Assembly (NCBI GenBank): GCA_902635965.1
Contig: CACPQA010000001.1
Span: 186,001-250,000 of the forward strand
Direction: 5' to 3'
Length of the DNA stretch: 64,000 nucleotides
From: an uncultured Bacteroidota bacterium
GTDB lineage: Bacteria; Bacteroidota; Bacteroidia; Flavobacteriales; Flavobacteriaceae
In this document: positions 1 through 64,000 of the stretch, piece by piece
Position numbering within the stretch: position 1 is the stretch's first letter
Layout: every line of letters starts with the position of its first letter
Program-made: the position numbers and the translations under genes
The notes under the pieces: generated by a model
Databases searched by the model: none
Told to the model about the DNA's origin: nothing
Seen by the model: only the letters and a program-made list of their open reading frames with translations

Positions 1-1
1 T

Positions 2-190
2 CTTGAATCGATAGAGCCTTTGAATAAATTAATCGAAAAGTATTGCTCAGACATTAATTTGGACGATTTTCCTTTCTATAAAGAAATTATTCTATGGGGT
101 TTGTCAGCCAATAAAAAATTATCAAAAAATAGATCATTAGAGGGTATTGAATTTAAAGATTCCCTGGGTTCATTCTTAAATAATATTTAA
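2..190 (+). CDS. C-terminal fragment of a CDS truncated by the window start; possibly a magnesium-chelatase-like AAA ATPase
   Basis: Open frame from base 2 to TAA 188-190: LESIEPLNKLIEKYCSDINLDDFPFYKEIILWGLSANKKLSKNRSLEGIEFKDSLGSFLNNI. Family guess comes only from resemblance of the tail (LSKKR...FKDLxGS) to flavobacterial Mg-chelatase-type ATPases. Confidence 0.35.
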   Translation, partial: LESIEPLNKLIEKYCSDINLDDFPFYKEIILWGLSANKKLSKNRSLEGIEFKDSLGSFLNNI

Positions 191-231
191 TTAGAGATTA
201 TAATTTATTCATCTCTTATTAAATTTATTTA

Positions 232-2172
232 ATGATATATAATGATTTAAGGTTACATGAATATTCTGTACTAATATATAGGATATTTCTTGCCCACATA
301 GCTTATGTTTTTTTAAGATTTTTATTTGTATTTTTTAATAACGACATAGTTCAAGTTTCAGACTTAGGAAATTTTTTATCTCTAAGTATGTTAGGATTAA
401 GATTTGATAGCTCTGCAATAGCTTACTCGAATTTATTTTTCATTTTTTTTTCTGTCCTTCCCTTATCATTTTTAAGGTTCAAGAAGCACCAATTTTTTTC
501 TACTTCGCTATACTTCATATCCAACAGTTTTTTTTTAATTCTAAACTTTATTGATTTTGCATATTATAGATTCAATTTAAATAGGATGATGGGAAATTTC
601 TTAGAATCAATTTCTAAAGAAAACAACAAACTAAGATTAATTTTTCATTTTTTATTTCAGTACTTAAACCTAGTCTTACTTTTTTTTCTTTTTTTATTTA
701 TTTGGATTGGTTTATATAAATTGGTCAAAGTAAAGGAAGAAAAAATTGAAAACAATAAAATTTATTACCTCAGTTCAATTTTTGGGATTCTTATTTCATC
801 TGCCTTAATCGTAATGATGGCTAGAGGAGGAGACTTTAGAAAAAGCACAAGACCAATTACACTTATAGATTCAATGGATAATTTATCAAAACCCGTTCAC
901 TCGGATGTGGTACTAAACACTTCATTTACAATTATTCGGACTTGGGGTAAAAACTCGTTTAAAAAGAGCAGTCGATTCAATGATTTTGAAGTAGCAAGTC
1001 AAGTAAAACCTATTAAAAATTATAATGAAAGAGAAGTAATCAAAAAACCCAACATAGTAATTTTTATAATTGAAAGTATGGGAAGAGAGTATTGGGGAGA
1101 GTTAAATAAAAATAGAAATATTAACAACTTTAAAAGTTTTACTCCATTTTTAGATTCGTTATCCAAGCATAGTTTGATATTTCCAAATGCATTTGCGACA
1201 AGTAGAAAGTCAATTCACGCTATGCCGTCTGTTCTTGCAGGTGTTCCGTCATTTGAAATAGCATATACTTCTTCATATTATTCTAGACAGAAATTAGAGT
1301 CATTGGTAAGTATTTCCAATGCTTTAGGTTATGATACTTCATTTTTGCATGGAGCAAAAAATGGTTCGATGGGATTTCAGGGTTTTGCAAATACCTTAGG
1401 ATATGGTAATTATTATGGACGAGATGAATTCAATAATGATGAAGAATACGATGGTTTTTGGGGAATTTGGGATGAACCTTTCCTCCAATTTTCAAAATCT
1501 ATTTTAGATAATAAAAACGAACCCTTTTTGGCAACTATTTTCACCTTGTCTTCTCATGAGCCCTATATAATTCCGGATAAATTTAAGGGTATATTTGACA
1601 ACGGATATCTTCCTATTCACAAATGTGTTGGATACACTGATTATTCAATAAGACAGTTTTTTAAAAGTATAGAAAAATCAAGTTGGTTTGAAAACACAGT
1701 TTTTATTTTTACTTCAGATCATACAAATCAGTCTTATTATAAGCATTATCAAACCACCGTAAACAGATTTGCTACTCCTTTACTTATTTACAAAAAAAAT
1801 AGTGATTTTAAAGGGGTTGATAACAGCTTAGCCAGCCACCTTGATATATATCCGACTGTAGCTGAATTGGTAGGATATAAAAAGCCTTTTAGAAGCTGGG
1901 GAAGGAGTTTGTTGTCTGGTAAAAATGAACCTCCATTTACAATTAATTATTTTGGAGGAGGTGCATATTTATCGATGGATGAAAACTTCATTTGTATTTA
2001 TGATGGTAATAAAGCAATTGGGTTTTACAATTTATCTGATTTGAATCTCGAGGAGAATCTAATTCAAAATAAAAATCAAAATATGCTGAGATTAGAAAAA
2101 AAAACAGGTTTATTTTTACAAGATTACTTTAATAGAATAATTGATAATAAGATGTATTATAATCCTAAGTAG
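232..2172 (+). CDS. LTA synthase family protein (membrane-anchored sulfatase-fold phosphoglycerol transferase)
   Basis: N-terminal TM helices followed by a sulfatase-fold domain: NIVIFIIESMGREYWG, TSRKSIHAMPSVLAGVPS, FTLSSHEPYIIP, FIFTSDHTN. Confidence 0.88.
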   Translation: MIYNDLRLHEYSVLIYRIFLAHIAYVFLRFLFVFFNNDIVQVSDLGNFLSLSMLGLRFDSSAIAYSNLFFIFFSVLPLSFLRFKKHQFFSTSLYFISNSFFLILNFIDFAYYRFNLNRMMGNFLESISKENNKLRLIFHFLFQYLNLVLLFFLFLFIWIGLYKLVKVKEEKIENNKIYYLSSIFGILISSALIVMMARGGDFRKSTRPITLIDSMDNLSKPVHSDVVLNTSFTIIRTWGKNSFKKSSRFNDFEVASQVKPIKNYNEREVIKKPNIVIFIIESMGREYWGELNKNRNINNFKSFTPFLDSLSKHSLIFPNAFATSRKSIHAMPSVLAGVPSFEIAYTSSYYSRQKLESLVSISNALGYDTSFLHGAKNGSMGFQGFANTLGYGNYYGRDEFNNDEEYDGFWGIWDEPFLQFSKSILDNKNEPFLATIFTLSSHEPYIIPDKFKGIFDNGYLPIHKCVGYTDYSIRQFFKSIEKSSWFENTVFIFTSDHTNQSYYKHYQTTVNRFATPLLIYKKNSDFKGVDNSLASHLDIYPTVAELVGYKKPFRSWGRSLLSGKNEPPFTINYFGGGAYLSMDENFICIYDGNKAIGFYNLSDLNLEENLIQNKNQNMLRLEKKTGLFLQDYFNRIIDNKMYYNPK

Positions 2173-3054
2173 ATGAGATTAAAAATTCATTTTATTATCA
2201 AAATTTCAAACTCAAAAATTGCTAAGAGAATTAAAGAGCAAGTTAGAATCAAATTTGATGAAAACAAGTATCAGGTAAAAATTAGTGAGTCAAGTTTTAA
2301 AGGAGAAACGAAAACATTAGCAAGGCAAGCCGTTCTTAACAAAACAGATTTGATTGTCGCATGTGGTGGAGATGGTACTATAAACGAAATTATAAACGAG
2401 ATTAAAGAGAAAGAATTTAAAATTGCAATAGTCCCAATAGGATCCGGGAACGGGATTGCAAGGCATTTTAATATTCCTTTAGATATTTCCAAATCACTAG
2501 ATTTAATTTTAAGACATAATTATACCTACGTAGATATAGGTAAAGTAAATGAATCTGTTTTTTTAGGAAACGTTGCTTTTGGGATAGGTGCCGATTTTAT
2601 TAAGAATTACCATAAAATTAAATATAAAGGATTAGTCGGTTATTTCTTAGCATTTATAAAAACAATTTTCAGCATAAAAGAAAAACAATTTATTATTGAT
2701 ATTGACGGTGAAAGAATCACTAGTTCTCCGTTAATTTTAATTGTGTCAAATACAAATCAACAAGGCTATAATTTCACAGTCACTCCAAAAGCAAAAACCG
2801 ATGATGGTATGTTAGATATGTTTATTGTTGAAAATATCTCATATCTTAAAAATATTATAAACATATTCAAAATTATTCTTGGTTTAAATTTTTCTCCTGG
2901 AGAAAGTATTTATAAAAAAATTGAAAATTTAAATATAACTCTACAAAAGCCAATTAAAAATATTCAAATAGATGGTGAGAATTTGAATGTAAATCGTGGT
3001 GTTTATAAAATTAAATCGGTTAAAAACACACTCCAACTTATTACTCCTAATTAA
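2173..3054 (+). CDS. Diacylglycerol/lipid kinase family protein (YegS/DgkB-like)
   Basis: LIVACGGDGTINEIINEI, PIGSGNGIARHF and DDGMLDMFIV motifs; ATG directly follows the upstream stop. Confidence 0.88.
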   Translation: MRLKIHFIIKISNSKIAKRIKEQVRIKFDENKYQVKISESSFKGETKTLARQAVLNKTDLIVACGGDGTINEIINEIKEKEFKIAIVPIGSGNGIARHFNIPLDISKSLDLILRHNYTYVDIGKVNESVFLGNVAFGIGADFIKNYHKIKYKGLVGYFLAFIKTIFSIKEKQFIIDIDGERITSSPLILIVSNTNQQGYNFTVTPKAKTDDGMLDMFIVENISYLKNIINIFKIILGLNFSPGESIYKKIENLNITLQKPIKNIQIDGENLNVNRGVYKIKSVKNTLQLITPN

Positions 3055-3226
3055 TTAACTTTAAAAATTAAAATCTAATTTTTTTGATTTTAAAATGTTA
3101 AACTAGCAGGAGAAAATGCTGAAAATGGTTGTGGATAAATTTAACTTGAGTACATATGATATGGCAATCATTGCTAATTAAGAAGGAATTTTAATCGCAG
3201 TAATCATTTATGAATTTATACTTTGT

Positions 3227-4513
3227 TTAAAGTATCGGAATGGCCTTTTCCAAATTAATTTTTCTTGATCCTTTAAGAAAGATGGTGTGACCTGTAACCA
3301 GTTTTTTTTTAAAATATTCAATTAGTTCATCAATTTCATTAAAAAAATGGATTCTACCAGAGTTAAATTTAAGTTGATTAAATATTTTTCCTACAAGAAA
3401 AATTTTCAAGTCTTTATTCTTCTTAACAGAATTTAATATTCTTTCATGTTCTTTTAAGGAAGTTTTGCCAATTTCGTGCATATCTCCAAGGATTAAGATT
3501 TTTTCAACCCCTTTAAATTTCATAAAGGATTGGATTGATAATTTCATACTGGTTGGATTAGCATTGTATGAATCAACAAAAAGTAGATTTTTTTTTGTTT
3601 TAATCATTTCTGAACGATTATTTTTCGGGATATAATTCTTAATTCCGGTCTCAATTTGTTCAAAACTTAGACCAAAATGAATACCTATAGCTATAGATGC
3701 GTTGATATTCTCAAAATTGTATTCTCCATGTAGATTTGACACAATCTTTTTATCATTCAACCTTGCCTCACATAAACCTTTATTGGATGTAGTATTATAA
3801 ATTATACAATTTGATTTCTTGGATTTACCAAATGAAAAAGATTTAATTCCTCTTGATTTTTCTCTTTGAATTCTGTCTTCGTTGTTGACTAAAATAACCC
3901 CTTTGCTTTCTCTAATATACTCATACAACTCACTTTTGCCCTTTATAACACCCTCTATTCCTCCAAAACCTTCAAGGTGGGCTTTTCCAAAATTTGTTAT
4001 ATAGCCAATATTAGGATCTGCTATATTGCATAATAGATCAATTTCACCTAAGTGATTTGCACCCATTTCAATTATAGCTAAATCTGTTTTGCTATTTATT
4101 TCCATAATAGTTAAGGGAACACCAATGTGATTATTAAAATTATTTGAGGTGAATGTAATTTTAAATTTTTGTGAAAGAACGCTATTTATTAGCTCTTTTG
4201 ATGTTGTTTTTCCATTTGAACCGGTTAAACCAATAACCGGGATATTAAATTTTGATCTGTGATGTTTAGCTAAAGCTTGTAAAGTTTCTAAAGCATTTCT
4301 TACTTTAAAAGCCTTTTGTGATTTATAATTAAGTTCTTTATCATCATAAATTACACCCGATGCTCCTAAGTCAAATGCTTGATCAATAAATAAATTTCCG
4401 TCAAATTTTTCTCCCTTTAAACAAAAAAATATATTGTTTTTTTTGATTGTTCTGGTATCGGTCGATATTCCTGAACTTTTCGAAAATAGAAAATGTATGT
4501 CATCTATTTTCAT
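3227..4513 (-). CDS. murF: UDP-N-acetylmuramoyl-tripeptide--D-alanyl-D-alanine ligase
   Basis: Mur ligase P-loop [23 protein letters not shown], NAxPTSMKLSI; full-length MurF architecture. Confidence 0.93.
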   Translation of the reverse strand: MKIDDIHFLFSKSSGISTDTRTIKKNNIFFCLKGEKFDGNLFIDQAFDLGASGVIYDDKELNYKSQKAFKVRNALETLQALAKHHRSKFNIPVIGLTGSNGKTTSKELINSVLSQKFKITFTSNNFNNHIGVPLTIMEINSKTDLAIIEMGANHLGEIDLLCNIADPNIGYITNFGKAHLEGFGGIEGVIKGKSELYEYIRESKGVILVNNEDRIQREKSRGIKSFSFGKSKKSNCIIYNTTSNKGLCEARLNDKKIVSNLHGEYNFENINASIAIGIHFGLSFEQIETGIKNYIPKNNRSEMIKTKKNLLFVDSYNANPTSMKLSIQSFMKFKGVEKILILGDMHEIGKTSLKEHERILNSVKKNKDLKIFLVGKIFNQLKFNSGRIHFFNEIDELIEYFKKKLVTGHTIFLKGSRKINLEKAIPIL

Positions 4514-4539
4514 GATGTAAAAACGGTTTAAAATTTAAA

Positions 4540-6240
4540 TTAACCTCTTCTTTTATGTCGAGCTGATTTCTTTTTTTTGCTTTTAGACCCTAGTCTAGTC
4601 ATTGCACATCTAAATCCAATATAGTCAGTAGCTATATATTGAGGTAAATATCTTCTTTGCGCAGGGTCAAGCCAGTATGCACGATCCTTCCATGATCCAC
4701 CTTTGTATACTCTTACTTCATCGGTTATCAGCGAAGTTCTTTTATTTGATCTATCTTTTGACCTAATAATATTTCCGTCTTGATCTTTTGACACTTTAGG
4801 GTGAGTTGGTGCATCATACATTTTAGTAGACTCTGGTCTTCCATCGCCTGTATCATCGTCAGATCCAAGTTGACCAGCAAATTGACGAGTTGATTCAATA
4901 TCACCATCCCTAAAGTTTCTGTTATCACTTTCATTAAAATTTTGTCTCAAAAATGTTTCCTCTTCATCAATTGGTACCTGTTTAAGTTGGCCAGGTATTC
5001 TTTTCAGAAGAACTTTTCCATTAGGGAGTGTGTCGTAGACCAATTGATCTGGTTGAATTATTTCAGCTTTTCCGTCAGGACCAATAATTTCTTTTAAATA
5101 AACGTTACCTCTATAATAGTTAAAGTCATTTGCCTCGTCGTCAACAATGGGCCTATAAACATCAGAAACCCATTCTGCGACATTTCCTGCCATATCATAT
5201 ACTCCAAAATCGTTTGGTGGATACGCCTTAACTTGAATTGTAATGTCAGCACCATCATCTGACCAACCAGCAATTCCACCATAATCTCCTTCACCTAATT
5301 TAAAGTTCGCAAGTTGATCACCTTCAGTCCTTCTGTCACTAGACCTTGTATATTCTCCACTCCAAGGATACTTCTTTTTACCACGGTAAGCATTGTAAGC
5401 TCTATCTCCTACTAATGCCAATGCAGCATATTCCCATTCAGTCTCTGTGGGAAGTCTGTATGATGGTAGAAGTAAACCTTTATCTACACCTGCATATACG
5501 CTAATTGTGTCCTTTATTTTTCCTTTTTTACCCGCAATACTGTCAATTTTTCCGCCATAGGTAGCTGCTGGATTTTTTTGATATGCTCTAGTGTTGAATG
5601 TGCTGTTTGCGTCTACTTGGCCTCCTTCAACTTGATTGATGCCATACCGAACATCTTTTTCTATATAAGCTTCTCTTTCTAAAAGAAATTCATTTACTCT
5701 ATCAGTTCTCCACTCAGCAAATTGAACCGCCTGCAACCAATTTACTCCTACGACAGGGTATTCTGCATAGGCGGGGTGTCTTAGATAATTAGTCGTTAAC
5801 TCTTCTACGTATCCAAGTTGGTTTCTCCATACAAGAGTGTCTGGAAGGGCACCTTCATAAATTTGTTTGTATTGAGGGTTATCTTGAGGAAAAACCATTT
5901 TTAACCAATCTAGGTACTCCAAATACATTATATTAGTTACTTCAGTTTCATCTATATAGAATGACATAACATGCTGTCGTGTGGGAGTATTATTCCAATC
6001 ATGCATAACGTCGTCTTGAACTTGGCCTTTAGTAAAAGTTCCACCTTCAATAAATACTAATCCAGGACCTGTTTCTTGATCCTCATAATCAATATTATAC
6101 TGAAAACCACCTTTTTTGGAATTGATATCCCAACCAGTAGCTCTAGAGGCGTTATTTTTACCACATGAAATGACGAGTATGGAAATAATTAGAACTAAAA
6201 ATTGAGCTTCTAATGATTTAGAATTAGATAATTTCTTCAT
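4540..6240 (-). CDS. gldJ: Gliding motility lipoprotein GldJ (FGE-sulfatase-modifying-like fold)
   Basis: FGE-like domain (FIEGGTFTKGQ, YRLPTETEWEYAA, DMAGNVAEWVSD, GGSWKDRAYWLDPAQRRYLPQYIATDYIGFRCA). Start revised from ORF 6279 to the internal ATG giving MKKLSNSKSLEAQFLVLIISILVISCG with lipobox. Confidence 0.9.
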   Translation of the reverse strand: MKKLSNSKSLEAQFLVLIISILVISCGKNNASRATGWDINSKKGGFQYNIDYEDQETGPGLVFIEGGTFTKGQVQDDVMHDWNNTPTRQHVMSFYIDETEVTNIMYLEYLDWLKMVFPQDNPQYKQIYEGALPDTLVWRNQLGYVEELTTNYLRHPAYAEYPVVGVNWLQAVQFAEWRTDRVNEFLLEREAYIEKDVRYGINQVEGGQVDANSTFNTRAYQKNPAATYGGKIDSIAGKKGKIKDTISVYAGVDKGLLLPSYRLPTETEWEYAALALVGDRAYNAYRGKKKYPWSGEYTRSSDRRTEGDQLANFKLGEGDYGGIAGWSDDGADITIQVKAYPPNDFGVYDMAGNVAEWVSDVYRPIVDDEANDFNYYRGNVYLKEIIGPDGKAEIIQPDQLVYDTLPNGKVLLKRIPGQLKQVPIDEEETFLRQNFNESDNRNFRDGDIESTRQFAGQLGSDDDTGDGRPESTKMYDAPTHPKVSKDQDGNIIRSKDRSNKRTSLITDEVRVYKGGSWKDRAYWLDPAQRRYLPQYIATDYIGFRCAMTRLGSKSKKKKSARHKRRG

Positions 6241-6418
6241 TCTGAAATTTATATCTTTCGCAATATACAACTTATTCATGCAAAATTATTTAAGTTTTTT
6301 TTCCTTTTTGCAACTTATAACGAAAAAATATTGCAAATATTATTATTAAGAATGTTCATGTATTTATGATTAGTACAAGAAATTTCAATATCTGGCGTTA
6401 TATATGAAATGAAATCAA

Positions 6419-7603
6419 TTGTCCTATTATAGAAATTTTTTTTTAATTTTTATTTTATTTCAAATAAAAATTAGTCTTTATTCCCAAAATAATAGTAGAG
6501 TAATTACTACGGGAGTTCCTTTTTTGCTTATTTCACCAGATGCTAGGTCTGCAGGTATGGGCGAATTAGGGGTTGCTACCTCTCCAGATGTTTTTTCTCA
6601 ACAATGGAATCCATCTAAATATGTCTTTGCGGATGAAGGAAAAAAAATTGGATTAAGTTATACACCTTATTTAAGTAAGCTAGTTAATGATATTTTTTTA
6701 GCAAATATTACATATTCTTTAAAGAAAAATGATAGAAGTGCTTGGGGTTTTAGTTTAAAGTATTTTAGTTTAGGTGATATCCAATTTAACGATTTAGTTG
6801 GAAATACCATAGTCCAACAAGGAATCGAAAGACCAAATGAATTAACTTTAGATGCATCTTTTGGTTTAAAACTTAATCAATCTTTTTCAATGGCAGTTGC
6901 AGCTAGATATATAAGATCAGATTTAAAACTCTCAAGTGATGCAGATCCCACTCCCGCAAATTCTATCGGAATTGATATTTCTGGTTTTTACAACGGCAAA
7001 TCCTTTAAATTTAAGAAAAAAAATATTAGATTTCGACATGGATTTAATATATCAAACATTGGCCCAAGACTTAAATATGATGAAGGTGGTCAAAAAAACT
7101 TCATCCCAACAAATATTAAAGTAGGGTCTAGTTTAGACTTAATCATGGATGAATCTAGTGTTTTAAGTTTTAATTTAGAATTTAACAAACTCCTAGTTCC
7201 GTCACCAATAGCAACATATAAAGATGGAGTCTTTATAGGATACCAGCAACCTGATGTGAGTTTCATAAAAGGTATTTTCGAATCGTTTACGGATGCCCCT
7301 GGAGGATTTAGTGAAGAGTTGAAGGAAATAACATGGGCATTTGGATTAGAATATGTTTTTCAAAAATCCTTGGCTCTTAGGACAGGGTATTTTAATGAAA
7401 GCTTAGATAAGGGTTCAAGGAGATTTTTAACATTAGGGGCAGGATTTGGAATAGATTTTGCTAATATTGATATATCATACTTATTCTCAACATCAAAAAT
7501 TCGAAACCCTCTGGAAAACACTTTACGTTTTTCTATCACATTTCCTCTAAGAGAACAAAATACTGAAATCGACCAGGATAACGGAGAATTCACTAATAAC
7601 TAA
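6419..7603 (+). CDS. porV: Type IX secretion system outer membrane protein PorV (LptO), TTG start
   Basis: Signal peptide followed by TTGVPFLLISPDARSAGMGELGVATSPDVFSQQWNPSKYVF, typical of PorV; an in-frame TGA just upstream leaves TTG as the canonical start. Confidence 0.9.
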   Translation: MSYYRNFFLIFILFQIKISLYSQNNSRVITTGVPFLLISPDARSAGMGELGVATSPDVFSQQWNPSKYVFADEGKKIGLSYTPYLSKLVNDIFLANITYSLKKNDRSAWGFSLKYFSLGDIQFNDLVGNTIVQQGIERPNELTLDASFGLKLNQSFSMAVAARYIRSDLKLSSDADPTPANSIGIDISGFYNGKSFKFKKKNIRFRHGFNISNIGPRLKYDEGGQKNFIPTNIKVGSSLDLIMDESSVLSFNLEFNKLLVPSPIATYKDGVFIGYQQPDVSFIKGIFESFTDAPGGFSEELKEITWAFGLEYVFQKSLALRTGYFNESLDKGSRRFLTLGAGFGIDFANIDISYLFSTSKIRNPLENTLRFSITFPLREQNTEIDQDNGEFTNN

Positions 7604-7624
7604 TAAGTTTTTACAATTGATTAC

Positions 7625-7657
7625 TTGATAATTTTTGTTTAAAAAATGGTATTTTTG
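7625..7657 (+). promoter_or_regulatory. Bacteroidetes-type promoter upstream of pdhA (TTG-N22-TATTTTTG)
   Basis: TTG at 7625-7627 and TATTTTTG at 7650-7657, matching the known flavobacterial TTG...TAnnTTTG consensus, 33 bp before pdhA. Confidence 0.5.
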
Positions 7658-7690
7658 ATTGCTGTTATAATGATAAATTATTTGATTTAA

Positions 7691-8692
7691 ATGAAAAAGA
7701 TAACAAAGGATACTTACATAAATTGGTTTGAAAACATGCTTTTTTGGAGAAAGTTTGAAGACAAATTAGCAGCTGTTTATATTCAGCAAAAAGTGAGGGG
7801 CTTCCTTCATCTTTATAACGGTCAAGAAGCAATTCTAGCAGGCGCACTCCATGTTATGGAAATTGGGAAAGACAGAATCATAACAGCATATCGAAACCAT
7901 GTACAGCCAATTGGTATGGGTGTTGATCCTAAAAGAGTTATGGCTGAGCTTTATGGAAAAACAACTGGAACTTCCTCTGGCTTAGGAGGTTCCATGCATA
8001 TTTTTTCAAAAGAGTTTCGATTTCATGGTGGTCATGGAATTGTGGGTGGTCAAATACCCCTTGGAGCAGGAATGGCATTTGGAGACAAATATCATGAAAG
8101 AGAGTGCGTGACTCTCTGTTTCATGGGAGATGGTGCAGTAAGACAGGGTTCTCTCCATGAAACATTGAATTTGGCAACTTTATGGAAATTGCCTGTCGTA
8201 TTTGTTGTAGAAAATAATGGGTATGCAATGGGAACTTCTGTTGCTAGAACAGCTAATCATGAAGAAATTTGGAAATTAGGGTTAGGATATAATATGCCCT
8301 GTGAACCTGTTGATGGAATGAATCCTGTTACGGTTGCAAAGGCTTTAGATAAAGCAATTTCAGTTGCCCGCGGGGGTGATGGTCCCTCTTTTATTGAAAT
8401 GAAAACTTATAGATACAGGGGCCATTCAATGTCAGATGCACAAAAATATAGGACAAAATCTGAAGTGGAGGAGTATAAGAAGATAGACCCAATTTCACAA
8501 GTTAAAAAAATAATTGTCGATAAAAAATACTTAAATACTAATGAAATCTCTTCTATTGAGGAAAGAGTAAAAAGTCAAATTTTGGAATGTGAAAAGTTTG
8601 CTGAAGAATCTCCTTATCCTGACGTATCTGTAATGTATGATGCTGTTTATGAGGAACCAAATTACCCTTTTTTAAATCATAAATTAAAATAG
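7691..8692 (+). CDS. pdhA: Pyruvate dehydrogenase E1 component alpha subunit
   Basis: GHGIVGGQIPLGAGMAFG, CFMGDGAVRQGSLHETLNLATLWKLPVVFVVENNGYAMGTS (TPP-binding), KTYRYRGHSMSD. Confidence 0.95.
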   Translation: MKKITKDTYINWFENMLFWRKFEDKLAAVYIQQKVRGFLHLYNGQEAILAGALHVMEIGKDRIITAYRNHVQPIGMGVDPKRVMAELYGKTTGTSSGLGGSMHIFSKEFRFHGGHGIVGGQIPLGAGMAFGDKYHERECVTLCFMGDGAVRQGSLHETLNLATLWKLPVVFVVENNGYAMGTSVARTANHEEIWKLGLGYNMPCEPVDGMNPVTVAKALDKAISVARGGDGPSFIEMKTYRYRGHSMSDAQKYRTKSEVEEYKKIDPISQVKKIIVDKKYLNTNEISSIEERVKSQILECEKFAEESPYPDVSVMYDAVYEEPNYPFLNHKLK

Positions 8693-8695
8693 ATT

Positions 8696-10318
8696 ATGGC
8701 TGAAATTATTAACATGCCTAGGCTAAGCGATACTATGGAGGAAGGTACGGTTTCGTCATGGCTAAAAAAGGTAGGAGATCAAATTAATGAGGGCGATATT
8801 TTAGCAGAAATAGAAACAGATAAAGCCACAATGGAGTTTGAGTCTTTTCATTCAGGTGAGTTGCTTTACATTGGGGTAGAGGCTGGTAAAACTGTTCCTG
8901 TGGATTCAATGCTTGCTATAATTGGAAAAAAAAATGAAGATATTTCATCTTATCTAGACAAAAAAGACTCTAAACAAAAAAATAATATTACAAATTCTGA
9001 TAATGAAAAATTAGAGCAAAAATCACAAACTGAAAATAAAGAGATATCCACAGAAAGAAAAACCCAAAACAACTTTGAAATAATTAAAATGCCTCGCCTT
9101 AGTGATACAATGGAAGAAGGAACTGTATCAACTTGGATCAAAAAAGTTGGTGATGAAGTTAAAGAGGGCGACATAATTGCGGAAATTGAAACTGACAAGG
9201 CAACGATGGAGTTTGAGTCTTTTTATAATGGAACTTTACTTTACATTGGTGTTGAAGAGGGAAAATCTACACCAGTTGATGAAGTTCTTGCTATAATTGG
9301 AGATAAAAGTACCGATGTTGAAGAAGCCATAAAGTCTATTGGCCAAAAAGATGTTGTTGAAGAAAAAGAAACCAAGCACGAAATACCAAAACAGGAAAAT
9401 ATTTCCTTAAATAATAGTGAAAGCGTAGTTGTTGATAATACCAAATATAAATCTAAAAATGAATTAGTTAAACCTCACGCTGATAGAATTTTTGCATCTC
9501 CCTTGGCAAAGAAAATGGCATCTGAAAAGGGAATTATACTAAATAATTTAGTTGGTACAGGCGATGGAGGAAGAATTATTAAAAGGGATATAGAGAATTA
9601 TTCACCCATTCTAAACAATAATAAAAAGTTTGAAAAAGAATCCAGCATTCAAAAACAAAACTCTCAAATTAGAAAAACAATTGCCAAAAGATTATCAGAT
9701 TCAAAATTTTCTGCTCCTCATTATTATTTAAATGTTGAATATAATGTTGATAATCTCATTTCATTTCGAGAGCAATACAACTCACAGCCTGAAACAAAAA
9801 TATCATTCAATGATTTAATAATTAAAGCTACTGCACTCTCATTAAGTATGCATCCTGTAATTAATAGTCAATGGAGTGAAAATGAAATAACTCATCATAA
9901 ACATGTGCATGTTGGGGTAGCGGTTGCGGTAGAAGATGGATTAGTTGTTCCCGTTTTAAAATTTGCCGACAATTTAAATTTAAATGAAATTGGTTTAAAA
10001 GTTAAGGATTTTGCAAGTAGAGCTCAAGAAAAAAAATTATTACAAAATGAAATTGAGGGAAGCACATTTACCATTTCTAATTTAGGAATGTTTGGTATCG
10101 AATCTTTCACTTCAATTATTAACCAACCCAACTCTGCCATTTTATCTGTTGGAAGTATTATTCAAAAACCAGTTGTTAAAAAAAATAAGATTGTTGTCTC
10201 GAACACGATGAAATTAACTTTGGCCTGTGATCACAGAACCATAGACGGTGCATCTGGTTCAAAATTCTTACAGACTTTAAAGGATTTTGTTGAAAACCCA
10301 ATAAAAATACTTCTGTGA
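8696..10318 (+). CDS. pdhC: Pyruvate dehydrogenase E2 (dihydrolipoamide acetyltransferase), two lipoyl domains
   Basis: Two lipoyl domains each with ETDKATMEFES, PSBD (ASPLAKKMASEKGI), catalytic domain with LACDHRTIDGASGSKFL. Confidence 0.95.
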   Translation: MAEIINMPRLSDTMEEGTVSSWLKKVGDQINEGDILAEIETDKATMEFESFHSGELLYIGVEAGKTVPVDSMLAIIGKKNEDISSYLDKKDSKQKNNITNSDNEKLEQKSQTENKEISTERKTQNNFEIIKMPRLSDTMEEGTVSTWIKKVGDEVKEGDIIAEIETDKATMEFESFYNGTLLYIGVEEGKSTPVDEVLAIIGDKSTDVEEAIKSIGQKDVVEEKETKHEIPKQENISLNNSESVVVDNTKYKSKNELVKPHADRIFASPLAKKMASEKGIILNNLVGTGDGGRIIKRDIENYSPILNNNKKFEKESSIQKQNSQIRKTIAKRLSDSKFSAPHYYLNVEYNVDNLISFREQYNSQPETKISFNDLIIKATALSLSMHPVINSQWSENEITHHKHVHVGVAVAVEDGLVVPVLKFADNLNLNEIGLKVKDFASRAQEKKLLQNEIEGSTFTISNLGMFGIESFTSIINQPNSAILSVGSIIQKPVVKKNKIVVSNTMKLTLACDHRTIDGASGSKFLQTLKDFVENPIKILL

Positions 10319-10355
10319 ATTTAGTTTTTTTCACTTTAAATAAATTCTGAGTAAT

Positions 10356-10958
10356 ATGATTCTCATGAGTTTTATTCCAGCCAATGCCAAAGAAAATATT
10401 GGAGATCTTATAAATGAACATAAATTAAATTTAACTGTAGTTTCGGAGAGAAAAACTAAAAGAGGTGATTTTAGAGTATATGGTAATGGATCTAAAAAAA
10501 TCACTTTGAATAAGGATTCGAACAAATTTAGATTTCTAATCACTTTGCTTCATGAAATTTCACATCAATTGGTTTTTCAATCATTCGGCAATAAAGTTAG
10601 GCCTCACGGTATTGAATGGAAAAAAATATTTAAAGAAATATCCAAACCATTTCTCTTAGAGTCAATTTTCCCCTTGTCTATACTTAATGCTTTTAAAGAG
10701 TATCTAAAAAATCCAAAATCGAGTACAGATTTAGATTTAGAACTATCAATCTCTCTGAGTAAATTTGATACTTTAAGTGATTACCTTTATATTGAAAAAT
10801 TAGAGATGGGCCAATTTTTTTTGTATAAAAAAAAAGTCATATTCAAGAAAATTAGTAAAAAAAGAAAAAGGTATGTTTGCGAAAAAGTTTCAAATGGAAA
10901 ACTATATCTCTTTCAACCAAATACTTTAGTATTAGATTATAATAATGAAAAAAGATAA
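10356..10958 (+). CDS. SprT-like domain metallopeptidase family protein
   Basis: HExxH motif LLHEISHQLVFQ...RPHGIEWKKIF, SprT-like arrangement. Confidence 0.75.
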   Translation: MILMSFIPANAKENIGDLINEHKLNLTVVSERKTKRGDFRVYGNGSKKITLNKDSNKFRFLITLLHEISHQLVFQSFGNKVRPHGIEWKKIFKEISKPFLLESIFPLSILNAFKEYLKNPKSSTDLDLELSISLSKFDTLSDYLYIEKLEMGQFFLYKKKVIFKKISKKRKRYVCEKVSNGKLYLFQPNTLVLDYNNEKR

Positions 10959-12030
10959 AAATTTTTATGCTCTTATTCTGGCTGGGGGCTTGGGTTCACG
11001 TTTCTGGCCTGTAAGCAAAGAATCTCTTCCGAAACAATTTATTGATTTGACAGGATCAAGAAAAACACTCATCCAAGAGACATTTACTAGAATTCAAAAA
11101 ATTATTCAGATTGAAAATATTTTTATTTCAACGAATGAAAAATACAAAGACTTGGTATTAAATCAAATTCCTAATATAAACTTAAATAATTTGATTTGTG
11201 AACCATTGAAAAGAAATACGGGTCCTTCAATTTTATATGCCTCTTTAAAAATTAACCAAATCAACAATAAGTCAAAGGTGATTGTGCTACCAAGTGACCA
11301 TTATATTAAAAAATTAAATGAATTTTATAAAAATGTAGAACATGCATTTTCTGTTTCTAAAAGTGATCGACTAGTTACTTTTGGAATAAATCCACAATTT
11401 CCATCCACCAATTATGGATATATTGAAGTAAATGATACAAAAGAATCATTTCAAAAAGTAATAAGATTTACTGAAAAACCAGGCAAGGAGTTGGCTGAAA
11501 AGTTTTTACGATCTAACATGTATTTTTGGAACTCTGGAATATTTATTTGGTCCACGGAGTCAATTTTAAATGCATTTAAGATTTTTGAACCAGACTTAAT
11601 TAAAATATTCAAGAAAAATTTGAGAAACTTCGATTCTGAAGAAGAGATTCATTTTTTTAAAATTATTTTCCCAAAGATTAAAAGCTCATCAATAGACTAC
11701 TCCATTCTAGAGAAAGCTCAAAACACTTATGTTATAAAGTCAGATTTTGAATGGAGTGATCTTGGAACATGGGAATCATTATTCGAAACCTTATCTAAAA
11801 AAAATCTTAAAAAAAATATAAACATTGGATTTAAAGAAATTTATTTAAATTCTTCTGAAGGTAATATTATGTTTTCTGATCAAAAAAAAATAGTTGTATT
11901 AGATAGTTTGCATGATCATATAGTTGTCAACAATAAAGAAATGTTAATGATTATACCAAGAAAAAAAATTAAATCAATTCAAAATTTAAGAGAGATTTTA
12001 GTTAAAAGATTAGACAATGATTTCAATTAA
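10945..12030 (+). CDS. manC: Mannose-1-phosphate guanylyltransferase
   Basis: ALILAGGLGSRFWPVSKESLPKQF, VLPSDHYI, FTEKPGKELAEKFL, MYFWNSGIFIW, DFEWSDLGTWESL. Confidence 0.92.
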   Translation: MKKDKNFYALILAGGLGSRFWPVSKESLPKQFIDLTGSRKTLIQETFTRIQKIIQIENIFISTNEKYKDLVLNQIPNINLNNLICEPLKRNTGPSILYASLKINQINNKSKVIVLPSDHYIKKLNEFYKNVEHAFSVSKSDRLVTFGINPQFPSTNYGYIEVNDTKESFQKVIRFTEKPGKELAEKFLRSNMYFWNSGIFIWSTESILNAFKIFEPDLIKIFKKNLRNFDSEEEIHFFKIIFPKIKSSSIDYSILEKAQNTYVIKSDFEWSDLGTWESLFETLSKKNLKKNINIGFKEIYLNSSEGNIMFSDQKKIVVLDSLHDHIVVNNKEMLMIIPRKKIKSIQNLREILVKRLDNDFN

Positions 12031-12032
12031 AT

Positions 12033-12800
12033 TTATTTATTTTCCTTAACATAAATTTTTCTAACTTTCTTAAACAGTTCAGAGGAGTAAACAAAATTAG
12101 ATATAGATTTATTGTCAGTGTTAAAAATGTCTTTATTTGTCCCTTCCCATTTTTTTTCTCCACTTTCTAGGAAAATGATTTTTTCTCCTATTTCCATAAC
12201 TGAATTCATATCATGAGTGTTAATTACGGTTGTTATTTGGTATTCTTTAGTAATTTCCTGAATTAAATTATCAATTAATATTGCGGTATTTGGATCTAAA
12301 CCTGAGTTAGGTTCATCACAAAAAAGATAGTTAGGATACATAATTATAGCCCTCGCAATCGCAACTCTTTTCTTCATACCTCCAGAAATCTCTGATGGAA
12401 ATTTTTTGTTTGCGTTGATTAGGTTTACTCTTTTGATCACAATATTTGCTCTATCACGAATTTCATCAATATGGTCGTTTGTAAACATTTTCATTGGAAA
12501 CATGATGTTTTCTTCAACGGTCATAGAATCAAAAAGAGCACTACCTTGAAAAACCATACCCATGTCCTTTCGAAGCATTGTTCTTTCTTTTGAGCTCATT
12601 TTAGAAAGGGGAGTCTTATTGTATATTATTTCTCCACTCGCAGGGCTAAAAAGCCCTAAAATACACTTTAAAAAAACAGTTTTTCCAGATCCACTTTCGC
12701 CTATAATTAAATTAGTTTTTCCTTTTTCGAAATTTGTACTAACCTCTTTTAGAACATATGTGTCGTTAAATTTTTTACTAAGTTTAGTTACTTCTATCAT
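12033..12800 (-). CDS. mlaF: Mla-type ABC transporter ATP-binding protein
   Basis: Walker A GESGSGKT, signature SGGMKKRVAIARAI, Walker B YLFCDEPNSGLDP. Start revised to ATG 12800..12798 (MIEVTKLSKKFND), overlapping the upstream stop as TAATG. Confidence 0.85.
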   Translation of the reverse strand: MIEVTKLSKKFNDTYVLKEVSTNFEKGKTNLIIGESGSGKTVFLKCILGLFSPASGEIIYNKTPLSKMSSKERTMLRKDMGMVFQGSALFDSMTVEENIMFPMKMFTNDHIDEIRDRANIVIKRVNLINANKKFPSEISGGMKKRVAIARAIIMYPNYLFCDEPNSGLDPNTAILIDNLIQEITKEYQITTVINTHDMNSVMEIGEKIIFLESGEKKWEGTNKDIFNTDNKSISNFVYSSELFKKVRKIYVKENK

Positions 12801-13543
12801 TATGTCAGTAATAAATTTGTAACAAAAGAGTTCATTATGATTATAGCAACACTTGTCCATACAAAAGAAGTCGTACTTGCCTTACCAACTTCTAAAGCTC
12901 CGCCCTTCATAAAAAATCCGTGATAAGAAGGAATAGTAGCTAAAATCATTGCAAATAAAAATGTCTTTATAAAAGCATAATTAAGATGAAATGGTACAAA
13001 GTCGAGCTGTAAACCGTCAATAAAATCAGTATGAGTTGTAAATCCTCCAGTAACACAAGCAAAATAACCACCAAATATTCCAAGAAACATTGAAATTACA
13101 ATTATAAATGGATAGATGGTCATTGCTATTATTTTAGGAAAGATTAAATAATTGTAAGTATTTACACCCATAACCTCAAGAGCGTCAATTTGTTCTGTAA
13201 CCCTCATTGTACCAATAGAAGAGGTGATAAAGGACCCAACTTTTCCAGCCATAATGATAGAAATAAAAGTTGGAGCAAATTCTAAAATCATTGTTTGTCT
13301 TGTCGCAAAACCAACTAAATAGCGCGGAAGAAGAGGATTCTCCATATTGATAGCTGTTTGTATTGCCACAACTCCACCAACAAAAAAAGATATTAATGAA
13401 ACAATACCCAAAGAGCTGATAATAAGATCATCAATTTCTCTTAGAATAAGTTTCCTTAGTACATCAAACTTAGTGAACTTTTCTAACATCTTTTGGAGCA
13501 TTATAAAATATCTGCCGATGTGTTCAATGAATTTAATCATCAA
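12800..13543 (-). CDS. mlaE: MlaE-family ABC transporter permease
   Basis: MlaE/DUF140 permease motifs: FFVGGVVAIQTAI, APTFISIIMAGKVGSFITSSIGTMRVTEQIDALEVMGVN. Confidence 0.9.
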   Translation of the reverse strand: MMIKFIEHIGRYFIMLQKMLEKFTKFDVLRKLILREIDDLIISSLGIVSLISFFVGGVVAIQTAINMENPLLPRYLVGFATRQTMILEFAPTFISIIMAGKVGSFITSSIGTMRVTEQIDALEVMGVNTYNYLIFPKIIAMTIYPFIIVISMFLGIFGGYFACVTGGFTTHTDFIDGLQLDFVPFHLNYAFIKTFLFAMILATIPSYHGFFMKGGALEVGKASTTSFVWTSVAIIIMNSFVTNLLLT

Positions 13544-13570
13544 AAAAATTATTTTAGTAAAGTTATATAT

Positions 13571-14626
13571 TTATATCTTGTAAATAACTGAATTTACATT
13601 CATACCTGCACCAACGCTAGCAAAAATTATGGTATCATTTTTATATAATTTGTGGTCAACAATTTCATTCCTCAAAACCTGATCGAATAGAGTTGGAATT
13701 GTAGCTACTGAACTATTGCCTAAAGACTGGATATTCATTGGTAAAATATTTTCTGGAAACTCTTTATTATATAATTTGAATAATCTTTTAACTATTGCTT
13801 CGTCCATTTTCATGTTAGCTTGATGTATAAAAACTTTTTTTATTTCTTCTATGTCTAAATTTGCTTCGTCAATGCAGCTTTTTATTGCATCTGGAACTTT
13901 TTTTAAAGCGAATTCATAAACTTTTCTCCCTTTCATTTTAATATATTTATGATCGTCGGTTGGGTTATATGAACTATCAAAATTTAAAATGTCCACCTCA
14001 TTGTTATCAGTATATGTAGCAGATTTGTATGCAATTACTCCGTTTTTAGAATTGGTTTTCTCGATTATAACCGCACCCGCTCCGTCAGAAAAAATCATTG
14101 AATCTCTGTCAAAATTGTCAACTACTCTTGACAATGTTTCAGCACCGATGACTAAACACTTTTTAGCTGCCCCTGCTATAATAAAGTTATAGGCCTGTAT
14201 AATTCCCTCTAGCCACCCTGGACACCCGAAAATTAAATCATAAGCGACACAATTTGGGTTTTTTATATTTAAATTGGCCTTGACTTTAGACGCAAGACTA
14301 GGCATTAAACCTGATTGTTTTGATCCAAAATCTGTATCACCAAAATTATGAGCAAAAATTATGTAGTCTATAGATTCCTTTTCCTTCTCGTTAGATTCTA
14401 AGGCCTTAATTGCAGCCATGGTTGCTAAATCAGAAGTGTTATGATTTGTATCTGCGTATCTTCTCTCTTTAATACCAGTTATAGAAGAAAACTTCTCAAT
14501 AATTTCTTGATTTTTTTTTAAGAATGGGTTGCCTTTCTCATCTAAAAAAGAGGTTTGCAAAAATTTCTCATTTTTTACGGCAAGATCTGGAACATAACAT
14601 CCAGTTTTTGTAATTATAACTCCCAT
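13571..14626 (-). CDS. 3-oxoacyl-ACP synthase III (FabH-like) family protein
   Basis: GIKERRYAD...TSDLA, catalytic Cys in LIFGCPGWLEGI, His in VFIHQANMKMDE, Asn in SLGNSSVATIPTL. Confidence 0.88.
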   Translation of the reverse strand: MGVIITKTGCYVPDLAVKNEKFLQTSFLDEKGNPFLKKNQEIIEKFSSITGIKERRYADTNHNTSDLATMAAIKALESNEKEKESIDYIIFAHNFGDTDFGSKQSGLMPSLASKVKANLNIKNPNCVAYDLIFGCPGWLEGIIQAYNFIIAGAAKKCLVIGAETLSRVVDNFDRDSMIFSDGAGAVIIEKTNSKNGVIAYKSATYTDNNEVDILNFDSSYNPTDDHKYIKMKGRKVYEFALKKVPDAIKSCIDEANLDIEEIKKVFIHQANMKMDEAIVKRLFKLYNKEFPENILPMNIQSLGNSSVATIPTLFDQVLRNEIVDHKLYKNDTIIFASVGAGMNVNSVIYKI

Positions 14627-14729
14627 TCAATTTTAAATTTCAAATTTAGAATTCTTATTACAAATCACTTTTCTTACAATAAAAATTTGAACGATTTTCA
14701 AGCACAAAGATTTTGAGAAAAAAAAAATC

Positions 14730-17591
14730 TTATTTGTTGTTTTCCATTGATTTACTTGCTTTTGAGTATTCATTAACACTTGGGCAACTACATACTAAGT
14801 TACGATCTCCAAAAGCTTCATCGACTCTCCTTACAGTGGGCCAAAATTTATTCCTTGAAATATATTTTAAAGGGTACAATGCCTTTTTTCTACTATATTT
14901 AAAAGGCCACCTGTCTGCTGTTGCCATCAATTCCGTGTGAGGTGCGTTCTTTAAAACACTATGTTCGTCATGGTAATCCATTTCAGAAATCTCCGCGGCG
15001 ATTGAAATCATAGCATCACAAAATCTATCTATTTCTTCCAAATTTTCACTTTCGGTAGGTTCAATCATCATTGTACCTGGCACTGGAAAAGAGACAGTGG
15101 GCGCGTGAAAGCCATAATCCATAAGTCTTTTAGCTATATCAACCACTTCTATATTTTTCTCTTTAAACCCCCGTAAGTCAATAATTAATTCATGTGCTGA
15201 ACGTCCTTTATCACCCACATATAATATTGGAAAAGCACCATCAAGTCTTTCTTTGATGTAATTAGCACTTAATATTGCTGTTTCAGTAGACTTCTTTAAA
15301 CCAGAGGGACCCAATAGTTTTATATATCCGTAAGAAATTATACATGCCATAGCTGATCCCCAAGGAGCCGATGAAATTGAATCAATTGCTTTATTTCCGC
15401 CAGTTTTCACAATCGGATTTGATGGTAAAAAGTCCTCAAGATGTTCAGCTACTGAGATAGGTCCTACACCTGGGCCACCTCCTCCGTGAGGTATGGCGAA
15501 TGTTTTGTGTAAATTTAAGTGACAGACATCCGCACCTATTTCTTTCGGACTAGTTAAACCAACCTGTGCGTTCATGTTAGCTCCATCCATATATACTTGT
15601 CCCCCATTTTCATGAATTAATTGTGTAATACTTTTTATGTTCGATTCAAAAACACCATAGGTGGAAGGATATGTTATCATCAAAGCAGCTAAATTGTCAG
15701 CATGCTCAATAACGTGTTTTTTGAGCTCTTCAAAATCAATATTTCCATTATTATCAGTTCCTGTAACAACCACCTTCATTCCTGCCATAACTGCCGAAGC
15801 TGGATTAGTTCCGTGAGCGGAAGAAGGTATTATACAAATATTTCTATGGTTATCACCATTGGATATATGATAAGCTCTTATAACCATTAAACCAGAAAAT
15901 TCTCCTTGTGCTCCAGAATTTGGTTGCAATGAGGTGGATGAAAAACCAGTGATTTCGTTAAGCATTTTCATTAAGGAATTCAAAACTTCCTTATACCCTT
16001 CGGCTTGATTTGTAGGTGAGAAAGGGTGAATATTTCCCCATTCAGGAAAACTTAGTGGTATCATTAGGTTTGCACTATTTAACTTCATAGTACAGGACCC
16101 AAGAGATATCATGGAATGGTTGAGTGCCAAGTCCTTCCTTTCTAAGGACTTAATGTATCTCATCATTGATGTTTCAGATTGGTAGGAGTTAAAAATTTTA
16201 TTTGTTAAAAAACCGCTTTCTCTCTTAATTTCTGGAGATATTACATTTTTTGTGGTAATCTGATTTGAATTGACTTTAACTCCAGTATAAATTTCAAACA
16301 CATTAGTAATATCTTTTAAATCCTTTTCGGTTGTCGTTTCATTTATTGAAATAGAAACGTGATAATTGTCAGGATAGTTAAAATTAATTTCGTTTTTTTC
16401 AGCAATTGTTTTGAGTTTTTTCGCATTAATTTTAAGATGTAATGTGTCAAAAAAATACTCATTTAATTGCTTTAAATTTAAAGTTTTTAAAAGTTGTTCG
16501 AGTTTTTTCGCTTTGTTGTGAATATCAAGTGCAATTTTTTTTAATCCATTCGGACCATGATAAACAGCATACATCCCAGCCATCACTGCTAATAAAACTT
16601 GTGCTGTGCAAATATTCGAAGTAGCTCTTCCTCTTTTAATATGTTGCTCACGGGTTTGCAAAGCCATTCTAAGAGCTGTATTACCGTCTATATCGATAGT
16701 TTGGCCAATAATTCTGCCTGGAATATTTCTTTTATAAATCTCCTTTGTAGCAAAAAATGCTGCATGTGGGCCACCGTAACCTAATGGAATTCCAAATCTT
16801 TGTGAAGTACCAACAACTACGTCAACGTTAAACTTTCCCGGAGCCTCAAGCAAAGTGAGAGCCAATAAATCTGTTCCAATTACAACTGGAATTTCGGTTT
16901 TAGATAAAGCTTTTGATATCTCCGAAATATTTAAAATATTTCCTGAAGTTCCTTGGTATTGAAAAAAAGCTCCAAAAAAGTTTTTTCCTCCTTTAAAATC
17001 GTTTGGATCACCAATAAGTAAATTAATTCCCAAGGGTTTGGCTCTTGTTTTCATTACCGAAATTGTTTGCGAGAAAGTATTTTTATCAACAAAAAAATCA
17101 ATACAATTTCTTTTAATTTTTTCTGAATTTCGAGTTGAAAAAAGCATACCCATGGCTTCAGCTGCTGCGGTACCCTCATCAAGTAATGATGCATTTGAAA
17201 TTTTCATTCCTGTAAGGTCGCATATGAGTGACTGATAATTAAATAAAGCTTCAAGACGTCCTTGAGCAATTTCAGCTTGGTAAGGCGTGTATGCAGTATA
17301 CCACCCAGGGTTTTCTAAAATATTTCTTTGAATTACGGCAGGCATTATTGATGGGTGATAACCCAAGCCAATGTAGTTCTTGAAAAGCTTATTTTTTTTC
17401 GATAAATTTCTTATTGAAATATTGAATTCGTCCTCTGAAATTGCTTTATCAAGTTTTAATTCATTTTTTAAAAGAATATTGTTCGGAATAGTTTCATAAA
17501 TTAGCTCTTTTATGGAGTTAACTCCCAATGTGTTGAGCATTTTTTTAATTTCTCTTTTATTGGGACCAATATGTCTGTCTGTAAATACCAT
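14730..17591 (-). CDS. gcvP: Glycine dehydrogenase (aminomethyl-transferring), P-protein
   Basis: RHIGPNKREIKKML start, GLGYHPSIMPAVIQRNILENPGWYTAYTPYQAEIAQGRLEALFNYQ, PLP site LNLHKTFAIPHGGGGPGVGP. Confidence 0.97.
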   Translation of the reverse strand: MVFTDRHIGPNKREIKKMLNTLGVNSIKELIYETIPNNILLKNELKLDKAISEDEFNISIRNLSKKNKLFKNYIGLGYHPSIMPAVIQRNILENPGWYTAYTPYQAEIAQGRLEALFNYQSLICDLTGMKISNASLLDEGTAAAEAMGMLFSTRNSEKIKRNCIDFFVDKNTFSQTISVMKTRAKPLGINLLIGDPNDFKGGKNFFGAFFQYQGTSGNILNISEISKALSKTEIPVVIGTDLLALTLLEAPGKFNVDVVVGTSQRFGIPLGYGGPHAAFFATKEIYKRNIPGRIIGQTIDIDGNTALRMALQTREQHIKRGRATSNICTAQVLLAVMAGMYAVYHGPNGLKKIALDIHNKAKKLEQLLKTLNLKQLNEYFFDTLHLKINAKKLKTIAEKNEINFNYPDNYHVSISINETTTEKDLKDITNVFEIYTGVKVNSNQITTKNVISPEIKRESGFLTNKIFNSYQSETSMMRYIKSLERKDLALNHSMISLGSCTMKLNSANLMIPLSFPEWGNIHPFSPTNQAEGYKEVLNSLMKMLNEITGFSSTSLQPNSGAQGEFSGLMVIRAYHISNGDNHRNICIIPSSAHGTNPASAVMAGMKVVVTGTDNNGNIDFEELKKHVIEHADNLAALMITYPSTYGVFESNIKSITQLIHENGGQVYMDGANMNAQVGLTSPKEIGADVCHLNLHKTFAIPHGGGGPGVGPISVAEHLEDFLPSNPIVKTGGNKAIDSISSAPWGSAMACIISYGYIKLLGPSGLKKSTETAILSANYIKERLDGAFPILYVGDKGRSAHELIIDLRGFKEKNIEVVDIAKRLMDYGFHAPTVSFPVPGTMMIEPTESENLEEIDRFCDAMISIAAEISEMDYHDEHSVLKNAPHTELMATADRWPFKYSRKKALYPLKYISRNKFWPTVRRVDEAFGDRNLVCSCPSVNEYSKASKSMENNK

Positions 17592-17700
17592 ATGTAAAAT
17601 TAAATTAAATGTTAACTTTTCTGAAACGTATTTTGAAAAATAGATGAGAAGTTTTCAACCTAAATCAATTTTTTATGAACATTATTAAAATAAGAGTCAT

Positions 17701-18495
17701 TTGAAAAGTGTTCGAGAACTAATTTCGACTTATGTGAATGAAAATTTTCATGTTTCATTAATGTTGGTTTTCTATTTCGAATTGACAAATATGTATGTTG
17801 GAAGAAAAAAGAATCTTGCAGAATATATATTTGTATTCTTCCTTACATTTCTAGCTTACAATTATTTAAGAAAAAACAAATTTCGAATAAACAAACAATT
17901 AAATTCTTTCTTATTCCCTATTTATTTTATTGGAATTGTATATACCAGTATTTACTTTTATTATCTTGACTTATTGAATAAGTCTTTAATTGTATTTTTA
18001 ACTTGTTTGACTTTTTTTTATAAAAATCAATATATATCACACAAGTCTTTAAGATCAAATCCAATAACAAAAATTTTGACGATTTCACTTAGTTGGGCAT
18101 TGTTAACCTGCATTTTTCTAAATCCAAATATTCCAAAAATTTCAAAGTTTGAAATTTTTCATTTCTTTGAAAGGTTATTTTTACTAATCTCGGTTTGTTT
18201 AGTGTTTGAAATAAAAGATTATAATGAAGATTACTCATTCCAAATGTCTTTGCCAAATAAATACGGGATTGGAGTAACAAGAATTGTAGCTGTTTTTTTT
18301 ACATATGTTACTCTTTTTTTTCTTTTTCAGAGTTTTAAACATTTTTCACTTTATGTAATTTCAATTTTAACAGCATTGCTGTTAACTCAAATTTTGATTT
18401 TAATAGTCAAACCAAAGTCTGATTTTTATTTTACAAGGTTTTGGACAGAAGCAATACCAGTAGTGGCTTTTATAATTTTAAAAATTAATTTATAA
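17701..18495 (+). CDS. Polytopic membrane protein, hypothetical (UbiA-like topology possible), TTG start
   Basis: Several hydrophobic helices; no diagnostic catalytic motif recognised. Confidence 0.55.
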   Translation: MKSVRELISTYVNENFHVSLMLVFYFELTNMYVGRKKNLAEYIFVFFLTFLAYNYLRKNKFRINKQLNSFLFPIYFIGIVYTSIYFYYLDLLNKSLIVFLTCLTFFYKNQYISHKSLRSNPITKILTISLSWALLTCIFLNPNIPKISKFEIFHFFERLFLLISVCLVFEIKDYNEDYSFQMSLPNKYGIGVTRIVAVFFTYVTLFFLFQSFKHFSLYVISILTALLLTQILILIVKPKSDFYFTRFWTEAIPVVAFIILKINL

Positions 18496-18521
18496 CTGAT
18501 TTTATTTAAAAAGGAGTAAGT

Positions 18522-19007
18522 TTATTTCCAGTGTTTTTTAGAAGACATAATTACCTTTTTTTCATTTAATTTTTTGTACCGGATAACTTTAACTTGGATT
18601 TTTTTGTCAAAGGATCCTATTATTTGTGCTGCTAGTATAGCGGCATTCTTTGCTCCATTCAAAGCTACCGTTGCAACAGGAACCCCCCCTGGCATTTGCA
18701 AAATAGATAAAATCGAGTCCCAACCATCAATTGAGTTTTTTGACTTGATAGGTACCCCAATTACAGGAATAGGTGTAAGTGATGCAACCATGCCAGGTAA
18801 ATGGGCTGCACCACCAGCTCCGGCAATTATCACATTTATTCCATTTTTAACTGCATTTTCTGCATAAGCGAACATTTTTTTTGGAGTTCTATGTGCCGAG
18901 ATAATGTCAATATCGTAATTCAATTTTATTTCATCTAAAAACTTTGATGCTTCATTCATTACTGGTAAGTCAGATTCACTTCCCATAATTATTCCAATTT
19001 TTTTCAT
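18522..19007 (-). CDS. purE: 5-(carboxyamino)imidazole ribonucleotide mutase
   Basis: IIMGSESDLPVM, ISAHRTPKKM, IAGAGGAAHLPGMVASLTPIPVIGVP. Confidence 0.97.
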   Translation of the reverse strand: MKKIGIIMGSESDLPVMNEASKFLDEIKLNYDIDIISAHRTPKKMFAYAENAVKNGINVIIAGAGGAAHLPGMVASLTPIPVIGVPIKSKNSIDGWDSILSILQMPGGVPVATVALNGAKNAAILAAQIIGSFDKKIQVKVIRYKKLNEKKVIMSSKKHWK

Positions 19008-20167
19008 TTTGTAGAGATTATTTTTATTTTATTTTTTAAAATTCTTGCTTTTGAAATAGCCTCATCTAATTTCTCATCCGTAATAGTTATGTGTCCCATT
19101 TTCCTGTAAGGTTTTGTTATTTTTTTTCCATAAATATGGGGAAAAACCCCTTCTATGTCAAAAGCTTTATAAATGTTATGATAAGAGGCTTTACCATTAT
19201 GGTTAATTTCTCCAACTAAATTTACCATTACACCTGGTAAAATTTGAGTGACACTTCCTAAAGGCAGATCACAAATCGCTCGTATATGCTGTTCGAATTG
19301 ACATGTAACACATGACTCGATTGTTAAGTGTCCGCTATTATGTACCCTTGGTGCAATTTCATTAACAACTACATCACCATCACGGGTACAAAACAATTCA
19401 ATAGCTATTAGCCCTACGTGATTGAGAGATTTTGACACTAAATCTGCAATTTCCAAAGACTTAAGTTTAATTTTTTCGGGAATTCTTGATGGAAGAATAA
19501 CATATTCTACCTGATTTGATTTCTGATTAAATTCCATTTCCAAAACAGGAAAAGATTTACTTTTACCAGACTTGTTTCGAGCAACTAAAACAGCCAACTC
19601 ATGCTTTATGTCAACAAATTCCTCCATCACACAGCTACTTTCATTAATTTCATCTAAGTCAGAGAAAGATTGGACCAGTTTAACACCTTTACCATCGTAA
19701 CCCATTGTCTCAGATTTCCATATAAAAGGGTATTTAGATTTAGTTTTAAAAATATATTTAGACAAGCTTTTTTTGTTACCAAATCTTTTGTAATCAGATG
19801 TTGGAATTTTATTTTTTTTGAAAAAATCTTTTTGGATGCCTTTATTTTGTATTAGCTCTATATTTGATGGGCTTGGAAAAACCTCAATTCCTTCTTTTTC
19901 TAGTCTGTAAAGTGCTTCAACATTGACATGCTCAATTTCAATTGTAATGATGTCTACTTTTTTTCCAAAATTATAAACGTCCTGATAATTGTTAAAATCT
20001 CCTTTGAAATATAAGTCACAGCACTTTGAACACGGACAATCAGGATTGGGATCTAAAATATATGTTTCTATGCTCCATTTCCTAGTAATATTTATTAACA
20101 TTTTACCAAGTTGGCCTCCTCCTAGTATACCAAGTTTTTTTCTTAGAAAAGAAGTTTTCATATTCAC
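19004..20167 (-). CDS. purK: 5-(carboxyamino)imidazole ribonucleotide synthase
   Basis: LGILGGGQLGKML, IEIEHVNVEAL, ATP-grasp NEIAPRVHNSGHLTIE; overlaps purE. Confidence 0.96.
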   Translation of the reverse strand: MNMKTSFLRKKLGILGGGQLGKMLINITRKWSIETYILDPNPDCPCSKCCDLYFKGDFNNYQDVYNFGKKVDIITIEIEHVNVEALYRLEKEGIEVFPSPSNIELIQNKGIQKDFFKKNKIPTSDYKRFGNKKSLSKYIFKTKSKYPFIWKSETMGYDGKGVKLVQSFSDLDEINESSCVMEEFVDIKHELAVLVARNKSGKSKSFPVLEMEFNQKSNQVEYVILPSRIPEKIKLKSLEIADLVSKSLNHVGLIAIELFCTRDGDVVVNEIAPRVHNSGHLTIESCVTCQFEQHIRAICDLPLGSVTQILPGVMVNLVGEINHNGKASYHNIYKAFDIEGVFPHIYGKKITKPYRKMGHITITDEKLDEAISKARILKNKIKIISTK

Positions 20168-20251
20168 TTACAAAAATAGGGATATAGACTTATCATTTAA
20201 CAAAAACTAAGTTCAATTTTGGGTATATTTATAATATAAAAGAAAGGATGA

Positions 20252-20824
20252 ATGATTAACATTGTTATTTTTGGTAAGCCAGGCGCAGGCAAAGGAACTC
20301 AAGCAGAATTTTTAAAATCCAAATATAATTTAATTCATATTTCCACTGGAGATTTGTTTAGGCATCATATATCAAACAAAACCTCAATGGGATTAAAAGT
20401 GACTTCGATTATAAAGAATGGAGACTTAGTTCCAGACAAATTAACAATAGATATTTTAGAAAATGAGGTAAAAAAATACAATAATACAAATGGTTTTATT
20501 TTCGATGGTTTTCCTAGAACAATTAATCAAGCAAAAAAATTAGATGATTTTTTAAAGTCATTATCAATGCAAATAAGTTTCACTATCGCTCTTGAGGCAG
20601 ATGACGAAATTTTACTTCATAGGCTTTTAAAAAGGGGTGAAACTAGTGGAAGAAGTGATGATATTAACAAAGTGAAAATTTTGAATAGATTTCAAGAGTA
20701 CAATGAAAAGACTTTACCATTAAAGGAATTTTATTCAAAACAAAATAAATTTTTTACGATTAATGGAGTTGGAGATATTAAAGTCATTTCTGAGAGACTT
20801 ATTTCAATAATTGAAAATAGTTAA
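20252..20824 (+). CDS. adk: Adenylate kinase
   Basis: IFGKPGAGKGTQAEFLKSKY, HISTGDLFR, FDGFPRTINQA, GRSDD. Confidence 0.97.
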   Translation: MINIVIFGKPGAGKGTQAEFLKSKYNLIHISTGDLFRHHISNKTSMGLKVTSIIKNGDLVPDKLTIDILENEVKKYNNTNGFIFDGFPRTINQAKKLDDFLKSLSMQISFTIALEADDEILLHRLLKRGETSGRSDDINKVKILNRFQEYNEKTLPLKEFYSKQNKFFTINGVGDIKVISERLISIIENS

Positions 20825-20825
20825 C

Positions 20826-21836
20826 ATGACTGAAGATAATTTCGTCGATTATGTGAGTTTAAATGTCAGGTCAGGTAGCGGTGGGAGAGGTTCTTCTCAT
20901 TTAAGAAGAGAAAAATTTGTAGCTAAAGGAGGTCCAGATGGAGGTGATGGAGGAAAAGGCGGAGATATTATTTTTATAGGAGATTCAAACATATGGACTT
21001 TATACTCATTTAAGTTCAAAAAACATTTCAAAGCTGGACATGGTGGAGACGGAGGAAGAAATAAAAGAGCTGGTAAGAAGGGAGAGGATGTCGTAATTAA
21101 AGTTCCATTAGGAACCACAATTATAGAAAAAAAATCGAAACAGCTTTTAGCTGAAATCACCGAGAAAAATAAAAAAATTATTTTGCTTCGAGGGGGACTT
21201 GGAGGAAGAGGTAATTGTCATTTTAAGTCGGCTACCAATAGAACTCCACGTTATTCTCAAAAAGGCATATCAGGTGAGGAATTAATAATAACTTTAGAAT
21301 TAAAAATATTAGCTGATGTTGGATTAGTTGGTTTTCCAAATGCAGGAAAATCAACCCTACTTGCTTCAATCACATCAGCAAAACCAAAGGTTGGTAACTA
21401 TGAGTTTACCACTTTAAAACCAAACTTGGGTATTGTTGATTATAAAGATTTTAAAACATTTATTGTTGCAGATATACCAGGAATTATTGAAGGAGCATCC
21501 TCTGGAAAAGGCTTGGGGCACTATTTTTTAAGGCATGTAGAAAGAAACTCAATTCTACTTTTTTTGATCTCTGCAGAGCATGATATTCATAAGAGATTTT
21601 TAATTCTTAGAGAAGAAATGTTAAAGTTTAATCCAGAATTATTGGACAAAAAGTTTATTGTTGCAATATCAAAAATTGACCTTATTGAAGCATCAAAAAG
21701 AGACCTTTTTTTAGACAAAGTAAAAAAAGATTTTAAGTCAATTTCTGTTTTAGTTTTGTCTTCATTAATCAACTTGGGATTAAATTCACTTAAAGATGAA
21801 TTATGGAGCGCTTTAAATTCTAAGCAGATTGAATAA
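20826..21836 (+). CDS. obgE: Obg family GTPase CgtA
   Basis: Glycine-rich Obg fold (GPDGGDGGKGGDIIF), GFPNAGKSTLL, DIPGIIEGAS. Start revised to ATG 20826 (MTEDNFVDYV). Confidence 0.96.
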   Translation: MTEDNFVDYVSLNVRSGSGGRGSSHLRREKFVAKGGPDGGDGGKGGDIIFIGDSNIWTLYSFKFKKHFKAGHGGDGGRNKRAGKKGEDVVIKVPLGTTIIEKKSKQLLAEITEKNKKIILLRGGLGGRGNCHFKSATNRTPRYSQKGISGEELIITLELKILADVGLVGFPNAGKSTLLASITSAKPKVGNYEFTTLKPNLGIVDYKDFKTFIVADIPGIIEGASSGKGLGHYFLRHVERNSILLFLISAEHDIHKRFLILREEMLKFNPELLDKKFIVAISKIDLIEASKRDLFLDKVKKDFKSISVLVLSSLINLGLNSLKDELWSALNSKQIE

Positions 21837-22743
21837 TTATTTACTCTTTTTTCTAATTTTTTTAAACTTATACAGTCAAAAAGAACATCCTTTTGAAAAC
21901 CTAAATTTTATAAATATCACATCTGATACCGATAATGAAATTTTTGAACAAGAATTCCTAAAATTGAAAAATGACGAATTATCCGAAATAGAAATGATCG
22001 AAAAAGAGATTTTGGTAGCCTCAAAATTGAGAGACTTAAAAAAAGTTATATTATTGCTTAATCGCCAGATTAAAATTGAGGGTGAAAGTCCAGATTTACT
22101 TTACCAACTGGGAGGAACTAACGGAATCCTTGCTTTCAAAAAAAAGAATCTTTTTTCAATTACTTACTTAAATGAAATGCTTGAATGTTTTTCCAAAGCC
22201 TTGGATTTAGATCCGACTCATGTTCCAACCCTTGAAGCTTATATTGATGTACTTTATAGTTTACCTAAAATTCTTGGTGGTGATAAAAAGAAAGCATCTA
22301 GACTTGCTGAAAAACTAACTCAAATAAGTAAAATAAACGGCTATCTGTCCATGGCAACAATTTATTTTAAAAATGAAAACAATAAAATGTCGAAATTTTA
22401 TCTAAATGCTTTTTTTCAAGAATTGTCAAGACTTTCCATTTGTAAAAGTGAGGAATTAAAAAAATTTTATTCAAAACAATCAAATAATTTTCCAATTAAA
22501 ATTTCTCAGATAACTTCTTTTTTTGGGAAAGAAGTTGATTCAGGTTTGTGTGCTTTAAATTTTTATTTGGACAGCCCTAACTTTAAAAAAAACCTTTATT
22601 CTTTGGAATGGATTTATTTTCTAAAATCTAAACTAACTTTTTTGAATGGTAATCGTGAGGATTCTTTTAGGTTTTTAAAATTGTCTCTGGATTTAAATCC
22701 TGATTTTGAATTAAGTCAAACTTTTTTAAAAAATAATTTTTAA
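21829..22743 (+). CDS. TPR-like secreted/periplasmic hypothetical protein, TTG start
   Basis: Hydrophobic N-terminus, TPR-like repeats (ALDLDPTHVPTLEAYIDVLYSLPKILGGDKKKA; LSLDLNPDF); overlaps obgE stop. Confidence 0.6.
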   Translation: MNNYLLFFLIFLNLYSQKEHPFENLNFINITSDTDNEIFEQEFLKLKNDELSEIEMIEKEILVASKLRDLKKVILLLNRQIKIEGESPDLLYQLGGTNGILAFKKKNLFSITYLNEMLECFSKALDLDPTHVPTLEAYIDVLYSLPKILGGDKKKASRLAEKLTQISKINGYLSMATIYFKNENNKMSKFYLNAFFQELSRLSICKSEELKKFYSKQSNNFPIKISQITSFFGKEVDSGLCALNFYLDSPNFKKNLYSLEWIYFLKSKLTFLNGNREDSFRFLKLSLDLNPDFELSQTFLKNNF

Positions 22744-22753
22744 CTAGTTAAGT

Positions 22754-24058
22754 ATGATTTTAATTTACTGCACAAAAACTTCACCTAGAATAGAATATGT
22801 TTTTGATCATATTTTAAAATTAATCTTACATCAAAAATTCTGTATTACAAATTCAAAGCCAGAATTTATTGATTTTAAAGGATACAAATTTAGCTATGCA
22901 AGTGTTCCAGTTTCTGACGAATTATTTTTCCAATCATATGGATTACTTGAAGAAACGGGACTGGATAATCTCATAATTAAAACCTTTGAATGGGAAAATA
23001 TAAAATGCTTCTTTAAAGTTGGTAAAAAATCTGCAATACCTTTTGATATTTTTTCTGCAATTTTCTTCTTGTTGTCAAGGTATGAAGAATACATGCCTCA
23101 CTCAAGCGGTAATCATAGTCATTTTAGGTACCAAGAAAGCTTTGCCTATAAAGAAAACTTTTTAGAAACACCTATAATTGATATTTGGATAGAAAAACTT
23201 GTGTCTGTTTTAAAAAATAAAATGAATTTAAAATGTAAAATTGATCCAAATAATCAAAAAGCATCAATCATAATTAGTTCATTACATACTTATAAATACA
23301 TCAACAAGTATCCATTCGAGTCATATATGATTTGGTTTAAAAATTTGATAAATTTAAATTTATGGGAAGTTATTGAACAATTTTTTGTTTTTTTAAAAAT
23401 CATACCTGACCCATGGGAGATGGATAATCACGTAACAAATCTGTTAATTTCTTTAAAAACTAAAGTTCTATTTTTTTTCCCTTTTTCTTCTAATTCATTT
23501 TTTAACAATGAGTCTCCAAAAACAAATGAATATTTCAAAAATCACATTAAGGATTCTTTTGATATTTTTAAAATAGGCCTTTTACCTTCCAATAATGCAA
23601 TTAAAAAGCTCAAAACTTTTGAATTAGAAAACTCCAATATTTCTAATTTGGTTCACACAAAAATTAATGAAATTTTACTTAAGGAGGGTCTAAATAAGAT
23701 AAGTGAGGATTATAAGAATCTTATATCTATGGACGAAGCTACAGACTTTTCCATGGGATATATAGATGCATTTGGTTATCGAGCTAGCACTTGTGCATCT
23801 TTCTTCTTTTATGATCTTTCAAACGAAACTAAAACTAGTCTTACTGTAACGCCATTTTGTGCTCACCATAGATTGATAGAAAGCACAAATCTAAATAAAG
23901 TGATTAATAAAATTCAAAATTTTAATGAAATATCGAAAATATATTCTGGCAGTTTTTCAATCATATTGAATAATGAAATCTTTGAAAAATCAGTAAAAAA
24001 TAGTAAGCTTAGATCACATTTTATATCTGTAATAGAAGCTTTAAGTAATTTAATTTGA
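22754..24058 (+). CDS. Polysaccharide deacetylase family-like protein (DUF7033-like N-terminus), apparently catalytically degenerate
   Basis: Family-like segments PFDIFSAIFFLLSRYEEYMPH, FAYKENFLETPIIDIWIEKL, DFSMGYIDAFGYRASTCASFFFYDLSNETKTSLTVTPF; expected metal-binding motifs not found (see finding). Confidence 0.7.
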   Translation: MILIYCTKTSPRIEYVFDHILKLILHQKFCITNSKPEFIDFKGYKFSYASVPVSDELFFQSYGLLEETGLDNLIIKTFEWENIKCFFKVGKKSAIPFDIFSAIFFLLSRYEEYMPHSSGNHSHFRYQESFAYKENFLETPIIDIWIEKLVSVLKNKMNLKCKIDPNNQKASIIISSLHTYKYINKYPFESYMIWFKNLINLNLWEVIEQFFVFLKIIPDPWEMDNHVTNLLISLKTKVLFFFPFSSNSFFNNESPKTNEYFKNHIKDSFDIFKIGLLPSNNAIKKLKTFELENSNISNLVHTKINEILLKEGLNKISEDYKNLISMDEATDFSMGYIDAFGYRASTCASFFFYDLSNETKTSLTVTPFCAHHRLIESTNLNKVINKIQNFNEISKIYSGSFSIILNNEIFEKSVKNSKLRSHFISVIEALSNLI

Positions 24059-24126
24059 AAAACAAATTGATTTCTACGTATTTATTAAGTTTATAAAAAG
24101 AAATATATTTAAGCTTTAAAATTAAA

Positions 24127-24453
24127 ATGGACATTAAAAAATCACAAAAAAAGGTTGATGATTGGATAAAAAAATACGGGGTTAGATATTTTGATATTAT
24201 GACAAATATGGCAATTTTAACTGAAGAGGTTGGCGAAGTTGCAAGAATAATAAGTCGGAAATATGGTGAGCAAAGCACAAGAAAAGAAGATAAATCTCTA
24301 AATTTATCTGAAGAGTTATCAGATGTTCTGTTTGTAGTTTTTTGCATAGCAAATCAAACAAATATTGATTTGCAATCTGAATTTGACAAAAAATTAATTA
24401 AAAAGTCATTAAGAGATTCGGTGAGGCACAAACAAAACAAAAAATTATTTTGA
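24127..24453 (+). CDS. MazG-like nucleotide pyrophosphohydrolase
   Basis: MAILTEEVGEVARIISRKYGEQ...LSEELSDVLFVVFCIANQT: ExxE...ExxD MazG motif. Confidence 0.85.
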   Translation: MDIKKSQKKVDDWIKKYGVRYFDIMTNMAILTEEVGEVARIISRKYGEQSTRKEDKSLNLSEELSDVLFVVFCIANQTNIDLQSEFDKKLIKKSLRDSVRHKQNKKLF

Positions 24454-25682
24454 AATGTATGATCTCAGTTTCACATCCAAATAAAATTGTAAAAGCGTGT
24501 TTGTTGTTAACCGGTTCAAAAAGTATTACAAATAGGTTACTTATTTTAAAGAGTATTTATCCGTTACTAAAAATTAAAAATAAATCTGAATCCCAGGACT
24601 CAATTCTCTTAGAGAGAGCTCTGAATTCCTCTTCAAAAATTAAAAACATTGGTCATGCAGGCACAGCAATGCGTTTTCTTATCTCTTATTACTCAACATT
24701 AGAAAACCAAGAGGTTATTTTAAAGGGCTCAAAAAGAATGCATGAGAGACCGATTCATCCCTTAATTGATTGTTTGAAACTAGTTGGTGCTGAAATTGTT
24801 TATCTCGAGAAAGATGGTTTTCCACCAATAAAAATTAAGGGGAAAAAACTAAATTTCAAAAATGTAAAAATTTCTTCTAACATTAGCAGTCAATTTATTT
24901 CATCCATCTTGCTGATTTCACCAAAACTAGCTGGGGGATTAGTCATGGAATTAAAAGGAGAATTAATTTCTAAACCATACATACAAATGACATTATCTTT
25001 ATTGAATAATTTGGGAATTAAAACAAGCTTCCGAAAAAATATAATTAAAGTTGAAAACTTAGATAAAATTGAAGAAAAAAAAATTATGGTTGAGTCAGAT
25101 TGGAGTTCCGCTTCTTACTGGTATAGTGTGGTCGCTCTCTCTCAAAAAGCTGAGATCATACTTAACAATCTCTACAAAAATAGTATTCAAGGTGACTCAA
25201 TTTTAATTAAAATATTCCAAGCTCTTGGTGTTACGACAAAGTTTAAAGAAAACAAAATTATTTTAAAAAAAACTAGAGATTTTGTGCTCCCCAAAAAATT
25301 AAGTCTTAATTTAATAAATAGTCCTGACCTTGCTCAAACTATAGCTGTTACTTGTTTTGGGCTAGGAATTAAATGCTCCTTAAATGGATTACAAACTTTA
25401 AATATCAAAGAAACAAACAGACTATCCGCATTGAAAAATGAGCTGACAAAACTTGGAGCAAACTTAAATGTCACAAAAAGCACTTTAATACTCTATGGTT
25501 CAAAGAAATTAAAAAAAAATATTAAAATAAATACATATCAAGATCACAGAATGGCAATGTCTTTTGCACCTTTAGCATTAAAGATTCCAATCTTTATTCA
25601 AAATCCCAATGTAGTAGTAAAATCATATCCGGAGTTTTGGGATGATCTTGAGAGTGCTGGATTTATAATCAAGACAATTTAA
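24450..25682 (+). CDS. aroA: 3-phosphoshikimate 1-carboxyvinyltransferase (EPSP synthase)
   Basis: GSKSITNRLLILKSI, GHAGTAMRFLISYYS, RMHERPIHPLID, ETNRLSALKNELTKLG, DHRMAMSFAPL. Start may be ATG 24459. Confidence 0.93.
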   Translation: MKCMISVSHPNKIVKACLLLTGSKSITNRLLILKSIYPLLKIKNKSESQDSILLERALNSSSKIKNIGHAGTAMRFLISYYSTLENQEVILKGSKRMHERPIHPLIDCLKLVGAEIVYLEKDGFPPIKIKGKKLNFKNVKISSNISSQFISSILLISPKLAGGLVMELKGELISKPYIQMTLSLLNNLGIKTSFRKNIIKVENLDKIEEKKIMVESDWSSASYWYSVVALSQKAEIILNNLYKNSIQGDSILIKIFQALGVTTKFKENKIILKKTRDFVLPKKLSLNLINSPDLAQTIAVTCFGLGIKCSLNGLQTLNIKETNRLSALKNELTKLGANLNVTKSTLILYGSKKLKKNIKINTYQDHRMAMSFAPLALKIPIFIQNPNVVVKSYPEFWDDLESAGFIIKTI

Positions 25683-25699
25683 AATATAACTAAAATACC

Positions 25700-25731
25700 T
25701 TGACAAGCTGATGTTTCAAAATGTATATTTG
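25700..25731 (+). promoter_or_regulatory. Bacteroidetes-type promoter upstream of queA (TTG-N21-TATATTTG)
   Basis: TTG 25700-25702, TATATTTG 25724-25731, about 16 bp before the queA ATG. Confidence 0.6.
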
Positions 25732-25747
25732 CCAAAAAACAAATTAA

Positions 25748-26797
25748 ATGAAACTATCAGATTTTAATTACGATTTACCCAAGAAGCTTCTTGCTGAGTT
25801 TCCTTCAGAAAATAGGGATGAATCAAGATTAATGGTAATTAATAGAAAAGACCAGACAATTAATCATAATCAGTTTAAAGATTTGGTCAATTATTTTGAA
25901 GAAGACGATGTTTTAATTTTAAATAACACAAAAGTTTTTCCAGCCAGGTTATATGGAAACAAAGAAAAGACAGGTGCTAGAATTGAGGTATTTTTGTTAC
26001 GTGAGCTAAACAAGGATCAAAGATTATGGGATGTTTTAGTCGATCCAGCTCGAAAAATAAGAATTGGAAATAAACTTTACTTTGGAGATGACGACAACCT
26101 TGTTGCCGAAGTTATTGATAATACTACATCAAGAGGGAGAACACTTAGGTTTTTATTTGACGGAACTTATGAGCAATTTCGATTGAAACTTAACGGACTC
26201 GGGGAGACGCCACTACCTAAATATATAAAAAGAGAACCTGTACCTGAAGATAAGGAAAGGTATCAAACTATATATGCAAAGAATGAAGGGGCAGTAGCTG
26301 CTCCAACTGCTGGTCTTCATTTTTCAAAACACTTACTTAAAAAAATGGAAATTAAAGGCGTAAATATTGCTGAAATTACTCTCCATGTTGGACTGGGAAC
26401 ATTTAATCCAGTTGAGGTAGAAGATTTATCAAAGCATAAAATGGATTCAGAAGAGTTAATTATTGGTCAACATGCAGTAGACATTGTTAATCAATCAATT
26501 CAAAAAAAGAAGAGGATTTGTGCCGTTGGTACTACCGTGATGAGGGGATTGGAAAGTTCTGTTTCTTCAATGAATACCCTAAATATATATAGAGGATGGA
26601 CTCATAAATTTATTTTTCCTCCTTATGATTTTTCGATTGCAAACTCAATGGTTACTAATTTTCACACTCCAAAGTCAACATTATTAATGATGGTTTCTGC
26701 TTTTGCTGGTAGCGATCTAATTAAGGAGGCATACAATGAAGCTATTAAGGAGAAATACAAATTTTATTCATACGGAGATGCAATGTTAATTCTCTAA
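25748..26797 (+). CDS. queA: S-adenosylmethionine:tRNA ribosyltransferase-isomerase
   Basis: [64 protein letters not shown]. Confidence 0.97.
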
Positions 26798-26801
26798 TTG
26801 G

Positions 26802-27851
26802 ATGGAAAATAAAGATGATATAAGATTATTAAGTCCAGAACAACTTAAAGATTTTTTTATTGAAAAAAATCAAAGTAAATATAGAGTTGATCAAATTTCA
26901 GACTGGTTATGGAAGAAAGGTGTGAGTAATTTCTCGCAAATGTCAAATTTATCTGATAGCTTAAGAAAGTCTCTTGGTGAAAAGTTCTGTTTAAACAAAC
27001 CAACTAAAATAGAAGTTAAAAAAAGTATAGATGGAACTATGAAGTACTCAATTCAACTTCATGATAAAAATTCTGTTGAAGCAGTACTAATTCCATCAAA
27101 AAAAAGGATAACAGCCTGTATATCGTCACAAGTTGGTTGTAGTCTAGATTGTAAGTTTTGCGCAACTTCTAGATTAATTAGGAAACGAAATTTATTTTTT
27201 TATGAAATTTTTGACCAACTATTTTATTTAAATGAGCAGAGCAATGCACATTTTAAAAGGAAAGTATCAAATATTGTTTTTATGGGGATGGGGGAGCCTT
27301 TGCTGAATTATAAAAATGTTGTAAAAGCTATAAACAAAATGAAGCTACCTGGCGGACTTAATTTTTCAGCAAAAAGGATTACAATATCAACTTCTGGAAT
27401 ACCAAAGGGTATAAAAAATCTAGCAAATGAAAATTTAAATTGTAATCTAGCGGTATCTCTTCATTCTGCCTTACAAGAAACTCGAGAGAAGATTATGCCA
27501 TTTTCAAAAAATTTTCCTCTTGAAGAATTAATGGAGTCACTAAAATATTGGTATAGCGTCACTAAAAAAAAAATATTATATGAATACATTATTTTTGATG
27601 GTATTAATGATGATATCAAGCATGTAAAAGCCTTGGCTAAAATTTGTGAAGTTTTACCCTGTAAAGTAAATTTTATAGAATACAATCCAATAGGAGACAA
27701 AATATTTAGACCATCTAAAGTTGAAAAACTTCAACTATATCAAAAATATTTGACAGATAAGGGCATTGTCAATACCTTCAGGATTTCAAGGGGTAGAGAT
27801 ATTAATGCTGCTTGTGGCCAACTGGTTAATTTGAATGGATTTAATTTATGA
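26802..27851 (+). CDS. rlmN: 23S rRNA (adenine2503-C2)-methyltransferase, radical SAM
   Basis: CSLDCKFCATS (CxxxCxxC), FMGMGEPLLNY, SLHSALQETREKIMP. Confidence 0.96.
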   Translation: MENKDDIRLLSPEQLKDFFIEKNQSKYRVDQISDWLWKKGVSNFSQMSNLSDSLRKSLGEKFCLNKPTKIEVKKSIDGTMKYSIQLHDKNSVEAVLIPSKKRITACISSQVGCSLDCKFCATSRLIRKRNLFFYEIFDQLFYLNEQSNAHFKRKVSNIVFMGMGEPLLNYKNVVKAINKMKLPGGLNFSAKRITISTSGIPKGIKNLANENLNCNLAVSLHSALQETREKIMPFSKNFPLEELMESLKYWYSVTKKKILYEYIIFDGINDDIKHVKALAKICEVLPCKVNFIEYNPIGDKIFRPSKVEKLQLYQKYLTDKGIVNTFRISRGRDINAACGQLVNLNGFNL

Positions 27852-28825
27852 AGGCAGTAGAGAAAATAAAAAAACCAATTTATCGTGAAATGGAAATTTT
27901 TGAAGAAAAATTTGCTTTGTCTATGTTTTCAAAGGTACCCTTGATTAACAGAATAACACATTTCATAGTTAATAGGAAGGGAAAACAAATGAGACCTATG
28001 TTGATTTTTCTAACGGCAAAGTTAATTAACGAAGGAGAGATTAATGAACGTACATACAGGGGAGCCTCTGTCGTTGAATTAATTCACACAGCTACTTTAG
28101 TACACGATGATATAGTTGATGATTCCAATTTTAGGAGAGGTTTTTTTTCAATAAATGCTTTATGGAAAAATAAAATTGCGGTTTTAGTAGGGGATTTTCT
28201 TCTATCTAAAGGAATGTTAATATGTATTGAAAACAAAGATTTTGATTTATTGGAATTTATATCTGTTGCAGTTAGAGAAATGAGTGAAGGGGAATTACTA
28301 CAAGCACAAAAAGCAAGGAGTTTTGATATAAATGAAGATTTATATTTAAAAATAATAAGAAAAAAAACTGCGACTCTTATGGCAATATGTTGCGCAATTG
28401 GTGCAAAATCTGTAAATGCAGACAAAAAAATGGTTGACAAACTTTATTTATTTGGGGAACTAATTGGAATAACATTTCAAATTAGAGACGATTTATTTGA
28501 TTACAGCGAAAACAAAATCGGAAAACCTATTGGAATTGATATTAAAGATAAAAAAATGACTTTACCTCTAATTCATGTGATTAACAAGGCAAGTTTAAAT
28601 GATAGAAATTGGATTTTGAATACTATAAAAAAGCATAATAAAAATAAAGCTAGGGTAAAGGAGTTAATAAAATTTGTGAAAGAAAAAGGTGGTGTAGAGT
28701 ATGCAAAAAAAGTTATGATAGAATATAAGTCTAGAGCTCTTAAAATGATACTAGATTTTCCTAAAAATGATTTTCGTAAATCTCTTGAATTTATGCTAGA
28801 TTATGTAATCGATCGAAAGTATTAA
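27848..28825 (+). CDS. Polyprenyl diphosphate synthase
   Basis: Aspartate-rich motifs HDDIVDDS and RDDLFDY; GKQMRPML; overlaps rlmN. Confidence 0.93.
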   Translation: MKAVEKIKKPIYREMEIFEEKFALSMFSKVPLINRITHFIVNRKGKQMRPMLIFLTAKLINEGEINERTYRGASVVELIHTATLVHDDIVDDSNFRRGFFSINALWKNKIAVLVGDFLLSKGMLICIENKDFDLLEFISVAVREMSEGELLQAQKARSFDINEDLYLKIIRKKTATLMAICCAIGAKSVNADKKMVDKLYLFGELIGITFQIRDDLFDYSENKIGKPIGIDIKDKKMTLPLIHVINKASLNDRNWILNTIKKHNKNKARVKELIKFVKEKGGVEYAKKVMIEYKSRALKMILDFPKNDFRKSLEFMLDYVIDRKY

Positions 28826-28863
28826 AACACTTTTTTTCACTATGTTTGATAAAATTTATTCGA

Positions 28864-30810
28864 TTGATTTCAAAAACTTCAATTAACAACATTTACGAGG
28901 CTGCTAGAGTAGAGGAGGTAATTAGTGACTTTATAAATTTGAAAAAGGCTGGTAGCAATTTTAAAGGGCTAAGTCCATTTTCACAAGAAAAAACACCAAG
29001 TTTTATGGTATCTCCTGCCAAGCAAATTTGGAAAGATTTTAGCAGTGGGAAAGGTGGTAACGCAGTCGCTTTTTTGATGGAACATGAGGGATTCTCTTAT
29101 CCTGAAGCACTAAGATACTTGGGTAAAAAATATAATATTGAAATTGAGGAGTTTACAAATACTCCAGAGGAGCAAATAAAATTTGATTTAAGAGAGAGTA
29201 TTTATATAGTTTTAAATTTTTCTTATGAATTTTACAATAATAATTTAACAAAAACAGATAAAGGAAAATCAGTAGGAATTTCTTATTTAAATAGTCGCGG
29301 TTTTAATGAAGAATCAATAAAAAAATTTGGTCTAGGAATATCATTTAACGACAGAAAGGGTTTTACTGACCAAGCACTAAAAAAAGGATTTAAAACAACA
29401 AATCTTGAGAAAAGCGGTTTAATTATAAAAAAGGATGATGAGTGTTTTGACCGTTTCAAAAACAGAATAATGTTCCCGATTAAAAGTATATCAGGTAGGG
29501 TTCTTGGATATGGAGCTAGAATTATTTCAAATTCAAGTAACGTGGCTAAATATATAAATTCCCCTGAGACTGAAGTATACCAAAAAAGTAAAATTTTGTA
29601 TGGTTTGTTTGAATCAAAATCATTTATAATTAAAGAGGATAATTGTTATTTAGTAGAGGGTTATACAGATGTAATTCAGTTGCACCAAAAAGGAATTAAA
29701 AATGTAGTTTCATCTTCTGGTACTGCTCTTAGTTCTGACCAAATAATGCTTGTAAAAAGGCTAACTGAAAACATCACTATAATTTTTGATAGGGATCAAG
29801 CAGGAATAACTGCCGCCATAAAAGGTGTAGACTTAATATTAGATCATGGAATGAATGTAAGAGTTTGTCAACTTCAAGAAGGTGAAGATCCTGACTCTTT
29901 AGCAAGAAATAATTCCTCAGATTTTATTAAAAGCTATATAAAAAGTAATAGTCTTGATTTTATAAATTTTAAAGCATCTCTTTTAGCAATAGAGTATGAA
30001 AATGAACCCATAAGAAAAGCAGAAGTAATAAATAACATTGTAAAAAGCATAAGTCTTGTTAAGAACATAATTAAAAGGGAACTCTATGTCCAAACCTGTT
30101 CAAAAATAATGAAAATCTCTGAAGACTCAATTTTCAAAACTTTATTTCAAATTGAAAAAAGTAAGGAAAATAATTTTCGAAATCAAAATTCCAAATCCTT
30201 TGAAATCGTCAAAAACAAAAGATTTGAGCCTGATTCAATAGATGAGTTGTACGAATTAGAAAAAAAGATAATATCAATTTTAATTCTTTACGGGCAAAAA
30301 ACTGAGACCTTCAACGAATCGATTTTATTTTTTTCTGAAGAACATGACGAATTAATTGAAAAAAACAAACAACTAAAATCAAAGGTGTATGAAAAAATCT
30401 TCTTGGATCTTCAGCAGGATGAAATAGAGTTAGCAAATAAAGAGTTTAAAGATTTGTTTCATATACTAATGACAGAATATCAAGTGAGTGGAAAAATTTC
30501 AATAGAAAAAATTATCCCAACTTTATCTAAGGAATTAAGTGAAATAGTAAGCTCTATTATACTTCAAGAAGAAAAACACCTTTTACATAAGTGGGATAAA
30601 AAGAGCATATATGTAAAACTACCATCTGAAAACGTTAGTGTAATGGTTACAGAAACTATTTTAAGTTTGAGAAAATTATTAGTCAGTAAAAAAATCGAAT
30701 CTCTTCAAGAAAATATTAAATCGAAGGATAACAAAAGCATCCTTGAAGATGTAATGGGATATTACCAACTAAGGAAAATTGTCTCATCAAAACTTAATAG
30801 AGTTCTTTAA
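28864..30810 (+). CDS. dnaG: DNA primase
   Basis: N-terminal domain (VEEVISDFINLKKAGSNFKGLSPF), Toprim (LVEGYTDVIQLHQKGIKNVVSSSGTAL, IIFDRDQAG, EGEDPDSLA). Start revised to TTG 28864 (MISKTSINNIYEAARVEEV). Zinc ligands absent (see finding). Confidence 0.95.
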   Translation: MISKTSINNIYEAARVEEVISDFINLKKAGSNFKGLSPFSQEKTPSFMVSPAKQIWKDFSSGKGGNAVAFLMEHEGFSYPEALRYLGKKYNIEIEEFTNTPEEQIKFDLRESIYIVLNFSYEFYNNNLTKTDKGKSVGISYLNSRGFNEESIKKFGLGISFNDRKGFTDQALKKGFKTTNLEKSGLIIKKDDECFDRFKNRIMFPIKSISGRVLGYGARIISNSSNVAKYINSPETEVYQKSKILYGLFESKSFIIKEDNCYLVEGYTDVIQLHQKGIKNVVSSSGTALSSDQIMLVKRLTENITIIFDRDQAGITAAIKGVDLILDHGMNVRVCQLQEGEDPDSLARNNSSDFIKSYIKSNSLDFINFKASLLAIEYENEPIRKAEVINNIVKSISLVKNIIKRELYVQTCSKIMKISEDSIFKTLFQIEKSKENNFRNQNSKSFEIVKNKRFEPDSIDELYELEKKIISILILYGQKTETFNESILFFSEEHDELIEKNKQLKSKVYEKIFLDLQQDEIELANKEFKDLFHILMTEYQVSGKISIEKIIPTLSKELSEIVSSIILQEEKHLLHKWDKKSIYVKLPSENVSVMVTETILSLRKLLVSKKIESLQENIKSKDNKSILEDVMGYYQLRKIVSSKLNRVL

Positions 30811-31590
30811 GTATTTTGGAACTTTACAAACCGGTATTGGATCCATTTTGTGCTTATTTTTTCTATTCAAAATTTTATAAAGTTGTAAAACCTCTTTTTG
30901 TCTGGTTGTAAATTTTTGATTTGAGTTTTCCCCAAAGTTTTTCATTACATACTCAATTTCATCATAAGAAGCACCTATTTGATCTTCATCGGTTCTGTCA
31001 TCATCCCATAACCCGTCTGTAGGCTTTGAATTTTGAATATCTTCAATAATATTTAAATATTTTGCTAAAACAAAAACCTCTGATTTCATCAAATCAGCTA
31101 TAGGGCTTAAATCTACTCCACCGTCACCATATTTAGTATAAAAACCTATGCCGAAATCTTCAACTTTATTTCCTGTGCCTGCAACCAAATAATTATTTAT
31201 TGCTGAAAAATAATACAATGTTGTCATTCTTAATCTAGCTCTTGAATTTGCCAAAGCAAGTTTTTCTTTATTTATGTCTTTTGAATTAGGTAAGGTTAAA
31301 CAGAACTCATCGAATAGTTTATTAAGAGATAAAAAATGATAAGATACATTATTATATTTTTTTTCTAACCAATGAATATGTTTTCTCGCTTTAGAAACTT
31401 GAGACTTGTTTTGATAGATACCCATTTCTAGGCACAAGGTCGGATACCCTGTCCTAGCACAAATTGTTGAAGTTACAGCTGAATCTATGCCACCTGAAAC
31501 ACCAACGACAAAGCCGTCCATTTGTGATTTCTTAATATATTTAATCAACCAATTTTCAATATAATGAGATAATTTTTGAATGCTTTTCAT
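30787..31590 (-). CDS. nadE: NAD(+) synthase (NH3-dependent type)
   Basis: GVSGGIDSAVTSTICA, AGTGNKVEDFGIGFYTKYGDGGVDLSPIADLMKSEV, PTDGLWDDDRTDEDQIG. Confidence 0.95.
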   Translation of the reverse strand: MKSIQKLSHYIENWLIKYIKKSQMDGFVVGVSGGIDSAVTSTICARTGYPTLCLEMGIYQNKSQVSKARKHIHWLEKKYNNVSYHFLSLNKLFDEFCLTLPNSKDINKEKLALANSRARLRMTTLYYFSAINNYLVAGTGNKVEDFGIGFYTKYGDGGVDLSPIADLMKSEVFVLAKYLNIIEDIQNSKPTDGLWDDDRTDEDQIGASYDEIEYVMKNFGENSNQKFTTRQKEVLQLYKILNRKNKHKMDPIPVCKVPKYLKNSIKF

Positions 31591-31623
31591 TAAATTCTTT
31601 TTTAATATACCTTTATAAAGAAA

Positions 31624-32616
31624 ATGACAAAGAATATTTTAAACCAATTTAAGTTATTAATATTTCTTATGTTGGATATATTTTGTCTTATATTCATTTT
31701 TTCAGGATGCACAAATACTAGTAAAATTGATCCAGAAATAGAAAAAATTCAACTAGAAATTAATTTTGACAGATTTGATTTAAAGTTTGCATCTATACAT
31801 GATAATGAGTTTTCAAATTTTAAAAAAAAATATAATTATTTATTTCCAAGTAAATTCCCAGACAGCGTATGGTTGAACAGAAAAAATGACACTATTCAGT
31901 CTATGCTTCAAAATGAAGTAAATAAAGTTTTTCCAAATTTGGACAAATTCGAAAAAGAGGCAGAGAGTATATATAAGCATCTGATATATAATTTTCCTTC
32001 AATCAAAATTCCTAAGTTTTTGACTTTAATAAATAATGTTGATTATCAAAGTAAATTAATTTTCGCAGACTCAATTATATTAATTTCTTTAGACACATTC
32101 TTGGGTTCAACAAATAAAATATACGACGGAATTCCAGATTATATCAAAAATGATATGGACAAATCTAGATTTGGCTCTATTTTAGTTGACAAAATTGCGA
32201 GCTCAATTGTTCACCCTCCTAAAAATAGATTTTTTTTAGACAGGATCATTTATAAAGGTAAAATTCTTCTATTGAAAGACTTTATAATCCCATTATCAAA
32301 CGATGGGGTGAAAATTGGGTATTCGGAGAAACAATTAAACTGGGCAATGGATAATGAAGAATATATATGGAAATATTTTATAAGAAATGAATTACTTTTT
32401 AAAACTGATGATAATTTAATCGACAGATTTATAAGTCCTGCACCATTTTCAAAATTTTATTTAGAAATTGATAACGAAAGTCCAGGAAAAATTGGTCAGT
32501 GGATTGGGTGGCAAATTTTAAGGTCATTTAGAAAAAAAAATCCATCCCTAAGTATCACAGAAATCCTGAAACTATCTTCTGAAGAATTGTTCAAAGAAGC
32601 TAACTATAAACCTTAA
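31624..32616 (+). CDS. gldB: Gliding motility lipoprotein GldB
   Basis: Lipobox FIFSGC; FDRFDLKFASI, PPKNRFFLDRIIYKGKILLLKD; position nadE-gldB-gldC. Confidence 0.88.
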   Translation: MTKNILNQFKLLIFLMLDIFCLIFIFSGCTNTSKIDPEIEKIQLEINFDRFDLKFASIHDNEFSNFKKKYNYLFPSKFPDSVWLNRKNDTIQSMLQNEVNKVFPNLDKFEKEAESIYKHLIYNFPSIKIPKFLTLINNVDYQSKLIFADSIILISLDTFLGSTNKIYDGIPDYIKNDMDKSRFGSILVDKIASSIVHPPKNRFFLDRIIYKGKILLLKDFIIPLSNDGVKIGYSEKQLNWAMDNEEYIWKYFIRNELLFKTDDNLIDRFISPAPFSKFYLEIDNESPGKIGQWIGWQILRSFRKKNPSLSITEILKLSSEELFKEANYKP

Positions 32617-32619
32617 TTA

Positions 32620-32973
32620 ATGATAAAAAAAAAGGAAGCAAAAATAAGTATTAAAGTCGAATTAGATGAAAACAAAATACCAGAAAGTTTAATTTGGTCT
32701 GCTCCTGATGGGGGTGTAAAAAATAAAATTTCTAGAGCAATTTTCTTGTCGATTTGGGATCATCAAAATAAAGAATCTTTATCGATAGATTTATGGACAA
32801 AGAAAATGCCTGTAGATGAAATGAACGAATTTTTCTATCAGTCGTTGTTAACTATGGGAGAAGCATTTTACAGAGCTACTGAAAATGTCAAAGTAAATGA
32901 TGCTTTGAGAAAGTTTTCTGAATCTATAGAAAAAGATTTGGGTATAAACAAAAGCAGTAAAAAAAGATCATAA
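32620..32973 (+). CDS. gldC: Gliding motility protein GldC
   Basis: ISIKVELDENKIPESLIWSAPDGG...SLSIDLWTKKMPVDEMNEFFYQSLLTMGEAFYRAT; directly downstream of gldB. Confidence 0.9.
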   Translation: MIKKKEAKISIKVELDENKIPESLIWSAPDGGVKNKISRAIFLSIWDHQNKESLSIDLWTKKMPVDEMNEFFYQSLLTMGEAFYRATENVKVNDALRKFSESIEKDLGINKSSKKRS

Positions 32974-33555
32974 ATTATTGTGATCATTTATATGAGTTAA
33001 AATCTCTTTAATACCTACTTTTTTTTTGGAAGAAGTGATAAAATATTTTGGAGTTTCGTTAAATTTTTTTTTAATTTTCGTGATGTAATTTTGAGCTTGA
33101 ACTTCTTCATTTTTTAATTTATCGCATTTCGAAAAAATTAGTGTAAACCTTTTCCCATGACTAATAAGCCATGAAATAAAAGTTAAATCTATTTCAAGTG
33201 GATCATGTCTAATATCTATTATTAAAAAAATCAATCTAATTTGTTTCCTATATAAAAAGTAGTCTTCAATGATTATATCAATATTTTTTTTTAAAGTCTT
33301 GGAAACATTTGCATAGCCGTAACCGGGTAAATCTGTTAGGTACCAACTATTATTAATCTTAAAATGATTTATAAGTTTAGTTTTCCCTGGTTTTCTTGAT
33401 GTTTTTGCTATATTTTTTTTTTGACAAATAGAATTAATCAATGAAGATTTTCCAACATTAGATCGCCCAATAAATGGATACTCTGGAATAAACTCAAACG
33501 GACAACTTTTTACATTTGGGCTACTTGAAATGAACTCAGATTTAAAAACATCCAT
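32968..33555 (-). CDS. engB: Ribosome biogenesis GTP-binding protein YihA/YsxC/EngB
   Basis: FIGRSNVGKSSLINSI, SRKPGKTKLINHF, LTDLPGYGYA, FSKCDKL. Confidence 0.95.
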   Translation of the reverse strand: MDVFKSEFISSSPNVKSCPFEFIPEYPFIGRSNVGKSSLINSICQKKNIAKTSRKPGKTKLINHFKINNSWYLTDLPGYGYANVSKTLKKNIDIIIEDYFLYRKQIRLIFLIIDIRHDPLEIDLTFISWLISHGKRFTLIFSKCDKLKNEEVQAQNYITKIKKKFNETPKYFITSSKKKVGIKEILTHINDHNNL

Positions 33556-34305
33556 TTAAAGTTTATCGTTTTTTTGATGAAGCCAATTAAACAAAATTCT
33601 GTTAAATACATTTGGATATTCCATCATTGGAGCATGACCACATTTTTTTATCCATTTAAGTTCTGAGTTAGGAAGTAAAGATTCAAACTCCCTAGCTACT
33701 TCTGGGGGAGTAACTAAATCGTTTTCTCCCCAAATTAGAAGTGTGGGAGTTTTAATATTTGGAAGTTCACCGGACATATTGTGTCTAATAGCACTTTTTG
33801 CTATAGCAAGAGTTCTTACAAGTTTATCTCTGTTATTAACGGTCTCAAAAACTTCATCTACAATTTCCTTAGTTGCAACCTCTGGGTTAAAAAAAACTTC
33901 TTCTGTTTTTCTTTTGATGTAATTATAATTTTCCCTTTTGGGATAACTTTCACCCATTGAATTCTCATATAGTCCAGAACTACCTGTTAAAATTAATGAT
34001 TTCACAGAATTTGGATTTTTATTAGAATAAATAAGCCCTATATGCCCCCCCAGAGAATTGCCTAGTAAAATGACCTTACTAAGGTTTTTATACTTGATGA
34101 ATTCTTCTAGAAAATCTGAAAAAGCAGTCACAGTTGTTTCTTTAAGGGGTAGACTATAAATTGGTAATTCAGGAATAATTACTTTGTAATTTTTGAGTGA
34201 AAAAAAATTTATCACATCTTTAAAATTACTTAATCCACCCATTAAGCCGTGCAAAAGTATAATTGCCTCCCCTTCTCCTTTTTCTATGTAATTATATTTT
34301 TTCAA
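33556..34305 (-). CDS. Alpha/beta hydrolase, TTG start
   Basis: ILLHGLMGGLSNF, nucleophile elbow LLGNSLGGHIGL, WGENDLVTPPEVA, CGHAPMMEYP. Confidence 0.9.
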   Translation of the reverse strand: MKKYNYIEKGEGEAIILLHGLMGGLSNFKDVINFFSLKNYKVIIPELPIYSLPLKETTVTAFSDFLEEFIKYKNLSKVILLGNSLGGHIGLIYSNKNPNSVKSLILTGSSGLYENSMGESYPKRENYNYIKRKTEEVFFNPEVATKEIVDEVFETVNNRDKLVRTLAIAKSAIRHNMSGELPNIKTPTLLIWGENDLVTPPEVAREFESLLPNSELKWIKKCGHAPMMEYPNVFNRILFNWLHQKNDKL

Positions 34306-34396
34306 TTATCAATCGGTTATATATTTTGACCCATTCAAATATAACCAATTCAATGCATTCATTCTATTTTATTTTTAAAGTTTAAATTTTCATATG

Positions 34397-34442
34397 GTGG
34401 TAAAAGTTATTAACATTGTGGTAATAAGTGGCTAAATGTGGT
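34397..34442 (+). promoter_or_regulatory. Putative MraZ-binding box upstream of mraZ
   Basis: GTGG cores at 34397, 34418, 34428 and 34438 (spacings 21, 10, 10 bp), about 40 bp before mraZ. Confidence 0.75.
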
Positions 34443-34477
34443 AAATATCTTATATATTTATATAAAGATTTTCAAAA

Positions 34478-34933
34478 TTGGACCATTTTATAGGTACTTA
34501 CGAGTGTAGAATAGATGTTAAAGGGAGAATTTTAATTCCTTCAGCCATAAAAAAACAGATATCTATATCAACTAAAGATGGTTTTGTTATAAAAAGAGGC
34601 TTGTTTAATAATTGTATTGAATTGTATCCTTTTGATCAGTGGATTTTCGTAATGAATAAAATTGATCAACTAAATCGTTTTAATAAAAAAAATATTGACT
34701 TTATTCGTCGATTTAATGCCGGAGTTAAAAAAATAGAGATAGATTCAAACGGAAGGCTTTTAATTCCTAAAGATTTAATAAAACATGCAAAAATTAAAAA
34801 AGATATAGTTGTTAGTGCAGCTGTAAATATTCTTGAAATCTGGGATAAAAATCTTTATGAAGAGATAATTGACGAAGCTAAAATTGATTTTAGTTCTTTG
34901 GCTGAAGAAGTAATGGGAGATGGAGATGAATAA
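34478..34933 (+). CDS. mraZ: Transcriptional regulator MraZ, TTG start
   Basis: FIGTYECRIDVKGRILIPSAIKKQI and DSNGRLLIPKDLIKHAKI: two AbrB-like repeats; start of dcw cluster. Confidence 0.95.
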   Translation: MDHFIGTYECRIDVKGRILIPSAIKKQISISTKDGFVIKRGLFNNCIELYPFDQWIFVMNKIDQLNRFNKKNIDFIRRFNAGVKKIEIDSNGRLLIPKDLIKHAKIKKDIVVSAAVNILEIWDKNLYEEIIDEAKIDFSSLAEEVMGDGDE

Positions 34934-35831
34934 CGTTATTTACCACACTCCAGTACTATTAAATAAATCTATATATGGACTTGTTACTGATCCACACGGA
35001 GTTTATGTTGATGCTACTTATGGGGGTGGAGGGCACTCAAAAGAGGTCCTCTACAGATTATCAAAAAAAGGAAAGCTATTTGCATTTGATCAAGATATTG
35101 ACTCAAAGAAAAATCTAATTAGTGACACAAGACTTTTTTTTATCAATTCTAATTTTAAGCATCTAAAAAAGTATCTAAACTATTATCACATTTTTAAGAT
35201 AAATGGAATAATAGCAGATTTTGGTGTTTCATCACATCAATTAGATACACCCTCTAGAGGTTTTTCTATAATGAAAGATGGACCATTGGATATGAGGATG
35301 AACAAGGCTTCAGATTTGACAGCTGAAATTGTTATTAATGATTATGAAGAAAAAAAACTTTATAAAATATTAAAAGAATATGGTCAAGTTCCTCAGGCAA
35401 GTGAAATTGTAAATAAAATTTCATCTCATAGAAAAAAAGTACCAATTAAATCAACAATAGACCTTGTAAAAGTTGTTGAAAATTCGATCAACAAATCTTC
35501 AAAGTACAAAGTTCTTGCCAAGATTTTCCAATCTATTCGAATAGAAGTTAATGACGAGTTGGAGGTAATTAAGCAGCTTCTTTTCCAAGCTTCGGAATTA
35601 CTGAAAATTAAAGGTAGAATTATCTGTATTTCGTACCACTCTTTAGAAGACAGACTGATAAAAAATTTCTTCAGAAGTGGTTCATTTGATAATGATGACA
35701 ATAGGGATTTTTATGGTAACGTCAAAAAGCCCTTTAAAAAAATTGGTGGTTTGATTATACCTGATTTAGATGAAATAAAAAAAAATAAAAGAGCAAGGAG
35801 TGCAAAAATGAGAATAGCAGAAAAAATATGA
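34920..35831 (+). CDS. rsmH: 16S rRNA (cytosine1402-N4)-methyltransferase
   Basis: HTPVLLNKSIYGL, YVDATYGGGGHS, GIIADFGVSSHQLD, RGFSIMKDGPLDMRM, ISYHSLEDRLIKNFF. Confidence 0.97.
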   Translation: MEMNNVIYHTPVLLNKSIYGLVTDPHGVYVDATYGGGGHSKEVLYRLSKKGKLFAFDQDIDSKKNLISDTRLFFINSNFKHLKKYLNYYHIFKINGIIADFGVSSHQLDTPSRGFSIMKDGPLDMRMNKASDLTAEIVINDYEEKKLYKILKEYGQVPQASEIVNKISSHRKKVPIKSTIDLVKVVENSINKSSKYKVLAKIFQSIRIEVNDELEVIKQLLFQASELLKIKGRIICISYHSLEDRLIKNFFRSGSFDNDDNRDFYGNVKKPFKKIGGLIIPDLDEIKKNKRARSAKMRIAEKI

Positions 35832-36136
35832 AAAAAATTTTATTCCTTCTAAATATTGATTTTTTGTTGAAAGAGGACTCAATGAAAAATTGGAGAATGA
35901 TTTTTTTTGTGTCAGTCCTTGCAATGATATCAATTGCAAGTGGACACAGTGCAGATAAAAAAATTTACCAGATTGCAAGTTTGAATAATGATTTGAAACG
36001 TGTGAAAAGCAAATTTGTCGAAAATAAATCTCAATTAATGTTTTTAAAATTGGAAACTAGAGTTTCAAAGAGGTTACTTAAAATTGGAATTGGTCCCTCC
36101 AAAGAACAACCTATAAGATTAAAATTGCATAAATAA
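35828..36136 (+). CDS. ftsL: FtsL-like cell division protein
   Basis: Small bitopic protein with one TM and coiled coil (IASGHSADKKIYQIASLNNDLKRVKSKF) between rsmH and ftsI. Confidence 0.8.
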   Translation: MKKILFLLNIDFLLKEDSMKNWRMIFFVSVLAMISIASGHSADKKIYQIASLNNDLKRVKSKFVENKSQLMFLKLETRVSKRLLKIGIGPSKEQPIRLKLHK

Positions 36137-38136
36137 TGAAACCAATCGAAAAAAAAATAATGTTTAGATACTATATATCTCTAACCTTTATTGTTTTTTT
36201 TGCGTTTGTTTTAATAGGCAAATTATTTTACATACAAATAATAGAAGGTGAATATTACAGAAAACTATCTGAAGATAATACAATCAAAAATTTTATTTTA
36301 GAACCCAGCAGGGGCAATATATATTCGGATGATAATAGTTTACTAGCAACGACTACACCGCGATATGAAATTAGATGGGATTCCAAAGTTCCATCAGATA
36401 TAAATTTCCTAAGCAACAAAAAAGATCTTTCGATAGGACTTTCCAAAATTTTAGGTAAAACACCAAAGTATTACTTAAATGTTTTAAACAAAGCTAGGCA
36501 TGAGGGGAATAGGTACCTATTGATATCTAGAAACTTAAGTTATTCTCAATACAAAAAAATTAAAGAACTACCCCTGTTTAATCTTTCTTCTCTAAAAGGT
36601 GGGCTGATCATTGAATCTAAAGAGGTGAGAGAAAACCCAATGGGTAAAATTTGTGAGAGAACAATTGGTTATGAAAAAAAAGATCCTTCTGGTCATTACA
36701 TTCGGGTTGGCTTGGAAGGTGCTTTCAGTCACTTCTTAAAAGGTCAAAGTGGACAGCGATTAAAACAAAAAATAGCGAATGGACAGTGGAAACCTATTAA
36801 CGACAATAACGAAAGAGAACCTACAGAGGGTTATGATATTTACTCAACCATCAATGTTAATATCCAAGATATAACACATCATGCACTATTGAGGCAGTTG
36901 GAAAAATACAAGGCTGACCACGGATGTGCCGTTGTAATGAAAACAAATACAGGAGAAATAAAATCCATTGTTAATCTTTCTAAAACTAAAAATGGTAAAT
37001 ATTATGAAAAATTCAATTACGCAGTAGCTGAGTCACAAGAACCAGGTTCAACATTCAAATTAATGTCAGTAATAGCAACATTAGAAAATGACAACACAAT
37101 AAGTAGAAGACTGATCGACACAAAAAATGGAGAAATCAGCTTTTATGAAAAATACAAAGTTCGTGATTCAAAAAAAGGAGGTTATGGAAAAATTACTCCT
37201 GCCAGAGCATTTGAAGTCTCTTCAAACACTGGTATTGTAAAAATGGTTTATGATAATTATAAAAATAACCCAAAAAAATTTGTTGATAGACTTTATAATA
37301 TGGGACTAAACAATGAGTTAGGCTTAAGTATTAAAGGAGAAGGTAAACCAATGATACCCTATCCAGATGATAAAAATTGGAGTGGTATTTCATTGCCATG
37401 GATGGCTTTTGGATATGGAATTAAATTGACACCCCTACAAATTCTTTCATTTTATAATGGTATTGCCAATGATGGAGAAATAGTCAAACCGCGCTTTATA
37501 TATAAAATTAAAAACCCCGGATCATCTTCCATTAAAGAATATGAAAAAGAAATCTTAAATCCATCCATTTGTTCAGACACTACACTCATCAGAGTTCAAA
37601 AAATGATGTTCAATGTTATAGATAAAAAATGGGGAACTGCAAATAAAATTAAAAGTAGTAAGTTAAAAATGGCTGGTAAGACAGGTACTTCTCAAATAGA
37701 CTACACTTTAGAGGAGACTCAGTATGTTTCAAGTTTTGTTGGTTATTTTCCGTATGAAAAACCAGAGTATTCATGTATTGTAGTTATAAATAGACCAGAC
37801 AAAAAGATCGGCTATTATGGTGGCGAAGTTGCAGCTCCAGTTTTCAAAGAAATAGCCGAAAAATTATTTTCAAGGACTCCCAGAAATTTGATTGTTAATT
37901 CTTACGACTACAACCACAAACCTTTGAATAATCATAAACAGATCATGCTGAACATTAAAACTAAAAAATCTGTTATTCCTAACTTAGTTGGTATGCCAGC
38001 AATGGATGCTGTAGTTATATTAGAACAAATGGGTTTAAAGTTTGTTCTTAAAGGTGAAGGGAAAGTCATTAATCAATCAATTAAATCAGGATCTAAAGTA
38101 GACTATAGCCAAAGAATTATTCTTTATCTCTCATGA
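36136..38136 (+). CDS. ftsI: Penicillin-binding protein FtsI (PBP3) with C-terminal PASTA domain
   Basis: ESQEPGSTFKLMSVIA (SxxK), SSNTG, KTGTSQ; PASTA-like tail KKSVIPNLVGMPAMDAVVILEQMGL. Confidence 0.95.
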   Translation: MKPIEKKIMFRYYISLTFIVFFAFVLIGKLFYIQIIEGEYYRKLSEDNTIKNFILEPSRGNIYSDDNSLLATTTPRYEIRWDSKVPSDINFLSNKKDLSIGLSKILGKTPKYYLNVLNKARHEGNRYLLISRNLSYSQYKKIKELPLFNLSSLKGGLIIESKEVRENPMGKICERTIGYEKKDPSGHYIRVGLEGAFSHFLKGQSGQRLKQKIANGQWKPINDNNEREPTEGYDIYSTINVNIQDITHHALLRQLEKYKADHGCAVVMKTNTGEIKSIVNLSKTKNGKYYEKFNYAVAESQEPGSTFKLMSVIATLENDNTISRRLIDTKNGEISFYEKYKVRDSKKGGYGKITPARAFEVSSNTGIVKMVYDNYKNNPKKFVDRLYNMGLNNELGLSIKGEGKPMIPYPDDKNWSGISLPWMAFGYGIKLTPLQILSFYNGIANDGEIVKPRFIYKIKNPGSSSIKEYEKEILNPSICSDTTLIRVQKMMFNVIDKKWGTANKIKSSKLKMAGKTGTSQIDYTLEETQYVSSFVGYFPYEKPEYSCIVVINRPDKKIGYYGGEVAAPVFKEIAEKLFSRTPRNLIVNSYDYNHKPLNNHKQIMLNIKTKKSVIPNLVGMPAMDAVVILEQMGLKFVLKGEGKVINQSIKSGSKVDYSQRIILYLS

Positions 38137-39581
38137 AAATTTTAAAAGACATAATCTACGGCGTTGATTTGGATTCTATTAAAGGAGATACAGGTGTAAT
38201 AATTAAATCGATTGAATTTGACTCTAGAAAAGTTGTTGAGGGTTCACTGTTTGTTGCTATCAAAGGTTTGAACTCCGATGGCCATAATTTTATTGATAAT
38301 GCAATTAAAAATGGAGCATCTGCTGTAATATATAATGACTATTTTTTAAATGAAGAAAAAATCACTTTTATTAAAACCACAAATACTAGGAAATCACTAG
38401 CTATAGTTGCATCGAACTTTTATGATAATCCATCAAAAAAAATAAAGTTAGTTGGAATTACTGGTACTAATGGTAAAACAACAGTTGCTACTACTCTTTT
38501 CAATTTATTCAATGAAGCAGGACTAAAATCAGGACTAATTTCAACCATTAATATACAATATGCTGGTGTTGAAATTAAAAATCATCATACTACTCCAGAC
38601 CCAAAAAAAATAAATGAAATACTCAATAAAATGTCACAAAAAGAAATTGAGTTTTGTTTTATGGAAGTTTCTTCTCATGGGATAGATCAAGATAGAATTA
38701 ATGGATTAAAATTCTATTGTGGTGTTTTTACAAATATTACCAGGGACCACCTGGACTATCACAAATCCTTCGCTTCTTATAGGGATATTAAAAAGAGGTT
38801 TTTTGATAATCTAGAATCTGACTCCTATGCGATTATAAATTCAGATGATAAAAATTCAAAATTCATGGTTCAAAATTGTTCATCAAAAGTCAAAACTTTT
38901 GGAATTAAAAACATTGCAGATAATATGGCAAAAGTTTTAGAAATTGATTTTTCTGGGATGCTTTTAAAAATTAATGATAAAGAATTCTGGACACCACTGA
39001 TAGGTAAATTTAATGCTTCTAACATTCTAGCAGTTTTTTCTGTAGCCTGTATAGCTGGAATTAAGTCAATTGAAATTTTAAGAATTTTGAGTCAAACCAA
39101 GGTAATTAATGGAAGGTTCGAAATTTATAAAACACCAAATAACGCTTTTGTAATAATTGATTATGCTCACACGCCAAATAGTTTAGAAAATGTCATTGAC
39201 ACTATAAGCCAGATAAGAACAAAAAACGAATTATTCACAACCATAATAGGATGTGGAGGTAACAGAGACGTGGGCAAAAGATCCAAAATGGGCGAAATCG
39301 TTTTGAATGGATGTGATAGAGTTATTTTCACATCAGATAATCCGAGGTTTGAAAAACCTGAAAAGATAATTAATGACATGTTGTTGGATATAGATCCCAA
39401 TAACATGAGAAAAATTTCAAAAATAATCAATAGAAGGAAAGCAATTGAAAGTGGTTGTTCAAAACTAAATTCTGGTGATATTCTCTTGGTTGTTGGTAAG
39501 GGACATGAAACATATCAAGAAATAAAGGGAGAGAAGATTCCGTTTAGCGATTTAAAAGTAGTCAAGGAATCATTTAGATAA
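38133..39581 (+). CDS. murE: UDP-N-acetylmuramoyl-tripeptide synthetase MurE
   Basis: [64 protein letters not shown]. Confidence 0.96.
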
Positions 39582-39586
39582 AATTT

Positions 39587-40804
39587 ATGCTTTATTATTT
39601 ATTCAACTTTCTCGAACAAAAATACCAATTTCCAGGGGCAGGACTTTTTCAATATATTTCGTTTAGAGCCTCATTTGCACTTATTTTTTCATTAATTATT
39701 TCAATTTTTTTTGGAAATAAAATCATTAAAATTTTAACAAAAAATAAGATTGGTGAAAAAGTAAGAGTTCTTGGTTTAAGCGGCGAAAAAAATAAAAATG
39801 GTACCCCTACCATGGGTGGAATTATAATAATAATTGGAACAATAGTACCTGTACTTCTATTATCCAAATTTAAAGACATATACATTATTTTATTGATCTT
39901 CACGACTCTCTGGATGGGAACAATTGGTTTTATTGATGATTACATCAAAATCTTCAAAAATGACAAAAAAGGTTTGAAAGGTAGTTTTAAAATTGTGGGG
40001 CAGATTATGTTAGGAATATTTGTCAGTTTAACTATTTATTTCCATCCTGATATAACTATCAAACAAAGAATCCCTGAATTTTCTAAAACTTCAAAATTAC
40101 AAGGGAAAGCTTTTTACAAAGAAGAGAAATCAACAAAAACGACAATTCCATTAGTCAAGGACAATGAATTTGATTACTATTACTTAGTTGAGTGGTCTTC
40201 AATTCCAAAATCAATGACATGGGTAATTTTTATTCCTATGGTGATTTTTATAATAACTGCTGTATCAAATGGAGCAAATCTAACTGACGGTATTGATGGC
40301 TTGGCAGCTGCAAGTTCTGCAATCATGGCGATAACACTTGGGATTTTTGCATGGGTTTCTGGGAATATATTTTTCTCAGATTATTTAAATATTATGTATA
40401 TACCAAATGCAGGTGAAATTACGGTTTTTGTCGCGTCATTTACTGGTGGATTGATTGGTTTTTTATGGTTTAACACTTACCCAGCCGATGTGTTTATGGG
40501 TGATACTGGAAGTTTGACTGTCGGAGCAATAATTTCAGTTATTGCCATTATGGTTAGAAAAGAATTATTAATTCCAATCATTTGTGGAATTTATTTGATA
40601 GAAGTGTTATCTGTAATAATTCAAGTTTCATACTTCAAGTATACAAGAAAGAAAAATGGAGTGGGTGAAAGAATCTTTTTGATGTCTCCAATTCATCATC
40701 ATTTTCAGAAAAAGGGAATTCATGAAAGTAAAATTGTAAATAGGTTTTTAATAATTGGGGTTTTATTAAGTGTACTAGCAATTTTAACATTAAAAATCAG
40801 ATGA
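39587..40804 (+). CDS. mraY: Phospho-N-acetylmuramoyl-pentapeptide-transferase
   Basis: [54 protein letters not shown]. Confidence 0.97.
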
Positions 40805-42141
40805 AAGGATTAATAGCAATTTTGGGTTCAGGAGAAAGCGGAAGAGGTGCTGCAGTTCTTGCAAAAAAATTAGGGTATACGGTTTTTGTTTCAGATTCAA
40901 ATAAAATTGCAAAACAAACAAAGTCATTATTTAAAAAATTATCGATTGATTATGAAGAAAAATATCACTCGGTGGAAAAAATCATAAAAGCAGAGAAAAT
41001 AATTAAAAGTCCTGGGATTAATCAAAAATCAGATCTAATAGTTGAGATTAAAAAAAGTGGAAAGAATATTATCTCAGAAATTGAGTTTGGATTTTCTCAA
41101 ACCGATTCAAAAATCATAGGGGTGACTGGTAGTAATGGTAAAACTACAACAGCAAAAATGATTTATCACATTTTAAAAAAGGCGGGTATTTGTGTTGCTT
41201 TAGCTGGAAATATTGGTAAAAGTTTTTCAGAATCCATCGCAGAAAAAAACCATCAAGTTTATGTCTTGGAAATCAGTAGTTTTCAGTTAGATGACATAAT
41301 GGATTTTAATGCTGACATTTCTGTTATTACAAGTATTTCACCAGACCATTTAGATAGATATAATTATAATTTCAATGAGTATATAAAAGCAAAGCTTAAT
41401 ATAACTCGGAACCAAAATCAAAATCAATTTTTAATCTTCAATTCTGATGACAAGGAGTTGAAAAAAGCTGTTAAAAAGTATGCTAAAAATGTAACCCAGT
41501 TTCCTTATGGTTTTAAAACTCCAAAAGGTGATTTAATTACAACATTTAAAAAAAAATCAATAATTGTAAAAGAAAAAAAAAATATTAATATGTATGATAC
41601 TTTAAAATTTACCCTTAAGGGTAGACACAATTTACTAAATGCAATGGCTGCTGTCTCTGTAGCAAGGCTTTTAAATGTTTCAAATAAATTTATAAGAGAT
41701 AGTTTAATAAGTTTTTCAAATGTAGAGCACAGGCTTGAAGAAGTTTTAAAAATTCAAAATATAACTTTTATAAATGATTCAAAGGCTACAAACGTAAATG
41801 CAACTTTTTATGCCTTAGAGAGCATGGAGGGACAGACAATATGGATTGTTGGGGGAATTGACAAAGGCAACAACTATCTAGAATTACTACCCTTGGTAAG
41901 GGAAAAGGTTAAATCTATTGTTTGTATTGGATTAGACAACGAAAAAATTATTGAATCTTTTTCTCCAGTTGTAGATGTTCTAGTAGAGACTCAATCTATG
42001 TCTGAAGCAGTAAAAATTGCTCATAAACTTGCTAATAAAAAAGACTATGTTTTATTATCACCTGCATGTGCAAGTTTTGACCTTTTCAAAAACTATGAGG
42101 ATCGTGGAAACCAATTCAAAGAAGCAGTTAGGAACCTTTAA
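40801..42141 (+). CDS. murD: UDP-N-acetylmuramoylalanine--D-glutamate ligase
   Basis: [80 protein letters not shown]. Confidence 0.97.
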
Positions 42142-43340
42142 TGATGAAAAAAAAAGTACTCCAGGGTGATAAAGTTTTATGGGCACTTTTAGCTTTGCTT
42201 GCTCTCTTTTCTTTTTTTCCTATTTTTAGTGCCAGTTCCAACCTAAGTTATGTCATAGGGACTGGTTCTCCTTGGCAGTATTTGCTCAAACATACATTTA
42301 TTTTAATTACAGGCTTTCTTTTAATTTTAAGTGTTCACAAAATTCCTTTTTATTATTTTAAAGGGATATCAATTTTGCTTTTGCCGATTGTAATTTTAAT
42401 GTTGCTTTATACAATATCCCAAGGGAACTTAATTGACGGTGTGAATGCAAATAGGTGGATTAGAATCCCATTAATAGGCATAAGTTTTCAGACATCTTCT
42501 TTAGCATCTTTGATTCTCATGATTTATATAGCATATTATCTCGATAAAGTAAAAGAAAAAAAAATAAATTTTAAAAAATCATTATTTCCTTTGTGGACTC
42601 CTGTTTTTTTGATTTTTATATTAATTTTTCCAACCAATTTGTCTACCGCATTAATTATTTTATTTACTGTTTTTTTAATTCTAATTTACGGTTGTTATCC
42701 AGTAAAATATTTATTGAATATTTTTTTAGTTCTTTTCTTTTTTTCTCTAACATTTATTTTTTACACAACCCAATATCCAGAAAAAGCACCAGACAGACTA
42801 AATACATGGATAAGTAGAATTGAAAATTTTTTTAACCCCTCACAAAGTAAGGATGGAAATTATCAAATTGAAAGAGCAAAAATTGCGATTGCCTCGGGAG
42901 GAATAACCGGTATGGGTGTCGGTAAAAGTATAATGAAAAACTTTTTACCTCAAAGCACCTCAGACTTCATATATGCTATTATTGTTGAAGAATATGGATT
43001 AATTGGGGGAATAATGGTAATATTGATTTTTTTACTAATACTCTTTAGAATAACAGTTATTCTTCATCACGAGAGCTCTGCTTATGGTAAACTATTAATT
43101 ATTGGAGCTGGGTTACCAATTATTATTCAAGCATTTATAAATATAGGTGTCGCGCTTAATATTTTTCCAGTTACAGGACAAACACTTCCGTTACTTAGTA
43201 GTGGTGGATCCGCAGCGTGGGTAACATGTATAGCTTTTGGCATAATTCTAAGTGTTAGTCAAGAAAGATTCAATCAAGAGAAAATGAAGCACGAAAAATT
43301 TGCTTCAAATCCATTACTCATATTAGGTGAAGAAAAATAA
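42141..43340 (+). CDS. ftsW: Peptidoglycan glycosyltransferase/cell division protein FtsW (SEDS)
   Basis: SEDS topology, NANRWIRIPLIGISFQTSSLASL, SDFIYAIIVEEYGLIGG, PVTGQTLPLLSSGGSA. Confidence 0.96.
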   Translation: MMKKKVLQGDKVLWALLALLALFSFFPIFSASSNLSYVIGTGSPWQYLLKHTFILITGFLLILSVHKIPFYYFKGISILLLPIVILMLLYTISQGNLIDGVNANRWIRIPLIGISFQTSSLASLILMIYIAYYLDKVKEKKINFKKSLFPLWTPVFLIFILIFPTNLSTALIILFTVFLILIYGCYPVKYLLNIFLVLFFFSLTFIFYTTQYPEKAPDRLNTWISRIENFFNPSQSKDGNYQIERAKIAIASGGITGMGVGKSIMKNFLPQSTSDFIYAIIVEEYGLIGGIMVILIFLLILFRITVILHHESSAYGKLLIIGAGLPIIIQAFINIGVALNIFPVTGQTLPLLSSGGSAAWVTCIAFGIILSVSQERFNQEKMKHEKFASNPLLILGEEK

Positions 43341-44421
43341 TATAATAATATCTGGAGGGGGTACTGGAGGACATATTTATCCAGGGATTGCTATTGGAAA
43401 CCATTTAAAAAAAAGTAACCCTTTAAACCAAATATTGTTTGTTGGTGCATATGGAAACATGGAAATGAAGAAAGTTCCACAAGCAGGGTTTAAAATAAAA
43501 GGGTTATGGATTTCTGGTCTTAACAGAAAAAAATGGTTGAAAAATCTATTTCTACCGTTAAAAATATTTGTCAGTTTTTTTCAAGCTTTATTAATATGCA
43601 TAAAATTTAGACCAAATCTTATGATTGGCACAGGAGGATATGCGAGTCTACCTATATTAGTTGTTGGCTCAATTTTCAAAATAAAGATTGTTATTCAAGA
43701 ACAAAATTATTTACCAGGTATAAGCAATAAAATATTATCTCGTTTTGCAACAATTATTGCTGTTGCCTATGAGAACATGGAAGGATTTTTTCCACCAAAA
43801 AAAATTATATTAACGGGGAATCCAGTTAGAAAATCGTTACTTACGTGTTATTTAAAAATTAAAAAAAATAAAAAAGCCTCCTCCTTTAAAAAAAATAATT
43901 TAAACCTCCTCGTTTTAGGGGGTAGCTTGGGTTCTAAAAAAATAAACGAGGTTATTTCTGATAGTATATCTTTCTTTAGTAAAAATAAAATCAAGGTGAT
44001 ATGGCAATGCGGAACAAATTACTACGAACGATACAAGACTTTTGAAAACAAGTTTGTTAAAATCTTCCCTTTCCTAGAACAAATTGAGAAGTTTTATGAA
44101 GAATGCGATATAGTCATTTCAAGGGCTGGGGCTCTAACTATTTCTGAACTATGTATAGTCGGAAAGCCATCGATTTTAGTTCCATCGCCTAATGTATCTG
44201 AAAATCATCAATTTTATAATGCAAAATATCTTCTTGATAGAAAAGCAGCTATTATGATTGAAGAAGAAAAAATCAATGATGAGTTGTTATTATACCTTCA
44301 AAAACTTCTCGAATCTAAGGAAATTAGAACTCAGCTTTCAAACACTATTCGTAAACTCGCTAGACCTAACGCCGTTAAAGAAATAGTATCTCTAATAAAT
44401 AAAATTATAGTAAATGGATAA
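43327..44421 (+). CDS. murG: UDP-N-acetylglucosamine--N-acetylmuramyl-(pentapeptide) pyrophosphoryl-undecaprenol GlcNAc transferase
   Basis: IISGGGTGGHIYPGIAIGN, IGTGGYASLPI, IQEQNYLPGISNKILS, GNPVRKSL, ISRAGALTISELCIVGKPSILVPSP; GTG start. Confidence 0.97.
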   Translation: MKKNNIIISGGGTGGHIYPGIAIGNHLKKSNPLNQILFVGAYGNMEMKKVPQAGFKIKGLWISGLNRKKWLKNLFLPLKIFVSFFQALLICIKFRPNLMIGTGGYASLPILVVGSIFKIKIVIQEQNYLPGISNKILSRFATIIAVAYENMEGFFPPKKIILTGNPVRKSLLTCYLKIKKNKKASSFKKNNLNLLVLGGSLGSKKINEVISDSISFFSKNKIKVIWQCGTNYYERYKTFENKFVKIFPFLEQIEKFYEECDIVISRAGALTISELCIVGKPSILVPSPNVSENHQFYNAKYLLDRKAAIMIEEEKINDELLLYLQKLLESKEIRTQLSNTIRKLARPNAVKEIVSLINKIIVNG

Positions 44422-45751
44422 AGGGGGTACATATTATTTTATTGGGATTGGAGGAATTGGGATGTCATCAATAGCTAAATATCTTATATCTAAAAATTTT
44501 AAAGTTGGAGGATATGATTTAACTAAAACAAGTATTACTGAAAATCTAGAAAAAAGTGGAGCCCAAGTTAATTATAATGATGAATTAAAAAACATACCTA
44601 TACTATTTAAAACAGAAACTGTAATCATAATTTTTACTCCAGCAATTTCAAAAAAAAATAAACAACTAAATTTTTTTATAAATCAAGGTAATCCAATTTA
44701 TAAAAGGGCAGAATTTTTAGGATTTTTAACTAAAAATTTTCAAACAATTGCAATTGCTGGTACACATGGGAAAACTACAACAGCTGCGATAGTCGCCCAT
44801 CTTTTTTCTAAAACAAAACAATCATTTACAGCCTTTGTTGGAGGCATTTTAAATGAATTTAACTCAAATGTTATAATTGAAGGGGAAAGATATGCAATAG
44901 TAGAGGCAGATGAATATGACAGGTCATTTTTGAATTTATCCCCTAAAATAGGACTTATAACCTCAATAGATTCTGATCATTTGGATGTTTATGGAAATTT
45001 TGACGAAGTTAAGAAGTCTTTTGGAAAATTTATAAAAAAAATTGCTGGTAAAGTTGTAGTAAGTAAAGACACGGGAATTAAAGGAGTCACATACAGTTTA
45101 AATGACGAAGCCGATTACTCTGCACATAATATAAGCTTTTCAAACAAAGGATACTACTTTGATCTAAAAACACCATCAAATACGTATAAATCAGTTTTTT
45201 TTAGTCAGCTGGGGCTTCATAACTTGTTAAACGCTATAGGAGCTTTTGCTATTTCAAGTCAAGTTGGAATAAATGAAAAAAAATTATGTAAGGCTCTTTC
45301 AAGTTTTAAGGGTATAAAAAGAAGATTTCAACTTATTTTAAATTCAAAAAAAAATATAATAATTGATGATTATGCACATCATCCAAATGAAATAAAGGCC
45401 ATTTGGAGTGCATTAAAAGATCTTTTCCCAAATGAGGAAAAATGCGTAATATTTCAACCACACCTTTATTCAAGGACCAAAGATTTTATGAATGAATTTG
45501 CTGAGGTTTTAAGCAAATTTGATCGTGTGATATTATTACCAATTTATCCTGCAAGAGAGTTACCGATTGATGGAATCAAGTCTTCAGTTTTGCTAAGAAA
45601 AATAAAATCAAATAATGTTGTTGAGTTAGTGAAAAGGGAGGAGTTATTATCAATTGTAAGTAATTTACCAGAGAAGGTAAAAGTTATTTTGGGTGCTGGC
45701 GACATTGGTCTTGAAGTTGAAAAAATTAAAAAAAGACTAAAATTATTATGA
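44414..45751 (+). CDS. murC: UDP-N-acetylmuramate--L-alanine ligase
   Basis: FIGIGGIGMSSIAKYL, AGTHGKTTTAAIV, EADEYDRSFL, DDYAHHPNEIKA, FQPHLYSRTKDFM. Confidence 0.97.
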   Translation: MDKGGTYYFIGIGGIGMSSIAKYLISKNFKVGGYDLTKTSITENLEKSGAQVNYNDELKNIPILFKTETVIIIFTPAISKKNKQLNFFINQGNPIYKRAEFLGFLTKNFQTIAIAGTHGKTTTAAIVAHLFSKTKQSFTAFVGGILNEFNSNVIIEGERYAIVEADEYDRSFLNLSPKIGLITSIDSDHLDVYGNFDEVKKSFGKFIKKIAGKVVVSKDTGIKGVTYSLNDEADYSAHNISFSNKGYYFDLKTPSNTYKSVFFSQLGLHNLLNAIGAFAISSQVGINEKKLCKALSSFKGIKRRFQLILNSKKNIIIDDYAHHPNEIKAIWSALKDLFPNEEKCVIFQPHLYSRTKDFMNEFAEVLSKFDRVILLPIYPARELPIDGIKSSVLLRKIKSNNVVELVKREELLSIVSNLPEKVKVILGAGDIGLEVEKIKKRLKLL

Positions 45752-46461
45752 GATACAGTAAAGTTTATTTTTTCTCAATTTTAATATTTTTAGTATTAAT
45801 AGTTATTTTCTCTCAAAAAAGAAATTCAAGAAAGGAAATCCTTAAAATAAACATAAACTTTAATGGTGAAAGTCCAAAGTTTATAGACTATGAAACGGTT
45901 AATAAATTGTTAATACAAAGGAAGGACACCACGTATTTTCTAAAAGAAGATATGGTAGATTTGAAAGAAGTTGAAGATTTACTTAAATCTAATCCAATGA
46001 TAGCCAGCGCTGAAGTATTTAGAACACCACAAGGTTTTTTAAATATAAAATTAGATGAAAGAAAGCCTATCATCAGAATAATTAATAATGGTGAAGATTT
46101 TTATATTGACGATTTTGGATATAAAGTCCCTTTATCCACAAAATATTCACCTCGAGTACCTATATTTTACGGACAAGTAGATAAAATTTTAATGGATCTA
46201 GTGGATTTTACAAAAAAAATTAAAAATGATCCATTATCTAAATTGGAAATAATTGATTTGAAAAATTCAAATAATAAATATGTTCTCGGCCTTCGTTCAT
46301 TTCCATTTAAAGTTATATGGGGGAAAAACCAAAAGCACGAACAAAAGCTTAAAAAACTTAAATATTTATACAGTTATTTAGAAAACAAAGATTTTTTTAA
46401 AATTGACAAAGTTAACTTAACATTTGATAAACAAATAGTTTTAGAATATGGAAAAAACTAA
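45748..46461 (+). CDS. ftsQ: Cell division protein FtsQ
   Basis: Single TM, POTRA-like (VEDLLKSNPMIASAEVFRTPQGFLNIKLDERKPIIRI), between murC and ftsA. Confidence 0.85.
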   Translation: MRYSKVYFFSILIFLVLIVIFSQKRNSRKEILKININFNGESPKFIDYETVNKLLIQRKDTTYFLKEDMVDLKEVEDLLKSNPMIASAEVFRTPQGFLNIKLDERKPIIRIINNGEDFYIDDFGYKVPLSTKYSPRVPIFYGQVDKILMDLVDFTKKIKNDPLSKLEIIDLKNSNNKYVLGLRSFPFKVIWGKNQKHEQKLKKLKYLYSYLENKDFFKIDKVNLTFDKQIVLEYGKN

Positions 46462-47767
46462 AAATAAACAATTTGCTGTTGGTTTAGATATTGGAACTAC
46501 AAAAATTGTTGCGATGGTAGGTCAGAAAAATAAATTTAATAAGGTTGAAATTATTGGAATTGGAAGATCCAAGAGCTTAGGCGTTCATAGAGGGGTTGTT
46601 AATAATATAACCCAGACAATTCAATCAATTCAAGAGGCAGTAAATGAAGCTGAATTAAAATCTTCAACTGAAATTAAAAATGTTGTTGTTGGTATAGCAG
46701 GCCAGCACATAAGAAGTATTCAACATAGTGATTATATAACAAGAAAAAATCCTGAAGAAGTTATAAATGAAATTGATGTAGAAAAACTTATTAATCAAGT
46801 TTACAAACTTGTAATGCTTCCTGGTGAGGAAATAATACACGTTTTGCCCCAGGAATTTAAGGTTGACGGTCAGTCTGAAATTAAGGAACCCATTGGAATG
46901 TATGGAGGGCGTCTAGAGGCCAATTTTCACGTTGTGGTGGGTCAAGTTTCTTCAATAAAAAATATTGGTAGGTGCATAAAAAGTGCAGATTTAAAAATGG
47001 AAAAAATTACTTTGGAACCTATCGCATCATCGGATGCAGTTTTAAGTGAAGAAGAAAAAGAGGCAGGAGTTGCTTTAGTTGATATTGGAGGAGGGACCAC
47101 AGATCTTGCAATTTTTAAAGATGGAATAATAAGACACACGTCAGTAATTCCGTTTGGAGGTAATGTAGTAACTGATGACATTAAAGAAGGATGTTCAATA
47201 ATTCAAAAGCAAGCTGAACTTTTGAAGGTTAAATTTGGTTCAGCTTGGCCAGGAGAAAACAAAGAGACAGAAATTGTTTCAATTCCTGGATTAAGAGGTC
47301 ATGAACCAAAAGAGATTTCACTGAAAACATTGTCTAAAATTATAAATGCTAGAATAGTTGAGATAATTGAACAGGTTTTTTTAGAAATTAAAAATTACGG
47401 TCATGATGAACAAAAGAAAAAATTAATTGCAGGCATAGTAATCACCGGTGGTGGAAGCCAACTTAAACATTTGAAACAATTAGTTGAGTATATAACAGGG
47501 ATGGATACAAGAATAGGTTTTCCGAACGAACATCTCGCAGGTGATTCTGAAGATGATCAAACAAGTCCGGTGTTTTCTACAGCTGTTGGTCTTTTAATGA
47601 CTGCTCTAAAAGAAAACTATGATACTAATGAACTTCATTCCGAAAATGATTCAAAGGATATTCAGGAATCACTTACAGAGAATTTATCTAACTCTGAAAA
47701 TGTAAAAAGAAATTCAATTTTTGAAAGATGGACTGAAAAGTTTAAAGAATTTTTAGATAAAGCATAA
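46448..47767 (+). CDS. ftsA: Cell division protein FtsA
   Basis: GLDIGTTKIVAMVG, LPQEFKVDGQ, ALVDIGGGTTDLAIF, GIVITGGGSQLKHL. Confidence 0.97.
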   Translation: MEKTKNKQFAVGLDIGTTKIVAMVGQKNKFNKVEIIGIGRSKSLGVHRGVVNNITQTIQSIQEAVNEAELKSSTEIKNVVVGIAGQHIRSIQHSDYITRKNPEEVINEIDVEKLINQVYKLVMLPGEEIIHVLPQEFKVDGQSEIKEPIGMYGGRLEANFHVVVGQVSSIKNIGRCIKSADLKMEKITLEPIASSDAVLSEEEKEAGVALVDIGGGTTDLAIFKDGIIRHTSVIPFGGNVVTDDIKEGCSIIQKQAELLKVKFGSAWPGENKETEIVSIPGLRGHEPKEISLKTLSKIINARIVEIIEQVFLEIKNYGHDEQKKKLIAGIVITGGGSQLKHLKQLVEYITGMDTRIGFPNEHLAGDSEDDQTSPVFSTAVGLLMTALKENYDTNELHSENDSKDIQESLTENLSNSENVKRNSIFERWTEKFKEFLDKA

Positions 47768-47777
47768 CCTTTAAAAT

Positions 47778-49781
47778 ATGAGTGAATTAAGAGAAAATAT
47801 GGATGACAATTTCAACTTCGATTTACCTAAGAATAGGAGTAATGTAATAAAAGTTATTGGAGTTGGTGGAGGTGGAGGAAACGCAATTAATTACATGTTT
47901 AAACAAGGAATTGCAGGAGTAGATTTTGTTGTTTGTAACACCGATTCTCAGGCATTAGAAAAAAGTCCAGTACCCATTAAAATTCAATTAGGAGTGTCTT
48001 TAACTGAAGGCCTTGGTGCAGGAGCAAATCCAGAAATTGGTAGCCTTGCAGCTAAAGAAAGCGAGGAAGAATTAATTTCACTTTTAAGTAATCAAACAAA
48101 AATGGTTTTTATTACCGCAGGGATGGGAGGTGGAACGGGAACTGGCGCAGCTCCTATAATTGCTCAAATGTCAAAACAACTCGACATTTTGACAGTAGGT
48201 ATCGTTACCATTCCTTTTCAATTTGAGGGAAAGATGAGATCTGAGCAGGCCCAAACTGGAATTGAGTTTCTAAGAGAAAATGTTGATTCTTTGATAGTTA
48301 TCAATAACAACAAGTTGAGGGAGGTTTATGGTAACTTAGGTTTCAAATCTGGATTTGCTAAAGCTGACGAGGTGCTTGCAACTGCAGCTAGAGGCATAGC
48401 AGAGGTGATTACTCATCATTACAGACAAAATATTGATTTGAAAGATGCCAAAACAGTTTTAAGCAACAGTGGAACTGCGATTATGGGTTCTGCAGTTGCT
48501 GAGGGCCCCAATAGGGCTGAGGAATCGGTCATAAAAGCATTGGATTCACCATTACTCAATGACAATAAAATTGAAGGTTGTAAAAATGTTTTATTATTAA
48601 TAGTATCTGGTGAAGATGAAATCACGATAGATGAAATTGGAGAAATCAATGATTTTATACAATCGCAGGCTGGAAATAACACAAATATAATTATGGGTAT
48701 TGGTGAAGACAAAAATCTTAAACAAGAAATTTCAGTAACCATTATTGCAACCGGCTTTAATTCGGATCAACAACACGAAATAGTAAATACCGAGGCCAAG
48801 AAAATTATCCATACATTAGAAGAGGACCAATCATTTAGTCAAGATCTGACATATAACAATAAAGTAAATAAAGAAGAAAATTTAAATCCTGATAGAGAGC
48901 TCAATAATTTTTCATCTAGTAAAAATACAGATAAAAGTGAAAAATTAAATTTTCTGCAAACCTCAAAATTTGATGACAAAAATAATTTAATTAGAACAGA
49001 TAATAATATCAAAAATATAGAAACAATATCTTCACAAGTTTTACCAAATACCAACGAAAATGATTTTAAAAATGAAGATTTTATTGATGAAAATGAACTA
49101 TTAGAATCGGAGGAAATTATTGATTTTGGGGAAATAAATGAGCTTGACTCTTCACAAATAAAATTTGATTTTAACGAAAATTTAGATGATCCAAAAGAAA
49201 CTGGAATAAATAAATCTAATATCGGAGATGAAATCGAGTTTAACAACTTCGAAAACAATGAGAGTGAAAATCTTAATGTCAATTCTCAAATAGAAAAAGA
49301 TCATAATTCTGAAAAAGAAATTAAGGAAAATTTAATAGAAGATGATTTTAATTCACTAAAAGACAATAATGATAACAATTCTAAAATAGATAATCAAAGT
49401 GGAAATTTAGAATTGGGAAATACTGATGCCGACGATCTAAATATAAAAATTAAGAAAATTGAGAATGTTAATGATTTAAATGAGCAAAAAATTGAAGTTG
49501 ATCTCAAAAGTGAAACACCTTTTGATAATACAATTGAGGAAACAATTAAAAAATCAAATAATTTTTCAAAGGAAGAACTAAAAAAATTTAATTATTCATT
49601 CCAAAATAATATAAAAAGAATAAATGAGATGGATAATCAACCAGCCTATAAAAGGCTCGGATATAATATTGATCCAAAAATCGAAAATGAAAAAAATTCT
49701 CCTCTAACACTTGATAAAGACAAAAATGACGAGGTTCAATTGAGATCAAATAATTCATTTCTTCATGATAACGTAGATTAA
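47778..49781 (+). CDS. ftsZ: Cell division protein FtsZ with long Asn/Asp/Glu-rich linker
   Basis: GVGGGGGNAINYM, NTDSQAL, GMGGGTGTGAAPIIAQ, FKSGFAKADEV; tail SNNSFLHDNVD. Confidence 0.97.
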   Translation: MSELRENMDDNFNFDLPKNRSNVIKVIGVGGGGGNAINYMFKQGIAGVDFVVCNTDSQALEKSPVPIKIQLGVSLTEGLGAGANPEIGSLAAKESEEELISLLSNQTKMVFITAGMGGGTGTGAAPIIAQMSKQLDILTVGIVTIPFQFEGKMRSEQAQTGIEFLRENVDSLIVINNNKLREVYGNLGFKSGFAKADEVLATAARGIAEVITHHYRQNIDLKDAKTVLSNSGTAIMGSAVAEGPNRAEESVIKALDSPLLNDNKIEGCKNVLLLIVSGEDEITIDEIGEINDFIQSQAGNNTNIIMGIGEDKNLKQEISVTIIATGFNSDQQHEIVNTEAKKIIHTLEEDQSFSQDLTYNNKVNKEENLNPDRELNNFSSSKNTDKSEKLNFLQTSKFDDKNNLIRTDNNIKNIETISSQVLPNTNENDFKNEDFIDENELLESEEIIDFGEINELDSSQIKFDFNENLDDPKETGINKSNIGDEIEFNNFENNESENLNVNSQIEKDHNSEKEIKENLIEDDFNSLKDNNDNNSKIDNQSGNLELGNTDADDLNIKIKKIENVNDLNEQKIEVDLKSETPFDNTIEETIKKSNNFSKEELKKFNYSFQNNIKRINEMDNQPAYKRLGYNIDPKIENEKNSPLTLDKDKNDEVQLRSNNSFLHDNVD

Positions 49782-49794
49782 ATAATACTAAGAA

Positions 49795-50247
49795 GTGTCA
49801 CTAATTAAAAAAATTAATTTAGATCTAAAAAAAGCTATTTTATCCAAAAATAAGTTAAAATTAGAATCCCTAAGAGCAATTAAAGCATCATTAATTGTTC
49901 ATCAAACATCTGTTCAATCACAAAATTTATTATCTGATGAAGATGAAATAAAAATTCTTCAAAAGCTTATCAAACAAAGAAGAGAAAGCAGTAAAATATA
50001 CAACAAACAGAATCGTTTTGATTTGGCGAAACAAGAAGAAGAGCAGGCTGATATTATATCCATCTATTTACCAAAGCAGTTAACAAATGAAGAGATAGAA
50101 GCAATTGTTAAAAGAGTTATCATTGAATCAAATTCAAGTGGATTAAAAGATATGGGGAAAGTTATTAGAATTGTAGTAAATGAGATTAAGGGAAGAGCTG
50201 ACGGTAAGAAAGTATCAGATATCGTAAAACAAAAACTATCAGGTTAA
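49795..50247 (+). CDS. GatB/YqeY domain-containing protein, GTG start
   Basis: LKLESLRAIKASL, LIKQRRESSKIYNKQNRFDLAKQEEEQADIISIYLPKQL, DMGKVIRIVVNEIKGRADGKKVSDIVKQKL. Confidence 0.93.
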   Translation: MSLIKKINLDLKKAILSKNKLKLESLRAIKASLIVHQTSVQSQNLLSDEDEIKILQKLIKQRRESSKIYNKQNRFDLAKQEEEQADIISIYLPKQLTNEEIEAIVKRVIIESNSSGLKDMGKVIRIVVNEIKGRADGKKVSDIVKQKLSG

Positions 50248-50284
50248 ACTCAAACACATTATATTTTAATAATTTTATTAAATT

Positions 50285-50358
50285 GGCCCAGTAGTTCAAC
50301 TGGATAGAATATCAGATTTCGGCTCTGAGGGTTGGGGGTTCGAATCCTCCCTGGGTCA
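50285..50358 (+). tRNA. tRNA-Arg (anticodon TCG)
   Basis: Cloverleaf: acceptor GGCCCAG/CTGGGTC, D-arm GTTC...GAAT, anticodon stem TCAGA/TCTGA with loop TTTCGGC, T-arm GGGGGTTCGAATCCTCC; no encoded CCA. Confidence 0.95.
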
Positions 50359-50461
50359 CTCATAAAAGAAAAACATCACATTTGTTTTTAATAAATTTTA
50401 ATTAAAATCTGTATTATTTGAAGAGCAAACTGTCACCAAAATTCAATTAATACAAATGATT

Positions 50462-50491
50462 TTGAGAAATATTCCAAATATTGTATATTTA
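50462..50491 (+). promoter_or_regulatory. Bacteroidetes-type promoter upstream of ompA-like gene (TTG-N19-TATATTTA)
   Basis: TTG 50462-50464, 19-bp spacer, TATATTTA 50484-50491 (last base deviates from TAnnTTTG). Confidence 0.5.
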
Positions 50492-50555
50492 CTACAGTTT
50501 CAGGTGAAATGCATGCTTGTCATATGAAACAAAGTTTGTTAACAAATTATAAAAT

Positions 50556-51890
50556 ATGAAATTATATAAAATACTCATTGCATCTTTGCTCCTATCTACT
50601 TCAGGAGTTGTTGCTCAAAATGCCTCTAATCCATGGAAAATAAGTGTTGGTTTGACTGTGCCATCTATTTCAGATGACATTGTTACAAGAGGCTCAACTG
50701 TATCTTCTAATGATTTATCTGGTTCAATTGGAGCCCCATCATTGATGCTATATAGAAGAATATTTGGAGGATTATCAATCGGTGGACAATTATCCCTTGG
50801 AAAGATTAAAAACGATGCCTCTGGAGGCAAAGATTTTGATTTTTATAGTACTCACGCCGGTTTAAAATATGGATTTTCAACAGATAATTCGTTTAGCCCA
50901 TACTTGAAGGCTGGTGTTTATGGTACTACCTCTCTAAAAGATGGGACTGATAGTTTCTCAAAATATACAGATTACTCTAATTTTGGAGCTGTTGGTTTTG
51001 ATTTGGCTTTAGGGGAAAACTTTGGTGCTTTTGCGGAATTCCAGTTTGCTAAAATTAATGAGAATCCAGAAGTTAGTTACAGTCTCATTTCTCTCGGTGT
51101 TAGTTACGGTTTTGGAAGTGGTGACAGTGACAAAGATGGAGTTAGTGACAAAAAAGACAAATGTCCTGATGTTCCTGGTCTTAAAGAATTTGAGGGTTGT
51201 CCTGATACTGATGGCGATGGTATTCAAGACGGAGAAGACGATTGTCCTGAAGAAGCTGGGTCTGTTGAAAATAATGGATGTCCTGATTCTGATGGAGATG
51301 GTGTTGTCGACAAAGATGACGAATGTCCTAATACTGCAGGTGTTGCAGAATTAAGTGGTTGTCCTGACTCTGACGGAGATGGAATTAAAGACAGTGATGA
51401 CGAATGCCCAGATCAAGCTGGGACGGAAGCTACTAATGGATGTCCTGATTCAGATGGAGATGGTGTAGCAGATAAAGATGACGAATGTCCTAATGAAGCT
51501 GGAACCAACAATGGTTGCCCTGAGGTAAAGGAAGAAGTCCTTAATGCCTTAAATACTGCAGGAATCAATATACTTTTTCCAGCGGATGGTTATACACTTA
51601 TGGGATCAAAAGTAATGAGTGCAGTGGAACAAGTAAAAGAAATTCTGATGGCTAATCCTAATGGAGTTGTATTAATTCAGGGACATGCTTCAGAAGACGG
51701 TGGTTCAGAATATAACATGTCTCTTTCTAGGAAAAGAGCTGAATCAGTAAAATCTAAATTGATTGAGTTGGGAATTGATTCTTCAAGACTTGAAGTTGAG
51801 GCTTACGGCGAAACACAACCAAAGGGAGATAATACAACCTCTGTTGGTCGCGCTAACAGTAGAAGAGTTGAATTTAAAGGTAAGAATTAA
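50556..51890 (+). CDS. OmpA family outer membrane protein with thrombospondin type 3 repeats
   Basis: Signal peptide, beta-barrel, five DxDGDGxxDxxDxCP repeats, C-terminal OmpA domain (LIQGHASEDGGSEYNMSLSRKRAESVKSKLIELGI...GRANSRRVEF). Confidence 0.95.
   Translation: MKLYKILIASLLLSTSGVVAQNASNPWKISVGLTVPSISDDIVTRGSTVSSNDLSGSIGAPSLMLYRRIFGGLSIGGQLSLGKIKNDASGGKDFDFYSTHAGLKYGFSTDNSFSPYLKAGVYGTTSLKDGTDSFSKYTDYSNFGAVGFDLALGENFGAFAEFQFAKINENPEVSYSLISLGVSYGFGSGDSDKDGVSDKKDKCPDVPGLKEFEGCPDTDGDGIQDGEDDCPEEAGSVENNGCPDSDGDGVVDKDDECPNTAGVAELSGCPDSDGDGIKDSDDECPDQAGTEATNGCPDSDGDGVADKDDECPNEAGTNNGCPEVKEEVLNALNTAGINILFPADGYTLMGSKVMSAVEQVKEILMANPNGVVLIQGHASEDGGSEYNMSLSRKRAESVKSKLIELGIDSSRLEVEAYGETQPKGDNTTSVGRANSRRVEFKGKN
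51123..51524 (+). repeat. In-frame TSP3-like calcium-binding repeats (5 copies) within the OmpA-like gene
   Basis: Repeated D-S/T-D-G-D-G-(I/V)-x-D-x-D-D-(E/D)-C-P ... G-C-P units. Confidence 0.9.
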
Positions 51891-51913
51891 TATATTTCTC
51901 ACAATTATTTACG

Positions 51914-51948
51914 GGCTGGGGGTGTGTTTACATCCCTAGCCTTTTTTG
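51914..51948 (+). terminator. Rho-independent terminator after the ompA-like gene
   Basis: GGCTGGGGGTGT-GTTT-ACATCCCTAGCC: 12-bp stem (two G-U pairs), followed by TTTTTT. Confidence 0.9.
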
Positions 51949-52019
51949 ATCGTATGAAGTTCGTATTTTAAATATTTAATCTTTTTAAGGTTTTGTTTCG
52001 ATAATTGTAGTTTTGGTTT

Positions 52020-52544
52020 ATGGAAGAAGAAAAAGTCATTTTGGTAGACAAGAACGATTTTCAATTAGGACTCATGCCTAAAATGGAAGCACATAAAAAG
52101 GGTGTTTTACATAGAGCATTCTCAGTTTTTATTTTCAATTCAACTAACTCACTTCTAATGCAAAAAAGATCAATGCTTAAATATCACTCCCCTGGTCTAT
52201 GGACAAATACCTGTTGTAGTCATCAAAGAGACGGCGAAAGTACAATCGAAGCAGCTAACAGGCGTCTTATGGAGGAAATGGGATTAGCTGTTAAAATTAA
52301 TGAGGTTTTTAGTTTTATATATCGAGCTTACCTAAATAACTCTTTAATTGAGCATGAGTATGATCATGTTTTAATTGGTTATAGTGATGTTGATCCCAAG
52401 GTTAATATTGATGAGGTAGAGGACTGGAAATGGATGGATCTAAAATTCTTAGAAGAAGACTTAAATAAAAATTCTAATATTTACACGGAATGGTTTAAAA
52501 TTATTTTTAAGAAAGTTAAGAACTACATTCACTCCTCTAATTAA
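52020..52544 (+). CDS. idi: Isopentenyl-diphosphate delta-isomerase type 1
   Basis: LHRAFSVFIFN, LLMQKRSMLKYHSPGLWTNTCCSHQRDGE, RRLMEEMGL (Nudix-like). Confidence 0.95.
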   Translation: MEEEKVILVDKNDFQLGLMPKMEAHKKGVLHRAFSVFIFNSTNSLLMQKRSMLKYHSPGLWTNTCCSHQRDGESTIEAANRRLMEEMGLAVKINEVFSFIYRAYLNNSLIEHEYDHVLIGYSDVDPKVNIDEVEDWKWMDLKFLEEDLNKNSNIYTEWFKIIFKKVKNYIHSSN

Positions 52545-52560
52545 AACATTTGTTATTCTA

Positions 52561-53262
52561 TTAATTCAAGCTTTCTAACTTTTTTTTTAGCTTATTTCCG
52601 TAAAATGAGTTTTTAATTTTGGTCTCCAATCTCGAATACAAACTATCTAAATATTTTTTTGAAACATTGTTTAACTCATATAGTCCTATATATGCAGAAA
52701 TTTCCTTACCTGAATTGTTCATTGCAAAATTTAAAGAATAAAGTGTTTTTTTTCTATTAATTAAATTACTCTTACGTTCAAATAATTGATTTCGTTTGTC
52801 AGTATTAAATTCACCTTTTTTCTCCAAATATTTTTTTACAAGATCAATATTTTGGTTGTTAAACTTTCTAATAACAGTTAAATATTCCTCCCAAAGTATT
52901 TGGTTATCAGATCCCTCAATTCGAGCACTACTTAAAAATGTATTTAATCTTGTATTTATTTTAATTTCACCTCTCTCAGCAAAAAATGGAATTTTATTCA
53001 TTGTAGTGTCTGTCTCATCTTTCTTTAGTGTTAGAAAATAAAATTGTGCTTGATCTAAACTATCATTGAATTCAAAATTTTCTACGCCGTCAATCTTCAG
53101 TGAATCAATATCAATTAATATTGAGTCATTTATATACTTTTGTAAATATAGTTTACCTTTTCTTAACCCTTTGATACTCCCAGAAATATTCAAATTTTTG
53201 TCTAAATCGTTCGAACATTTAAAAAAGCACAATAACAAAAAATATTTTAAAAATCTTTTCAT
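52561..53262 (-). CDS. DUF4369-like lipoprotein, no thioredoxin domain
   Basis: Start revised to MKRFLKYFLLLCFFKCS (lipobox-like); NISGSIKGLRKGKLYLQKYINDSILIDIDSLKIDG typical of DUF4369. Confidence 0.75.
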   Translation of the reverse strand: MKRFLKYFLLLCFFKCSNDLDKNLNISGSIKGLRKGKLYLQKYINDSILIDIDSLKIDGVENFEFNDSLDQAQFYFLTLKKDETDTTMNKIPFFAERGEIKINTRLNTFLSSARIEGSDNQILWEEYLTVIRKFNNQNIDLVKKYLEKKGEFNTDKRNQLFERKSNLINRKKTLYSLNFAMNNSGKEISAYIGLYELNNVSKKYLDSLYSRLETKIKNSFYGNKLKKKLESLN

Positions 53263-53264
53263 AA

Positions 53265-55541
53265 TCAAATATTTAACCAATAAGTTAGTTTAAAAGTTAG
53301 ACTTCGTACTCTTGGAACTAAATTATTATAGGTGAAATAATTATCATTGTAAACTATGTAAAAATCTGAGAGTGGTGCAAACCGCCACTGCAATCTTGAA
53401 TTTATTCCTAAATTATCAGATCTAGAACTGTATTGAATAAATGTATTCCAAAAAAGTTTTTTATTAAAAGTATATTCAAGTTTAGGTCCAATTAAAAATA
53501 ATTTTCCATAGGTGTACTCTGATGGGAAGTATATGTCATCGTATCTGAGCTTTACACTACTACTAAACTTTGGCTGAATACGATAGGTAATTTCACTATT
53601 AAATGAAACTCTATTACCACTATAGAATTGGCCTAAAGTTGTCTTAAAATTAAAGTAATAATTTTTTGTATAATTAGAATTGAATTGCATCTCGAAATCA
53701 TTGTAAAAAAAACCTTTATTAGCAGGAAGAGGAACAACATTTTCGCCACCAATAGGGTCAAAATCATCTAACAAAAAAGTATATCTTCTATTAAAGGTAA
53801 TTTCAAATCTTGATTGATTGGTAAACGAAATAACACCTTGCGTTTCATAATTTCTATCTGTAATTAAATTTGACATATTTGGAGTGTCCACGAAATAAAG
53901 TTGTTGACTTAACTCAATGGACCTTATTTTTTTTGAATCGATCCATAGACGATGACCATATTTAATAAAATGTGATTTTATACCGGTTCTTCTTATAAAA
54001 CCTAGATCAGAACTGAATTCATCACTTGTTTGTCTACTACTTATAAATAAGTTATTTTTTCTTGAGTTATAATTTAACCAAATACCATTCGAGAAATTAT
54101 TTTTATAATTTCTTGATTCATATGACTTATGATACCAAATTTTTCCAACCCACTTACTGTCTTTTGATTGTAAATTATAGTCAATACCTAAAACACGATT
54201 GAAATCTGCTTGATCATTCTCAATTTTATCTACCTCTATTTTCTCACGATTAATAAAGAGTAGACCTAAAAAAGACCTTGAAAACATTTTTTGTTGTAAT
54301 GCAAATACAGTGTTATTGTTAGAAGAGATTTTATTTTCAGGATCACTGTCGGTAATCATATTTAAAAATCCAAGCCTCAGATTTTTATTTAATTTACCAC
54401 TTAATCTTGCACCGGCTATTATTCTATTCTGAATTGTATTCCCGTTGAGATCTTTAGCAACTCCGATTCTTCTGGAGAAAAAAGGCTGAGCTGAATAGCT
54501 ATTACCAAAACTCGAAAAAAGGTCACTGTTTTGAAGAAAAAACTGTCTTTTCTCTGGAAGTCGAACTTCAAATCGGGTTAAATTAATAATTTGGTCATCG
54601 ACCTCCACTTGCGAAAAGTCCGGATTATAAGTAAGGTCAAGAATCATTCCACTTCCTATACTTAGTTTCGCGTCTCCTCCAATATCAAAGGAGGAAATCT
54701 TTTTTTGATCTTCAAAGTTTTTTCCAATTAATCCACTGGTATAAGGGATTAAAAAAATTGGGGCTTTTGACTTTCCTAGTGGTTCTTCAAAAATTAGATC
54801 TCCCATGAAAGCCAGACTTGCTCTACTCAAATTCCTAGGTATTTTTGACCAACTAGATACTATATTTTTTCCGATGTCTGTTTTGTAAATATTTATTCTC
54901 CATTTAGATGCCTTGTCGTCATATCTTAGACTTGAAAGTGGAATCTTTAATTCAGTTACTAGAAAGTTTTTATTTATGGACACTTCACCTTCCCATTTCA
55001 CATCCCACGAAAAACTAAAATCTCTACCTCTATTTGTACTATTTCCGCCGTTTGAAATAAGACCTTCCCGTCTTACACCCTCGGCTGATATGCCAAAAAG
55101 GAAAGCATTTGTTCCATCATTAAATGTATCAAGTACAAGAGTCATTGAATCATTGTTTCTAGAGCTCCAATCCCGCTTGAGAGATGACACAACATATTGG
55201 TCATCTTGAAAATCTGAAACTATGAGAACATATAAATTTTCGTTATTGTATAAAACTTTAAATTTGGTTTGATCTGGTGCCCTTATCGAATCAAGAGGGA
55301 AATATTGCCAAAAATTAGAATTAAAACTGGAGTTACCCCATTCAGATTCATTCGCTACACCGTCAACTTCTATATCAGTGTCAATAAAAACAGCATTGGC
55401 AGATTGTCCAAAAGCCACTTGTGATATATATGATAAAAACAGTAAGAAAAGTTTTTTAATTTCTTGGATTTTGGATGCAAATATAGTGATATTAGTTATT
55501 AAAAATTTATCTTTAAAATTACTACATATTAAGAGATACAC
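53265..55541 (-). CDS. DUF5916 / carbohydrate-binding-family-9-like domain outer-membrane protein; N-terminus uncertain (probably starts near 55460)
   Basis: DTDIEVDGVANESEWGNSSF (CBM9-like), FKVLYNNENLYVLIVSDF, DSMTLVLDTFNDGTNAFLFGISAEGVRREGLI, WRINIYKTDIGKN, beta-barrel-like C-terminus. Confidence 0.85.
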   Translation of the reverse strand: MYLLICSNFKDKFLITNITIFASKIQEIKKLFLLFLSYISQVAFGQSANAVFIDTDIEVDGVANESEWGNSSFNSNFWQYFPLDSIRAPDQTKFKVLYNNENLYVLIVSDFQDDQYVVSSLKRDWSSRNNDSMTLVLDTFNDGTNAFLFGISAEGVRREGLISNGGNSTNRGRDFSFSWDVKWEGEVSINKNFLVTELKIPLSSLRYDDKASKWRINIYKTDIGKNIVSSWSKIPRNLSRASLAFMGDLIFEEPLGKSKAPIFLIPYTSGLIGKNFEDQKKISSFDIGGDAKLSIGSGMILDLTYNPDFSQVEVDDQIINLTRFEVRLPEKRQFFLQNSDLFSSFGNSYSAQPFFSRRIGVAKDLNGNTIQNRIIAGARLSGKLNKNLRLGFLNMITDSDPENKISSNNNTVFALQQKMFSRSFLGLLFINREKIEVDKIENDQADFNRVLGIDYNLQSKDSKWVGKIWYHKSYESRNYKNNFSNGIWLNYNSRKNNLFISSRQTSDEFSSDLGFIRRTGIKSHFIKYGHRLWIDSKKIRSIELSQQLYFVDTPNMSNLITDRNYETQGVISFTNQSRFEITFNRRYTFLLDDFDPIGGENVVPLPANKGFFYNDFEMQFNSNYTKNYYFNFKTTLGQFYSGNRVSFNSEITYRIQPKFSSSVKLRYDDIYFPSEYTYGKLFLIGPKLEYTFNKKLFWNTFIQYSSRSDNLGINSRLQWRFAPLSDFYIVYNDNYFTYNNLVPRVRSLTFKLTYWLNI

Positions 55542-55552
55542 AAATTCACGCT

Positions 55553-56482
55553 ATGAATAACAGATTTTTCGAAAAATTGAAAAAATTTAAAAAATCAAAT
55601 GGTATTCTTATAATATTTATTTTACTTTTTATTTTCATCATTTCATTCGGAATCTCTAAAACCAGATTTTTAACTAACGGTAGTGAATCAAATTATAATA
55701 TATATCCAATTTCAATTCCAAACAAAGTTCTCTTTGCAGGAGAAGAAATAAATCTAGATCAGGATGATTTAATTGAAAGGATGGATAAAGAGTTTCTTGT
55801 TAATACCTATTGGCAGTCTAATACAATTCTACTTATTAAAAGAGCAAATAAGTTTTTTCCTCAAATAGAAAAAATTCTCATTGATGAAGATGTTCCTACA
55901 GATTTTAAGTATTTAGCATTAATCGAAAGTGGTTTGCAAAATGTAACCTCACCAAGAGGAGCAAAAGGTTTCTGGCAGATTATGAAAACAACAGGGAAAG
56001 AATATGGATTAGAGATAAATAGTAATGTTGACGAAAGATACAATTTAAATTTGTCTACTAGATTAGCTTGTAAATATTTAAAGAGAGCTAAGGATAAGTT
56101 TGGTTCTTGGACTCTTGCTGCAGCTGCTTATAATAGGGGGGTTAATGGAGTTCAAAATAAAATAATGAATCAAAATCAAACTAAATATGAAAATATTTTA
56201 TTTGGAGACGAAACAAAAAGGTATGTATTTAGAATTATTGCTTTAAAAAATATTATTGAATCTCCTGAAAGTTTTGGTTTTCATATAAAAAAGGAACAGA
56301 TGTATAAACCAGTTAAGTACAAAGAAATAAAAATTGATATTCCTATAAGTAACATAACTGACTTTTCGGAGGATTTAGGATTAAGTTATAAAAATTTTAA
56401 AATTCATAATCCATGGTTGCTAGAAAATCATCTAAATAATAGATCAAGAAAGGTTTATACAATATTAATTCCTTCCGAGTAA
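55553..56482 (+). CDS. Lytic transglycosylase (SLT domain) family protein
   Basis: LALIESGLQNVTSPRGAKGFWQIMKTTGKEYGLEINSNVDERYN...AAAAYNRGVNGVQ. Confidence 0.9.
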   Translation: MNNRFFEKLKKFKKSNGILIIFILLFIFIISFGISKTRFLTNGSESNYNIYPISIPNKVLFAGEEINLDQDDLIERMDKEFLVNTYWQSNTILLIKRANKFFPQIEKILIDEDVPTDFKYLALIESGLQNVTSPRGAKGFWQIMKTTGKEYGLEINSNVDERYNLNLSTRLACKYLKRAKDKFGSWTLAAAAYNRGVNGVQNKIMNQNQTKYENILFGDETKRYVFRIIALKNIIESPESFGFHIKKEQMYKPVKYKEIKIDIPISNITDFSEDLGLSYKNFKIHNPWLLENHLNNRSRKVYTILIPSE

Positions 56483-56483
56483 G

Positions 56484-56999
56484 TTAAATTTTTTTAATTT
56501 GATTTTTTAATAATTTTATTTGCTCTCCCAACATGTTGTGCTTGTCTGATTTTTTTGCCTCAGTGATCAAAATTGTAGCCTCCCTTTTTCTTCTTTTTTG
56601 AATTAAAATTCCTGCAAGACTTAGTTTTGCCATGGCGAGATCTGTACTCATTGATAATCCATAAGATAAAGCTTTCCTAAAAGATTTTTCAGCTTGAGTT
56701 AGATTTTTTTGAGATTCTATAATTCCATATAGGTAATGATAATAGCCTATTTGCTTTTTGACAAGTATTTTTTCAGGATTCTTAATTCTGTCTAACCATT
56801 TTTTAGTTCCAATAAAATCCTGCTTTCTTAATTTTAGAAATGAAAAAAAAATATATTCGTTTTTAAAATAAAGGAGAATTAAGAAAAAGGACAGAAATAA
56901 ATAAAAAATTCCATTTCCAATAAAATCCTCATAAAATTGATAAAAACTTAAAACGATTAGAACTATAGAGAGTAATATTTTAATATTTTTTGGTATCAT
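56484..56999 (-). CDS. Membrane-anchored TPR-like hypothetical protein
   Basis: Two N-terminal hydrophobic helices then helical repeats (AEKSFRKALSYGLSMSTDLAMAKLSLAGILIQKRRKREA). Confidence 0.6.
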   Translation of the reverse strand: MIPKNIKILLSIVLIVLSFYQFYEDFIGNGIFYLFLSFFLILLYFKNEYIFFSFLKLRKQDFIGTKKWLDRIKNPEKILVKKQIGYYHYLYGIIESQKNLTQAEKSFRKALSYGLSMSTDLAMAKLSLAGILIQKRRKREATILITEAKKSDKHNMLGEQIKLLKNQIKKI

Positions 57000-57044
57000 T
57001 TTTATTTTAAATTTAGTAAAAGAATTTTAATTAATTTAATGCTA

Positions 57045-57074
57045 TTGCTCATACTAAAACTTATCGTATATTTG
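57045..57074 (+). promoter_or_regulatory. Bacteroidetes-type promoter upstream of rpmH (TTG-N19-TATATTTG)
   Basis: TTG 57045-57047 and TATATTTG 57067-57074, about 33 bp before the rpmH ATG. Confidence 0.65.
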
Positions 57075-57107
57075 GAAAATTTTAATTCTGTTAAGTTTTA
57101 CATTTAA

Positions 57108-57266
57108 ATGAAGAGAACCTTTCAGCCATCGAAAAGAAAACGAAAAAATAAACACGGTTTTAGAGAAAGGATGTCAACCGCAAACGGTAGGGCTATTATC
57201 TCCAATCGAAGAGCAAAAGGAAGAAAAAAAGTATCTGTCTCATCGGAACCTAGGCATAAAAAGTGA
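57108..57266 (+). CDS. rpmH: 50S ribosomal protein L34
   Basis: 52-aa ORF below the ORF-track length cutoff: [52 protein letters not shown]. Confidence 0.98.
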
Positions 57267-57337
57267 ATAAATTTAATTTAAATTGTAGAGGTGTTTCTTT
57301 GAATAAGGTTGCACCTTTTTTATTTTTATAAATATTT

Positions 57338-60187
57338 ATGCCAAGAAGAAAAGATTTAAAAAAAATTCTAATCATAGGTTCTGGACCTATAATAATTGGA
57401 CAAGCTTGTGAGTTTGATTATTCAGGAAGCCAGGCTTTACGATCACTTCGAGAAGACGGAATAGAAACCTTTCTAATTAATTCAAATCCTGCCACTATTA
57501 TGACTGACCCTACCATGGCAGATCATATCTTCTTAAAACCATTAAATACTAAATCAATAATTGATATTTTGTCAGAAAACAAGATAGATGCTGTCCTACC
57601 GACTATGGGTGGTCAAACTGCCTTAAATTTGTGTATAGAGGCAGATGAAAAGGGTATCTGGGATGACTTTGGAGTTGAAATAATTGGAGTTGATATTGAA
57701 GCAATTAACATTACAGAAGACAGACAAAGATTTAAAGAACTATTAAAAAAAATTAATATTCCTGTAGCACCAGCCGAAACAGCAAATTCTTTTTTAAAAG
57801 GAAAAGAAATTGCTCAGAACTTTGGATTTCCGTTAGTTATTAGACCCTCATTTACTCTTGGAGGAACAGGTGCATCTTTTGTTCATAATTCGGAAAATTT
57901 TGATGAATTACTAACAAGAGGATTAGAAGCATCTCCAATTCATGAGGTTTTAATCGACAAAGCTTTGCTTGGATGGAAAGAGTACGAATTAGAATTATTA
58001 AGAGATCAAAATGACAATGTTGTAATAATATGCTCTATAGAAAATATGGATCCAATGGGAATTCACACTGGTGATTCTATTACTGTTGCACCAACTATGA
58101 CTTTATCAGATAGCACATTTCAAAGAATGAGAGATATGGCAATAAAAATGATGAGAAATATTGGTGACTTTAGTGGTGGTTGCAATGTTCAATTTGCGGT
58201 TAGTCCAGATGCAAAAGAAGAAATTATCGCAATTGAGATAAATCCAAGAGTTTCTAGATCCTCAGCACTAGCATCAAAAGCGTCTGGATATCCAATTGCC
58301 AAAATAGCTGCGAAACTTGCCATAGGCTACACATTAGACGAAGTTGATAATCAAATCACAAAATCTACGTCTGCTTTGTTTGAACCATCCGTTGATTATG
58401 TGATTGTAAAAATACCGCGTTGGAATTTTGACAAATTTGAAGGATCAGATAGAATCCTTGGGTTGCAAATGAAATCTGTAGGAGAAGTTATGGGCATTGG
58501 ACGCTCTTTTCAGGAGGCTCTTCATAAGGCAACTCAATCTCTAGAAATAAAAAGAAACGGTCTCGGAGCAGATGGAAAGGGATATAAAGATTATAGTACG
58601 ATAGTAGATAAACTCACTAATGCAAGCTGGGACAGAGTTTTTGTTATTTATGACGCTATACAGCTAGGAATCTCTTTATCAAAAATTCATGATATAACAA
58701 AAATTGATATGTGGTTCTTAAAACAATTTGAAGAATTAAATGATTTAGAACAAAAAATATCAACTTATAATGTCAAAAATCTTACTAAGGATTTACTTCT
58801 TGAAGCAAAGCAAAAAGGTTTTGCTGATAGACAAATTGCTTACATGCTTGATTGTGTTGAAAGTGAAGTTTATAACTTAAGGGAAAAGTTTAATATTAAT
58901 AGAGTTTACAAATTGGTGGATACTTGTGCCGCTGAATTTCAGGCTAAAACGCCTTATTACTACTCTACTTTTGAAGCAGAAATGAAAACAAGCGAAAAAA
59001 TTCCTTTTGTTGACAATGAAAGCAAGGCGTCAAACAAAAAGAAAATTATTGTTCTAGGCTCAGGCCCAAACAGAATCGGTCAGGGCATTGAATTTGACTA
59101 CTGTTGTGTCCACGGAGTTATGGCTGCATCTGAGTGTGGTTATGAAACAATTATGATAAATTGTAACCCAGAGACAGTATCTACGGATTTTGATATTGCG
59201 GATAAATTATATTTCGAACCTGTCTTTTGGGAACACATTTACGATATAATTCAGCACGAAAAACCTGAGGGTGTGATTGTCCAATTAGGAGGACAAACAG
59301 CACTTAAACTTGCAGAAAAACTCGACAGGTATGGAATTAAAATTATAGGAACCAGTTTTAAATCTTTAGATTTAGCAGAAGACAGAGGGAGTTTTTCAAA
59401 TCTATTAAAAAATAATAAGATACCGTATCCGGACTTTGGTGTAGCTGAAAATGCTGAACAAGCGATTGAACTTTCTAAAAAATTAAATTTTCCAATTCTT
59501 GTAAGACCTTCATATGTCCTTGGTGGACAAGGAATGAAGATCGTTATTAATAAAGATGAGCTAGAAGCACATGTAGTAGATCTTCTGAGAAAGATACCAA
59601 ACAATAAATTGCTACTCGATCATTACTTAGATGGGGCAATTGAAGCAGAAGCAGATGCTATTTCAGATGGTGACTCTGTGCATATAATTGGTATCATGGA
59701 GCATATCGAACCGTGTGGTATTCATTCTGGTGACTCGAATGCTACCCTTCCTGTTTTTAACATTGGTGAATATGTTCTCCAACAAATAAAAGATCATACA
59801 TTAAAAATTGCAAAAGCCTTAAAAACAGTGGGTTTAATAAACATCCAATTTGCAATTAAAAATGAGAAAGTGTATGTCATTGAAGCCAATCCAAGAGCTT
59901 CGCGTACAGTTCCATTTATTGCTAAAGCTTATAATGAACCATATGTTAATTACGCTACTAAAGTAATGTTAAGAAAAAATAAAATAAAAGACTTTAAATT
60001 TGATCCCAAATTAGAGGGATACGCTATTAAACAACCTGTTTTTTCATTTAATAAATTCCCAAGCGTAAATAAACAACTTGGTCCTGAAATGAAAAGTACT
60101 GGAGAAAGTATTCTTTTTATAAAAAATCTAAAAGACGACGATTTTTACAACTTGTATTCCAGAAGAAAAATGTACTTAACCAAATAA
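57338..60187 (+). CDS. carB: Carbamoyl-phosphate synthase large subunit (lacks C-terminal MGS-like domain)
   Basis: PRRKDLKKILIIGSGPIIIGQACEFDYSGSQA; two ATP-grasp halves (second: IIVLGSGPNRIGQGIEFDYCCVHG); ends at residue 949. Confidence 0.95.
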   Translation: MPRRKDLKKILIIGSGPIIIGQACEFDYSGSQALRSLREDGIETFLINSNPATIMTDPTMADHIFLKPLNTKSIIDILSENKIDAVLPTMGGQTALNLCIEADEKGIWDDFGVEIIGVDIEAINITEDRQRFKELLKKINIPVAPAETANSFLKGKEIAQNFGFPLVIRPSFTLGGTGASFVHNSENFDELLTRGLEASPIHEVLIDKALLGWKEYELELLRDQNDNVVIICSIENMDPMGIHTGDSITVAPTMTLSDSTFQRMRDMAIKMMRNIGDFSGGCNVQFAVSPDAKEEIIAIEINPRVSRSSALASKASGYPIAKIAAKLAIGYTLDEVDNQITKSTSALFEPSVDYVIVKIPRWNFDKFEGSDRILGLQMKSVGEVMGIGRSFQEALHKATQSLEIKRNGLGADGKGYKDYSTIVDKLTNASWDRVFVIYDAIQLGISLSKIHDITKIDMWFLKQFEELNDLEQKISTYNVKNLTKDLLLEAKQKGFADRQIAYMLDCVESEVYNLREKFNINRVYKLVDTCAAEFQAKTPYYYSTFEAEMKTSEKIPFVDNESKASNKKKIIVLGSGPNRIGQGIEFDYCCVHGVMAASECGYETIMINCNPETVSTDFDIADKLYFEPVFWEHIYDIIQHEKPEGVIVQLGGQTALKLAEKLDRYGIKIIGTSFKSLDLAEDRGSFSNLLKNNKIPYPDFGVAENAEQAIELSKKLNFPILVRPSYVLGGQGMKIVINKDELEAHVVDLLRKIPNNKLLLDHYLDGAIEAEADAISDGDSVHIIGIMEHIEPCGIHSGDSNATLPVFNIGEYVLQQIKDHTLKIAKALKTVGLINIQFAIKNEKVYVIEANPRASRTVPFIAKAYNEPYVNYATKVMLRKNKIKDFKFDPKLEGYAIKQPVFSFNKFPSVNKQLGPEMKSTGESILFIKNLKDDDFYNLYSRRKMYLTK

Positions 60188-60194
60188 TTAAAAC

Positions 60195-60686
60195 TTGATA
60201 AAAGAAAAAAATAGAAATATTGTAATAGCAGGTGTCATTATTTTGGCAATTCTGTCTAGACTAGTCCCTCACCCCCCAAATTTTGCACCAATAACAGGTA
60301 TTGCTCTTTTTTCTTCAAAAAAAATAAACAACAGATTACTTGGTGTTTTCCTCCCAATCATTCCCCTGTTTATTTCAGATCTTTTTATTGGAATAAGTTT
60401 TATAAATATTTTCGTCTATATATGTTTTGTTATAATATACTTTATTGGATCTGTATCCAAGAAAATAGACGTAAAAACAGTTTTTTTGTCATCGGTTGTT
60501 TTTTTTGTAATATCCAATCTTGGAGTTTGGTATCTAGCTTACCCAAAAAATATTGAAGGATTAATCACATGTTTTACCCTAGCTGTACCCTTTTTTATAA
60601 ATACCATTTTAGGTGATTTATTTTACTCTTTCATTCTTTTTAGATTCTATAAAGTTGCAGAGAAATTTAAATTCATAACCGCGTAA
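60195..60686 (+). CDS. Small polytopic membrane protein, DUF6580-like (ECF S-component-like?), TTG start
   Basis: ILAILSRLVPHPPNFAPITGIALFSSKKI..., multiple TMs, NTILGDLFYSFILFRFYK. Confidence 0.6.
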   Translation: MIKEKNRNIVIAGVIILAILSRLVPHPPNFAPITGIALFSSKKINNRLLGVFLPIIPLFISDLFIGISFINIFVYICFVIIYFIGSVSKKIDVKTVFLSSVVFFVISNLGVWYLAYPKNIEGLITCFTLAVPFFINTILGDLFYSFILFRFYKVAEKFKFITA

Positions 60687-60718
60687 TTAATTCAAATTTT
60701 TAATTAAATTTATGAATT

Positions 60719-60892
60719 GGTTTTTCTAATATTTAGAGGATTAAAAGGGAAATTGGATTTAAAGACAATGCTGTTCCCGCAACTGTATGCTAATACCGAT
60801 TTAGGTTTTTTCTATAAACTCAATGCCACTGATTTTTTTGGGAAGGCGAATAGAAAAATGCAAGCCAGGAGACCTGCCAATATAGACTGTAT
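60719..60892 (+). promoter_or_regulatory. Cobalamin (B12) riboswitch
   Basis: AAAAGGGAA, ACAATGCTGTTCCCGCAACTGTA, ATGCCACTG...GGGAAGGCGA, and B12 box AGCCAGGAGACCTGCC (60863-60878), followed by a TonB-dependent receptor gene. Confidence 0.95.
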
Positions 60893-60937
60893 GATTTTTT
60901 CGGGATAAAAAAATCTACGCGCTAGTTTAGTACTCAT

Positions 60938-62800
60938 ATGAAAGCAAAAGTAAAAATCTTACTCTTGTGCATCTTTTATATTAGCAATAATTTAAAAGCT
61001 CAGGATTTGGATATTAAAAAAGATTCATTAGACGCAAAAACGTTTTATTTAGATGAAATAACATTAATTGAAAGCCAAATACCAATTAGTAGAAAAGAAT
61101 CAGGAAGGAGTATTATTAAAATTGATAGTGTAGATTTAAAAAAGTTCGGTGGAAGAAATATTTCTGAACTTTTGTCAACCAAGGCTGGAATAATCACTTT
61201 AGGAAATGCATCAATTACTGGTCAAAACTTAAGATATGCGATTAGAGGTAGCAATAACAACCAGGTTCTTATTTTAATTGATGGAGTAAGAATTTCAGAC
61301 CCTTCCCGAATTGATAATGATTTTGATATAAATTTTTTGAATATAAATCAAATTGAGTCCATCGAGATTTTAAAAGGCGCTTCAAGTTCATTATATGGGA
61401 GCTCTGCATCAGCAGGTGTAATTAACATTACAACAAAAAAAAGTAGCAAAAGCAAGTTGTTTAGTATTGATTTAATCACTGGGACAGAAAATGATGCCAA
61501 AAGAAAATTAGATAATCTGACTTATTTTTCCTCAAATTTGGGATTTGATAAGGATTTCACTTTTTTAAAGTTGGGATTTAATTTGTCAACTCTAAATACA
61601 AATGGTATGAGTGCTATATCAAGTGGTTCAGAGATTGATAATTTTTCTAAATATAATTTTAATCTCAATTTATCTAATAAAGATGGGCCTTTCGAATGGT
61701 ATTTCATTTTAAACAAATCTCAAATAAAAAATGGTTATGACAATTCCTTCCCAATTGAAGATGCAAAGTTTATTGGACTTAGCTTTTTGGAGTCACTCAG
61801 TTCAAGATTTAAATATGAATACAGTAAAGGTGAAATATCTATTACGGCTGGCTTTCAAAATACCAGCCGAGAATACAGAGATAATTATCCGTTGACTTTC
61901 AATTCAACAAATAAAAGCGCAGAAATTCTTAACAAATTCAAAATTTCAGATAAAATTTATTCAGTTCAGGGCTTACTTTTTCAAGATTCTGGTTACGATG
62001 GTGTTCCAAATGTTAGTCAAGTAGGGTTATATTCAAATCTAGTTTATTTGAGCGGGAAAAATTTAAATTTCAGTTTAGGAGGAAGAATTAATAATCACCA
62101 GACTTATGGTAAATTTTTCACATACAGTTTAAATCCCTCCTACAATATTGACTTTAAAGAATCAGAAAACATCAAAATATTTGCAACTTTAAATTCAGCA
62201 TTTATTGCACCAAGTTTGTATCAACTTTATGATCCATATTCAGGAAATAAAGAATTACTTCCAGAGGAAAGTGTATCAAAGGAAATTGGTATTGAAATTA
62301 ACAATCAAAAACGAAATTTATCAATAGTTTTCTTTGAAAGAGAAGAGAATCCGAAGATTATTTATGAATATGACTTTTCAACTTTTACAGGAGGATATAT
62401 TAATTCTCCGTCGGATTTAACCTTTAGAGGTGTTGAAGTTGATTATTCGAAAAAATTTTTTAATAAAATGGATTTCAATTTTAATTATACCTTCAATGAA
62501 CTTAAAAGTGGAACTCTACAAAGACTACCAAAACACTCTTTCAACGAATCAATTACATATTATCTTAAAAGCAATAAACAATTATCTTTTATCTATAGGT
62601 ATAGAGGTAAAAGAGAAGCTCTAGGAGGTACAGAAATATTAAATTCATATGGTTTAATGGACTTGAGGTACTCATTTTCTAAAGATAAAATGAAATTTAA
62701 TTTTTGGATTAATAATATATTCAACAAAGAGTATGTTGAAATTTTAAATTATTCTAGTAAAGGAAGGAATCTTCGATTCGGAATTAGTTATGAATTTTAA
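60938..62800 (+). CDS. btuB: TonB-dependent receptor, BtuB-like (B12 riboswitch-regulated)
   Basis: Plug domain (ISELLSTKAGIITLGNASITGQNLRYAIRGSNNNQVLILIDGVRISDPS), IEILKGASSSLYGSSASAGVINITTKK; riboswitch upstream. Confidence 0.88.
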   Translation: MKAKVKILLLCIFYISNNLKAQDLDIKKDSLDAKTFYLDEITLIESQIPISRKESGRSIIKIDSVDLKKFGGRNISELLSTKAGIITLGNASITGQNLRYAIRGSNNNQVLILIDGVRISDPSRIDNDFDINFLNINQIESIEILKGASSSLYGSSASAGVINITTKKSSKSKLFSIDLITGTENDAKRKLDNLTYFSSNLGFDKDFTFLKLGFNLSTLNTNGMSAISSGSEIDNFSKYNFNLNLSNKDGPFEWYFILNKSQIKNGYDNSFPIEDAKFIGLSFLESLSSRFKYEYSKGEISITAGFQNTSREYRDNYPLTFNSTNKSAEILNKFKISDKIYSVQGLLFQDSGYDGVPNVSQVGLYSNLVYLSGKNLNFSLGGRINNHQTYGKFFTYSLNPSYNIDFKESENIKIFATLNSAFIAPSLYQLYDPYSGNKELLPEESVSKEIGIEINNQKRNLSIVFFEREENPKIIYEYDFSTFTGGYINSPSDLTFRGVEVDYSKKFFNKMDFNFNYTFNELKSGTLQRLPKHSFNESITYYLKSNKQLSFIYRYRGKREALGGTEILNSYGLMDLRYSFSKDKMKFNFWINNIFNKEYVEILNYSSKGRNLRFGISYEF

Positions 62801-63995
62801 AATCTTCCAATAACTTAAGATTTAATCTATCAATATACATTTGCTGAGTTTTATCAATCCCAGGTTCAAATAGGGGGATTAAAGATTCTTTAACTTCAAC
62901 TTTCTTTTTACTACTACCAGATATATGATCTAGTGCTAAAGATAATAGAGGTTCAGTTTTATCACCTATGGCGCCCAAGTTTGAAGCCTTTTCCCTATAC
63001 TCTATATCAGGTTCTAAACCATAATTATAATCTGCAAAATTTTCACTATTAGCAATTTTTAAAACGATTGGTTGCATCGCATATTTATGCTTTGGATTTT
63101 TAATTTGCTGATCATTATCTGTATAGTCATATAATGTAATTGATCCGACATTTTTTCCAACTGTTTTGATTCCAACTTGTATTATATCTATATGAGGTGT
63201 CAATCCATTAATAAGAAGTTCACTGGAGGAGGCAGTTCTATTTGATGTTAAAACATATAATCTACTTAGACCAAGGCTTGGAAGTGGATTACCGTCAGGT
63301 CTAGAGTCAGTAAAATAATTGTCGAAATTCAAATCGTCTGATGGGTCATCATTAGAGTTTCTATCTTCAATAAACGCCATTATTTTTTCATTCCATATTT
63401 GTTTGGCAAAAATGGTTCCTGTGAACTGACCAGTTATTAAACTAGCTAAGTAGGTACATGTGTTTACCGAACCTCCTCCGTTGTATCTCAAATCCAAGAC
63501 AAGCTCATTCAAATTTTGACTCTTTAAATAAACAAACAAATCAATCAATTCCTCATTGAAATCTCTATCTACTTCCCCGTCACCGTTACTATCTACGGTC
63601 CCTAAAAATTTATTATACATTACATATCCTATCCTTTTTGAACCTTCTTCAAATATAGAAATATGGTGAACAGGGACTTCTTGAAAGTTTTCTTCTTTAT
63701 TTAGTGTCACACTTATATCTCTTGAAGTAACTAAATCTTTTTCAGGATCATAATTTACAAGTTGAACGCTGTAAGTTGTTTGTTGTCCATACAATAGAGA
63801 CATGTAATTGTCAAAAGTCAACTCGTTACCATTTATACTATTAAAAATATCTCCACGTTCTATACCTTTGTTAAAAGCATCCGACTCAGGTAATACGTAT
63901 GTTACAGCTCCAATTATGCTCTGTCCATCATCTCTCACATAAAGTTGAAACTTCATACCATTTGAGGCACTTGTTCCTGAAAGTTGATTTTCCAA
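62784..63995 (-). CDS. S41 family (C-terminal processing) peptidase, 5' end truncated by window edge
   Basis: PDZ-like region (FNKGIERGDIFNSINGNELT), LVLDLRYNGGGSVNTCTYLASLI, LYVLTSNRTASSSELLINGL; the frame runs into the window end. Confidence 0.9.
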   Translation of the reverse strand: MENQLSGTSASNGMKFQLYVRDDGQSIIGAVTYVLPESDAFNKGIERGDIFNSINGNELTFDNYMSLLYGQQTTYSVQLVNYDPEKDLVTSRDISVTLNKEENFQEVPVHHISIFEEGSKRIGYVMYNKFLGTVDSNGDGEVDRDFNEELIDLFVYLKSQNLNELVLDLRYNGGGSVNTCTYLASLITGQFTGTIFAKQIWNEKIMAFIEDRNSNDDPSDDLNFDNYFTDSRPDGNPLPSLGLSRLYVLTSNRTASSSELLINGLTPHIDIIQVGIKTVGKNVGSITLYDYTDNDQQIKNPKHKYAMQPIVLKIANSENFADYNYGLEPDIEYREKASNLGAIGDKTEPLLSLALDHISGSSKKKVEVKESLIPLFEPGIDKTQQMYIDRLNLKLLEDFKIHN

Positions 63996-64000
63996 GACTT

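Follow-up and report, generated by a model that had tools for sequence, protein, structure and literature searches.

A putative module of an LtaS/OpgB-branch headgroup transferase and a DgkB-type lipid kinase in Flavobacteriaceae

What role could an LtaS-like enzyme have in bacteria that apparently cannot produce phosphatidylglycerol (PG)? This question is raised by a gene pair located at the beginning of a 64,000-nucleotide stretch of DNA (the window; C1:186001-250000 of genome G000) from a flavobacterial genome of 1.77 Mb that is 85% complete. Answering it would reveal how marine bacteria decorate their envelope and would counsel caution in annotating LtaS-like proteins of this kind as LTA synthases or phosphoglycerol transferases. 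The first open reading frame (positions 232-2172, forward strand) starts with ATG, encodes 646 amino acids and ends with a TAG codon at 2170-2172. The second one (2173-3054, forward strand) encodes 293 amino acids and starts with the ATG codon that abuts this TAG. The resulting zero-gap TAG-ATG junction (2170-2175, forward strand) is consistent with translational coupling of both genes. A preliminary description of this DNA had reported the abutting frames and had quoted four motifs. The frames were found where it had placed them, as were ESMG (amino acids 281-284), RKSIHAM (325-331) and TSDHT (494-498) in the transferase and GGDGTINE (65-72) in the kinase.

The transferase belongs to the alkaline-phosphatase superfamily (PF00884, E=2.7e-39). 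Its best NCBIfam matches were LtaS followed by OpgB, both far under cut-off: it scored 59.6 bits against the LtaS equivalog NF053595 (cut-off 970 bits), and 39.4 and 52.6 bits against the OpgB equivalogs NF003000 (574 bits) and NF009027 (572 bits). A profile of 24 sequences of the window subfamily matched Fructobacillus LtaS with a probability of 98.9% (E 1e-17), E. coli OpgB with 98.1% and YejM with 85%, compared to an hhalign probability of 0.5% (E 0.12) for EptA. The solved structure closest to this profile was VP1736 of Vibrio parahaemolyticus (PDB 3lxq, E=1e-48), LtaS and LtaP structures came next, and no EptA or MCR chain was present among the best 60 solved-structure matches. Fold searches agreed with the sequence profiles, and VP1736 was again the closest to the transferase; they were given weak weight, as the models used, made from eight and six rows, were of low confidence (mean pLDDT 48.8 and 65.9). 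Long branches kept the positions of OpgB, EptA, YejM and LtaS from being resolved in the transferase tree, and for this reason the family placement rests on the profile comparisons. The LtaS-like nature of the protein, as described preliminarily, was thus borne out at the level of the LtaS/OpgB branch; clustering with phosphoethanolamine transferases, which would have spoken against it, was looked for and none was found.

The residues tell a similar story. The N-terminal membrane region (amino acids 13-200; 268-831, forward strand) has four hydrophobic peaks in the hydropathy analysis and, as modelled at low confidence, about five long helices, a picture consistent with the five-transmembrane layout of LtaS. 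All on the forward strand, E281 (1072-1074) aligns with the metal-ligand Glu255 of S. aureus LtaS, S327 (1210-1212) with the catalytic Thr300, serine replacing threonine, H442 (1555-1557) with His416, and D496-H497 (1717-1722) with the metal-site pair Asp475-His476. These residues and H373, the equivalent of LtaS His347, are invariant in the 24 sequences. H373 opens the segment HGAKNGSMGFQ (amino acids 373-383; 1348-1380, forward strand), which occupies the position of the headgroup-binding loop of LtaS, where the Fructobacillus enzyme has HGNNGSFWNR. The residues through which S. aureus LtaS contacts glycerol phosphate include His347, Asp349, Trp354, Arg356 and His416 (PMC4973235), and of the loop residues Asp349, Trp354 and Arg356 are lost in the window transferase. 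The argument that the loss of Trp354 and Arg356 would by itself rule out phosphoglycerol was dropped because equivalents are not apparent in the OpgB alignment either. Taken together, the kept catalytic residues, the lost contacts and the profile matches place the transferase in the LtaS/OpgB branch, but not demonstrably as an LtaS or an OpgB.

The second product is a predicted DgkB/YegS-type lipid kinase with DAGK_cat and YegS_C domains (2173-3054, forward strand). It matched PF00781 with E=7.2e-27 and exceeded the cut-off of TIGR00147, the model for YegS/Rv2252/BmrU lipid kinases (129.1 versus 118.65 bits). The nucleotide-binding motif GGDGT is found at amino acids 65-69 (2365-2379, forward strand), and the D-G-E at 267-269 (2971-2979, forward strand) aligns with the DGE of S. 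aureus DgkB. GGDG and DGE are invariant in the 22 kinases that make up the kinase profile, and the T of GGDGT is nearly so. The best structure matches of this profile were an Enterococcus protein (4wer), S. aureus DgkB and Bacillus kinases, with E values from 1e-37 to 1e-41, and YegS was matched at 2e-27. The profile is not nearer to human sphingosine kinase 1 (E=1.4e-4) than to DgkB (1.5e-39), and the DgkB-like character proposed in the preliminary description agrees with all of these matches. In the family searches on which all genome-wide counts are based, the paired kinase is the single DAGK_cat gene found in the window's 85%-complete genome, where no DgkA was found. The DgkB-type solved relatives, together with the DgkA data given below, indirectly support diacylglycerol (DAG) as its substrate.

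The conservation of the pairing was surveyed in 151 genomes of the window's family, which hold 23 kinases of the window's type (score of at least 130 bits). An LtaS-like gene adjoins 18 of these 23 kinases and, by listed coordinates, none of about 63 weaker paralogues among the matches listed; since the sampled genomes are related, the corresponding Fisher p of about 2e-14 overstates independence. The intergenic gaps range from -11 to +5 nt in the 16 measured pairs, while at L052 the start call is doubtful and at L060 the kinase is upstream at 127 nt. Two transferase subfamilies take part in the pairing, A (the window type) and B, with a VP1736-like loop (YGGDGYFDNM). Both are served by one kinase clade of 22 members (support 100/99), composed of the paired kinases and four solo kinases, within which there is a seven-member A subclade that includes the window. 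The same seven A-type pairs, with the kinase downstream, form one clade (SH-aLRT 99) in a transferase tree made with a quick method. In genome G067 the transferase is of the A type and the kinase, located upstream, is of the B type, apparently a separate linkage event. No neighbouring DAG kinase of either type accompanies 14 of the 23 window-type transferases of the family sample. Outside the family, A-type transferases and related kinases exist in the phylum sample (loci with 1.5 kb flanks), where none were adjacent, so the pairing is not Bacteroidota-wide. Adjacency in relatives, on which the preliminary description had made its proposal depend, is therefore kept in many genera of the family and was not seen beyond it in the phylum sample. 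The pairing exceeds chance and is recurrent and lineage-specific. We found no relevant report of it in Bacteroidota in the open-licence literature.

In three loci without a DgkB-type kinase (G001, G037 and G124), the gene directly upstream of the transferase, on the same strand, codes for DgkA (PF01219), whose fold is unrelated to that of the paired kinase. The transferases of G001 and G037 are of the A type and that of G124, separated from DgkA by 3 nt, is of the B type. G001 and G037 are sisters that keep the tpx-dgkA-ftsK order usual in the family, so the transferase gene seems to have been inserted there beside a pre-existing dgkA; G124 does not have this order. As read from the trees, there were apparently about five separate events that linked transferases with DAG kinases of two folds, and the genomes with such linkages measure 1.3 to 6.1 Mb. 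DgkA is present in 133 of the 151 family genomes but did not turn up in any of the six that carry a window-type pair (G000, G066, G020, G053, G082 and G100; completeness 66% to 99%), with a Fisher p of about 1e-6, or about 2e-4 when only genomes at least 90% complete are considered, kinship being ignored in both. Single absences are weak individually where completeness is 66-90%. Since DgkA is otherwise so common, the paired kinase looks like its replacement, and the most economical interpretation makes this DgkB-type enzyme the DAG kinase of the window-type lineages. Both the swap and the DgkA loss suggest that DAG is the intermediate which transferase and kinase share. A point against this is that DgkA-type enzymes can be undecaprenol kinases.

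The two genes very probably form a transferase/DAG-recycling module that recurs across the family. The fuller reading, in which coupled headgroup transfer and DAG recycling involve phosphoethanolamine from phosphatidylethanolamine (PE) or phosphoglycerol from PG, is one that we consider likely. Its mechanism is read from the precedents of OpgB/DgkA and mcr-3-dgkA. The membrane-anchored transferase would take a phosphorylated headgroup from a phospholipid at the outer side of the inner membrane, carry it on Ser327 at the metal site formed by Glu281, Asp496 and His497, and hand it to an envelope acceptor, releasing DAG. On the cytosolic side, the DgkB-type kinase would phosphorylate this DAG to phosphatidic acid, which would re-enter phospholipid synthesis so that DAG does not build up. 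In the window's lineage the paired kinase would have assumed the role of DgkA, which is nearly universal otherwise. The recurrence of the pair together with the DgkA swap and the DgkA loss make coupled DAG recycling well supported by genomics. Weighing against the reading are the lost Trp354 and Arg356 contacts, the 14 window-type transferases with no DAG kinase next to them, and the pre-existing dgkA of G001 and G037. Of the self-contained module envisaged in the preliminary description, transfer and DAG recycling stand, on account of the conserved adjacency and of the swap and loss of DgkA, but the phosphoglycerol headgroup is not supported. If the reading is right, one family has wired headgroup transfer and DAG salvage together several times, with kinases of two unrelated folds, and lineages without DgkA can be assigned a likely DAG kinase.

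By analogy, the pair is a variant of known couplings between transferases and DAG kinases, namely mcr-3-dgkA, OpgB/DgkA and LtaS/DgkB. In mcr-3-dgkA, a headgroup transferase gene is linked to that of a DAG kinase which recycles the released DAG (PMC7559476). The window pair shares with it the genetic linkage of an alkaline-phosphatase-superfamily headgroup transferase and a DAG kinase. Unlike mcr-3-dgkA, and unlike E. coli EptA with DgkA, its transferase is of the LtaS/OpgB branch and is not matched by EptA, and its kinase is of the soluble DgkB type rather than the membrane DgkA of mcr-3-dgkA. E. coli OpgB (MdoB) also releases DAG, which is salvaged by DgkA (PMC8027125), and it is, like the window transferase, an LtaS-like transferase of a Gram-negative bacterium. 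However, inspection of the opgB neighbours indicated that in E. coli this gene is not linked to dgkA, the donor is PG and the acceptor a periplasmic glucan, and the fold of DgkA differs from that of the window kinase. Firmicute LtaS with DgkB has the same transferase branch and the same kinase type, but LtaS polymerises glycerol phosphate from PG with the participation of the Trp354 and Arg356 contacts that the window transferase lost. VP1736, the closest structure by both profile and fold search, was deposited as an uncharacterized protein, and its loop YGGEANFDNM is nearer to that of subfamily B than to the HGAKNGSMGF of the window.

The identity of the headgroup depends on the donor lipid. 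PgsA (TIGR00560) scored over cut-off in only one of the 151 family genomes, and PgpA in none of the 10 genomes tested. G020 (99% complete) and G053 (90%), both pair-bearing, have a single CDP-alcohol phosphatidyltransferase each, with PssA as best match at 89.1 and 79.6 bits, under the model cut-off of 107. The window's genome has one PssA-like enzyme of this kind and a second one whose type is unclear. Many of these bacteria thus appear unable to make PG by the known route. The polar lipids of Bacteroides are mostly PE, and for aerobic Bacteroidetes it has been called unusual to have PG in large amounts (PMC5167729). That PgsA is nearly absent speaks for PE as the donor, and the PgsA and PssA data combined with the lipid literature lead us to give slightly less than an even chance to a phosphoethanolamine transferase that evolved within the LtaS/OpgB branch, takes its headgroup from PE and leaves DAG to be recycled by the coupled kinase. 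The loss of Trp354 and Arg356 fits this possibility, as does the finding that a single sulfatase-like cluster accounts for the remaining PF00884 matches of the window's genome. E. coli EptA, of the same superfamily, is a precedent for the use of PE as donor. Against it, the EptA profile match is only 0.5%, the absence of PgsA is an argument from silence, and we know of no phosphoethanolamine transferase that groups with the window subfamily. We tentatively propose, as a possibility somewhat doubtful in its full extent, that in Flavobacteriaceae members of the LtaS/OpgB branch switched donor from PG to PE or some other lipid and modify an envelope molecule specific to Bacteroidota, with DAG recycled by the coupled DgkB-type kinase that replaced DgkA.

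Phosphoglycerol taken from PG by a transferase of the LtaS/OpgB kind, followed by DAG recycling, was the transfer put forward in the preliminary description; we regard it as rather unlikely in view of PgsA in one of 151 genomes, PgpA in none of 10 and the PssA-like enzyme as the only one found in G020 and G053. What speaks for it is that EptA is unmatched and the profile relatives are LtaS, LtaP and OpgB, all of which, being the characterised close ones, use PG to our knowledge. Besides, phosphoglycerol-decorated lipids are found in Bacteroidota, in P. gingivalis (PMC10757044). A divergent CDP-alcohol phosphatidyltransferase relative of roughly 200 amino acids, present in some other family members, may function as a PG synthase, and in E. 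coli PE can be converted to PG by ClsB (PMC8027125); through this relative or a ClsB-like route, PG could still be formed.

That the substrate of the kinase is a sphingoid base, ceramide or other lipid, its link to the transferase being unrelated to DAG recycling, is improbable. There are precedents in bacteria: PG1348 of P. gingivalis is a dihydrosphingosine kinase in Bacteroidota (PMC9045371), and Caulobacter is reported to have a ceramide kinase that is evolutionarily distinct (PMC10331486). Nevertheless, DgkB-type proteins lead the solved-structure matches (E to 1e-41), sphingosine kinase 1 trailing far at 1.4e-4, and DgkA, of another fold, replaces the kinase beside the transferase. Both findings disfavour the sphingoid specificity that the preliminary description had recognised as a threat to its proposal. 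Furthermore, the sole strong serine-palmitoyltransferase-like enzyme found in the genome adjoins a cysteate synthase: a CapA-like gene for the latter (576.7 bits, cut-off 600) lies directly upstream of the serine-palmitoyltransferase-like gene at L198 (G000:C12, about 26-30 kb). This arrangement suggests that the window's organism makes a capnine-type sulfonolipid. In capnine, C1 carries a sulfonate and there is no C1 hydroxyl.

A neutral adjacency, in which a streamlined genome has two unrelated genes under one promoter and which would suit the small genome, the same-strand genes upstream and the 14 unaccompanied window-type transferases, is very improbable given about five apparently separate linkages, two kinase folds, genomes of 1.3 to 6.1 Mb and near-zero gaps.

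Several other arrangements were observed. Genes for a VWA-domain protein and an AAA/Mg-chelatase-like protein are immediately 5' of the pair on the same strand (L016:11614-14190, the end corresponding to window position 190) and are possibly co-transcribed with it in this genus only. We weighed whether they belong to the module and decided against it, as in the compared loci they accompany the pair only within the window's genus. The PF00884 sulfatase-like cluster (G000:C2:32088-55725) is probably for the use of sulfated polysaccharides. Several B-type pairs (L075-L077, L109 and L110) have next to them a response regulator with its histidine kinase, a PepSY-like protein, an RND-type pump or PAP2 phosphatases, surroundings that recall the modification of the envelope under PmrAB control. 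Directly 3' of the A-type transferase, four genomes carry a gene for a membrane-anchored DSP/PTP-type phosphatase (L055:8985-9554, L060:3550-4134, L061:6059-6628 and L063:11043-11609); in three of the four the transferase has no kinase as neighbour. Finally, a second DAGK_cat kinase family adjoins a gene for an APP1-type phosphatidate phosphatase on the opposite strand in seven of seven loci (L116-L122, seven genomes), a possible opposed kinase/phosphatase pair.
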